Origin: Protonemura montana
Taxonomy: Eukaryota; Arthropoda; Insecta; Plecoptera; Nemouridae
Direction: 5' to 3'
Assembly: GCA_947568835.1 (NCBI GenBank)
Contig: OX387604.1
Span: forward strand, 29,179,351-29,243,350
DNA length: 64,000 nt
Shown here: piece by piece, positions 1-64,000 of the stretch
How the letters are laid out: each line of letters opens with the position of its first letter
Position numbering within the stretch: the first letter of the stretch is position 1
Translations under genes and position numbers: made by a program
The notes under the pieces: model-generated
Told to the model about the DNA's origin: nothing
Database searches by the model: none
The model's input: the letters and a program-made list of their open reading frames with translations, nothing else

Positions 1-463
1 ACACAACGCAGTGAGGGCTACACAACGCAGTGAGGGCTACACAACGCAGTGAGGGCTACACAACGCAGTGAGGGCTACACAACGCAGTGAGGGCTACACA
101 ACGCAGTGAGGGCTACACAACGCAGTGAGGGCTACACAACGCAGTGAGGGCTACACAACGCAGTGAGGGCTACACAACGCAGTGAGGGCTACACAACGCA
201 GTGAGGGCTACACAACGCAGTGAGGGCTACACAACGCAGTGAGGGCTACACAACGCAGTGAGGGCTACACAACGCAGTGAGGGCTACACAACGCAGTGAG
301 GGCTACACAACGCAGTGAGGGCTACACAACGCAGTGAGGGCTACACAACGCAGTGAGGGCTACACAACGCAGTGAGGGCTACACAACGCAGTGAGGGCTA
401 CACAACGCAGTGAGGGCTACACAACGCAGTGAGGGCTACACAACGCAGTGAGGGCTACACAAC
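1..463. repeat. 19-bp minisatellite, cut by the left edge
   Basis: About 24 essentially perfect copies of ACACAACGCAGTGAGGGCT. The array continues off the left end, so its true size is unknown. Confidence 0.98.
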
Positions 464-913
464 TTAAGTCAGCCTGTGAAACCAGGCAGCAAATCACTTC
501 TTTAAGAAACAAAAGAGGAGAATGACGAGTGTGCATTTTTGCTCAACCTTATGGAAAAGAAGACAAAAGCTACAAGCTGGCAAATTGCCAGGAACATGGT
601 TTTCTTCGCAAGACAGATAGCCATTTTTATCATATATTTTTGTGTTTTGTTTATTTTCGAGCCAATCGAAGATTTCGTGACACCATGAATTCTGGTAATA
701 TCACCAAGAGTGACTTATGCTTGAACTTGGAGGCTGTGTTGGTTGCTGGGTGGCTGGGGTGGGGTGGGGGTGGGAGGGAGAGGGTGCTGGGTGCAGGTGG
801 GGGTGGGGAATGAGGGTGCAGGGGGGAGGGCATATTGATGTGGAAACACGATGTCATAAAGTAGGTGCCGGAGCAAATTATCCCGCTCGAGGTTTCTATG
901 CTTCGAGGAGGTC
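464..913. other. Single-copy spacer with G-rich tract
   Basis: No gene seen. 745-830 is strongly G-rich on the plus strand (GGGGTGGGGGTGGG runs), a potential quadruplex. Confidence 0.7.
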
Positions 914-1021
914 CACAACTCGCACAACTCGCACAACTCGCACAACTCGCACAACTCGCACAACTCGCACAACTCGCACAACTCGCACAACTCGCACAAC
1001 TCGCACAACTCGCACAACTCG
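914..1021. repeat. 9-bp tandem repeat
   Basis: Twelve perfect copies of CACAACTCG. All frames are stop-free, giving spurious CAS/CEL/RTT/AQL repeat peptides. Confidence 0.97.
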
Positions 1022-2259
1022 AAGTATCGCATCCCACTCCTACACTTATCTTCACGACCGAGAGCATCGCTCTGCGGCGAAGATGTTACTTTTAATCACA
1101 AGACGCTTCTCCATTTCCTCCCATCATTTTGGAAACACGCAAAGATTGAATCTTTCTCCGAACTGAAAGATGTAACGCGCTTTGAATAGTGTTGACACGC
1201 TATTGTGGAAATCCAATTAAGCGGCCCACTGAGAGGTACCTGGTAGTGAGTTGCGATCCAGAATCCTCTCGAGATCTCTGCCAGCCACTCCGATCACTTA
1301 CCATCAGAAAAAAAATACGTGCTATGTCAACATTTTAATGATTTCCTTGGGCTTAACTTTGGATTGGATCCTCTTTTCAAAGTGGAGCCAGGAGGCAGGC
1401 GGAAACCAAACGCCTATGCATGATACGCCGATGGAAAATATAGAGCATGCAAATTCGGAATCGACGAATTGCTGAGCGGAACTTCACTGTGCCATTCCCG
1501 GGCCGAGTGATGGACGTGTTGGAAAATCGATTTCTTTTAATGACGTTAATTACAAATGGCAAATACATTGTCGGGCGTAATAACAAAGCCGTTCTTTGGG
1601 GGCGATCGCGCCCGATAGCAGCAACGTGTTAAAATACGTCATGGCAGATGACGAAACACAGGCCTGGCGACAGTTTGGCGGGGGTGTTGGGTGACATTAC
1701 GGGTGGCCGGTGAATGGGACCCCCTCCCATTGGGGCACATTGGGGCACATTGGGGCTCATTGGGACCCATTGGGGCTCATTGGCACTCATTGTGGAGGCG
1801 CCCGTACGAGCGGACGATTGACCATCCTCGCTGGAATCCCGGTGACAAACCCGGCTCTTTTGCCCAACTAACAGCGCCGCTCTAGTCGGGAATTATTTGC
1901 GGTCCACATTCCGGATTTCAATTCGAGAAGCCATTTTATAAAAAGAGCACCACAAATTGAACGCGACAGGAAATTCGTTAGTCATTAGCCATTTTATCGA
2001 ATGAATGGAGAGCGGTGTTGGTGGTGTTAACAATTTAAGCTGGAGCCCCGCTAGAGCCCCCCTCCCCACCACCACCTCCCCCTCCCCTATCCCTGTGCAC
2101 CCTTTCATATGAGAGCCGTGCGTGTCAAATGAATAAGAAGATAAAGGAATAAAATTCACAGTCCACAATAGCAAAGTTTTCATGCGCGAATTATTTGATA
2201 TTGCAGTGATTGTGAAGTTTCTATTCCACGCACTGTTCGTGTAATATTTGCCAGGATTT
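1022..2259. other. Spacer; includes a short 10-bp repeat
   Basis: No gene recognised. 1728-1795 holds six to seven degenerate copies of CATTGGGGCA/CATTGGGGCT. The remainder up to the giant array is mixed single-copy sequence, with a C-rich stretch at about 2045-2095. Confidence 0.7.
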
Positions 2260-4899
2260 GCGAGACAGTACCGAAGCACTGCGAGACAGTACCGAAGCAC
2301 TGCGAGACAGTACCGAAGCACTGCGAGACAGTACCGAAGCACTGCGAGACAGTACCGAAGCACTGCAAGACAGTACCGAAGCACTGCGAGACAGTACCGA
2401 AGCACTGCGAGACAGTACCGAAGCACTGCGAGACAGTACCGAAGCACTGCGAGACAGTACCGAAGCACTGCGAGACAGTATCGAAGCACTGCGAGACAGT
2501 ATCGAAGCACTGCGAGACAGTACCGAAGCACTGCGAGACAGTACCGAAGCACTGCAAGACAGTACCGAAGCACTGCAAGACAGTACCGAAGCACTGCAAG
2601 ACAGTACCGAAGCACTGCGAGACAGTACCGAAGCACTGCGAGACAGTACTGCGAGACAGTACCGAAGCACTGCGAGACAGTACCGAAGCACTGCAAGACA
2701 GTACCGAAGCACTGCGAGACAGTACCGAAGCACTGCGAGACAGTACCGAAGCACTGCGAGACAGTACCGAAGCACTGCAAGACAGTACCGAAGCACTGCG
2801 AGACAGTACCGAAGCACTGCGAGACAGTACTGCGAGACAGTACCGAAGCACTGCGAGACAGTACCGAAGCACTGCGAGACAGTACCGAAGCACTGCGAGA
2901 CAGTACCGAAGCACTGCGAGACAGTACCGAAGCACTGCAAGACAGTACTGCGAGACAGTACCGAAGCACTGCGAGACAGTACCGAAGCACTGCGAGACAG
3001 TACCGAAGCACTGCGAGACAGTACCGAAGCACTGCAAGACAGTACCGAAGCACTGCGAGACAGTACCGAAGCACTGCAAGACAGTACCGAAGCACTGCGA
3101 GACAGTACCGAAGCACTGCGAGACAGTACCGAAGCACTGCGAGACAGTACCGAAGCACTGCGAGACAGTACCGAAGCACTGCGAGACAGTACCGAAGCAC
3201 TGCGAGACAGTACCGAAGCACTGCGAGACAGTACCGAAGCACTGCGAGACAGTACCGAAGCACTGCGAGACAGTACCGAAGCACTGCGAGACAGTACTGC
3301 GAGACAGTACCGAAGCACTGCGAGACAGTACCGAAGCACTGCGAGACAGTACCGAAGCACTGCGAGACAGTACCGAAGCACTGCGAGACAGTATCGAAGC
3401 ACTGCAAGACAGTACCGAAGCACTGCAAGACAGTACCGAAGCACTGCAAGACAGTACCGAAGCACTGCAAGACAGTACCGAAGCACTGCAAGACAGTACC
3501 GAAGCACTGCGAGACAGTACTGCAAGACAGTACCGAAGCACTGCGAGACAGTACCGAAGCACTGCGAGACAGTACCGAAGCACTGCGAGACAGTACCGAA
3601 GCACTGCGAGACAGTACCGAAGCACTGCAAGACAGTACCGAAGCACTGCGAGACAGTACTGCAAGACAGTACCGAAGCACTGCGAGACAGTACCGAAGCA
3701 CTGCGAGACAGTACCGAAGCACTGCAAGACAGTACCGAAGCACTGCGAGACAGTACCGAAGCACTGCGAGACAGTACCGAAGCACTGCGAGACAGTACCG
3801 AAGCACTGCGAGACAGTACCGAAGCACTGCAAGACAGTACCGAAGCACTGCGAGACAGTACTGCGAGACAGTACCGAAGCACTGCGAGACAGTACCGAAG
3901 CACTGCGAGACAGTACCGAAGCACTGCGAGACAGTACCGAAGCACTGCGAGACAGTACCGAAGCACTGCAAGACAGTACCGAAGCACTGCGAGACAGTAC
4001 CGAAGCACTGCGAGACAGCACTGCAAGACAGTACCGAAGCACTGCGAGACAGTACCGAAGCACTGCGAGACAGTACCGAAGCACTGCGAGACAGTACCGA
4101 AGCACTGCGAGACAGTACCGAAGCACTGCAAGACAGTACCGAAGCACTGCGAGACAGTACCGAAGCACTGCGAGACAGTACCGAAGCACTGCGAGACAGT
4201 ACCGAAGCACTGCGAGACAGTACTGCGAGACAGTACCGAAGCACTGCGAGACAGTACCGAAGCACTGCAAGACAGTACCGAAGCACTGCGAGACAGTACT
4301 GCGAGACAGTACCGAAGCACTGCGAGACAGTACCGAAGCACTGCGAGACAGTACTGCGAGACAGTACCGAAGCACTGCGAGACAGTACCGAAGCACTGCG
4401 AGACAGTACCGAAGCACTGCGAGACAGTACCGAAGCACTGCGAGACAGTACCGAAGCACTGCGAGACAGTACCGAAGCACTGCAAGACAGTACCGAAGCA
4501 CTGCAAGACAGTACCGAAGCACTGCAAGACAGTACCGAAGCACTGCAAGACAGTACCGAAGCACTGCGAGACAGTACCGAAGCACTGCGAGACAGTACCG
4601 AAGCACTGCAAGACAGTACCGAAGCACTGCAAGACAGTACCGAAGCACTGCGAGACAGTACTGCGAGACAGTACCGAAGCACTGCGAGACAGTACCGAAG
4701 CACTGCAAGACAGTACCGAAGCACTGCGAGACAGTACCGAAGCACTGCGAGACAGTACTGCGAGACAGTACCGAAGCACTGCGAGACAGTACCGAAGCAC
4801 TGCGAGACAGTACTGCGAGACAGTACCGAAGCACTGCGAGACAGTACCGAAGCACTGCAAGACAGTACCGAAGCACTGCAAGACAGTACCGAAGCACTG

Positions 4900-6890
4900 C
4901 GAGACAGTACCGAAGCACTGCGAGACAGTACCGAAGCACTGCGAGACAGTACCGAAGCACTGCGAGACAGTACCGAAGCACTGCAAGACAGTACCGAAGC
5001 ACTGCGAGACAGTACCGAAGCACTGCAAGACAGTACCGAAGCACTGCGAGACAGTACCGAAGCACTGCGAGACAGTACCGAAGCACTGCGAGACAGTACC
5101 GAAGCACTGCGAGACAGTACTGCGAGACAGTACCGAAGCACTGCGAGACAGTACCGAAGCACTGCGAGACAGTACTGCGAGACAGTACCGAAGCACTGCG
5201 AGACAGTACCGAAGCACTGCAAGACAGTACCGAAGCACTGCAAGACAGTACCGAAGCACTGCGAGACAGTACCGAAGCACTGCGAGACAGTACCGAAGCA
5301 CTGCGAGACAGTACCGAAGCACTGCGAGACAGTACCGAAGCACTGCAAGACAGTACTGAAGCACTGCAAGACAGTACCGAAGCACTGCGAGACAGTACCG
5401 AAGCACTGCAAGACAGTACCGAAGCACTGCGAGACAGTACCGAAGCACTGCGAGACAGTACCGAAGCACTGCAAGACAGTACCGAAGCACTGCGAGACAG
5501 TACCGAAGCACTGCGAGACAGTACCGAAGCACTGCGAGACAGTACTGCGAGACAGTACCGAAGCACTGCGAGACAGTACTGCGAGACAGTACCGAAGCAC
5601 TGCGAGACAGTACCGAAGCACTGCGAGACAGTACCGAAGCACTGCGAGACAGTACCGAAGCACTGCAAGACAGTACCGAAGCACTGCAAGACAGTACCGA
5701 AGCACTGCGAGACAGTACCGAAGCACTGCGAGACAGTACCGAAGCACTGCGAGACAGTACCGAAGCACTGCGAGACAGTACCGAAGCACTGCGAGACAGT
5801 ACCGAAGCACTGCAAGACAGTACCGAAGCACTGCGAGACAGTACTGCGAGACAGTACCGAAGCACTGCAAGACAGTACCGAAGCACTGCGAGACAGTACC
5901 GAAGCACTGCGAGACAGTACCGAAGCACTGCGAGACAGTACCGAAGCACTGCAAGACAGTACCGAAGCACTGCGAGACAGTACTGCGAGACAGTACCGAA
6001 GCACTGCGAGACAGTACCGAAGCACTGCGAGACAGTACCGAAGCACTGCAAGACAGTACCGAAGCACTGCGAGACAGTACCGAAGCACTGCGAGACAGTA
6101 CCGAAGCACTGCAAGACAGTACCGAAGCACTGCGAGACAGTACCGAAGCACTGCGAGACAGTACTGCGAGACAGTACCGAAGCACTGCGAGACAGTACCG
6201 AAGCACTGCAAGACAGTACCGAAGCACTGCGAGACAGTACCGAAGCACTGCAAGACAGTACCGAAGCACTGCGAGACAGTACCGAAGCACTGCGAGACAG
6301 TACCGAAGCACTGCGAGACAGTACCGAAGCACTGCGAGACAGTACTGCGAGACAGTACCGAAGCACTGCGAGACAGTACCGAAGCACTGCGAGACAGTAC
6401 TGCGAGACAGTACCGAAGCACTGCGAGACAGTACCGAAGCACTGCAAGACAGTACCGAAGCACTGCAAGACAGTACCGAAGCACTGCGAGACAGTACCGA
6501 AGCACTGCGAGACAGTACCGAAGCACTGCGAGACAGTACCGAAGCACTGCGAGACAGTACCGAAGCACTGCAAGACAGTACTGAAGCACTGCAAGACAGT
6601 ACCGAAGCACTGCGAGACAGTACCGAAGCACTGCAAGACAGTACCGAAGCACTGCGAGACAGTACCGAAGCACTGCGAGACAGTACCGAAGCACTGCAAG
6701 ACAGTACCGAAGCACTGCGAGACAGTACCGAAGCACTGCGAGACAGTACCGAAGCACTGCGAGACAGTACTGCGAGACAGTACCGAAGCACTGCGAGACA
6801 GTACTGCGAGACAGTACCGAAGCACTGCGAGACAGTACCGAAGCACTGCGAGACAGTACCGAAGCACTGCGAGACAGTACCGAAGCACTG
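4900..6890. repeat. 1,225-bp-offset duplication within the 21-bp array
   Basis: The block at about 4900-5660 recurs at about 6130-6890. The rare CAGTACTGAA variant is at 5351 and 6576, 13-bp short units are at 5121/6346, 5546/6771 and 5580/6805, and the GCAAG units correspond. Agreement is lost beyond 5665/6890. Confidence 0.8.
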
Positions 6891-8859
6891 CGAGACAGTA
6901 CCGAAGCACTGCAAGACAGTACCGAAGCACTGCAAGACAGTACCGAAGCACTGCGAGACAGTACCGAAGCACTGCGAGACAGTACCGAAGCACTGCGAGA
7001 CAGTACCGAAGCACTGCGAGACAGTACCGAAGCACTGCGAGACAGTACCGAAGCACTGCAAGACAGTACCGAAGCACTGCGAGACAGTACTGCGAGACAG
7101 TACCGAAGCACTGCAAGACAGTACCGAAGCACTGCGAGACAGTACCGAAGCACTGCGAGACAGTACCGAAGCACTGCGAGACAGTACCGAAGCACTGCAA
7201 GACAGTACCGAAGCACTGCGAGACAGTACTGCGAGACAGTACCGAAGCACTGCGAGACAGTACCGAAGCACTGCGAGACAGTACCGAAGCACTGCAAGAC
7301 AGTACCGAAGCACTGCGAGACAGTACCGAAGCACTGCGAGACAGTACCGAAGCACTGCAAGACAGTACCGAAGCACTGCGAGACAGTACCGAAGCACTGC
7401 GAGACAGTACTGCGAGACAGTACCGAAGCACTGCGAGACAGTACCGAAGCACTGCAAGACAGTACCGAAGCACTGCGAGACAGTACTGTGAGACAGTACC
7501 GAAGCACTGCGAGACAGTACCGAAGCACTGCAAGACAGTACCGAAGCACTGCAAGACAGTACCGAAGCACTGCGAGACAGTACCGAAGCACTGCGAGACA
7601 GTACCGAAGCACTGCGAGACAGTACCGAAGCACTGCGAGACAGTACCGAAGCACTGCAAGACAGTACCGAAGCACTGCAAGACAGTACCGAAGCACTGCG
7701 AGACAGTACCGAAGCACTGCGAGACAGTACCGAAGCACTGCGAGACAGTACCGAAGCACTGCGAGACAGCACTGCGAGACAGTACCGAAGCACTGCAAGA
7801 CAGTACCGAAGCACTGCGAGACAGTACCGAAGCACTGCAAGACAGTACCGAAGCACTGCAAGACAGTACCGAAGCACTGCAAGACAGTACCGAAGCACTG
7901 CAAGACAGTACCGAAGCACTGCGAGACAGTATCGAAGCACTGCGAGACAGTACTGCAAGACAGTACCGAAGCACTGCAAGACAGTACCGAAGCACTGCAA
8001 GACAGTACCGAAGCACTGCAAGACAGTACCGAAGCACTGCGAGATAGTATCGAAGCACTGCGAGACAGTACTGCGAGACAGTACCGAAGCACTGCAAGAC
8101 AGTACCGAAGCACTGCAAGACAGTACCGAAGCACTGCAAGACAGTACCGAAGCACTGCGAGACAGTACCGAAGCACTGCGAGACAGTACCGAAGCACTGC
8201 AAGACAGTACCGAAGCACTGCGAGACAGTACTGCAAGACAGTACCGAAGCACTGCAAGACAGTACCGAAGCACTGCAAGACAGTACCGAAGCACTGCGAG
8301 ACAGTACCGAAGCACTGCAAGACAGTACCGAAGCACTGCGAGACAGTACCGAAGCACTGCGAGACAGTACCGAAGCACTGCAAGACAGTACCGAAGCACT
8401 GCGAGACAGTACCGAAGCACTGCGAGACAGTACTGCGAGACAGTACCGAAGCACTGCAAGACAGTACCGAAGCACTGCGAGACAGTACCGAAGCACTGCG
8501 AGACAGTACCGAAGCACTGCGAGACAGTACCGAAGCACTGCGAGACAGTACCGAAGCACTGCAAGACAGTACCGAAGCACTGCAAGACAGTACCGAAGCA
8601 CTGCGAGACAGTACCGAAGCACTGCGAGACAGTACCGAAGCACTGCGAGACAGTACCGAAGCACTGCAAGACAGTACCGAAGCACTGCGAGACAGTACCG
8701 AAGCACTGCGAGACAGTACCGAAGCACTGCAAGACAGTACCGAAGCACTGCGAGACAGTACCGAAGCACTGCGAGACAGTACCGAAGCACTGCAAGACAG
8801 TACCGAAGCACTGCGAGACAGTACCGAAGCACTGCAAGACAGTACCGAAGCACTGCGAG

Positions 8860-11800
8860 ACAGTACCGAAGCACTGCGAGACAGTACCGAAGCACTGCGA
8901 GACAGTACCGAAGCACTGCGAGACAGTACCGAAGCACTGCGAGACAGTACCGAAGCACTGCGAGACAGTACCGAAGCACTGCGAGACAGTACCGAAGCAC
9001 TGCGAGACAGTACCGAAGCACTGCAAGACAGTACCGAAGCACTGCAAGACAGTACCGAAGCACTGCGAGACAGTACTGCGAGACAGTACCGAAGCACTGC
9101 GAGACAGTACCGAAGCACTGCGAGACAGTACCGAAGCACTGCGAGACAGTACCGACGCACTGCGAGACAGTACCGAAGCACTGCAAGACAGTACCGAAGC
9201 ACTGCAAGACAGTACCGAAGCACTGCGAGACAGTACCGAAGCACTGCGAGACAGTACCGAAGCACTGCGAGACAGTACCGAAGCACTGCAAGACAGTACC
9301 GAAGCACTGCGAGACAGTACCGAAGCACTGCGAGACAGTACTGCGAGACAGTACCGAAGCACTGCAAGACAGTACCGAAGCACTGCAAGACAGTACCGAA
9401 GCACTGCAAGACAGTACCGAAGCACTGCGAGACAGTACCGAAGCACTGCGAGACAGTACTGCGAGACAGTACCGAAGCACTGCAAGACAGTACCGAAGCA
9501 CTGCGAGACAGTACCGAAGCACTGCAAGACAGTACCGAAGCACTGCGAGACAGTACCGAAGCACTGCAAGACAGTACCGAAGCACTGCGAGACAGTACTG
9601 CGAGACAGTACCGAAGCACTGCGAGACAGTACCGAAGCACTGCGAGACAGTACTGCAAGACAGTACCGAAGCACTGCGAGACAGTACCGAAGCACTGCGA
9701 GACAGTACCGAAGCACTGCGAGACAGTACCGAAGCACTGCGAGACAGTACTGCAAGACAGTACCGAAGCACTGCGAGACAGTACCGAAGCACTGCGAGAC
9801 AGTACCGAAGCACTGCAAGACAGTACCGAAGCACTGCAAGACAGTACCGAAGCACTGCAAGACAGTACCGAAGCACTGCAAGACAGTACCGAAGCACTGC
9901 GAGACAGTACCGAAGCACTGCGAGACAGTACCGAAGCACTGCGAGACAGTACCGAAGCACTGCAAGACAGTACCGAAGCACTGCAAGACAGTACCGAAGC
10001 ACTGCAAGACAGTACCGAAGCACTGCGAGACAGTACCGAAGCACTGCGAGACAGTACTGAAGCACTGCGAGACAGTACCGAAGCACTGCAAGACAGTACC
10101 GAAGCACTGCGAGACAGTACCGAAGCACTGCGAGACAGTACCGAAGCACTGCGAGACAGTACCGAAGCACTGCAAGACAGTACCGAAGCACTGCGAGACA
10201 GTACCGAAGCACTGCGAGACAGTACCGAAGCACTGCGAGACAGTACCGAAGCACTGCGAGACAGTACTGCGAGACAGTACTGCGAGACAGTACCGAAGCA
10301 CTGCAAGACAGTACCGAAGCACTGCGAGACAGTACCGAAGCACTGCGAGACAGTACCGAAGCACTGCGAGACAGTACCGAAGCACTGCGAGACAGTACCG
10401 AAGCACTGCGAGACAGTACCGAAGCACTGCAAGACAGTACCGAAGCACTGCGAGACAGTACCGAAGCACTGCGAGACAGTACCGAAGCACTGCGAGACAG
10501 TACCGAAGCACTGCGAGACAGTACCGAAGCACTGCGAGACAGTACCGAAGCACTGCGAGACAGTACCGAAGCACTGTGAGACAGTACCGAAGCACTGCGA
10601 GACAGTACCGAAGCACTGCGAGACAGTACTGCGAGACAGTACCGAAGCACTGCGAGACAGTACTGCGAGACAGTACCGAAGCACTGCAAGACAGTACCGA
10701 AGCACTGCAAGACAGTACCGAAGCACTGCGAGACAGTACCGAAGCACTGCAAGACAGTACCGAAGCACTGCGAGACAGTACCGAAGCACTGTGAGACAGT
10801 ACCGAAGCACTGCGAGACAGTACCGAAGCACTGCGAGACAGTACTGCGAGACAGTACCGAAGCACTGCGAGACAGTACTGCGAGACAGTACCGAAGCACT
10901 GCAAGACAGTACCGAAGCACTGCAAGACAGTACCGAAGCACTGCGAGACAGTACCGAAGCACTGCGAGACAGTACCGAAGCACTGCGAGACAGTACCGAA
11001 GCACTGCGAGACAGTACCGAAGCACTGCAAGACAGTACCGAAGCACTGCGAGACAGTACCGAAGCACTGCGAGACAGTACCGAAGCACTGCGAGACAGTA
11101 CCGAAGCACTGCGAGACAGTACCGAAGCACTGCGAGACAGTACCGAAGCACTGCGAGACAGTACCGAAGCACTGCGAGACAGTACCGAAGCACTGCAAGA
11201 CAGTACCGAAGCACTGCAAGACAGTACCGAAGCACTGCGAGACAGTACTGCGAGACAGTACCGAAGCACTGCGAGACAGTACCGAAGCACTGCGAGACAG
11301 TACCGAAGCACTGCGAGACAGTACCGACGCACTGCGAGACAGTACCGAAGCACTGCAAGACAGTACCGAAGCACTGCAAGACAGTACCGAAGCACTGCGA
11401 GACAGTACCGAAGCACTGCGAGACAGTACCGAAGCACTGCGAGACAGTACCGAAGCACTGCAAGACAGTACCGAAGCACTGCGAGACAGTACCGAAGCAC
11501 TGCGAGACAGTACTGCGAGACAGTACCGAAGCACTGCAAGACAGTACCGAAGCACTGCAAGACAGTACCGAAGCACTGCAAGACAGTACCGAAGCACTGC
11601 GAGACAGTACCGAAGCACTGCGAGACAGTACTGCGAGACAGTACCGAAGCACTGCAAGACAGTACCGAAGCACTGCGAGACAGTACCGAAGCACTGCAAG
11701 ACAGTACCGAAGCACTGCGAGACAGTACCGAAGCACTGCAAGACAGTACCGAAGCACTGCGAGACAGTACTGCGAGACAGTACCGAAGCACTGCGAGACA

Positions 11801-13247
11801 GTACCGAAGCACTGCGAGACAGTACTGCAAGACAGTACCGAAGCACTGCGAGACAGTACCGAAGCACTGCGAGACAGTACCGAAGCACTGCGAGACAGTA
11901 CCGAAGCACTGCGAGACAGTACTGCAAGACAGTACCGAAGCACTGCGAGACAGTACCGAAGCACTGCGAGACAGTACCGAAGCACTGCAAGACAGTACCG
12001 AAGCACTGCAAGACAGTACCGAAGCACTGCAAGACAGTACCGAAGCACTGCAAGACAGTACCGAAGCACTGCGAGACAGTACCGAAGCACTGCGAGACAG
12101 TACCGAAGCACTGCGAGACAGTACCGAAGCACTGCAAGACAGTACCGAAGCACTGCAAGACAGTACCGAAGCACTGCAAGACAGTACCGAAGCACTGCGA
12201 GACAGTACCGAAGCACTGCGAGACAGTACTGAAGCACTGCGAGACAGTACCGAAGCACTGCAAGACAGTACCGAAGCACTGCGAGACAGTACCGAAGCAC
12301 TGCGAGACAGTACCGAAGCACTGCGAGACAGTACCGAAGCACTGCAAGACAGTACCGAAGCACTGCGAGACAGTACCGAAGCACTGCGAGACAGTACCGA
12401 AGCACTGCGAGACAGTACCGAAGCACTGCGAGACAGTACTGCGAGACAGTACTGCGAGACAGTACCGAAGCACTGCAAGACAGTACCGAAGCACTGCGAG
12501 ACAGTACCGAAGCACTGCGAGACAGTACCGAAGCACTGCGAGACAGTACCGAAGCACTGCGAGACAGTACCGAAGCACTGCGAGACAGTACCGAAGCACT
12601 GCAAGACAGTACCGAAGCACTGCGAGACAGTACCGAAGCACTGCGAGACAGTACCGAAGCACTGCGAGACAGTACCGAAGCACTGCGAGACAGTACCGAA
12701 GCACTGCGAGACAGTACCGAAGCACTGCGAGACAGTACCGAAGCACTGTGAGACAGTACCGAAGCACTGCGAGACAGTACCGAAGCACTGCGAGACAGTA
12801 CTGCGAGACAGTACCGAAGCACTGCGAGACAGTACTGCGAGACAGTACCGAAGCACTGCAAGACAGTACCGAAGCACTGCAAGACAGTACCGAAGCACTG
12901 CGAGACAGTACCGAAGCACTGCAAGACAGTACCGAAGCACTGCGAGACAGTACCGAAGCACTGTGAGACAGTACCGAAGCACTGCGAGACAGTACCGAAG
13001 CACTGCGAGACAGTACTGCGAGACAGTACCGAAGCACTGCGAGACAGTACTGCGAGACAGTACCGAAGCACTGCAAGACAGTACCGAAGCACTGCAAGAC
13101 AGTACCGAAGCACTGCGAGACAGTACCGAAGCACTGCGAGACAGTACCGAAGCACTGCGAGACAGTACCGAAGCACTGCGAGACAGTACCGAAGCACTGC
13201 AAGACAGTACCGAAGCACTGCGAGACAGTACCGAAGCACTGCGAGAC
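8860..13247. repeat. 2,172-bp higher-order tandem duplication within the 21-bp array
   Basis: Rare unit variants recur at exactly 2,172 bp: CCGACGCAC at 9151 and 11323; ACAGTACTGA at 10051 and 12223; GCACTGTGAG at 10571 and 12743 and again at 10786 and 12958. The GCAAG/GCGAG pattern agrees as well where checked (9023/11195, 11027/13199) and stops agreeing just left of about 8860 (8834 differs from 11006). Two tandem copies of a roughly 100-unit block therefore make up the right 40% of the array. Confidence 0.9.
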
Positions 13248-13265
13248 AGTATCGAAGCACTGCGA

Positions 13266-14354
13266 CTCGCTGCCATCACAAGTTTTTTTTTTTGATGGAG
13301 GTTTTATATACTTTAGATACAATATAACGAAATATGCCAGGCTTCGTGTCGCTCGATAAACATGGGATTGTGTGGCATTTATAACGGCAAGACGATTATC
13401 TCAGCTTCTCTCATCGCGATCGAATACACAAAGATGGAGACAGGTGGATCAAGCCAACAAATGGCAAGAGAGTGATTTTTGAAAAATTGGTCCTTTGTCA
13501 AAATTCTTTGTCCTTTGAAGCTTCACTTTGCACAATCCTTGTACTCCAGTTAAGCTTTGGCAAAACAAGACAAAGACAGAAGTTGAGGCTTTCCTCGATC
13601 GTAAAACAGGATGATGATCGAATTTGCAATTGTGAAACATATGTGATTTTCCGTATTACGTGAATGGTTGAAAGTTGGATTGGGATTTCAATTGTCACTA
13701 AACTTCCCTTTCACTGTATAGCTTCGTTTGTGACTGTGACAAGCAGTCCCGAAATCCAATAGCGAAGTACGAAATTTGTGCGACACAAGCGTATTATTTA
13801 CGAATCTGCTTTCATCGAAACATTCCATAACACGCACAGAGCTGTCGCGATTTGTCTGTAAAGTCTCTAGCTGTGTTCTATGGCATGTCTTTGAAGACAA
13901 CGCCGACGCCGAGTTCGCTCTCGAGGCTCAGTCACGACCTAGGTTCGTATTGTCACGCCATGTTCCACGCCAACTGGCACTCAAAAGCGTCTCCACTCTC
14001 CATCCCCTCCATTTCAGACCATTACATCGCATTTTATCGATACCAACTACTACAACCCGTCAAATCAATAGGACCTGGCTTACCCAAATTGTGCGTTACC
14101 CTCAAACACAAGAGCTACCTTTGCCCTCCAGCTGTGCACGAAAACGCTTTTATACGATATGTTTTTGGAACGAAAAAATATGGTGGTAAATTTAATACTT
14201 CTGGTAAAATCGTGGATCACAAAGTCATGATTTCCTTGTGATATTTATTTAAGATGAAATTTGCCTCTACGATCAACAGTTTGACATTTTCCTGAAGTCC
14301 AAAGAAATTTCAGCTGAAGCGTTCAAGTTCACAGAGAGTGTAAAATTAGAAGAT
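13266..14354. other. Single-copy spacer
   Basis: AT-rich unique sequence with a T-run at 13283-13293. Only short open frames (up to about 137 codons at 13776-14189) with no recognisable domain or conserved composition. No gene called. Confidence 0.7.
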
Positions 14355-14775
14355 CCCACCAAACTCAACTCCCACCAAACTCAACTCCCACCAAACTCAA
14401 CTCCCACCAAACTCAACTCCCACCAAACTCAACTCCCACCAAACTCAACTCCCACCAAACTCAACTCCCACCAAACTCAACTCCCACCAAACTCAACTCC
14501 CACCAAACTCAACTCCCACCAAACTCAACTCCCACCAAACTCAACTCCCATCAAACTCAACTCCCACCAAACTCAACTCCCACCAAACTCAACTCCCACC
14601 AAACTCAACTCCCACCAAACTCAACTCCCACCAAACTCAACTCCCACCAAACCCAACTCCCACCAAACTCAACTCCCACCAAACTCAACTCCCACCAAAC
14701 TCAACTCCCACCAAACTCAACTCCCACCAAACTTAACTCCCACCAAACTCAACTCCCACCAAACTCAACTCCCAC
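14355..14775. repeat. 16-bp minisatellite
   Basis: About 26 copies of CCCACCAAACTCAACT with three or so single-base variants. It ends about 40 bp before the LINE fragment begins. Confidence 0.97.
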
Positions 14776-15113
14776 TATGTCCATGTTAAGTGCATTCATT
14801 GAGACTGCAGTTTTCAAATAAGACGTCTTATGGACATCACAAGCTTAAAGGCCGGAAAGTTGATGTATTTTGCTTTCATCCACTCTCACCTACAGTATGG
14901 CGTGTCAGTGTGGGGACACTCACCTAAAGCATCAAGATTATTTAAACTACAGAAAAAAGCGATGCGGATAATGGCGAGAGCAAGCCCCGACCCATGCAGT
15001 GAAATTTTCTATAAGGACTCATGTCGTCCCTTATTTAAAAAATTCAAAATCATGCCTTTTCCATGTATGTATATATTTAACTGTATCATGTTTATTTATA
15101 ATCAGGAAAGAAC

Positions 15114-18100
15114 CACTTCACTGACCTCTGTGAACGTGGAGAAACCCGACACCAGGAATAGGGGGTTGTTAGTGTTGCCCACTTCACTGACCTCTGTGAA
15201 CGTGCAGAAACCCGACACCAGGAATAGGGGGTTGTTAGTGCTGCCCACTTCACTGACCTCTGTGAAACCCGACACCAGGAATAGGGGGTTGTTAGTGTTG
15301 CCCACTTCACTGACCTCTGTGAAACCCGACACCAGGAATAGGGGGTTGTTAGTGTTGCCCACTTCACTGACCTCTGTGAAACCCCACACCAGGAATAGGG
15401 GGTTGTTAGTGTTGCCCACTTCACTGACCTCTGTGAAACCCGACACCAGGAATAGGGGGTTGTTAGTGTTGCCCACTTCACTGACCTCTGTGAAACCCGA
15501 CACCAGGAATAGGGGGTTGTTAGTGTTGCCCACTTCACTGACCTCTGTGAAACCCGACACCAGGAATAGGGGGTTGTTAGTGTTGCCCACTTCACTGACC
15601 TCTGTGAAACCCGACACCAGGAATAGGGGGTTGTTAGTGTTGCCCACTTCACTGACCTCTGTGAAACCCGACACCAGGAATAGGGGGTTGTTAGTGTTGC
15701 CCACTTCACTGACCTCTGTGAAACCCGACACCAGGAATAGGGGGTTGTTAGTGTTGCCCACTTCACTGACCTCTGTGAAACCCGACACCAGGAATAGGGG
15801 GTTGTTAGTGTTGCCCACTTCACTGACCTCTGTGAAACCCGACACCAGGAATAGGGGGTTGTTAGTGTTGCCCACTTCACTGACCTCTGTGAAACCCGAC
15901 ACCAGGAATAGGGGGTTGTTAGTGCTGCCCACTTCACTGACCTCTGTGAAACCCGACACCAGGAATAGGGGGTTGTTAGTGTTGCCCACTTCACTGACCT
16001 CTGTGAAACCCGACACCAGGAATAGGGGGTTGTTAGTGCTGCCCACTTCACTGACCTCTGTGAAACCCGACACCAGGAATAGGGGGTTGTTAGTGCTGCC
16101 CACTTCACTGACCTCTGTGAAACCCGACACCAGGAATAGGGGGTTGTTAGTGTTGCCCACTTCACTGACCTCTGTGAAACCCGACACCAGGAATAGGGGG
16201 TTGTTAGTGCTGCCCACTTCACTGACCTCTGTGAAACCCGACACCAGGAATAGGGGGTTGTTAGTGTTGCCCACTTCACTGACCTCTGTGAAACCCGACA
16301 CCAGGAATAGGGGGTTGTTAGTGTTGCCCACTTCACTGACCTCTGTGAAACCCGACACCAGGAATAGGGGGTTGTTAGTGCTGCCCACTTCACTGACCTC
16401 TGTGAAACCCGACACCAGGAATAGGGGGTTGTTAGTGTTGCCCACTTCACTGACCTCTGTGAAACCCGACACCAGGAATAGGGGGTTGTTAGTGTTGCCC
16501 ACTTCACTGACCTCTGTGAAACCCGACACCAGGAAAAGGGGGTTGTTAGTGCTGCGCACTTCACTGACCTCTGTGAAACCCGACACCAGGAATAGGGGGT
16601 TGTTAGTGTTGCCCACTTCACTGACCTCTGTGAAACCCGACACCAGGAATAGGGGGTTGTTAGTGCTGCCCACTTCACTGACCTCTGTGAAACCCGACAC
16701 CAGGAATAGGGGGTTGTTAGTGCTGCCCACTTCACTGACCTCTGTGAAACCCGACACCAGGAATAGGGGGTTGTTAGTGTTGCCCACTTCACTGACCTCT
16801 GTGAAACCCGACACCAGGAATAGGGGGTTGTTAGTGCTGCCCACTTCACTGACCTCTGTGAAACCCGACACCAGGAATAGGGGGTTGTTAGTGTTGCCCA
16901 CTTCACTGACCTCTGTGAACGTGAAGGAACCCGACACCAGGAATAGGGGGTTGTTAGTGTTGCCCACTTCACTGACCTCTGTGAAACCCGACACCAGGAA
17001 TAGGGGGTTGTTAGTGTTGCCCACTTCACTGACCTCTGTGAAACCCGACACCAGGAATAGGGGGTTGTTAGTGTTGCCCACTTCACTGACCTCTGTGAAA
17101 CCCGACACCAGGAATAGGGGGTTGTTAGTGTTGCCCACTTCACTGACCGCTGTGAACGTGGAGAAACCCGACACCAGAAATAGGGGGTTGTTAGTGTTGC
17201 CCACTTCACTGACCTCTGTGAAACCCGACACCAGGAATAGGGGGTTGTTAGTGTTGCCCACTTCACTGACCTCTGTGAAACCCGACACCAGGAATAGGGG
17301 GTTGTTAGTGCTGCCCACTTCACTGACCTCTGTGAAACCCGACACCAGGAATAGGGGGTTGTTAGTGCTGCCCACTTCACTGACCTCTGTGGACGTGAAG
17401 AAACCCGACACCAGGAATAGGGGGTTGTTAGTGTTGCCCACTTCACTGACCTCTGTGGACGTGAAGAAACCCGACACCAGGAATAGGGGGTTGTTAGTGT
17501 TGCCCACTTCACTGACCTCTGTGAAACCCGACACCAGGAATAGGGGGTTGTTAGTGTTGCCCACTTCACTGACCTCTGTGGACGTGAAGAAACCCGACAC
17601 CAGGAATAGGGGGTTGTTAGTGTTGCCCACTTCACTGACCTCTGTGAAACCCGACACCAGGAATAGGGGGTTGTTAGTGTTGCCCACTTCACTGACCTCT
17701 GTGAAACCCGACACCAGGAATAGGGGGTTGTTAGTGCTGCCCACTTCACTGACCTCTGTGGACGTGGAGAAACCCGACACCAGGAATAGGGGGTTGTTAG
17801 TGTTGCCCACTTCACTGACCTCTGTGGACGTGGAGAAACCCGACACCAGGAATAGGGGGTTGTTAGTGCTGCCCACTTCACTGACCTCTGTGGACGTGGA
17901 GAAACCCGACACCAGGAATAGGGGGTTGTTAGTGCTGCCAACTTCACTGACCTCTGTGAAACCCGACACCAGGAATAGGGGGTTGTTAGTGTTGCCCACT
18001 TCACTGACCTCTGTGAACGTGCAGAAACCCGACACCAGGAATAGGGGGTTGTTAGTGTTGCCCACTTCACTGACCTCTGTGAAACCCGACACCAGGAATA

Positions 18101-19190
18101 GGGGGTTGTTAGTGTTGCCCACTTCACTGACCTCTGTGAAACCCGACACCAGGAATAGGGGGTTGTTAGTGCTGCCCACTTCACTGACCTCTGTGAACGT
18201 GAAGAAACCCGACACCAGGAATAGGGGGTTGTTAGTGCTGCCCACTTCACTGACCTCTGTGAAACCCGACACCAGGAATAGGGGGTTGTTAGTGTTGCCC
18301 ACTTCACTGACCTCTGTGAAACCCGACACCAGGAATAGGGGGTTGTTAGTGCTGCCCACTTCACTGACCTCTGTGAACGTGCAGAAACCCGACACCAGGA
18401 ATAGGGGGTTGTTAGTGTTGCCCACTTCACTGACCTCTGTGAAACCCGACACCAGGAATAGGGGGTTGTTAGTGTTGCCCACTTCACTGACCTCTGTGAA
18501 ACCCGACACCAGGAATAGGGGGTTGTTAGTGCTGCCCACTTCACTGACCTCTGTGAAACCCGACACCAGGAATAGGGGGTTGTTAGTGCTGCCCACTTCA
18601 CTGACCTCTGTGAAACCCGACACCAGGAATAGGGGGTTGTTAGTGCTGCCCACTTCACTGACCTCTGTGAAACCCCACACCAGGAATAGGGGGTTGTTAG
18701 TGCTGCCCACTTCACTGATCTCTGTGAACGTGGAGAAACCCGACACCAGGAATAGGGGGTTGTTAGTGCTGCCCACTTCACTGACCTCTGTGAAACCCCA
18801 CACCAGGAATAGGGGGTTGTTAGTGTTGCCCACTTCACTGACCTCTGTGAAACCCGACACCAGGAATAGGGGGTTGTTAGTGCTGCCCACTTCACTGACC
18901 TCTGTGGACGTGGAGAAACCCGACACCAGGAATAGGGGGTTGTTAGTGCTGCCCACTTCACTGACCTCTGTGAAACCCCACACCAGGAATAGGGGGTTGT
19001 TAGTGTTGCCCACTTCACTGACCGCTGTGAACGTGGAGAAACCCGACACCAGGAATAGGGGGTTGTTAGTGTTGCCCACTTCACTGACCTCTGTGAAACC
19101 CGACACCAGGAATAGGGGGTTGTTAGTGCTGCCCACTTCACTGACCTCTGTGAAACCCGACACCAGGAATAGGGGGTTGTTAGTGTTGCC
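15114..19190 (+). repeat. 57/66-bp coding VNTR inside the LINE ORF
   Basis: About 70 tandem units, each translating as TSLTSVKPDTRNRGLLVLP (19 aa) or, in about 15 units scattered through the array, a 22-aa form with an extra NVE/NVQ/DVK/DVE-type triplet (9 bp). Both lengths are multiples of three, so the frame opened at 14830 stays open to 19215. The first unit has the long form. Minor variants include CTG/TTG in the Val-Leu-Pro codon and PHTRN for PDTRN. The antisense strand is also open (repeats of NNPLFLVSGFTEVSEVG) but has no support as a gene. Confidence 0.96.
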
Positions 19191-19414
19191 ACAGCACAAG
19201 TTATGCCGGCAGTAAACTATACAATGCCTTGCCACCGCATCTTAAAGTAGGAAGCAAATGTAATTTTTAAACTCAACTTTATGACTTCTTGTTAGAAAAT
19301 TGCTTTTATCCAGAGACGATTTTTTTTTTAAATGTAAAAGTTTAAAAAAAATGTAAACATTTGATGACTGTATAAATATCATTCTGTGTTTGATCATCCT
19401 GGACAAATTAACAA

Positions 19415-19416
19415 CA

Positions 19417-19447
<31 letters not shown>

Positions 19448-19458
19448 TATTATCATTA

Positions 19459-19490
<32 letters not shown>
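19415..19490. repeat. (ATT)n microsatellite, probable LINE 3' tail
   Basis: About 25 ATT triplets with a few substitutions, directly after the AT-rich 3' end of the LINE fragment. Confidence 0.93.
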
Positions 19491-19493
<3 letters not shown>

Positions 19494-20415
19494 TTTAACT
19501 CCGTATTAACATTTCTGTTATAACACCTTGAAGTCGTGAACTCTAGAATGTGCAGAATGTCTTCCCCCCCCCCCTCATCCCCCTCTTTTTCCTCGCACCA
19601 GGAAAGTTATGGATGAGCAGGGTCAGGATTTAAAAAATGAGCTTAAAATGGCAATCAAGGAAATGAGTTTCATTAATTTTTGATTTGTAAAATAGTAAAC
19701 GTATTAGTGTAGGGTTCTCTCCACCTACACGCACCAATATAAGATGGTGCGTCTTAGAGCTCAAGGTTGAAATACAATTGAGACTTCCGCTGCTACGCTA
19801 CGAATTCTATAGTGAATTCAATTTTTTCCAACTCTTTTTCTCCTGTGGTTTTCGGTATTTTTCGAAATTTCACCTGCAAAACCCGATCGAATCGCCGTGA
19901 AAATGTGACAGCGCAAGGAGAACCCAGAAAACGAACTGATCTTAGCCCAAGAGCCGACGTTTTCGACCAAATTTCACGATTTCATTAAAGATTTAGAGCA
20001 GTGAGACATCCCAGCCAGTCAGCTGTTTCAAACTATTTCGCAGCTGAATTGTTTGCGTGGATTTTATTGGTGACTGCTTTCCAAGCTTGGGGCAGGCAAA
20101 TGGAGTAATTTATCTCCGTAACACAACATGGACATCGTGGTAAATGTTGAGAAGCTTTCAAACTCAATATTCAGTTCACTAATTGAGTAATTACAGTAAT
20201 TACAGATAAGTTCCACCGTTGAGTGCATCGTTATAACTTGGCATGAACTATTCCCAACGATATGCTAATGACAATCATAGCAACATTCAAAAAGCATATT
20301 TCATTAAACAACAATTCATTCAATTTACAATATTAAATATCAACCAGACGCATACGCATTTAGTTTCGCAAAGACAAAACTGCCCAATGAGAACGCTACC
20401 AGCTGTTTTCACTTA
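19491..20415. other. Single-copy spacer
   Basis: AT-rich, no open frame of note, poly-C run at about 19565-19576. Nothing recognised. Confidence 0.7.
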
Positions 20416-21257
20416 ATCACAAATCCTCGGTGGTACCAACCCCACCCAACTGACTTGCCAAAGTAACAAGCTCACAGGAGATCACAAATCCTCGGTGGTA
20501 CCAACCCCACCCAACTGACTTGCCAAAGTAACAAGCTCACAGGAGATCACAAATCCTCGGTGGTACCAACCCCACCCAACTGACTTGCCAAAGTAACAAG
20601 CTCACAGGAGATCACAAATCCTCGGTGGTACCAACCCCACCCAACTGACTTGCCAAAGTAACAAGCTCACAGGAGATCACAAATCCTCGGTGGTACCAAC
20701 CCCACCCAACTGACTTGCCAAAGTAACAAGCTCACAGGAGATCACAAATCCTCGGTGGTACCAACCCCACCCAACTGACTTGCCAAAGTAACAAGCTCAC
20801 AGGAGATCACAAATCCTCGGTGGTACCAACCCCACCCAACTGACTTGCCAAAGTAACAAGCTCACAGGAGATCACAAATCCTCGGTGGTACCAACCCCAC
20901 CCAACTGACTTGCCAAAGTAACAAGCTCACAGGAGATCACAAATCCTCGGTGGTACCAACCCCACCCAACTGACTTGCCAAAGTAACAAGCTCACAGGAG
21001 ATCACAAATCCTCGGTGGTACCAACCCCACCCAACTGACTTGCCAAAGTAACAAGCTCACAGGAGATCACAAATCCTCGGTGGTACCAACCCCACCCAAC
21101 TGACTTGCCAAAGTAACAAGCTCACAGGAGATCACAAATCCTCGGTGGTACCAACCCCACCCAACTGACTTGCCAAAGTAACAAGCTCACAGGAGATCAC
21201 AAATCCTCGGTGGTACCAACCCCACCCAACTGACTTGCCAAAGTAACAAGCTCACAG
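20416..21257. repeat. 65-bp minisatellite
   Basis: About 13 virtually identical copies of a unit that begins ATCACAAATCCTCGGTGG and contains ACCAACCCCACCCAACTGAC. The unit length is not a multiple of three and there is no long frame. The core is shared with the 30-bp array 270 bp downstream. Confidence 0.98.
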
Positions 21258-21294
21258 CAAGAATCTTTCCGAAGCAGACAAAGACAGGTACAGG

Positions 21295-21394
21295 AACTGG
21301 TAACTGGTAATTGGTAACTGGTAACTGGTAACTGGTAACTGGTAACTGGTAACTGGTAACTGGTAACTGCTAACTGCTAACTGGTAACTGGTAA
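21295..21394. repeat. 7-bp tandem repeat
   Basis: About 14 copies of AACTGGT with a few AACTGCT units. Confidence 0.96.
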
Positions 21395-21527
21395 AGAGTC
21401 TGTGACGAGACTGAGAACGCATGGAAGCCCGTCAGGCAAAATCTGACCACTCAAGTGAAATCTTCTGATTGCTTGACTCATGGCTGATTACTCGTAGCTC
21501 AGCGCCGCTTTAAGGAACCGTTGCGAG

Positions 21528-21993
21528 ACCAACCCCACCCAACTAACTTCAGTCCCCACCAACCCCACCCAACTCACTTCAGTCCCCACCAACCCCACCC
21601 AACTAACTTCAGTCCCCACCAACCCCACCCAACTAACTTCAGTCCCCACCAACCCCACCCAACTCACTTCAGTCCCCACCAACCCCACCCAACTAACTTC
21701 AGTCCCCACCAACCCCTCCCAACTAACTTCAGTCCCCACCAACCCCACCCAACTCACTTCAGTCCCCACCAACCCCACCCAACTAACTTCAGTCCCCACC
21801 AACCCCACCCAACTCACTTCAGTCCCCACCAACCCCACCCAACTAACTTCAGTCCCCACCAACCCCACCCAACTAACTTCAGTCCCCACCAACCCCACCC
21901 AACTAACTTCAGTCCCCACCAACCCCACCCAACTAACTTCAGTCCCCACCAACCCCACCCAACTAACTTCAGTCCCCACCCAACTCACTTCAG
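21528..21993. repeat. 30-bp minisatellite
   Basis: Fifteen copies of a unit containing ACCAACCCCACCCAACTAAC then TTCAGTCCCC. The fourth base after CCAACT varies A/C (TAACTT/TCACTT). Open frames on both strands (166 and 203 codons) are repeat artefacts. Confidence 0.97.
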
Positions 21994-22763
21994 GGCGCTG
22001 ATGCTTCCACTGCTATGCTTGACTTCTCATACTCAAGTGAATACTGGCGAGCTGCAAACTCAAACAGAATCCCAACTGGAGTTCCTTGGATTAATGTCGT
22101 CCATTCGAGCTCGGCACAAATTGCGCACCTAAAGAAACCAGTCTGCGTGCAAGTTCTAGCATCCACTGCGAACATTTTAATCCAAGGCATCAACACTCAG
22201 ATCTAAGGCTTTGCTGAACGTCTTGACTAAGCTGAACATTATCTCCATTAGGGAAATCACCTAGAACGTCTTGCAGATGTCACCAGGGTTATATACGTTC
22301 AAATAATATTTGAGACAATCTCATCTCGACGATGGAGAGAAATGTATTTGCAGGCAGTCGTCCATTTTGAGAGAGAATGCATATGGAGATAAAGTGATCG
22401 AACAACAGTACTGAGATTTTGAACTTGATCTATCAAAGCTTGGAGGAGTCTGTCAGTGAGTCGGTTAGTAAGGCAGACGGGCGGCTACGTTTTTGGTACG
22501 ACCATTTATCTGGGTGAACCCCATGACACCGGCCAGCCGCCCCAGAGGCCCAGAGGCCCAGAGGCCCGGCGGCCCGAAGGCCCGAACAAGCATCGTAGCT
22601 GCTCCCGCGATTCGTAACATTTCATTTGGTAAGTAGTCCTTAGGGTACCGGCTCACAACGAGATGCTGGTGGGAAAGATTCTTCCCGTGTGAGTGATTTA
22701 CAGGCGCATAGTTGTTCCTTTGCCTCGTCGAACAAACATATTCTATCGAGTCTATTCAAACAT
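21994..22763. other. Spacer with short GC-rich repeat
   Basis: No gene recognised. 22538-22584 has several GAGGCCCA/GCGGCCCG-type copies (about 9 bp). The remainder is single-copy. Confidence 0.7.
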
Positions 22764-23584
22764 GGCTCCTCCACGACATGCTTTAAACCCGGCTCCTCCA
22801 CACCACGCTTTAAACCCGGCTCCTCCACACCACGCTTTAAACCCGGCTCCTCCACGACATGCTTTAAACCCGGCTCCTCCACGACATGCTTTAAACCCGG
22901 CTCCTCCACGACATGCTTTAAACCCGGCTCCTCCACACCATGCTTTAAACCCGGCTCCTCCACGACATGCTTTAAACCCGGCTCCTCCACACCATGCTTT
23001 AAACCCGGCTCCTCCACGACATGCTTTAAACCCGGCTCCTCCACACCATGCTTTAAACCCGGCTCCTCCACGACATGCTTTAAACCCGGCTCCTCCACAC
23101 CACGCTTTAAACCCGGCTCCTCCACACCACGCTTTAAACCCGGCTCCTCCACGACATGCTTTTAACCCGGCTCCTCCACACCACGCTTTAAACCCGGCTC
23201 CTCCACACCATGCTTTAAACCCGGCTCCTCCACACCATGCTTTAAACCCGGCTCCTCCACACCACGCTTTAAACCCGGCTCCTCCACGACATGCTTTAAA
23301 CCCGGCTCCTCCACACCACGCTTTAAACCCGGCTCCTCCACGACATGCTTTAAACCCGGCTCCTCCACACCACGCTTTAAACCCGGCTCCTCCACACCAT
23401 GCTTTAAACCCGGCTCCTCCACACCACGCTTTAAACCCGGCTCCTCCACACCACGCTTTAAACCCGGCTCCTCCACGACATGCTTTAAACCCGGCTCCTC
23501 CACACCACGCTTTAAACCCGGCTCCTCCACGACATGCTTTAAACCCGGCTCCTCCACACCACGCTTTAAACCCGGCTCCTCCAC
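22764..23584. repeat. 27-bp minisatellite (APPRHALNP-type frames)
   Basis: About 30 copies containing GCTTTAAACCCGGCTCCTCC. Three unit variants alternate (CACGACATG, CACACCATG, CACACCACG). Stop-free frames on both strands give a spurious 300-codon frame. Confidence 0.97.
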
Positions 23585-23636
23585 ATCCTATTTAAATTCT
23601 AATCATGTAACACGTCAAACAACAGCTGTCCTTGCA

Positions 23637-24441
23637 AAGTGAAGGATAGAAGGTAGTGACATGAAGGCAAGTGAAGGATAGAAGGTAGAGACATGAAGGC
23701 AAGTGAAGGATAGAAGGTAGGGACATGAAGGCAAGTGAAGGATAGAAGGTAGGGACATGAAGGCAAGTGAAGGATAGAAGGTAGAGACATGAAGGCAAGT
23801 GAAGGATAGAAGGTAGGGACATGAAGGCAAGTGAAGGATAGAAGGTAGGGACATGAAGGCAAGTGAAGGATAGAAGGTAGTGACATGAAGGCAAGTGAAG
23901 GATAGAAGGTAGAGACATGAAGGCAAGTGAAGGATAGAAGGTAGGGACATGAAGGCAAGTGAAGGATAGAAGGTAGGGACATGAAGGCAAGTGAAGGATA
24001 GAAGGTAGAGACATGAAGGCAAGTGAAGGATAGAAGGTAGGGACATGAAGGCAAGTGAAGGATAGAAGGTAGGGACATGAAGGCAAGTGAAGGATGGAAG
24101 GTAGAGACATGAAGGGAAGTGAAGGATGGAAGGTAGAGACATGAAGGGAAGTGAAGGATGGAAGGTAGGGACATGAAGGCAAGTGAAGGATGGAAGGTAG
24201 GGACATGAAGGGAAGTGAAGGATGGAAGGTAGGGACATGAAGGCAAGTGAAGGATGGAAGGTAGAGACATGAAGGGAAGTGAAGGATGGAAGGTAGGGAC
24301 ATGAAGGGAAGTGAAGGATGGAAGGTAGGGACATGAAGGGAAGTGAAGGATGGAAGGTAGGGACATGAAGGGAAGTGAAGGATGGAAGGTAGGGACATGA
24401 AGGCAAGTGAAGGATGGAAGGTAGAGACATGAAGGGAAGTG
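23637..24441. repeat. 32-bp minisatellite with two subfamilies
   Basis: About 25 copies of a unit with AAGTGAAGGAT(A/G)GAAGGTAG and then GGACATGAAGG. The first 14 or so units carry GATAG with GGC. From about 24091 rightward the units carry GATGG, mostly with GGG. Minus-strand frames of up to 334 codons are artefacts of the stop-free 96-nt superperiod. Confidence 0.97.
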
Positions 24442-25186
24442 ATGGAGTAAGTGAATCTATCGTTGGTACGAGAGTACGCCATATGGTCGCACGGTGGGCC
24501 GGGGGGCGGCTGGGGGGCGGCCGGGGGGCGGCTTGGGGCGGCCGGGGGGCGGTATAAAGGGGTGAGAGGGAGGTGGTTGAAAGTGTTACCTGTCACACCT
24601 CATAGAACCACACAGCCAGCTCGGGAGTGGATTCGATTAGACAAGCTTGCCTTGGCTGGTGCGTCTGGTGGGTTACAAAGCGCCAGTACACCCTGCACGT
24701 ACAACAAAGGGAATTTAGTTCGCTTGAGAGGACAAGATGCATGCTTACAGAAGGGCATTAAAGAAATGTCTCTACTTTTATGCGGAATATTTTTCTAATG
24801 TTTTCTAAATGTTAAATTTTTCTTCCGGTGATCTTGAACGTACCGTTCTTAGCCTGTTTAAAAGATTTTTGAAAGTGGAATTTAGGACGCTTGAACGCTA
24901 AAAAAGTGTTTTCTTTGTTTTTGGTTAACTTCTGTACACGCTAAGAAAGTTAATGAAACGGTTCTAATTATTTGATTGTAGATATTTTATTTCCACATTT
25001 GCTTTTATCATGAAGAGTGTTTTCAAAGATCAGTCAAAGCTTGCAACGCACAAAATGATGCGGTTTTAAAATTATGTTTTATTTTGTTTGACAAAATGTG
25101 TGTTTGATTCATGAAGGACTTGAATTATCGAACTCATGCATTTAGATGGAGTTGGTCCTTTATCACGCTGATCAAAGATGCGATCA
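24442..25186. other. Spacer with a GC-rich quadruplex-like block
   Basis: 24488-24556 is a 15-bp-type repeat of GGCCGGGGGGCGGC, strongly G-rich on the plus strand. The remainder is AT-rich with no recognisable gene. Confidence 0.75.
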
Positions 25187-25332
25187 ATTTAAGCGCTGCA
25201 TTTAAGCGCCGAATTTAAGCGCTGCATTTAAGCGCTGCATTTAAGCACTGAATTAAGTGCTTGTTATAAGCGCCGAATTTAAGCGCCGAATTTAAGCGCT
25301 GCATTTAAGCGCTACATTTAAGCGCTGAATTT
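25187..25332. repeat. 13-bp degenerate tandem repeat
   Basis: About eleven diverged copies of TTTAAGCGCTGCA (variants GCGCCGAA, GCACTGAA), each centred on the palindrome AGCGCT. More diverged than most arrays here. Confidence 0.92.
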
Positions 25333-25584
25333 GGTCAGATGGTTGGAATTTGTTGCTTCGTCGCCTCGTGCTCAATCCTTCCGCTTTGTTGCGTCTACCG
25401 AACCCCGCCCCCCTCCCTGACCACCCACCCCCCCGCAAACCCCCACCACGGGCTGCCTGACGTCATAAGCATAAACTCATGCAGAATGCAATCAGCAGGA
25501 AATCCTTGTAACTTCACGTCTCACAGACTCAACCTTTTTTTACAAACTTTTTCTGATTTTTAACAAAGCATAAGCACGGACACA
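25333..25584. other. Short single-copy spacer
   Basis: C-rich stretch at about 25403-25447 and nothing recognisable. Confidence 0.6.
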
Positions 25585-27091
25585 ATTGTTTAAAGTATTG
25601 ACATGGTCTCTATTGTTTAAAGTATTGACAGGGTCTCTATTGTTTAAAGTATTGACAGGGACTCTATTGTTTAAAGTATTGACAGGGACTCTATTGTTTA
25701 AAGTATTGACAGGGACTCTATTGTTTAAAGTATTGACAGGGACTCTATTGTTTAAAGTATTGACAGGGACTCTATTGTTTAAAGTATTGACATGGACTCT
25801 ATTGTTTAAAGTATTGACACGGACTCTATTGTTTAAAGTATTGACAGGGACTCTATTGTTTAAAGTATTGACAGGGACTCTATTGTTTAAAGTATTGACA
25901 GGGACTCTATTGTTTAAAGTATTGACACGGACACAATAGTTTAAAGTATTGACAGGGACTTTATTGTTTAAAGTATTGACAGGGACTCTATTGTTTAAAG
26001 TATTGACAGGGACTCTATTGTTTAAAGTATTGACATGGACTCTATTGTTTAAAGTATTGACAGGGACTCTATTGTTTAAAGTATTGACATGGACTCTATT
26101 GTTTAAAGTATTGACAGGGACTCTATTGTTTAAAGTATTGACAGGGACTCTATTGTTTAAAGTATTGACAGGGACTCTATTGTTTAAAGTATTGACAGGG
26201 ACTTTATTGTTTAAAGTATTGACACGGACTCTATTGTTTAAAGTATTGACAGGGACTCTATTGTTTAAAGTATTGACAGGGACTCTATTGTTTAAAGTAT
26301 TGACAGGGACTCTATTGTTTAAAGTATTGACACGGACTCTATTGTTTAAAGTATTGACATGGACTCTATTGTTTAAAGTATTGACAGGGACTCTATTGTT
26401 TAAAGTATTGACATGGACTCTATTGTTTAAAGTATTGACAGGGACTCTATTGTTTAAAGTATTGACAGGGACTCTATTGTTTAAAGTATTGACACGGACA
26501 CAATAGTTTAAAGTATTGACAGGGACTTTATTGTTTAAAGTATTGACAGGGACTCTATTGTTTAAAGTATTGACAGGGACTCTATTGTTTAAAGTATTGA
26601 CATGGACTCTATTGTTTAAAGTATTGACAGGGACTCTATTGTTTAAAGTATTGACATGGACTCTATTGTTTAAAGTATTGACAGGGACTCTATTGTTTAA
26701 AGTATTGACAGGGACTCTATTGTTTAAAGTATTGACAGGGACTCTATTGTTTAAAGTATTGACACGGACTCTATTGTTTAAAGTATTGACAGGGACTTTA
26801 TTGTTTAAAGTATTGACACGGACTCTATTGTTTAAAGTATTGACAGGGACTCTATTGTTTAAAGTATTGACAGGGACTCTATTGTTTAAAGTATTGACAG
26901 GGACTCTATTGTTTAAAGTATTGACACGGACTCTATTGTTTAAAGTATTGACATGGACTCTATTGTTTAAAGTATTGACAGGGACTCTATTGTTTAAAGT
27001 ATTGACATGGACTCTATTGTTTAAAGTATTGACAGGGACTCTATTGTTTAAAGTATTGACTGGGTCGCTATTGTTGTGAAATATTGACATG
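25585..27091. repeat. 27-bp minisatellite with higher-order pattern
   Basis: About 55 copies of a unit containing TTGTTTAAAGTATTGACAGG. The base before GGAC varies (CAGGG, CATGG, CACGG). A rare unit with ACACAATAG occurs at about 25929 and 26496, 567 bp (21 units) apart, and the order of variants after it is nearly the same in both halves. The minus strand is open for 568 codons (NTLNNRVPV repeats), an artefact. Confidence 0.97.
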
Positions 27092-27325
27092 GCCTGATCT
27101 GCGAAGAAGATTTTAGGAGCTAAATTGCTAAAGATATTTGTTAAAGATGCTAACGGTTGGTTAAGTCTGGTGTCTTTGTGTGGTTTGTTTGTCTTACCTT
27201 GTGCCAAGGAGAGAAGAGTGACGATCACGTGATAGTTGGCCGCCATCTTGTTCTTGTTGCTCAGCGTTCACCTCATATCTCCGAACATCGTCTCTGCAAG
27301 CAAAACAAGGAAATCAAATGTCGTG

Positions 27326-27613
27326 TCATGGCGTCGTTTCATGGCGTCGTTTCATGGCTTCGTTTCATGGCGTCGTGGCGTCATGGCGTCGTGTCATGGC
27401 GTCATGGCGTCATGGCGTCATGGCGTCGTGGCGTCATGGCGTCATGGCGTCGTGGCGTCATGGCGTCGTGTCATGGCGTCATGGCGTCATGGCGTCATGG
27501 CGTCGTGGCGTCATGGCGTCGTGGCGTCATGGCGTCGTGGCGTCATGGCGTCGTGGCGTCATGGCGTCGTGGCGTCATGGCGTCGTGTCATGGCGTCATG
27601 GCGTCGTGGCGTC
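27326..27613. repeat. 8-bp minisatellite
   Basis: About 35 copies of CATGGCGT/CGTGGCGT, preceded by three longer units with TTTCATGGCG. The CATGG/CGTGG alternation gives short spurious frames. Confidence 0.95.
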
Positions 27614-27845
27614 AAAGTAAAGCTTACTTCCACTAATAAATCTTTCAGATAAGATTTCACGTTGAATCCATTTCAACTTTGACGGACCCGAGTTTAGCAT
27701 GATTTCGAGTTGACATTTCCAGTCACGTGTTGGCCACGTGACACTTTATTATTTCCACTAACATGGACGGGATGCTGGATCAGCTGTTTTGTATGCAGAG
27801 TGGATTGTATTTTGATACAAACATTTCTTTCATAATTGCGCTATA

Positions 27846-28948
27846 GTTGTAAACATCAAATACTGACGAGTTGTAAACATCAAATACTGAAGAGTTGTAA
27901 ACATCAAATACTGAAGAGTTGTAAACATCAAATACTGAAGAGTTGTAAACATCAAATACTGAAGAGTTGTAAACATCAAATACTGAAGAGTTGTAAACAT
28001 CAAATTCTGACGAGTTGTAAACATCAAATACTGAAGAGTTGTAAACATCAAATACTGAAGAGTTGTAAACATCAAATACTGAAGAGTTGTAAACATCAAA
28101 TACTGACGAGTTGTAAACATCAAATACTGAAGAGTTGTAAACATCAAATACTGAAGAGTTGTAAACATCAAATACTGAAGAGTTGTAAACATCAAATACT
28201 GAAGAGTTGTAAACATCAAATACTGAAGAGTTGTAAACATCAAATACTGAAGAGTTGTAAACATCAAATACTGACGAGTTGTAAACATCAAATACTGAAG
28301 AGTTGTAAACATCAAATTCTGACGAGTTGTAAACATCAAATACTGAAGAGTTGTAAACATCAAATACTGAAGAGTTGTAAACATCAAATACTGAAGAGTT
28401 GTAAACATCAAATACTGACGAGTTGTAAACATCAAATACTGAAGAGTTGTAAACATCAAATACTGAAGAGTTGTAAACATCAAATACTGAAGAGTTGTAA
28501 ACATCAAATACTGAAGAGTTGTAAACATCAAATACTGAAGAGTTGTAAACATCAAATACTGAAGAGTTGTAAACATCAAATACTGAAGAGTTGTAAACAT
28601 CAAATACTGAAGAGTTGTAAACATCAAATACTGAAGAGTTGTAAACATCAAATACTGAAGAGTTGTAAACATCAAATACTGAAGAGTTGTAAACATCAAA
28701 TACTGAAGAGTTGTAAACATCAAATACTGACGAGTTGTAAACATCAAATACTGAAGAGTTGTAAACATCAAATACTGAAGAGTTGTAAACATCAAATACT
28801 GAAGAGTTGTAAACATCAAATACTGAAGAGTTGTAAACATCAAATACTGAAGAGTTGTAAACATCAAATACTGAAGAGTTGTAAACATCAAATACTGAAG
28901 AGTTGTAAACATCAAATACTGACGAGTTGTAACAAATACTGACGAGTT
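27846..28948. repeat. 24-bp minisatellite
   Basis: About 45 copies containing GTTGTAAACATCAAATACTG then AAGA or ACGA. Two or three units have AAATTCTG. Both strands are open (361 and 368 codons) because the unit is stop-free and a multiple of three. Confidence 0.98.
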
Positions 28949-29097
28949 ATTACAAAATATTGTAACTAATTTGATATTTTCTCAATGAAAAGTAATTCTT
29001 CGGCCCTAGGACGGGAATGCAAGGCCAAAATGCATTTATCTTGCAATCCCTATCAAAACTGAAGCAATTTCTTTCAAATATAGCGTCAGTGCTCAAT

Positions 29098-29955
29098 GTT
29101 TTCAGTGCCGAAGTTAAGCAACAGTGCGCTGTCAGGTATTGGATGGGTGACCATCATACACATGACCAGTTCTGTTCGGGAGAGAGGTTGGAGGGATGAA
29201 AGTTAAGCAACACTGCGCTGTCAGGTATTGGATGGGTGACCATCATACACATGACCAGTTCTGTTCGGGAGAGAGGTTGGAGGGATGAAAGTTAAGCAAC
29301 ACTGCGCTGTCAGGTATTGGATGGGTGACCATCATACACATGACCAGTTCTGTTCGGGAGAGAGGTTGGAGGGATGAAAGTTAAGCAACACTGCGCTGTC
29401 AGGTATTGGATGGGTGACCATCATACACAAGACCAGTTCTGTTCGGGAGAGAGGTTGGAGGGATGAAAGTTAAGCAACACTGCGCTGAGTCAGGTATTGG
29501 AAGAGTGACCATCATACACATGACCAGTTCTGTTCGGGAGGGAGGTTGGAGGGATGAAAGTTAAGCAACACTGCGCTGAGTCAGGTATTGGATGAGTGAC
29601 CATCAAACACATGACCAGTTCTGTTCGGGAGAGAGGTTGGAGGGATGAAAGTTAGTACAGCAACTTCACTCGCCTTGCTTATCAACCTCTCGACAGCATG
29701 GATTTGTGGAGGAATCCTGTTGTTCGCGTTGTACCGTCCTTCGGAAGGGACGTTAAGCCGGTGGTCCCCTTGGTGCTCTTCGACAGGAGTAGGCTACGTG
29801 CTGGCACCGGGTTTCCCCTCCTCCCTTCTATGCTAGGTAAGGTACATCATTATCATCCTCATCGTCATCCACTCATCCACTGGCGCTATTAGACCAGTGC
29901 CGCATGGCCAGATGTCAAAACAGTGCGTCGTTAAACAAAACAAAATAAATAGATG
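29098..29955 (+). mobile_element. 5S-rRNA-derived SINE with tandem 5S-like head (copy A)
   Basis: The head is six copies of an 89-91-bp unit (29113 to about 29650), each with CGAAGTTAAGCAAC- or AAAGTTAAGCAAC-like and TATTGGATGGGTGACC sequences. These resemble the internal promoter half of 5S rRNA (A-box GCTAAGCA region and C-box TGGATGGGxGACC). The body follows (29650-29940) with CTTCACTCGCCTTGCTTATC, ACGTTAAGCCGGTGGTCC and TTAGACCAGTGCCGCATGGC, and ends in GTCGTTAAACAAAACAAAAT. The layout of a 5S-like head, a conserved body and an A-rich tail fits a SINE3-type element. No coding capacity. The short open frames inside are not genes. Confidence 0.8.
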
Positions 29956-30042
29956 AACTGATTGAATGGAGATACGTCACGCAAGGAGAATTCCTGAACA
30001 TCGACTTTGTGTTCAAGCGACTTTTGCTGGTTTCTTTCAAGC

Positions 30043-30774
30043 TTTTCATAACGCAACGCTTGCTAACTTATCCAGTGAAAATAACACTTGTTAGGATTTT
30101 CATAACACAACACTTGCTAACTTATCCAGTGAAAATAACACTTGTTAGGATTTTCATAACACAACACTTGCTAACTTATCCAGTGAAAATAACACTTGTT
30201 AGGATTTTCATAACACAACACTTGCTAACTTATCCAGTGAAAATAACACTTGTTAGGATTTTCATAACGCAACACTTGCTAACTTATCCAGTGAAAATAA
30301 CACTTGTTAGGATTTTCATAACACAACACTTGCTAACTTATCCAGTGAAAATAACACTTGTTAGGATTTTCATAACACAACACTTGCTAACTTATCCAGT
30401 GAAAATAACACTTGTTAGGATTTTCATAACACAACACTTGCTAACTTATCCAGTGAAAATAACACTTGTTAGGATTTTCATAACACAACACTTGCTAACT
30501 TATCCAGTGAAAATAACACTTGTTAGGATTTTCATAACACAACACTTGCTAACTTATCCAGTGAAAATAACACTTGTTAGGATTTTCATAACACAACACT
30601 TGCTAACTTATCCAGTGAAAATAACACTTGTTAGGATTTTCATAACACAACACTTGCTAACTTATCCAGTGAAAATAACACTTGTTAGGATTTTCATAAC
30701 GCAACACTTGCTAACTTATCCAGTGAAAATAACACTTGTTAGGATTTTCATAACACAACACTTGCTAACTTATC
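30043..30774. repeat. 54-bp minisatellite
   Basis: About 13.5 copies of a unit with TTTTCATAACACAACACTTG and AACTTATCCAGTGAAAATAA. Variation is almost confined to AACAC/AACGC. One frame is open over 263 codons, with no sign of coding. Confidence 0.97.
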
Positions 30775-30867
30775 GTCCACTCATCGTCGAATACAGCTGA
30801 ACATCTCCAATAATAATCTTGAATGTGGTGAATTTAGATGAAGAAATATCTCTGCAGGGTGGCACTG

Positions 30868-32354
30868 GCGCTGCACCTGCAGCAGCCCTGCACCTGCAGC
30901 AGCCCTGCACCTGCAGTAGCCCTGCACCTGCAGCAGCCCTGCACCTGAAGCAGCCCTGCACCTGCAGCAGCCCTGCACCAGCAGCAGCCCTGCACCAGCC
31001 CTGCACCAGCAGCAGCCCTGCACCAGCCCTGCACATGCAGCAGCCCTGCACCAGCCCTGCACCAGCAGCAGCCCTGCACCAGCCCTGCACCAGCCCTGCA
31101 CATGCACCAGCTCTGCACCAGCCCTGCACCAGCCCTGCGCCTGCACTGCACCAGCCCTGCACCAGCACTGCACCAGCCCTGCTCCTGCAGCAGCCCTGCA
31201 CCAGCCCTGCTCAAGCCCTGTACCAGCCCTGCACCAGCCCTGCACCAGAATTGCACCAGCCCTGCACCAGCCCTGCTCAAGCCCTGTACCAGCCCTGCAC
31301 CAGCCCTGCACCAGCCCTGCACCTGCACCAGCCCTGCACCAGCCCTGCACCAGCCCTGAACCAGCCCTGCACCAGCCCTGCACCAGCCCTGCACCAGCCC
31401 TGCACCAGCCCTGCACCAGCCCTGCACCAGCTCTGCACCAGCCCTGCACCAGCACTGCACCAGCCCTGCATCAACCATGCATCAACCCTGCACCAACCCT
31501 GCTCCAGCACTGAACCAGCCCTGCACCAGCCCTGCGCCTGCACTGCACCAGCCCTGCACCAGCACTGCACCAGCCCTGCTCCTGCAGCAGCCCTGCACCA
31601 GCCCGGCACCAGCAGCAGCACTGCACCAGCCCTGCTCAAGCCCTGAACCAGCCCTGCACCAGCCCTGCACCAGAACTGCACCAGCCCTGCACAAGCCCTG
31701 CTCAAGCCCTGTACCAGCCCTGCACCAGCCCTGCACCAGCCCTTCACCTGCCCTGCACCTGCACCAGCCCTGCACCTGCACCAGCCCTGCACCTGCCCTG
31801 CACCTACACCAGCCCTGCACCAGCCCTGCTCCAGCCCTGCACCAGCCCTGCACCAGCCCTGCACCAGCCCTGAACTATCCCTGCACCAGCACTGCACCAG
31901 CCCTGCACCAGCCCTGCACCAGCCCTGCACCAGCCCTGTACCATCCCTGCACCAGCCCTGCACCAGCCATGCATCAACCCTGCATCAAACCTGCACCAAC
32001 CCTGCTCCAGCACTGCACCAGCCCCGCACCAGCCCTGCACCAGCCATGCACCAGCACTGCACCAGCCCTGCTCCTGCAGCAGCCCTGCACCAGCCCGGCA
32101 CCAGCAGCAGCACTGCACCAGCCCTGCTCAAGCCCTGTACCAGCCCTGCACCAGCCCTGCACCAGCACTGCACCAGCCCTGCACCAGCCCTGCTCAAGCC
32201 CTGTACCAGCCCTGCACCAGCCCTGCACCAGCACTGCACCAGCTCTGCACCAGCCCTGCACCTGCCCTGCACCTGCCCTGCACCTGCACTGCACCAGCCC
32301 TGCACCAGCCCTGCACCAGCCCTGCACCAGCCCTGCACCAGCACTGCACCAGCC
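30868..32354. repeat. 11-bp minisatellite (CCTGCACCAGC family)
   Basis: Well over 100 copies of AGCCCTGCACC, with interspersed AGCAGCCCTGC, AGCACTGCACC, AAGCCCTGTACC and CTGCAG variants. Longer blocks recur (for example the GCTCCTGCAGCAGCCC context near 31185, 31577 and 32070). The 11-bp period with stop-free frames gives many overlapping 100-295-codon spurious frames on both strands. Confidence 0.97.
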
Positions 32355-35300
32355 TAGTTTCTAATCGTGTTATGGGCTGTGACTGTTAATGGTGAGTGGT
32401 GAGGGGGGCCCGGGAGGGGGGGAAACGATTAGAGGGAGACCAGGGATACCGACCAGGGATACGCTCTAACAACAATGGCTATTGGGGTGGCCGACACTTT
32501 TAGAAACCTTGGAAAATGGTTATTTTTCTTACAAAATCCTACCCGATATAAGAACCCCGCCCGAGAGACACCATCAGCACTTAGGTTTAATATTGTGTAT
32601 CTTTAGCATCGCTGCTGGTATTTCTTGTTCCCCTAACAATTTAACTTTGCCGTATTTCTTGATCTTATCTCAGCAAGTATATAATGGCAGAAGACTTGTA
32701 TTAATAATCAGAGCATGATGCTAGCTAATTACTTATAGGCGTTCCCCTGGGCGAAAGGCAACGAAAAACTGTCCAGAAAGTGCCACCACACTCTAAACTA
32801 GAAGCAATTGATGTAATTTATTGCTTGTGCCTGGATCAATGCAGCGACCTATAAATGTAATGCAAGTGGATTGAAAATATATCAAATGAAATGTGTCAAT
32901 AAAATGGTTCAATTAAGCTCGGAACCAAACGGCTGTAGCTTTTCATGCTTCCAAACAGCAATTCTCATCAAAACCATCAATAACTATAAAACTCCCACCA
33001 AAGTCACTACAATATAAATAGCATGCACGGAAAATGATCCGATTATTCGGGAAGGCAAAATTTGAGCCTAGGCGAGATTGTGGCGAATAGGGACTAGGTG
33101 TAGGTGTATGGGCCCAGAAGGCTGACTCAATCCGTATCTAGGTAATCCTCCCTGGTACTTGAGCTGGAACTATTGCTCCCTCAGGAGCAGACGTCTGCGT
33201 GTATTAGCCTGAAGAGGGAACTGCTTTATAAAGTGGCCGAGAGAGCATCGATAACCTAGTGAGCAATCTCTCCACACATGCTCTTATGGCGAGAGGTATT
33301 GCCTCATTCTCACGCAGAGAGAGACTGATCTTATCAGCCAGCGAAAATCTTATTTAAACGCTTAAAAAAACTATGTTTAGCCTATTCCTTAATAGCTGAA
33401 ACTTGTAGCTTGCAAATTGTCGTGGAAGTAACAGTTAAGAAATCCATTTGACTTGGTGTCATAGCTAACTTTCTTTAATTAAACTACCTAATGAGACAAT
33501 ACTTATTTACTTAAAAACTACTCGAGACAGTCTAGGGTTGCATGTCTACGTTTAAACATGCAATGACCTCAAAGAACCCACCAAATTACTCTTTGCGTCC
33601 CAGCTACGGTCACGCCGTAGCCAACAAACTTTACAGTCTGGAATAATTCACAGAGGGTGCCGCGGCATGTGCATATTGTAATGAAACTAGAAAGAGAAAA
33701 TTCCTCTTCCTCGTCATTATTTCAAAATACAGACAGGTACACATAAAAACATTTCCACCCAGATTGCACTCAAGTGACTTTGACTTGCATTCTGCAGTCA
33801 AATTCCATTTGCTGCGGCTTCCCAGTTCTGATATCAGGTCGCCGGTTCTCAACTAGGTATAGCCAAACAACCGTAGCGTGCCTTCATCTAGCTAGACACC
33901 ACGCAGCAGACCTGGCTGAAGATTCAGGACTATTCAGAACTATTCAGGACAATTCACGTACCCAGAGAGTCCCTCCAACAGAGGCTCTGGATGTGAATAA
34001 GTGATTCCCCATAAATTGTGTCCAGGCGTGCCCTGCACAGAACAATGGTTATGTTGTGATGCATGTTGGCAATGCTAAATGCACCCCTTCAATTCCAGGC
34101 GTGCATTGCTAAAACAATCGGCCATGCATAGCTACTGGCTAAATTATATTAAAACCAGAGTCAACTGAGTTTATGTATGCTTTTATTTGTCGAGGAAAAA
34201 TGAGTTTACGTGTTTCCAAGCAAGTAGCAAGTGAACGGTGACTGGTGACTGGTGACTGGTGACTGGTGACTGTGTATTGTGTAACAATGCTGGTGAAGGG
34301 TGGTGGAGGAGGAGAGTCGGGAGTTTGATTAAATATTCATATGCATTGACACGTACAAAAGCACAAAAGAATGAGCTCAGTTAAAATTTTTTAGAAATAA
34401 TTTAACTGTCAATCAAATTAGGCTTGGAAGTAAATAGTGTCAGAACGTGCTGGAAATATTCCGCAGATATTTAAGACTAATCGGTGTAATTTTGTTTTCG
34501 GCCACGAAATCTTGAAGATGTTCAATTCGTCTTGATGCTGTTAGAAAATGTTCGGTGGAATGTTTCGATGGAATGCATTTTCTGATGGTATTCTGGTGTG
34601 TTAAGCTTCTAGTTCATTCAAAAGTGAAAATCTGACAGAAAAATCGCTTGTACCAACGCACGTGAAATGAATTCTGTTTTTATGCCAACATCTTGTTGTT
34701 CAATATTTCCCCCTTCCAAGCGCAGGGGATTGACGTGAATTGCACCATGAGTTTTTCAAAGCCTGTGCTGTGCACGCTGCTGTAAAATGCCAGCCATAAA
34801 AGCAGAGAGGTTGAAGAAATAACCATAAAACCGTACATATTCAAACAGACCAACCGAACACAGAATACAGTAGAGGGAAGAATGTTGGCTATGTGTGGAA
34901 AACACTACAGAATTGCCAGGATTCTTTTCATGTATATTTCAATCACGGATTGATCTGATTCATTGTTGGAAAGAAATACAAATGTTGAAGTGGCTGCTGT
35001 CGATGGAGGTGCCGAGTAACAGCGAGTAGCGTACACAGTTCTTAATAATATATTGATAAACTGATATCAATTTGTTCTCAACTGCAGCTCATCACGCATT
35101 TTATAATAGATTTTCTAGAATCCAGCTAAAAACAATCACTTATTTCTTGTCACAGGAACAGGAAATCTAATCAGAATACTTTTATTACAAAAGAACAGCT
35201 GATGCCGACACTAAATTATAGTAAACGAAGTTTCAAATCATCAAAGTTGGACGAAACGGAATAAATCTACTCTTGGAATGTAAATTTAACGCCGAACTGT

Positions 35301-35707
35301 TAAGTGTTCTAACGGTTTTCCAGCACAAAAAATAGGCCATCCATTTGAAACAAAAAAAAAGAAGGCTTGTTTAGTTTTCGGATCTAAATTAAGTTTGGGT
35401 GAAGGGGGGAGGGGGGAGGAGGGAGGGGGGAGGAGGGAGGAGGGAGGGGGGAGGAGGTGGGGTATGTTTGTTCGGGGATCAAGATGCAAGAGCCTGCGAA
35501 GGAGATCGCCTCGAGTCCTTACTGAGCAAACATCTCAAGCAACAGGGATCTAATACTTGGCAACATTGAAGCTAAACTAATCGGACATCGTTTCAACCAC
35601 CCATTAGCTCTGCTCCTAATGATGGCGTAAAGCCAACTCCAACCTCTTTATTCAATCACATATAAGACCAGTCGATCCCTACACCCACTACACCCACTAC
35701 ACCCCAC
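32355..35707. other. 3.3 kb single-copy spacer
   Basis: AT-rich non-repetitive DNA. Minor items: five GACTGGT heptamers at about 34237-34271, and a purine-rich GGAGGAGGGAGG tract at about 35404-35462. Longest frames are about 75 codons without recognisable similarity. 33050-33330 is less AT-rich and may be an old element, but I recognise no family. Confidence 0.7.
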
Positions 35708-36667
35708 GTTAGAAGCAATACACGCTGCGTTAGAAGCAATACACGATGCGTTAGAAGCAATACACGATGCGTTAGAAGCAATACACGCTGTGTTAGAAGC
35801 AATACACGCTGTGTTAGAAGCAATACACGCTGTGTTAGAAGCAATACACGCTGTGTTAGAAGCAATACACGCTGCGTTAGAAGCAATACACGCTGTGTTA
35901 GAAGCAATACACGCTGTGTTAGAAGCAATACACGCTGTGTTAGAAGCAATACACGCTGCGTTAGAAGCAATACACGCTGTGTTAGAAGCAATACACGCTG
36001 TGTTAGAAGCAATACACGCTGTGTTAGAAGCAATACACGCTGTGTTAGAAGCAATACACGCTGTGTAAGAAGCAATACACGCTGCGTTAGAAGCAATACA
36101 CGCTGTGTTAGAAGCAATACACGCTGCGTTAGAAGCAATACACGCTGTGTTAGAAGCAATACACGCTGTGTTAGAAGCAATACACGCTGTGTTAGAAGCA
36201 ATACACGCTGTGTTAGAAGCAATACACGCTGCGTTAGAAGCAATACACGCTGTGTTAGAAGCAATACACGCTGTGTAAGAAGCAATACACGCTGCGTTAG
36301 AAGCAATACACGCTGTGTTAAAAGCAATACACGCTGCGTTAGAAGCAATACACGCTGTGTTAGAAGCAATACACGCTGTGTTAGAAGCAATACACGCTGT
36401 GTTAGAAGCAATACACGCTGTGTTAGAAGCAATACACGCTGTGTTAGAAGCAATACACGCTGTGTTAGAAGCAATACACGCTGTGTTAGAAGCAATACAC
36501 GCTGTGTTAGAAGCAATACACGCTGTGTTAGAAGCAATACACGCTGTGTTAGAAGCAATACACGCTGTGTTAGAAGCAATACACGCTGTGTTAGAAGCAA
36601 TACACGCTGTGTTAGAAGCAATACACGCTGTGTTAGAAGCAATACACGCTGTGTTAGAAGCAATACA
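35708..36667. repeat. 21-bp minisatellite
   Basis: About 46 copies of a unit containing TTAGAAGCAATACACGCTGT. The main variant is GCTGTG/GCTGCG (a CpG-type transition), plus GTAAGAAG and one TTAAAAGC. Minus-strand frames of 335-342 codons are repeat artefacts. A different unit from the 2260-13265 array. Confidence 0.98.
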
Positions 36668-37550
36668 ATCCGTCAAACTCGAATAACTCCAATTAGAGGT
36701 TGGATTCGTTGCTGTTTTCGGATGAAATCTTATTTAAATTGCAAACGTTTGTAATGCGCTTGCAATTATTACTAACAACAATAAAAGCCGCAAAAAATGA
36801 TGCCTAAACTTAACTAAAAATACCCCGCGCATTGCAAGATTTTGCAATTTAAATAAGATATCATTCTTATGAAGCTAATGCGTCGCTCAAGATTTGCTTC
36901 TCAAACTTAGATGATAGCCAAAGATTTTAGGTACTAATCATTTTCTCATCTTTTTCAATTACTCGCAAGTTAAATTTTAATTTCTAATTAATTATCTACT
37001 ACATTAAAATTTACTGCAAAAACGCTGATCAGCTCACAAAAGCAATTAGTCCAACGAATTAATAATTTCCAAATCTCTTTGGAAACCCGCCAGGCCGAGA
37101 TTATACTCGAAAGCGAAGTTCCATTTCCGGTTCATATTAGAAATTAGAGACGCTCTGATGAGAAGCCATCATGAGAAGCCATCATGAGAATCCTTTGAGA
37201 GAAGCCTTGATGAGAAGCCTTCGTGAGAAGTTACCATGAGACGCCTTTGTGAGAAGCCTTGATGAGAAACTCTTAGCAAGCAATTGTTTCTACAACAGAA
37301 TAACGCCTGTGATTGTTTCGCTGGAACTTTAATTGGTAGAGAAATGAGAATCGCAGCTCTATGCTTATGACGTGATTCTGTCGCGACTAGCGACGAGACC
37401 AGCTGCGACTTGCATTGTGTACCGCGGTTTGCTGGTAATAGACGGCAATTTGTACTCAACTTGAGTTTGTATATGTAGGGCTTCGGAGGCTAAGTCGAGG
37501 CATTCATTAATTAAAACAGCTGGATAATTGTCGCCCTGAATCTCGACCTG
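36668..37550. other. Spacer with a 13-bp degenerate repeat
   Basis: AT-rich sequence with no gene. 37157-37272 holds about nine diverged copies of TGAGAAGCC(A/T)T(C/G)A-type 13-mers. Confidence 0.75.
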
Positions 37551-39327
<1,777 letters not shown>

Positions 39328-39639
39328 CTTGAAGCGAACCCCGGTAATGATATGGTGCTAAGAAACCCTTAGCTTTGCCTTGCAGCGGTTATCAAGCACG
39401 CTGTTAAAACTGCTAACTCACTGTTCAATTATAATTATTCAACATTACTCTGAAAGCCAACTTATTTTCTACACAATCTTCAACACAATATTGCGGCAAA
39501 CTTATGCCATACCAGGAATTTTACATAAAAACAGCTTTTTCTATAAAATAGCGCTTTATGAAGGAAAAACTCGAGTGACAATCCACGTGAAACTGAGGTG
39601 GAATCCGAGACAAGCGTTCGTTCTGATAAAGATTCATAA
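39328..39639. other. Short single-copy spacer
   Basis: A 100-codon frame (39380-39682) overlaps this region and the SINE tail. It has no recognisable domain and was not called a gene. Confidence 0.6.
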
Positions 39640-40456
39640 GAATATTTATTTATTTGTGGTGTTTAACGACGCACTGTTTTGACATCTGGCCATGCGGCAC
39701 TGGTCTAATGGCGTCGGTGAATGAGAGGATGATAATGAACCTAACTTAGCCTAGAAGGGAAGAGGTTAAACCCGGTGCCGGTACGTAGCCTACTCCAGTC
39801 GAAGAGCACCAAGGGGACCACCGGCTTAACGTCCCTTCCGAAGGACGGCACAACTCGAACAGCAGGATTCCTCCACAAATCCATACTGTCGAGATGTTGA
39901 TAAGCAAGGCGAGTGAAGTTTCTGTACAAAACTTGACTTGACTTGTTGTTGTACTGACTTTCATCCCTCCAACCTCTCTCCCGAACAGAACTGGTCATGT
40001 GAATGGTAGTCCCCCATCCAATACCTGACTCAGCGCAGTGTTGCTTAACTTTCATCCCTCCAACCTCTCTCCCAAACAGAACTGGTCATGTGTATGATGG
40101 TGACCCATCCGATACCTGACCCAGCGCAGTGTTGCTTAACTTGCATCCCTCCAACCTCTCTCCCGAACAGAACTGGTCATGTGTATGATGGTCACCCATC
40201 CGATACCTGACCCAGCGCAGTGTTGCTTAACTTTCATCCCTCCAACCTCTCTCCAGAACAAAACTGGTCATGTGTATGATGGTCACCCATTCAATACCTG
40301 ACTCAGCGCAGTGTTGCTTAACTTTCATCCCTCCAACCTCTCTCCCGAACAGAACTGGTCATGTGTATGATGGTCAGCCATCCAATACCTGACTCAGCGC
40401 AGTATTGCTTAACTTGCATCCCTCCAACCTCTCTCCCGAACAGAACTGGGCGTGGT
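39640..40456 (-). mobile_element. 5S-rRNA-derived SINE with tandem 5S-like head (copy B, inverted)
   Basis: Same family as 29098-29955 in opposite orientation. In the minus sense: five 91-bp 5S-like units (40452 to about 40000), then the body (ending about 39660) with CTTCACTCGCCTTGCTTATC, ACGTTAAGCCGGTGGTCC and TTAGACCAGTGCCGCATGGC, then GTCGTTTAAACACC-type sequence and an AAATAAATA tail at about 39645. Compared with copy A it has a short insertion around 39925-39950 (TTGACTTGACTTG) and scattered substitutions. Non-coding. Confidence 0.8.
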
Positions 40457-40858
40457 TTAATGAATTGTCTAAGAATAAGTTGGAAAGTGTGTGGGAAGTT
40501 TTTGAGAAAGACGCGTAAATATAGAAGATTCTTTGAATTGAAAGGAGCATCATCTTGCTAATCCTACTCGTTGTACATTCCCAGAGCTTGATCACGTGCT
40601 AATTGCTAGAGTTAAAAAAATTCGGGTTTGTGATAATTAAAGGCTTTCGAGAGTTCTTTCCACGGATTTCAAGCATACAGTTTTGCCAATTTAATTAATG
40701 AAGCCGGAAGCCGGCAGCCGGAAGCCGGAAGCTATTACCATTTGTCATCACACGTACCGCTTTCTACGCCTGTACTTTAACAAAAACCAATTTGTACATC
40801 ACGTACTTTGCTTAATAAGATTTCCCGCGTTTTATCGTGCAAATATAGCATAGGGCCT
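40457..40858. other. Single-copy spacer
   Basis: No gene. 40699-40731 has four GAAGCCG/GCAGCCG-like short repeats. Confidence 0.65.
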
Positions 40859-41886
40859 GGTGATGGAGACAGTACCAACTGGTTCACAGTGTGATGGAGA
40901 CAGTACCAACTGGTTCACAGTGTGATGGAGACAGTACCAACTGGTTCACAGTGTGATGGAGACAGTACCAACTGGTTCACAGTGTGATGGAGACAGTACC
41001 AACTGGTTCACAGTGTGATGGAGACAGTACCAACTGGTTCACAGTGTGATGGAGACAGTACCAACTAGTTCACAGTGTGATGGAGACAGTACCAACTGGT
41101 TCACAGTGTGATGGAGACAGTACCAACTAGTTCACAGTGTGATGGAGACAGTACCAACTGGATCACAGTGTGATGGAGACAGTACCAACTGGTTCACAGT
41201 GTGATGGAGACAGTACCAACTGGTTCACAGTGTGATGGAGACAGTACCAACTGGTTCACAGTGTGATGGAGACAGTACCAACTGGTTCACAGTGTGATGG
41301 AGACAGTACCAACTGGTTCACAGTGTGATGGAGACAGTACCAACTGGTTCACAGTGTGATGGAGACAGTACCAACTGGTTCACAGTGTGATGGAGACAGT
41401 ACCAACTGGTTCACAGTGTGATGGAGACAGTACCAACTGGTTCACAGTGTGATGGAGACAGTACCAACTGGTTCACAGTGTGATGGAGACAGTACCAACT
41501 GGATCACAGTGTGATGGAGACAGTACCAACTGGATCACAGTGTGATGGAGACAGTACCAACTGGTTCACAGTGTGATGGAGACAGTACCAACTAGTTCAC
41601 AGTGTGATGGAGACAGTACCAACTAGTTCACAGTGTGATGGAGACAGTACCAACTGGTTCACAGTGTGATGGAGACAGTACCAACTAGTTCACAGTGTGA
41701 TGGAGACAGTACCAACTAGTTCACAGTGTGATGGAGACAGTACCAACTAGTTCACAGTGTGATGGAGACAGTACCAACTAGTTCACAGTGTGATGGAGAC
41801 AGTACCAACTGGTTCACAGTGTGATGGAGACAGTACCAACTGGTTCACAGTGTGATGGAGACAGTACCAACTGGTTCACAGTGTGA
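40859..41886. repeat. 31-bp minisatellite
   Basis: About 33 copies of a unit containing GATGGAGACAGTACCAACTG then GTTCACAGT. Variants are CTAGTTC for CTGGTTC and GGATCAC for GGTTCAC. It shares the 11-mer GAGACAGTACC with the giant 21-bp array. Confidence 0.98.
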
Positions 41887-42370
41887 TCATCATCATCCTC
41901 ATCACCCAAAGGACTTATCAGACATGTTTGTACTAACGAACTTTCTTCTGCTTTCTGGTTGTACTCGTCATTAGTCGCAGACGGGTGTTGTCATGAATGT
42001 TGCATGAATTTAGCGCTAAGCAGTTAAGTGTGCCATTAAGAGACTGTTAGGAAAGTTAGAGACCCCCCCCCCCACCCCCACCCCCCCCCCCCCTCTCGGC
42101 ACCTCCTATCAAAGCCCACCCCTAAGTGAAAGCTCGCTTATATCTATTAGATAGTCGGGAAATCACCTTATACCGCCATTTCCTTCGATCGCTAAACGCA
42201 TTTCCATATCATTACAATTTCCCGGCGCTTTCCCGGCGCTTTCCCGGCGCTTTCCCGGCGCTTTCCCGGCGCTTTCCAGTGCAACAGCAGAACACGTGAT
42301 GCACTCAAGAAGCGTTCATAGCACAGATAGTGTCGGGCACAATTAGGACAAGGAAAGATCACTTCTGATT
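41887..42370. other. Spacer with poly-C and an 11-bp repeat
   Basis: Contains a C-rich run (42062-42095) and five copies of TTTCCCGGCGC (42218-42277). No gene. Confidence 0.8.
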
Positions 42371-42971
42371 GAACTAGAACAGGTTTAATTGTATGATGCT
42401 ACTTTATCAACTGTTATGTTCAACAGATCAGAACTAGGACAGGTTTAATTGTATGATGCTACTTTATCAACTGTTATGTTCAACAGATCAGAACTAGGAC
42501 AGGTTTAATTGTATGATGCTACTTTATCAACTGTTATGTTCAACAAATCAGAACTAGAACAGGTTTAATTGTATGATGCTACTTTATCAACTGTTATGTT
42601 CAACAGATCAGAACTAGGACAGGTTTAATTGTATGATGCTACTTTATTAACTGTTATATTCAACAGATCGGAACTAGGACAGGTTTAATTGTATGATGCT
42701 ACTTTATCAACTGTTATGTTCAACAAATCAGAACTAGGACAGGTTTAATTGTATGATGCTACTTTATCAACTGTTATGTTCAACAGATCAGAACTAGAAC
42801 AGGTTTAATTGTATGATGCTACTTTATCAACTGTTATGTTCAACAGATCAGAACTAGAACAGGTTTAATTGTATGATGCTACTTTATCAACTGTTATGTT
42901 CAACAGATCAGAACTAGGACAGGTTTAATTGTATGATGCTACTTTATTTAGTGTTATGTTCAACTGGTTTA
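42371..42971. repeat. 60-bp minisatellite
   Basis: Ten copies of a unit containing GACAGGTTTAATTGTATGAT and GCTACTTTATCAACTGTTAT, with scattered single-base variants (GAACAGG/GGACAGG, CAACAAATC). Confidence 0.97.
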
Positions 42972-45900
42972 TGGGTCACTCTGTGCAGGAACTTTTAGGA
43001 AATCATCTGAGCAGACGATTTTAGTATCATTCAATAAGTAATAGTAATATATGTCGGAAACAGAAATCTCCGTTATTCAGCCGTTGTATTGTATTCCCAT
43101 TTGTGCTATCACTTAGTGTTCCATTCAGAGGAAAATTGTCTTGTGAAAGTGTTTGGGAAGTGAATGTAAGTTTGTTCTATTTCTTAAGGCATCCAGTGAA
43201 ATAAGAGATATGATTTAAAAAACTCGTTTTCCAAAGCGCAACTCTTTGTTGAGTGGATCCCGGATATTGATTACACGCGTAACTCAATTTGCTCGATGAG
43301 AAGTGAGTTAAAGCATTAAAGTCGTCGCTTCACACAATAGCTTACATTTGAAGAGAATTCCGCATGCTTTATCCCTGCGTCGCACCAGGTTTCATGTTTC
43401 AAACTGTACACTTGCGCTTAGGTGCTTTCACTTGCCGCTTTAATCGGGCACTAGCGTCCAGAAAGAAGCGGCTCCTCCAACATAAAGCACCACCGACGGT
43501 GCCATCACAAGGAGGACTCTGTCTCCACTCTGCACCCTCTTCTGCACCCTCTACTGTAGCCGACAGATTGCCGAGCAGCTCGCCTTCATATAAGCGATAC
43601 TCTACCATCCTCTCGCCTCCCGCCTTGCACTTCCCTCCTCTCGCCGAACAAACCTCATGCTTTATTCAATAACACTCTTTTGTGGCTTTTTAACGTAAAA
43701 TGGAGACGCGTCATATATAACATTATCTCGAGTATCCTACCTTCATACTTTCCTTGTCATAGTCACTAATTTCCTATCCATGAATGTGTTGGCAAATGTT
43801 GGGCATATTTCAATGAGTGAAGTCACTTTCATTTCGATCGAATCAGTTCAAGTGGCAGATTCAGGCTCATGAGCCAGGACTCCGGATTCAGGACTCAGGA
43901 TTCAGGACTCAGGATTCAGGACTCAGGATGGATTAGGAAAATTGTAGCAGCTGTTATGTGTTTCTTGAGTTGATAAGTTGGAAATCCAGATGTTATTTAT
44001 AACAAGACAGCTGACTCGTAAAATGCATGATCAATTATTTCGGGGAGATTTGGTTGGTTTACTTGGAAACCACTTTTTGGTAAGAGAGCGACGGAAAGCG
44101 TTGAACCAAGGAAATACTTCAACAATAACTTTGTGCTCTGAACATGTTGGAAAGTTTTCCTCACACTAACAGGTGGCGATACAAGACATGAAACTTGAAA
44201 CATATTGACAGGAGATTTCTTCAAACACAGATGGACGCAAAGATAAAGATGGATCGAAATGACTTTGACAATTCAGACGAGGCAATAAAGAATTCGATTG
44301 GTCAGTAATAAATACAAATGTCAGTTGATTGGTAGAAGTGAAAAATGTGTAGTTGAAATAAATATACAGCTTCTAATACCCGTTGCAATGTGGTCCGGCA
44401 ATTCCAGCTACGGGTCAAATGATCGTCACTTGCGCGGGAAGGTTGGAACATTTCGAGAGTCAAGTTGCAATGCCGCGCAATTCATGAAATAATTAATTGC
44501 ATGGTAACACGGCTGACATTGCACGAGTTGCCAGCGCCGCTGCCTCAACAACTGACGGGAGGATTGAAAAATGGTATAAATAGAATTTACCTCCATTAAT
44601 ATAATTCAATTTTTTATATCTCTCTAAATTTAATAAATATGAGAGAAATTTGCTAAATTTTCGTCTAAAAGCAAGTGTTGATTGATGTGTTTTTAAGTTA
44701 TTTATTAAAATACACAAATTGTTGATCAAAAGTTTGATATTTTGCACGAGATTAGTGTCCAGCTTTTTGGCTGATTGCTTCTTGCCATCTGGTCTTCCAA
44801 CGATTCAGAGGAAATAATCAAAATGTTATTAGTCAATTATTTTCACTTAAGTAGATGACGGTCCAACGTGAGATATATATTAACTTGTCATGGCCGGTTA
44901 AGCACTTATCTATAATTAATTGAACTAAAATGATAAAAACACTAACACAAAAATAAATTTAACGATAAAAAACAATGAAAAAATGTACAGGTACAAGTGA
45001 TCGACTCACCTAAACGAGAGCTGGTTATAATCACCAAACACAATGGAGCAAAATACACCACGAGTTTAATCTCTCGGCGTCAAGTGATGACCGTTAGCCG
45101 CGTCTTTCACCGCACTCGGCGTCGGCGTCGGCGTCGGGACGCTGCTCAGGGACGTCTGAATAGCGTCGTGGCGCGCCGCCAACAAACGCCTGCTGCGAGA
45201 TTCATCCCTCGAGCCAACGCACGCGGCGTACAGCGTCGGCGCTCAGTGGATTACCCCCTGGTGCCGGCACACGCACACGCACACGCACACGCACACGCAC
45301 ACGCACACGCACACGCACACGCTAATACGAGCTGATCAGATGCATGTCATATAACGTTATTTTCTCGAGTACCAATTAGCTATTTCAGGTATATGGGAAT
45401 TAGTCAAGAACCAGTACAATCATTATTTCTATTACAATTTTCAAGTTGAACTGTGGGATTACACGGAACGTCTTGCAATTAAAAATCAAATGAAACATCA
45501 TTTAAAACCTTCAGGATTTGGAGCCACAAACTAGAACGCTTAACCTGTAAAATGTGGGAGTTAGTTTGTCATCATCATGGTAACCATGGTAACCATGGTA
45601 ACCATGGTAACCATGGTGATGATTTTTAAACTCCAGCGGTTCAACTAAATCTCCTTTGCTTTGCGGGTCTAATCTCAAAACAGAGAGAAGATCTTTCAAA
45701 TTAAGTTCGAAACAAGTTGGAATAAATGAAAATACGATAAATCATCAATGTTCACAATTTTCACAATTGTGCGTTGTGTGTTAGTGCGTGTACTTGGCAT
45801 CAAGCGTAAGAAATATCCCTGTGTATTACGTTCGCTTTTTAGACATTTTTTGCTTTAAATCTTTTTTATTAGATTTTCAAATATATAACGGGCAACATGA

Positions 45901-46280
45901 GCGTGGCTTGTACCTTTTCTCTAAATAATCCAAGTCAAAGAATTTTATAGAGGAAACTTCTAACCCCGGATAATATTGTATGTGATAAAGTTCGGCCCTA
46001 ATATGTGTGGGAAACGCACAAAGAAAACCCACTCAAGGCAATTTATGTGTTTTCCAAAAACCTTTTCAAATACCGCATAAGGAAATGTTAAAGCTATAAG
46101 TTATTGGATCATTAGGATCAAAACACTAAAATACTAATTCCTTGCTACTTCATAATTGTAATCTTCAGATTCATAATCTTCTTGGAATAAACCCTAATAA
46201 TAATATACGGATACCAATGGAATGGTAATATTGCTCTGTTTGTGACTATCACAGCTAATTAAATGAAAACGATATCGGGA
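42972..46280. other. 3.3 kb mostly single-copy spacer
   Basis: No gene recognised; frames up to 112 codons lack similarity. Small items: GGACTCAGGATTCA, about four copies (43876-43930); a CpG-rich block (45090-45270); (CACACG)n at about 45270-45321; CATGGTAAC, four to five copies, at about 45578-45616. Confidence 0.7.
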
Positions 46281-47748
46281 TTATTTGATGTGTATGATGT
46301 TTATATATAGTGTCGCAGCACCCTGGTCTCACTGCTATACTTATTAGCAATCAGTCTTTATTTGATGTGTATGATGTTTATATATAGTGTCGCAGCACCC
46401 TGGTCTCACTGCTATACTTATCAGCAATCAGTCTTTATTTGATGTGTATGATGTTTATATATAGTGTCGCAGCACCCTGGTCTCACTGCTTTACTTATTA
46501 GCAATCAGTCTTTATTTGATGTGTATGATGTTTATATATAGTGTCGCAGCACCCTGGTCTCACTGCTATACTTATTAGCAATCAGTCTTTATTTGATGTG
46601 TATGATGTTTATATATAGTGTCGCAGCACCCTGGTCTCACTGCTATACTTATTAGCAATCAGTCTTTATTTGATGTGTATGATGTTTATATATAGTGTCG
46701 CAGCACCCTGGTCTCACTGCTTTACTTATTAGCAATCAGTCTTTATTTGATGTGTATGATGTTTATATATAGTGTCGCAGCACCCTGGTCTCACTGCTAT
46801 ACTTATCAGCAATCAGTCTTTATTTGATGTGTATGATGTTTATATATAGTGTCGCAGCACCCTGGTCTCACTGCTATACTTATTAGCAATCAGTCTTTAT
46901 TTGATGTGTATGATGTTTATATATAGTGTCGCAGCACCCTGGTCTCACTGCTTTACTTATTAGCAATCAGTCTTTATTTGATGTGTATGATGTTTATATA
47001 TAGTGTCGCAGCACCCTGGTCTCACTGCTATACTTATTAGCAATCAGTCTTTATTTGATGTGTATGATGTTTATATATAGTGTCACAGCACCCTGGTCTC
47101 ACTGCTATACTTATTAGCAATCAGTCTTTATTTGATGTGTATGATGTTTATATATAGTGTCGCAGCACCCTGGTCTCACTGCTATACTTATTAGCAATCT
47201 GTCTTTATTTGATGTGTATGATGTTTATATATAGTGTCGCAGCACCCTGGTCTCACTGCTATACTTATTAGCAATCAGTCTTTATTTGATGTGTATGATG
47301 TTTATATATAGTGTCGCAGCACCCTGGTCTCACTGCTTTACTTATTAGCAAGCGGTATTTATTTGATGTGTATGATGTTTATATATAGTGTCGCAGCACC
47401 CTGGTCTCACTGCTATACTTATTAGCAATCTGTCTTTATTTGATGTGTATGATGTTTATATATAGTGTCGCAGCACCCTGGTCTCACTGCTTTACTTATT
47501 AGCAAGCGGTATTTATTTGATGTGTATGATGTTTATATATAGTGTCGCAGCACCCTGGTCTCACTGCTTTACTTATTAGCAATCGGTCTTTATTTGATGT
47601 GTATGATGTTTATATATAGTGTCGCAGCACCCTGGTCTCACTGCTTTACTTATTAGCAATCAGTCTTTATTTGATGTGTATGATGTTTATATATAGTGTC
47701 GCAGCACCCTGGTCTCACTGCTATACTTATTAGCAATCGGTCTTTATC
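46281..47748. repeat. 77-bp minisatellite
   Basis: About 19 copies of a unit with TTTGATGTGTATGATGTTTA and GTCGCAGCACCCTGGTCTCA. Variants include TGCTATAC/TGCTTTAC, AATCAGTC/AATCTGTC and AAGCGGTAT. The unit contains stops in all frames, so no spurious ORF arises. Confidence 0.98.
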
Positions 47749-49807
<2,059 letters not shown>

Positions 49808-49851
49808 CTAGGCGTGGTACTACACGGGGTTTGCTCCCCCCCCCCCCTACA

Positions 49852-49981
49852 TGGGAATGGGAATGGGAATGGGAATGGGAACGGGAACGGGAACGGGAAC
49901 GGGAATGGGAATGGGAATGGGAATGGGAACGGGAATGGGAATGGGAATGGGAATGGGAATGGGAATGGGAATGGGAATGGG
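49852..49981. repeat. 6-bp repeat (GGGAAT/GGGAAC)
   Basis: About 22 hexamers, GGGAAT with interspersed GGGAAC, preceded by a poly-C run (49837-49847). Confidence 0.97.
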
Positions 49982-51393
49982 GCACATTATAATATGAACA
50001 AACATCAGCAGTGGCGAGCAGAGCAATACATCGAAGTAAACAGAAATTTGCAAACGCATTGTCACTAATTTTATGGATCGGGCCAAAAAGAACCATCACA
50101 TGTTTAATAAAATTAAAAGTAGTGGTATTTTGAGGGCATTTGGGCGTTTGCAGTTTTATCTTTGATAGCAAAGTTTGTTCAGACCTGTTGTTGTTGTTGT
50201 TTGTTTAATGTACTGGCCTTGTGCGAGAACCTAGCTTAACTGTTGACAGTAGCTGTCAATTTGATAACAAATCTTCACTTCATTTATTTTCAGATGTTTA
50301 TTAATATCTTGATATTTTATTCAGCGGTTAGGCTACAATGCTAGGTTAGATTCATTATCCTCATTCGCTATTAGACCAGTACGAAAAGGATTGTTGTAAA
50401 AACAGTGAGAAAATTCCAATCGATAGGTTTTAAAGTCATACTTTATGGCTATGTATTGTTAATGTATTTAACCCATCTGCTCTTAAATTTAATTTTTTTT
50501 GATCGAAGAGCTAGAATTTTTAATCTGTCAGTAAAACGCATTATTTTTGCAGAAGCTCAACTCGTTTGGGTGTTGTGCATTTATTTGCTAATCATCATCA
50601 CCACAGTGCTATTAAACAGCAATTTGTAATTACGGTCATAAAAGAAATATCACTCGTAATCACTCGAAATTTTTCTTTTTTCTAAATAGATATTTTGATG
50701 AGAGATTGTCTTAAATAAAGTCTCGTTGAAAGCAAAGTTCCAAGTTTCAAAAAGAGAATTACTTCACCACACGTCGCTTCTTTATTGATTCTGACTCGAT
50801 TAAGTCGAATTAGTTTGGTCTAATGGTATGCTAGGTTCGCTAGTTTTCGAATTTGGTTCTGTGATTTTCGGGGAATTGAAACTGACGGAGGCGACACTAT
50901 AAAATGATTATTTTTCTACTTAGACACAAATTCCTGGCTTTAAAAGATTATATGTATTTTTCCTCACAGGATTAAAAATGATTTAAGTGAAGAAGAACTA
51001 TTTTCCAAACTTTTCGTTGCTCGTGGAGGCAGAAACTATAAGATAAACGTGGTAACGATAGTTACCATAAATATCCCATAGTTGTGTCCAAATAATCTAC
51101 ATAGATGCTACAGATGCATCACTTGGATATGTTTTCTAATGGCACTCCACTGTGCCCGTTGGTTTACCGGCTAGCCGCTGCAATCGCGCCCAGGAGGGGT
51201 ATTGTCCTGGCGGAACCTACCAACACACCATATAATCCTGACACCCAAGGGATTTATTACTACTCATACACATTCAAAATGCTCAAAACGTTGAAACAAA
51301 TTGCATTCCATACAGATTAATTAAATTTAATTGATTATCACTTACGAATATATGTTTATTTATATATAAACTACAACAATTACTTACGTAATG
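49982..51393. other. Spacer with a degenerate SINE tail
   Basis: AT-rich. 50335-50410 resembles the 3' end of the 5S-headed SINE (TTAGACCAGT then AAAACAGTG in similar spacing). Otherwise no gene. Frames up to 74 codons without similarity. Confidence 0.65.
50335..50410 (+). mobile_element. Degenerate 3' end of the 5S-headed SINE family
   Basis: ATGCTAGGTTAGATTCATTA, CATTCGCTATTAGACCAGT and AAAACAGTG occur in the same order as in copies A and B, with a diverged middle. Only the 3' end is visible, and no 5S-like unit is nearby. Confidence 0.55.
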
Positions 51394-51790
51394 AATGTGA
51401 TCCACCTTCAAGTTAAGGAAACATGGTGCGCTACCTTGAAATCATTGCAACTGTATTCTATCAATGTGATCCACCTTCAAGTTAAGGAAACATGGTGCGC
51501 TACCTTGAAATCATTGCAACTGTATTCTATCAATGTGATCCACCTTCAAGTTAAGGAAACATGGTGCGCTACCTTGAAATCATTGCAACTGTATTCTATC
51601 AATGTGATCCACCTTCAAGTTAAGGAAACATGGTGCGCTACCTTGAAATCGTTGCAACTGTATTCTATCAATGTGATCCACCTTCAAGTTAAGGAAACAT
51701 GGTGCGCTACCTTGAAATCATTGCAACTGTATTCTATCAATGTGATCCACCTTCAAGTTAAGGAAACATGGTGCGCTACCTTGAAATCGT
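51394..51790. repeat. 69-bp minisatellite
   Basis: Nearly six copies of a unit with GTGATCCACCTTCAAGTTAA and CATGGTGCGCTACCTTGAAA. The only variation noted is ATCATTGC/ATCGTTGC. Since 69 is 23 codons, one frame is open for 144 codons from 51391, ending in the next tract. Low complexity and the lack of domains argue against a gene. Confidence 0.97.
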
Positions 51791-52180
51791 CGCAGAGTGT
51801 TTTACAGCGTTTAAAAAGCGTTTGAAAGTGTTGAAAAACGTTTAAAAGCGTTTGAAAGGCTTTGTAAAGCGTTTCATAACTTTTAAAAGGCATTGTTAAC
51901 GAGTATTGAGCTTTTAAAAGCGTTTCTAAGCCTTAAAAAGGCAAAATCAAGCTTCAACAGACGTTTGAAAGTGTTTTTAAGTCGTTTTCATGCGTTGAAA
52001 TGCATATATGAGCGTTTAAAGGCGTTCAAAACGCTTTCAAAAATGTTCCAAGCTTTTTAATATTTTTCAAATGCGTTATACAGCGTTAAAAAGCGTTTAA
52101 AAGTCGTTTGAAAGCGTTGAAGAGCGTTTAAAAGGTGCTGTACAGCGTTAAAAATGCGTTGTAAGACGTTTGAAAGCGTC
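51791..52180. repeat. Diverged GCGTTTAAA/GCGTTTGAAA tract
   Basis: About 390 bp in which AGCGTTTAAA, GCGTTTGAAA and similar 10-11-mers recur irregularly, about thirty times, with many substitutions. Likely an old tandem repeat, unlike the near-perfect arrays around it. It starts directly after the 69-bp array. Confidence 0.8.
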
Positions 52181-52789
52181 CTAATGATATTATTAACCAA
52201 GTACGAACTACGAAGGTAATAGCAGGGCAGGTGTAGCAGAACAACATCGTGAGAGAGCATGAAGTCTTAATACTAAGTGCAGCCATTTAAGTGAATACAT
52301 TTACGTCATTAGGTGATGTATAACTTTAAGCATGGAAATTCTCAATTAAAACCCAGTTACTGACCTATTCGCACTGCTGTGCGATCTGTGAGGATGTTAT
52401 ACGTTTTACCGCAGTTTTACCTTTCAACTGTTATTCTGTTATATTTGACAAAAACGAAAAATCTCGATTTGCAACTGTTATACTGGAGCTCGAATTGGGT
52501 CCATTCCAGAATCCACAGCCTTCATTATTGATCGTTTTCATTCAGCAAACAGGTTAAGATTTAATAATTTAGGCTCTTGCCCGAAACATACACATACGCC
52601 AGTACATGTAAATTTTTTCTAAGTTAAACTCATCTATATTTCATTCTTTTCAATCTCTTTTCTATTTGCAATCTCATTCCATTCCTTTTTTCAATCATAG
52701 TTCTTCTTTGTTTATTTAATCCCAGTTCTCTCATCTTCAATATCTCTTCGACATAGACCACCCCAGACCTCTCCCCTAATCAGAGTTAA
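52181..52789. other. Single-copy spacer upstream of LINE fragment 2
   Basis: AT-rich, no gene. Part of it may be decayed LINE, but I cannot recognise conserved motifs before about 52790. Confidence 0.6.
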
Positions 52790-53656
52790 TCACCAAATAG
52801 TGCCCAGTACAGCTATCACCAAATTCCGAAGGCTCTACAACACCCCTAACCTTGAGTGGACTCCACACATCCAACACATAATGGGCAAAATCAAAAGTGC
52901 GTGCTTCCTTATAGGTCGACTAAAACGTATTGTCAGCCCACATATTCTAAAATTAGTTTACCAAGCCCACCTACATTCCCATACCTCATATTACCTTCTC
53001 TTCTGGGGCACATCTCCACAGGACAAGCGTATCTTTATTACCCAAAAACAAGCCATCCGCATAATAGCATGTATCTCTAAATAAAAATCCTGAAAACCCC
53101 ACTTCCCCGCACTCAAAATTCTAATCTTTGCGTCCTCCCTAATCCAAATCGCCTGCTCCTACGTCCGACGCCACCCCCAACAATTCCCCCTAAACTCTTC
53201 TACGCCCCCGTACGCCACAAGAAGTAGACAAGAAATCCACTCAACCACCCACACCCACTCCCTCTTCAAACACAGCCCACATTAACTCTGCACAAAAATG
53301 TATAACCATCTCCCAACATTCATCACCAATTCGCCAACTCGCCCCATCTTTGACCCAACCCTCAAATCTTTCCTAATCCATAACCCCTACTACTCACTAG
53401 AAGAATTTCTAAATACTAATTATAATACTTAACGCAGAACGGAACTGAAATAGAATGGAATAGAACAGAATTGGAACCTAATGCAACTAAGGTTGTGCTT
53501 GACCTAAACCTATAACATTTAAACCCATTATTAATTACTATTAATACTACAATTATGTTCCTAATTTTTTTATCTTTATAGCATATGTTCCTTAGCACTT
53601 AGGCTCACACAACTACTATGTGATTGTACGCAGCATTAAATAAATAAATAAAAATA
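52790..53656 (+). mobile_element. 5'-truncated LINE fragment 2 (reverse-transcriptase C-terminus)
   Basis: One frame from about 52790 to 53430 encodes the end of a non-LTR retrotransposon ORF2: NLEWTPHIQHIMGKIKSACF, LIGRLKRIVSPHILKLVYQA, HLHSHTSYYLLFWGTSPQDK, RIFITQKQAIRIIACISK, then (past in-frame stops near 53082, 53091 and 53281) FPALKILIFASSLIQIACSY, YATRSRQEIHSTTHTHSL, MYNHLPTFITNSPTRPIFDP and SLEEFLNTNYNT. It ends with a 3' UTR and a TAAATAAATAAATAAA tail (53636-53655). Three stops make it dead. It belongs to a different family from the 14.8-kb element but the same broad group. Confidence 0.9.
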
Positions 53657-55862
53657 TAATGTATCTTTCCTGTGGTCTTCCTTCTCCCCTCTTTCCACGC
53701 ATAATAATTAATTCACACGGTAATCCCTTTAACTGCAGGTCATCGAAACATGTTCATTGCTCGTTAAGTTGCCAACATGAAATAATACCCCACAACTCAC
53801 AAGGGCATCTGACCTGTAAAGCCAAGAGATATTGTTGAACCATTATTTTAGTTTTGGATCTGTCTCTATTTTTGGAAAACTGTTGTAGTCTGTTAATTGC
53901 TTTGTTTTTGTCAATTGTTTAGTACTTGTTTTTTGTTTTTTGTGTTTTTTATCTCATTTAAGATGCTTGATGCATTGATCATATCTAGACCAATAGAGGA
54001 AGAACTAAGCCTAGTCTATGATGTTTAACCGGTGCCATAAGCTTAGAGAAAGGAAAATCCTTAAAAGGCAACCGGTGATACACATAAACATCACAAGGCT
54101 GCCTATACGTAAGGTGGCCCATTTCTCTCAGCTGAAAGTGGCTAGAAGTAGATGAGAAAATGTCTCCAGTATCAGGCGCCCAGCCAACCGAGGAGTGTCA
54201 CCCGTTCTCGCTGCAGCACTGTACGCGTGACGTCACACGCCATATGTTCGGGCTTTTAACGTTCATCGATTGACGTGATTAAAAATTAAATAAATCATTG
54301 GCGGCAGGTCATAACCGAAGTTGCATTAATTGTGAGAAAAGGACGAAAACAACTTGAACATTATCGGCATATTTTTAGCGTCGAGATATTCTTCTTCTGG
54401 CAATTATTAGACATTGAGTTTTATATGACTCTATAGTCTATAGTCTGGTTTAATAATTAGAGTGGAATAAATATAATTACAATGTTAGAGTTGTATGCAA
54501 ATCAGGTATTTCAGAAATTGTACTCTCTTCCGAACCTAGATCTTCAGCGGCTGACACAGCACTCAGCTTTACCGATAACCATGAATTTGCAACCCCTTAT
54601 TGGAGCATTAGTTGAAACTTTCAACTTACGCCTCGTGCTCCGAATAAAAAATGTTTCCCTGCGGAGAATTTTATTTTGAGACCTCCTGCACATTGACTAC
54701 AGATTCTCACCACATGACCACAAGAGCCTCTACACTCTACAGGTGTTGATCGGATCTCACTGATCAAGATCAGTGCTTCCGTTTAGACGATAGAGTGCAA
54801 ACAAATACATAGACTAACTTGCGGGTTGAAAGTCTACAATTGACTAGTAATCAAACAACACAAATACCCATGCCTCGCAGTGCAGGGCCACTCGTTTGCT
54901 CAGCAGAAAATCAATGGATTATTAAAATCATTCCTCCCAGAGAGAAAATTTTATATGAAAGCCCTAACTTTACTCGCCATGAACCCCTCGAAAGAATGGG
55001 AACCATACTTTAAGAGGTAGGTCACCCGTGGTATATCTCAGTGTCACTTTTAAACTTGAATAACTCCCACAGTTTCAATCTTGATAAAAAGACATTGACA
55101 TATTTTTCACCCCCTGCAACACGATGGGCTACTTAGATTAAGTGCTGCAAACTTATTAGTTCGTTGACCTCCTCGGTGGTTTTTATGCTTAAAATTTGAA
55201 TCAATTCTATTTAGAAGCAAGAAGAGCAAACACATGAACTGTCTAATTATTTTTTATTATAATTATGGTTATTTTTGGAATGAAGTAGAAGCAAGAAAGC
55301 TGGATAGACAAAGAAGTATGGAAGACGTTGGTGTATGAAATAGAGTATGGAGAAGATGGAACGAAGAAATTAAATCGATTTAAAAGAACATATTATATCC
55401 TCTTGATCCCCACAACATGGACATTTTTTATACTTAAGTTGAAAGGGTTTGTTCTTTGTATTGGTTATTTGTTGAAATGAGTTATGCATTAAGAGCTGTT
55501 CATTTATTTCAGTTGATAATTTATGACCAGGTAGACAGATTTATGAATTGCAGTGCAGATTTGGGGTAGGATTCCTATTTCATTTTCAGGCATTATTATA
55601 ACAAACATATATATTTATTTTCCCATAATCTTTTACAGCAAACAACATTTCATTTTGATCAATGATCTAGGGCAATTATTTTGGTAATAATTCATAAATA
55701 TGCATTTTTATAAATGAACAATTTCAAATCACTAAAAGATTTTGAATGTGAAAAACACAATATCAAAATAAAACATGTGCGTTTGATTGGGTGTTTTAAC
55801 AATATAGGCACAATTCAGATCTAGGTCTGTTGAAATTGATAGTTGAAGTCTTTTTGAAGTTT
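53657..55862. other. 2.2 kb spacer downstream of VLCAD
   Basis: AT-rich, includes the VLCAD 3' UTR at its right end (minus strand). No other gene recognised. A perfect 8-bp inverted repeat with a 2-nt centre lies at 54758-54775. Confidence 0.65.
55614..55619 (-). promoter_or_regulatory. Candidate polyadenylation signal for the VLCAD gene
   Basis: The minus strand reads AATAAA about 245 nt downstream of the VLCAD stop codon. It is the first canonical hexamer I see after the stop. The region is AT-rich, so such hexamers can arise by chance, and other candidates lie further on (for example 55503-55508). Confidence 0.35.
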
Positions 55863-56000
55863 TCAGAAGCCAAGGGGATTCTTTTGAGGGAAACTTCCAT
55901 TTCCACATATATTCTTGGCAATGGTCGACATTTTTTTGAAATTTTCTAGGGTTCCAGCATCGCTTATTGAGAGTAAATCGTTCTGTACTCGCTCTGATGC
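55863..56000 (-). CDS. ACADVL: VLCAD terminal exon F
   Basis: A 138-nt last coding exon after a TTCCCACAG acceptor: [40 protein letters not shown], then NPLGF and TGA (stop at 55865-55863). The NPLGF terminus matches VLCAD. The middle of this exon is poorly conserved, as expected for the tail of the family. Confidence 0.93.
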   Translation of the reverse strand, partial: ASERVQNDLLSISDAGTLENFKKMSTIAKNICGNGSFPQKNPLGF

Positions 56001-59000
56001 CTGTGGGAAAAATACAATGAATATTTAATATTGTTTATAAGATTTATGATAATATTAGTTATAAGTAAATATCATATTTATTTTAAATATTTTTTAAATT
56101 GGAGAAGTTGATTTGTAATGTGCCAATAAAGGCAACAGCCTAAACGTTAACCAACAATTATCTTATATCACAGCATGCTACTCTCGCTTGGTAAGTTACA
56201 TACTCTCTTTCAACCTTTCCGATAAAACTATCCGTTCAATTGTAGAAGTTAGGCTTCCTATTTAGCAATCAAATGTAAAACTAAGTTGGCGGTGGTTTCT
56301 CTGGGTTCTTTTCTTACTGAGTGTTCAAGTGTCTAGTCATTCAAGGACAAATGTTGAATAAGTAGCAAATGCTTGGAATTATATGTTGGAAAAAAAGTTG
56401 GACCTCCCCTGGCATTCAATATTCATTTTATTTTTTCTCAAAACTGGTGCAACGCATAGGAAAATATCTGCGACCCCGAAGAATTAAATGCAATTGCTGC
56501 TTCTTTTCTCCCCCCTCTCCAAAAAGAAAGGAATCATTGAACTATCCTCTGAGGTACGATTTCCTCACATTTACAATGAAAATAAATTCTGGTCAGAACT
56601 GAAGAACGCTTAAGACAAAGGAAATGACAGTTAAGTCTGAGAGCGTGAAAATACGTACCTCATCGCACCAGACCTGGGTCAACATCTTCTCGTGTTCGGC
56701 TGACGGCTTGTTTGTGTTGAGCGACATCGACGCCCGCGAAAGAACAACGACCATCGCGTAGATGTCGATGGCTGCGGAAGCAATTCGATTCAAGATGAAC
56801 TGCTCCTCGACAATGCCCTTGCCGTACTTGAATAGAGCCGATTCGATTGTCTGGCCAAACAGCTCAACACTCTAAGGAAAGAACACAGAGAAAGATTACA
56901 GCCAATCTCTAAATTTCAATCTTATTTATGTAATGGGCATGACTGTAGCTACAATTATTTCCTGTATTTTAGTGACTATTAGAAATAAGAATTTAGAGAG
57001 AAAATACTATAAAACTGGTTCAAAACAGATTCATTTTTCAGTATAAAATAGGTCAGTCAGCTGGTTGATCTTTCCCATCAACCAAACAGAAGAGAAACGT
57101 GCTTTATTTTTCAAAACTATGAGTTCATCTTTCTATGCGGGGGTGGGGGGGGGGGGGGGGGGGGGGGGTGATTGCCTATTCATGCAAACCCCTGTAACTC
57201 ATGGTTTTGAGTCTATAAGCTCATCACTGTGGATTGGGCAAGGTTGCAGGAGTGAATCAGCTACCCTGTTCGTGGCTTCCCGTGAACTATCAAAGGCTGT
57301 TCCCGGATTGTTCTACCACAAAATTCCACACCATCTTCTATCTCTACTCACTCTACTCAAGACAAGCCATCCTCGGCACTGCTACTTATCACATACCACA
57401 CCCAAAATAAAAGACAAGCGAAAGCCATTACCTCCGAAGCCTGCTGCATAGAGGGTGCAAGCGAGGGGTGTACGAGATGAGCCAGAGATGGAGAGCTGCT
57501 CAATCCAACCTTGCGAGCTAAACGAGTGGAAGCTTGGCTGAAGATGAGGCCTAGGTTGGCTGTGGGGTTCTTGAACGCCTTCTGCAGCTCGCGCAAGTGT
57601 GCACCAGCAAACTGGATCCCTGCATGTAGAAAGAAACCTTGTCAGCTGGGTTAGGATCTTTAACTATGGTTAGCTGTGTATTCAAGGGTAGGCAAGGGTA
57701 TTCAAATGTCAGCATAAACAGCTATTTACTGACTGAATTTATAGGAAGACTTCTAAAATTTTTCAAACATTTTAGGTCTATTTTGCTGCTATTGACAAGT
57801 ATTTTACTTGGTATCTTTTGAGGCTTGACCAAGATTGAGCCTAGTATATTGTGCCTAGTATATTGTGCCTAGTACATTGTGCCTAGTACATTGTGCCTAG
57901 TATATTGAGCCTAGTACATTGTGCCTAGTATATTGAGCCTAGTACATTGTGCCTAGTACATTGTGCCTAGTACATTGTGCCTAGTACATTGTGCCTAGTA
58001 CATTGTGCCTAGTACATTGTGCCTAGTACATTGTGCCTAGTATATTGTGCCTAGTATATTGTGCCTAGTACATTGTGCCTAGTATATTGTGCCTAGTATA
58101 TTGTGCCTAGTATATTGTGCCTAGTATATTGTGCCTAGTATATTGTGCCTAGTACATTGTGCCTAGTACATTGTGCCTAGTATATTGTGCCTAGTATATT
58201 GTGCCTAGTATATTGTGCCTAGTACATTGTGCCTAGTACATTGTGCCTAGTACATTGTGCCTAGTACATTGTGCCTAGTATATTGTGCCTAGTATATTGT
58301 GCCTAGTACATTGTGCCTAGTATATTGTGCCTAGTATATTGTGCCTAGTATATTGTGCCTAGTATATTGTGCCTAGTATATTGTGCCTAGTACATTGTGC
58401 CTAGTATATTGTGCCTAGTACATTGTGCCTAGTACATTGTGCCTAGTATATTGTGCCTAGTACATTGTGCCTAGTACATTGTGCCTAGTATATTGTGCCT
58501 AGTATATTGTGCCTAGTACATTGTGCCTAGTATATTGTGCCTAGTACATTGTGCCTAGTACATTGTGCCTAGTATATTGTGCCTAGTATATTGTGCCTAG
58601 TACATTGTGCCTAGTATATTGTGCCTAGTACATTGTGCCTAGTACATTGTGCCTAGTATATTGTGCCTAGTATATTGTGCCTAGTACATTGTGCCTAGTA
58701 CATTGTGCCTAGTATATTGTGCCTAGTATATTGTGCCTAGTATATTGAGCCTAGTATAAGCTTAGAGCCGTACAGTCTGTGACCTTCTTTGGAACCACAC
58801 CATGATCGGAGCAGAGCTTGAGCTCGAATCATCGAAAACAAACACTCAATGGGATCTTGGCGAGCAGTGAGGAGGAAATAATAACCCTCTGCTTTCAAAT
58901 CATTCCACAATTGGCACGGATGGTATTTCTGAGCCCTACGGAGCAAGGGGGATAAAGCCTGTCCTGCGATGTCCGCTTACACACCACCCAAGTATCAATG

Positions 59001-62000
59001 AATTTAGGAGCATTTTCTTTAGTGTTCCGCACAATCCGATTTTTCCTAGATATAGCACAATTATAAGGGTTCGAAACCAACATAACCGAGCTGTTGAGTG
59101 CGTCAAAGAGATTATTGAGGATGCCTATGAATTTAGCAGCGGACGATGCAGTTCTCGATTTTAACTCTCCGGTCCCAATCAACGTGTGTATTAACGCTGC
59201 CATTGACCCCGAGAGCTCTTGGACAGCCAGATTCACAGACATTCTGTTAAATTTATTACGTGCAATGTGTCGAGTGCTTAACTTAACATTGTCCCTAGCA
59301 AAGTTTGATTCCTGGTCTGTGACATAAACATCTCGCACATAGCGCCAAGACACTTGCTGGACAACACCGTCTAGCGCCACAAAGAAATCTTTGCTGATCA
59401 AATTGTTTCTGATGCTTTTAAACAAATGTGGCACGTCATAAAGAGCATATATTTTACGACCATTTGGGTGGTTGAAAAATTGTACCCCAAGCTCCAGATT
59501 CAACTTGTTCATTAGAGATTGGTTGTTCGGCCCCTGGTCACATGTGCAAGCACGAAAGACCGCACCCTCTTCAAATAGAGCCGTGATATTTTGTTTCACT
59601 AATTTCAACATATCATCCCCAGACACATTTGTGCCAGCCACAGAAAATGCCAAAGGCATCTTGTAACCAAGATTAAGGCCTTAAAAAATCGCATCTTCAG
59701 TTAACAGAATTCATCAAATGTTGGGAATAAGATTGACTCCACAAATAATTAAATATATCTGTTTTATGAATAATATGTGTGGAGTACGTTTTGACGCATT
59801 GTGAGTAAAGGTCGGTTTTACCGAAACCATTCCCAGCTAGTATTTGAAAACCTAGGTGAAACGGGGCCTAATATTTCGCTAGTCTGCAAAGCAAAAAGAT
59901 TACACATGTTTGTGATTCTGAGTTTCTAAAAATAGTAAACTTTTTGAGCCTACCAGATGAACCTGGCTCGACCCAAAAAATGTATTTCTTAGTTAGCCTC
60001 AGGCACGTCGATAAAGTAGTCAAAAAGTTATTAGCAATCACCACTGGCGCTACCGTCGAATACGACGCCCTAGCGTGATTTCAGAACACCAACCATTTTC
60101 TAGCAGAAACTCGCCCTTTCCTTATACGACTCTACCTTACCCATATTCTTTTCTCTAAGGTATTAGTGTTCAATATTTGCTGCTACGTAAAATAATTGGG
60201 AAGTTTTTTTATGGTGGTGCATTAAACTAGACCTTTATAGTGGTAGTTCCAAGAATCCAAGAATCCAAGAATCCAAGAATCCAAGAAGTTAAGAAGGAAA
60301 ATGGGAATTGATTAAAATTGATTAAAATTGATTAAAATGCTGAAAGGTTCTAATACAAAAACTTTCTGAAACAGTTGAAAATGTTTCCGAAATTAGCCAT
60401 ATTAAGTGCAACAATACCTGCAAAACCTGAAATTAAATGAAATTGCAGCACACAACACTACTAGTTTTAAAAATATCTGAAGAGTGAAGAAGTTCCGAAC
60501 GATACTAGCCTGTAAGAGCGATGAAGAGGCGAAGAATGTCATTGGTGCCCTCGAAAATGCGGAAGATACGGAGATCTCGCAAGACACGTTCAAGACCAGC
60601 ACTGCGCATGAAGCCCATTCCTCCGAGAATCTGTATAGCTTCATCGGTCACTTTCCAAGCAGCCTCTGAAGCAAACACCTATTGAAGCAAAGATTCCAGG
60701 TATAATAACATGCACAGTATGGCCTAAAGGCTTCTCTGCAAAGGAACACAATATTTCTCACATTTTTAGTAGGTTGATGATCATGCACCCCATATTCTAA
60801 AACACTTAAAATCACTACAATAGAAAGTGCCTGCAAGCAACTCTCCACTGATCTTATTTGAGATCCCGCAAGGGAAGGCGCAAGGGAAGGCGCAAGGGAA
60901 GGCGCAAGGGAAGGCGCAAGGGAAGGCGCAAGGGAAGGCACAAGGGAAGGCGCAAGGGAAGGCGCAAGGGAAGGCGCAAGGGAAGGCGCAAGGGAAGGCG
61001 CAAGGGAAGGCGCAAGGGAAGGCACAAGGGAAGGCGCAAGGGAAGGCGCAAGGGAAGGCGCAAGGGAAGGCGCAAGGGAAGGCGCAAGGGAAGGCGCAAG
61101 GGAAGGCGCAAGGGAAGGCGCAAGGGAAGGCGCAAGGGAAGGCGCAAGGGAAGGCGCAAGGGAAGGCGCAAGGGAAGGCGCAAGGGAAGGCGCAAGGGAA
61201 GGCGCAAGGGAAGGCGCAAGGGAAGGCGCAAGGGAAGGCGCAAGGGAAGGCGCAAGGGAAGGCGCAAGGGAAGGCGCAAGGGAAGGCGCAAGGGAAGGCG
61301 CAAGGGAAGGCGCAAGGGAAGGCGCAAGGGAAGGCGCAAGGGAAGGCGCAAGGGAAGGCGCAAGGGAAGGCGCAAGGGAAGGCGCAAGGGAAGGCGCTCT
61401 GGGGTTTGGAAACTGGTTTTGAGGATTGTCAATCAAACAGCAGGATTTCTCTACCAATCCATAACTAAGACATTACTTATCTTGAGATCATAGCTTCTAC
61501 CAAATTACACATGTGTGTATCTGTTTGGTACGTCAATCTGGGAGCTGGAATCAACATTGCTCAAATATATTTCATAATTGATTAGTGCTTTTCCCAGATA
61601 TTGCAGTTTTTTTTATCTATTTATAGCTGAGTATGGAAGAAGGTAAGTGAAACAAACAGCCTGTCGAGTTCAGGTTAAGAATAAAACAGAAGTGGTTGAT
61701 TTCTAATTAGCAATTGCTTCTAATTGCTAGAGGAAATGGTTCACACAAGGTGAGAATGCATCAGTGGAAGGGGGAACACACTTTTTCTATGTGCCTTGAA
61801 CGAGTTGTGACTAAACACTTGAACGCTTTTTCTTATCAAACTATCAGACAGATATTTTTGTTTTCAAGGCATATTTGATGCTAACCAATGGTAGAACAAA
61901 TATTTCTATCTGCATACTAAAAAAAAGTATGTGAGTTTTACAACAAGCTGATGGGTCCTTGCACTATGACTATCAAATAATGCATTATTTGATTGACAAG

Positions 62001-63528
62001 ACAGATAGTCAGTAAGTACTAAGTATTGATTAAAACTATGGATTGAGGGCAAGTGTCAGATATAAATTAGCCATTCATGGTTGGGATATCTGGTAAGATA
62101 ATCTGGTAAGATAATCTGGTAAGATAATCTGGTAAGATAATCTGCAGACTAAATTCCATTGCTTAAACTAGATGTTTCCAGATAAAAATAAAACACGTGA
62201 GCCAAAAGCGCACCAAAACGTTTGCCAAATTATTATTGGTGCAAGATTTTGGAAGAACATTTTTAGAATTAACGCACGAATTGTTATGAAGAAAGAAAGA
62301 GGGAAGGAACGCAACTTACTAGAGAAGAACACTAACTTGTCACTTTCTTTGCATTACTCCCCACTTACCTTGGAAACAGCAGCTTCCAGATGATAATCCA
62401 CTGACCCGGAATCCATGTTTCCCGACACGGTGTAAGCGATTGACTCTGTGACGTAATGAAGCATAGCCATACGAGCCAGCTTCTCTTCGATGGTGCCGTA
62501 CGTGCTGATGAGCTTGCCGAACTGGAGTCGCTGTGTGGCATGTTCTACCGCTTGCTTCGTTACTTGCCGCATTGTGCCGCTCAGAGCAGCTCCCATTCCA
62601 AAGCGACCGTTGTTTAGGATTGCCATGGCAACCTGCAGAGCGATATGCAACGTTGAAACACATCAAAACAACTTTTACAGTGTGACGCTGCTTTTACGTT
62701 CAACTATTCATTCATTTAATGAAAAATATTACATCATTAAAGACTAAATTAAATACTAAATTGTGGAGAACTCGAAAACAAGTATCTCTACGTGTATGTC
62801 ATGAAATGGATGTTGGCAAATTTTCTTTTCTTAAAAAATCCTTTGCATCTGCATCTAATATTTCTTGCATGACATGGACAAAAGGTGGCAGTAGCTTGGT
62901 AGTTGTTTAATTTGCTTTGTTGAAAGGTTGATACAGTTTCCAGGCAGAAGCTGAGATCACATCACTAATATGGTTGCTGTCTACTTCTAAGAGAAATTCC
63001 AGGCTACCAGAAAATCTTAGCTTGCATTACAGTTCTTAGGTCAATACCAATAACAATAATATAACAATAATCATAATAAAAATGGGACTTTAGTCCCGAA
63101 ATGTGCCCGTTATTTGAGAAGGAAGTTAATGCACTTAATAAAATTCAACGATTATCTTAGGAACTTTTTAAACACTTGAAACTTCAGGTGTCGGCTCTTT
63201 AAGCATGGTCTCGAGGTTTATTAAACTTTCCAAGCAATGCGAGACAGGACACCTAAAATGTTTGCATGCAAAAAACCAGTAAATCTGAACTGATAGTCTT
63301 ATTAATTTATTTCTGTCCGTCTTTCTTTTCTTTCTGTTTTCTAACAATGTACCTTGAAACCTCCGCCAACTTCTCCGAGCACATTTGCAACCGGAATCTT
63401 AACATTGTCGTAGTATACTTCCGTCGTGTTGGAAGCTTTGATGCCCATTTTCTTCTCCGGAGCACCGCTGGACACTCCGCCGAAAGCACGTTCAACCACG
63501 AAAGCAGTGACGCGGTCCACAGATTTAC
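55863..63528 (-). CDS. ACADVL: Very-long-chain acyl-CoA dehydrogenase, 3' six coding exons (partial gene)
   Basis: Flavoenzyme that carries out the first step of mitochondrial beta-oxidation (alpha,beta-dehydrogenation of long-chain acyl-CoA, electrons to ETF) at the inner mitochondrial membrane. Six exons join in frame on the minus strand: 63528-63353, 62632-62369, 60678-60510, 57619-57432, 56871-56659 and 56000-55863. They give about 381 codons and a stop, closely matching the human protein from about residue 274 to its end at 655. Seen directly: the [11 protein letters not shown] segment, [20 protein letters not shown], and [14 protein letters not shown], whose Glu corresponds to the family's catalytic base (Glu462 in human numbering). 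The roughly 180-residue C-terminal extension ends in NPLGF, as in VLCAD and unlike ACAD9. The mitochondrial presequence and about 270 N-terminal residues lie beyond the right edge. Exon boundaries were set by splice consensus and protein conservation. No disabling change was seen, so the gene is probably functional. Confidence 0.96.
56659..56871 (-). CDS. ACADVL: VLCAD exon E (C-terminal extension)
   Basis: A 213-nt, 71-codon phase-0 exon after a TTTCCTTAG acceptor and before a GAG/GTACGT donor. It encodes [60 protein letters not shown] and [11 protein letters not shown]. The [13 protein letters not shown] stretch is almost identical to vertebrate VLCAD, which helps separate this gene from ACAD9. 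Confidence 0.95.
57137..57170. repeat. Poly-G tract in VLCAD intron D-E
   Basis: About 34 nt, almost all G on the plus strand (C in the sense of the gene), in a 560-nt intron (57431-56872). Potential G-quadruplex and a likely sequencing-error site. Nothing else is recognisable in this intron. Confidence 0.9.
57432..57619 (-). CDS. ACADVL: VLCAD exon D (start of C-terminal extension)
   Basis: A 188-nt exon after a CTACATGCAG acceptor that completes a Gly codon, then [37 protein letters not shown] and [18 protein letters not shown], before a GAG/GTAATG donor. This is the beginning of the VLCAD/ACAD9-type extension, whose helix after the catalytic domain is implicated in membrane association in the human enzyme. 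The LVHPSL motif is conserved in the family. Confidence 0.94.
57834..58758. repeat. 14-bp minisatellite in VLCAD intron C-D
   Basis: About 66 copies of CCTAGTATATTGTG. Position 8 of the unit alternates T/C (TATATT or TACATT) and a few units read TTGAG. The right end abuts the P-element transposase remnant. Confidence 0.97.
58755..59690 (-). pseudogene. P-element/THAP9-type transposase remnant inside a VLCAD intron
   Basis: Reading frame 59659-58900 on the minus strand encodes the RNase-H-like core of a P-element transposase: [32 protein letters not shown] (the region of the second catalytic Asp), [18 protein letters not shown] (the family's conserved PHLxKxIRNNL motif), then helical sequence to about [13 protein letters not shown] frame change near 58985 moves the continuation into another frame (58946-58755) with [14 protein letters not shown] and [17 protein letters not shown], the conserved C-terminal region, apparently missing two residues. 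No THAP DNA-binding domain, first catalytic Asp region or terminal inverted repeats were found, and the 3' end runs into the 14-bp array. It is a dead fragment in the same orientation as VLCAD. It could alternatively be an internal exon of a domesticated gene, but the frameshift argues against that. Confidence 0.88.
60510..60678 (-). CDS. ACADVL: VLCAD exon C (catalytic glutamate exon)
   Basis: A 169-nt exon after a TTCAATAG acceptor, phase 0 at its start and phase 1 at its end. It encodes [37 protein letters not shown] and [19 protein letters not shown]. The Glu of FEGTND (codon at about 60552-60550) is the proton-abstracting base in this family, and GGMGF is the FAD-binding loop. The frame joins the next exon only if this exon ends at ACAG and the intron starts GCTAGT, i.e. 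a GC-AG intron. Using the nearby GT would shift the frame. Confidence 0.94.
60868..61397. repeat. 12-bp minisatellite in VLCAD intron B-C
   Basis: About 44 nearly perfect copies of GGCGCAAGGGAA. The only variants I notice are GGCACAAGGGAA, a CpG to CpA change, near 60939 and 61023. All frames are stop-free, which creates spurious 190-270-codon reading frames on both strands (for example QGKA and APSL repeats). The array sits inside the 1,690-nt intron between exons B and C. Confidence 0.97.
62088..62142. repeat. 13-bp tandem repeat in VLCAD intron B-C
   Basis: Four copies of CTGGTAAGATAAT in the intron. Confidence 0.9.
62369..62632 (-). CDS. ACADVL: VLCAD exon B (start of C-terminal helical domain)
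   Basis: A 264-nt, 88-codon phase-0 exon between a CTCTGCAG acceptor and an AAG/GTAAGT donor. It encodes [19 protein letters not shown], then [15 protein letters not shown] and [18 protein letters not shown], the first helices of the C-terminal domain. The arginine and QFG of the QRLQFG stretch are the family's FAD-contacting positions at the dimer interface (known for acyl-CoA dehydrogenases; assigned here by similarity). Confidence 0.95.
62633..63352 (-). other. VLCAD intron A-B
   Basis: 720-nt AT-rich intron with a GT donor and AG acceptor. I see no repeat array, transposon or other gene in it. Confidence 0.9.
63353..63528 (-). CDS. ACADVL: VLCAD exon A (end of middle beta domain)
   Basis: First exon visible in the window, 176 nt. 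It begins with the last two bases of a split codon after a CCCAG acceptor and ends GGT-TTC-AAG before a GTACAT donor. It encodes [33 protein letters not shown] and [11 protein letters not shown], the end of the middle beta-barrel domain that shapes the acyl-CoA/FAD site. The acceptor is preceded by a run of CTAAC repeats (see 63544-63575). No further exon is recognisable between 63530 and 64000, so the next exon upstream is off the window. Confidence 0.95.
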
Positions 63529-63543
63529 CTGGGATTGCATGAT

Positions 63544-63575
63544 GGTTAGGTTAGGTTAGGTTAGGTTAGGTTAGC
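63544..63575. repeat. (GGTTA/TAACC)n run next to a VLCAD acceptor
   Basis: About six tandem pentamers, GGTTA on the plus strand and CTAAC/CCTAA in the sense of the gene. The run starts about 14 nt upstream of the exon A acceptor (AG at 63530-63529). TTAGG is also the ancestral arthropod telomere motif, but this run is short and intronic. Confidence 0.95.
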
Positions 63576-64000
63576 TATCAACGATACATGCTGGCAGCAT
63601 ATCGAGTTCAATTTCAAGGGAACTTTAATAACAAAACTGTATCGCAGTGAAATGAATAAACCTAACAAATGACTCTTCAGATCGTGTCCGGTGCAACAAA
63701 TACAACACCCATCAGACCCAAGGTTAACACTTTTAGATCAAAGAAAAGGAAATCACAGGATAGGAAAAAAATGTAAAAGTTTAAAAAGCAACTTCAACAA
63801 GAATGTTCTAGTATTAGCCTGCCAAAGCTATGTTGACATTAGTCATTTAAGAGATATTTTTAACAAAATAAAGAGCAATATATATATATATATATACATG
63901 AGATATTATATGAGTCCCTAGAATTAAAAGCCAGGAGATAGACTATGTCTGAAATGAGGTCAATGATGCTTGCTTTTAGACAAAATAATTTGGGAATCAG

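Follow-up and report, generated by a model that had tools for sequence, protein, structure and literature searches.

In the 64,000-nt stretch of the Protonemura montana genome analysed here (the window; C16:29179351-29243350), a segment of the ORF2 of a LINE has been amplified into a long in-frame minisatellite, and a second copy of this LINE in the same genome carries an array that is very probably of the same origin. Results of our analysis point to a minisatellite that originated in a LINE coding motif, is present in two LINE copies and apparently moved with the LINE, the ancestral state being represented by single-copy relatives, so that the steps of seeding, 9-bp deletion, amplification, transfer and remodelling can be ordered within one genome.

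The array in the window and the LINE copy that holds it

Cutting at the unit junction divides the array into 69 units arranged head to tail, of which 53 measure 57 bp and 16 measure 66 bp, other lengths being absent (Table 1), while Tandem Repeats Finder (TRF) calls a period of 57 with 67.7 copies and a score of 6575 over positions 15207-19190. The LINE frame of this copy is open from 14812 to 19212 (1467 codons). These results bear out the description, in an earlier note on this DNA, of a C-terminal motif of a LINE ORF2 amplified to about 70 in-frame tandem copies.

Table 1. Parts of the array-bearing LINE copy in the window (positions are those of the window)
Feature	Position	Strand	Remarks
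3' part of LINE ORF2, C-terminal to the reverse transcriptase palm	14810..15114	+	Homology to the second copy (c2) begins at 14810; the c2 LINE extends further upstream
Minisatellite, 69 units	15115..19191	+	Every unit corresponds to one LINE segment encoding TSLTSV(NVE)KPDTRNRGLLVLP; TRF and unit cutting; 9 single-unit loci
Remainder of ORF2 and LINE 3' untranslated part	19192..19415	+	About 26 bp absent directly after the array, frame broken
(ATT)n tail, LINE 3' end	19416..19491	+	TRF period 3; (ATT)n also terminates c2, L028, L029 and L030

The window element is a 5'-truncated LINE copy (14810-19491, with its 5' end at about 14810), and both flanks of its array are dispersed-repeat sequence, the left flank matching at least 35 places in the 258-Mb assembly (34 contigs) and the right flank at least 36. 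The earlier reading of both flanks as ordinary ORF2 sequence stands in so far as both are LINE; however, the window copy is short by about 26 bp after the last unit relative to the single-copy loci, and this frameshift puts QHKLCR and SKLYNALPPHLK into separate frames. No target-site duplication was seen by eye at the ends of this element. With its 3' flank as a query, no uninterrupted relative of the insertion site was found, positions 1-262 of the query matching themselves only, and a short dispersed repeat is present at about 265-554 of the same query.

A second array in the same genome

A search of the 258-Mb assembly with the unit-junction pattern (at most three mismatches) gave 122 matches, and the reversed control gave none. 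All of the 100 matches listed out of these 122 fall in two places of C16, and the counts within both loci (68 + 54) add up to 122. Besides the window array, they mark an array of 3.34 kb (C16:29316487-29319830), 117 kb downstream of the window array on the same chromosome and in the same orientation, held by a LINE copy at about C16:29315487-29320097 (hereafter c2). Among the 55 units of this array, 31 are 57 bp long and 23 are 66 bp long, and a single unit has 59 bp. A unit widespread as a satellite unrelated to the LINE would have spoken against the reading of the earlier note; with 122 of 122 junctions inside two LINE copies, no arrays away from the parent element were found in the assembly. 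The c2 LINE starts inside the reverse transcriptase (RT) region and ends at its own tail, and its insertion site runs uninterrupted in two relatives, L065 (C12) and L066 (C16, about 3 kb further), which shows that c2 is a clean LINE insertion.

What kind of element

The RT domain is present in the upstream part of c2 (Pfam RVT_1, E 4.8e-24); the window copy, whose truncation point lies 3' of this domain, lacks it. Seventeen relatives, c2 and the window element begin at many LINE positions and have the 3' part in common, as results from 5' truncation, and simple (ATT)n tails were seen in five of these copies (Table 1). A clean insertion, as judged from an uninterrupted relative of the site, was found for c2 only, and no target-site duplication was found, c2 having only 2-3 ambiguous bases. 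In CR1/L2-like LINEs, target-site duplications can be short or absent, and therefore we do not hold their lack to exclude a LINE.

The earlier note compares the motif with CR1/L2/Jockey-type ORF2 proteins, and the LINE is a candidate member of that group; the RVT_1 match does not decide the clade. The 82 protein matches, mostly unnamed RT proteins, gave no clade name, and two matches of solved structure are bacterial-type RTs (annotated as retron-type, E about 0.001). Among the 123 of 3232 candidate RT relatives that were scored, none was a further member of this LINE family that matched the RT query over its whole length; the nearest whole-region matches had 61-62% protein identity and two partial ones 81%. 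A search for a full-length array-bearing LINE found none.

Origin of the repeat unit

Of the 17 LINE relatives fetched from the same genome, nine (L028-L035 and L041) span the array site, and a single unit of the 66-bp type is present in all nine; the remaining eight begin in the last bases of the unit or further 3' and are uninformative on unit number. LINE copies lacking the motif between the flanks, which the earlier note regarded as contrary to its reading, were not met among the nine spanning copies, each of which carries the motif region. The translations of L028-L031 pass from an FYC(I/F) stretch into (S/L)LT(S/C)VNVEKP(D/N)TRN(R/K)G..(V/G)LPKHKLT with a single unit. Because single-copy loci translate through this segment with one unit, their sequences support the proposal that the minisatellite was seeded by the LINE's own ORF2 motif.

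The unit is 66 bp long in the five single-copy loci in which it was read and contains nine bases absent from the 57-bp form, which agrees with the earlier suggestion that the 66-bp unit is ancestral and the 57-bp unit is its 9-bp deletion form. Our reading of the sequences is that the ends of the duplicated stretch overlap by one base and that the nine missing bases lay between two GAA triplets. The flank search that the earlier note had proposed as a check, in which single units elsewhere were to indicate local growth of the array and arrays in several copies a mobile VNTR-bearing LINE, had this outcome: all site-spanning copies among the fetched relatives have one unit, and one other copy, c2, has an array.

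Relationship of the two array-bearing copies

Over 305 aligned bases of the left flank, the window copy and c2 differ at six, and substitutions at six other positions are private to these two copies against the five to six other rows that are readable; in the tree of this flank, they are joined with support of 100/99. On the right, both copies have a 3-bp deletion that is absent from all 17 other rows, and the support for the pair in that flank is 88/83, on a branch that is not starred. On the evidence of these flanks, the window element and c2 are sisters.

The arrays themselves point in the same direction. The duplication breakpoint and the 9-bp deletion are identical in both, and eight exact unit types are common to them, accounting for 56 of the 69 window units and 36 of the 55 c2 units. 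Both arrays also segregate for the 9-bp indel and for several variants of a single base, one of which has three states in common. Each array starts with two 66-bp units, continues with an unbroken series of 57-bp units (29 in the window, 11 in c2) and then becomes mixed. When the unit order of the two arrays was compared, the observed alignment score was reached by 22 of 300 shuffles, and for this reason conserved unit order is not claimed.

Because the breakpoint, the 9-bp deletion, the sister flanks and the unit types are common to both copies, we consider it very probable that the array had one origin, before the window copy and c2 separated. The presence of several unit types in both suggests that an array already containing several types predates the separation, unless interlocus conversion carried variants between them. 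Outside the elements, no similarity was detected by blastn between the two loci over 3 kb on each side, and the elements begin at different LINE positions, while both end at the LINE tail. Segmental duplication with common non-LINE flanks was considered as a separate candidate, and none was found by blastn. The question raised earlier, whether the array was born locally or was mobile, is therefore answered in part: the array is older than the split of two copies that have no common flanking DNA.

How the array may have moved

Retrotransposition of an array-bearing LINE is, in our opinion, the probable carrier of the array. The different LINE starts, the ends at the tail, the unrelated flanks and the clean site of c2 are what two 5'-truncated LINE insertions would be expected to leave. 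As in composite VNTR retrotransposons, the VNTR is borne by a mobile element, with two arrays of one origin lying between unrelated flanks; the RNA step is what we infer from this arrangement.

The course of events may have been as follows. It would have begun in a single sublineage of a low-copy LINE family with the tandem duplication of 66 in-frame bp of ORF2, directly downstream of the RT domain, the ends of the duplicated piece overlapping by one base. A unit would next have been shortened by 9 bp, the loss probably falling between a pair of GAA triplets. Units of 57 and 66 bp would then have multiplied via slippage or unequal exchange, and an element already bearing an array with several unit types may have given rise to two or more 5'-truncated insertions, among them the window copy and c2. 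After insertion, each array would have been remodelled separately, mainly in its interior, and both copies are broken today. Reverse transcription would be the carrier in this course, slippage or exchange the amplifier, and an unseen array-bearing element the source.

Several observations speak against retrotransposition. The arrays are only 117 kb apart and in the same orientation, and random insertion would rarely give such closeness. This objection is softened in part by the bias of the RT clade to the end of C16, the last 2.3 Mb of which (0.9% of the genome) contain 19 of the 123 scored RT relatives, c2 included, although this is a rough figure, as 123 of 3232 candidates were scored. Moreover, the right flank of the window copy is more diverged from that of c2 (15 of 223 letter columns, a number to which uncertain alignment next to the 26-bp gap contributes) than the left flank (6/305). 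Further points on this side are the unit order, which is not clearly conserved, and the lack of another family copy covering the RT query in full, of a full-length carrier and, from a search with the 3' flank, of an uninterrupted relative of the insertion site in the window.

The proximity and common orientation on one chromosome would fit a local DNA duplication, in which a piece of c2 comprising the array, the 3' end and the tail was copied 117 kb off by template switching or break repair, with no RNA step; the (ATT)n tracts could have acted as the switch point. The copied piece, however, ends at the LINE's own 3' end and the flank of c2 is absent from it, nor is there another long duplicate between the 64-kb window and the 30 kb around c2, the rest of their matches being 42-420 bases long and 82-95% identical. 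We regard such a duplication as rather unlikely, yet as deserving some weight.

Interlocus gene conversion appears improbable to us. Both LINEs would have been inserted with one unit, and an array grown in one of them would have been pasted together with its flanks into the other. Nearby sister copies are plausible partners in such an exchange, and the finding of common variants in an order that is not clearly common is compatible with it, but the tract must have included both flanks, as derived states confined to the pair are found on either side of the array, and the private flank changes in each copy argue against recent homogenisation. Independent expansion of the two arrays, or an assembly error in one, is hardly credible even in a window rich in minisatellites, given the breakpoint, the 9-bp deletion and the eight exact unit types that are common to both and the lengths, flanks and private variants that differ between the loci.

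Does the open frame mean coding?

The open frame of the array comes from repeat periods that are multiples of three. A function of the expanded ORF2 protein, present or past and serving either the host or the element, might be thought to have kept the array in frame: the unit spacings are multiples of three throughout the window array (68 of 68) and, with one exception, in c2 (53 of 54), and the frame of c2 is open from the RT region into the 28th unit. This is most improbable. The frame was fixed by two founding events only, the 66-bp unit and the 9-bp deletion; TAG occurs in 4 of the 55 c2 units, one c2 unit of 59 bp shifts the frame, and the frame of the window copy breaks after its array. 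The lack of a stop over 4.1 kb, to which the earlier note drew attention, is confirmed but tells little, since three of the six frames of the window array (one on the + strand and two on the - strand) are free of stops from end to end. The hint of frame maintenance in that note is likewise not supported by the share of synonymous changes, which is 7 of 22 distinct unit changes (32%) against 26% expected by chance. With no clear synonymous excess and with stops and a frameshift in c2, coding constraint on the array was rejected. A long open frame should therefore not be taken as evidence of coding where it covers an array whose period is a multiple of three.

Because the frame of c2 is open from the RT region into unit 28, translation of the array-bearing source may have extended through the array. 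More tentatively, and with considerable doubt on our part, a LINE with a long in-frame VNTR of ORF2 beside its RT domain could have been competent for retrotransposition, in which case many extra residues were tolerated and a hypervariable minisatellite was spread to new sites.

Comparison with known systems

VNTR-bearing retroelements and in-frame repeats in LINE ORFs are already known, and the present case is a large ORF2 variant of them. A close resemblance is to the length polymorphism region of mouse L1 ORF1, where 66- and 42-bp repeats vary in number between families (PMC3600994). In both systems in-frame tandem repeats in a LINE ORF are inherited by later copies, and a 66-bp ancestral unit is accompanied by a shorter deleted form, of 42 bp in mouse and 57 bp here. 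The mouse repeats, in contrast, are located in ORF1, are described with one to about four units and belong to L1 families, whereas those described here are located in ORF2 and number 55 and 69 units in two broken copies.

The VNTRs of SVA and LAVA elements have conserved unit arrays at their ends and are remodelled at the DNA level (PMC4432496). They resemble our case in that a VNTR travels with a non-LTR element, its array ends being conserved and the VNTR being remodelled at the DNA level, and differ in being composite, non-autonomous elements mobilised in trans by L1, with a VNTR outside any LINE ORF (PMC4432496). A composite of several elements of this type was not found here, as the array belongs to the LINE's own ORF2. 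Soybean Gmr9/GmOgre elements contain minisatellites of up to 149 repeats per locus, which are likewise placed within a retroelement and mostly found with it; this element, however, bears LTRs, its minisatellites are located between the coding region and the LTR, and its copies number in the thousands (PMC3305785).

Tandem repeats sourced from LINE ORF2 are represented by chicken HinfI, related to CR1, and by PROsat and Pvc20, related to L1; these are genome satellites, unlike the array described here, which is confined to its LINE at two sites (PMC9659126). A trematode CR1 fragment is reported not to be tandemly organised (PMC8392823). Among the matches listed in a search of titles and abstract openings of the open-licence literature, a LINE ORF2 VNTR of such size was not found.

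Minisatellite setting

A search of the window with Rfam gave no family at the gathering score, and the 5S-like look of its 89/91-bp repeats was unconfirmed. Arrays with a period of at least 7 make up 53.9% of the window bases versus 4.6% pooled over the 111 kb around the 17 relatives, and the 5' flank of the window LINE borders another minisatellite. Around c2, arrays occupy 11.5% of 30 kb, nearly all of it contributed by the 3.34-kb array of c2 itself. As the locale of c2 is not otherwise rich in minisatellites, a minisatellite-rich place was not needed for its array.

In eight of the LINE relatives (L036-L040 and L042-L044), the 5' truncation points fall within about 41 bp, at or just after the 3' end of the 66-bp-type ORF2 unit (positions 5191-5232 in the relative L029). 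This clustering perhaps reflects a stop of the reverse transcriptase (RT), or it may be a search bias, because all eight were retrieved with the right-flank query. In another relative, L033 (5078-5520), a 114-bp tandem array ends at 5519, where the LINE copy starts.

Among the scored matches to the RT region of this LINE in its own genome (123 of 3232 candidates), 19, including the array-bearing sister copy, lie in C16:27300000-29640000, a region that makes up 0.9% of the genome.

Minisatellites of many differing units make up 53.9% of the window (1-64000), so over half of its bases.

Tandem repeats in the window
Feature	Position	Description
Largest minisatellite	2259-13265	11 kb, 21-bp unit
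Repeats, first stretch	29111-29654	89/91-bp repeats
Repeats, second stretch	39640-40449	89/91-bp repeats

The 89/91-bp repeats, which may resemble 5S rRNA, had no Rfam match in the window at the gathering score. They belong to a family dispersed in the same genome (40 of 3871 candidates scored). Because part of the family sequence is present in additional head-to-tail copies at some loci, the family may be a second mobile element that carries a VNTR within it. A further site of this family lies at 4220-4617 of the LINE-relative locus L038.
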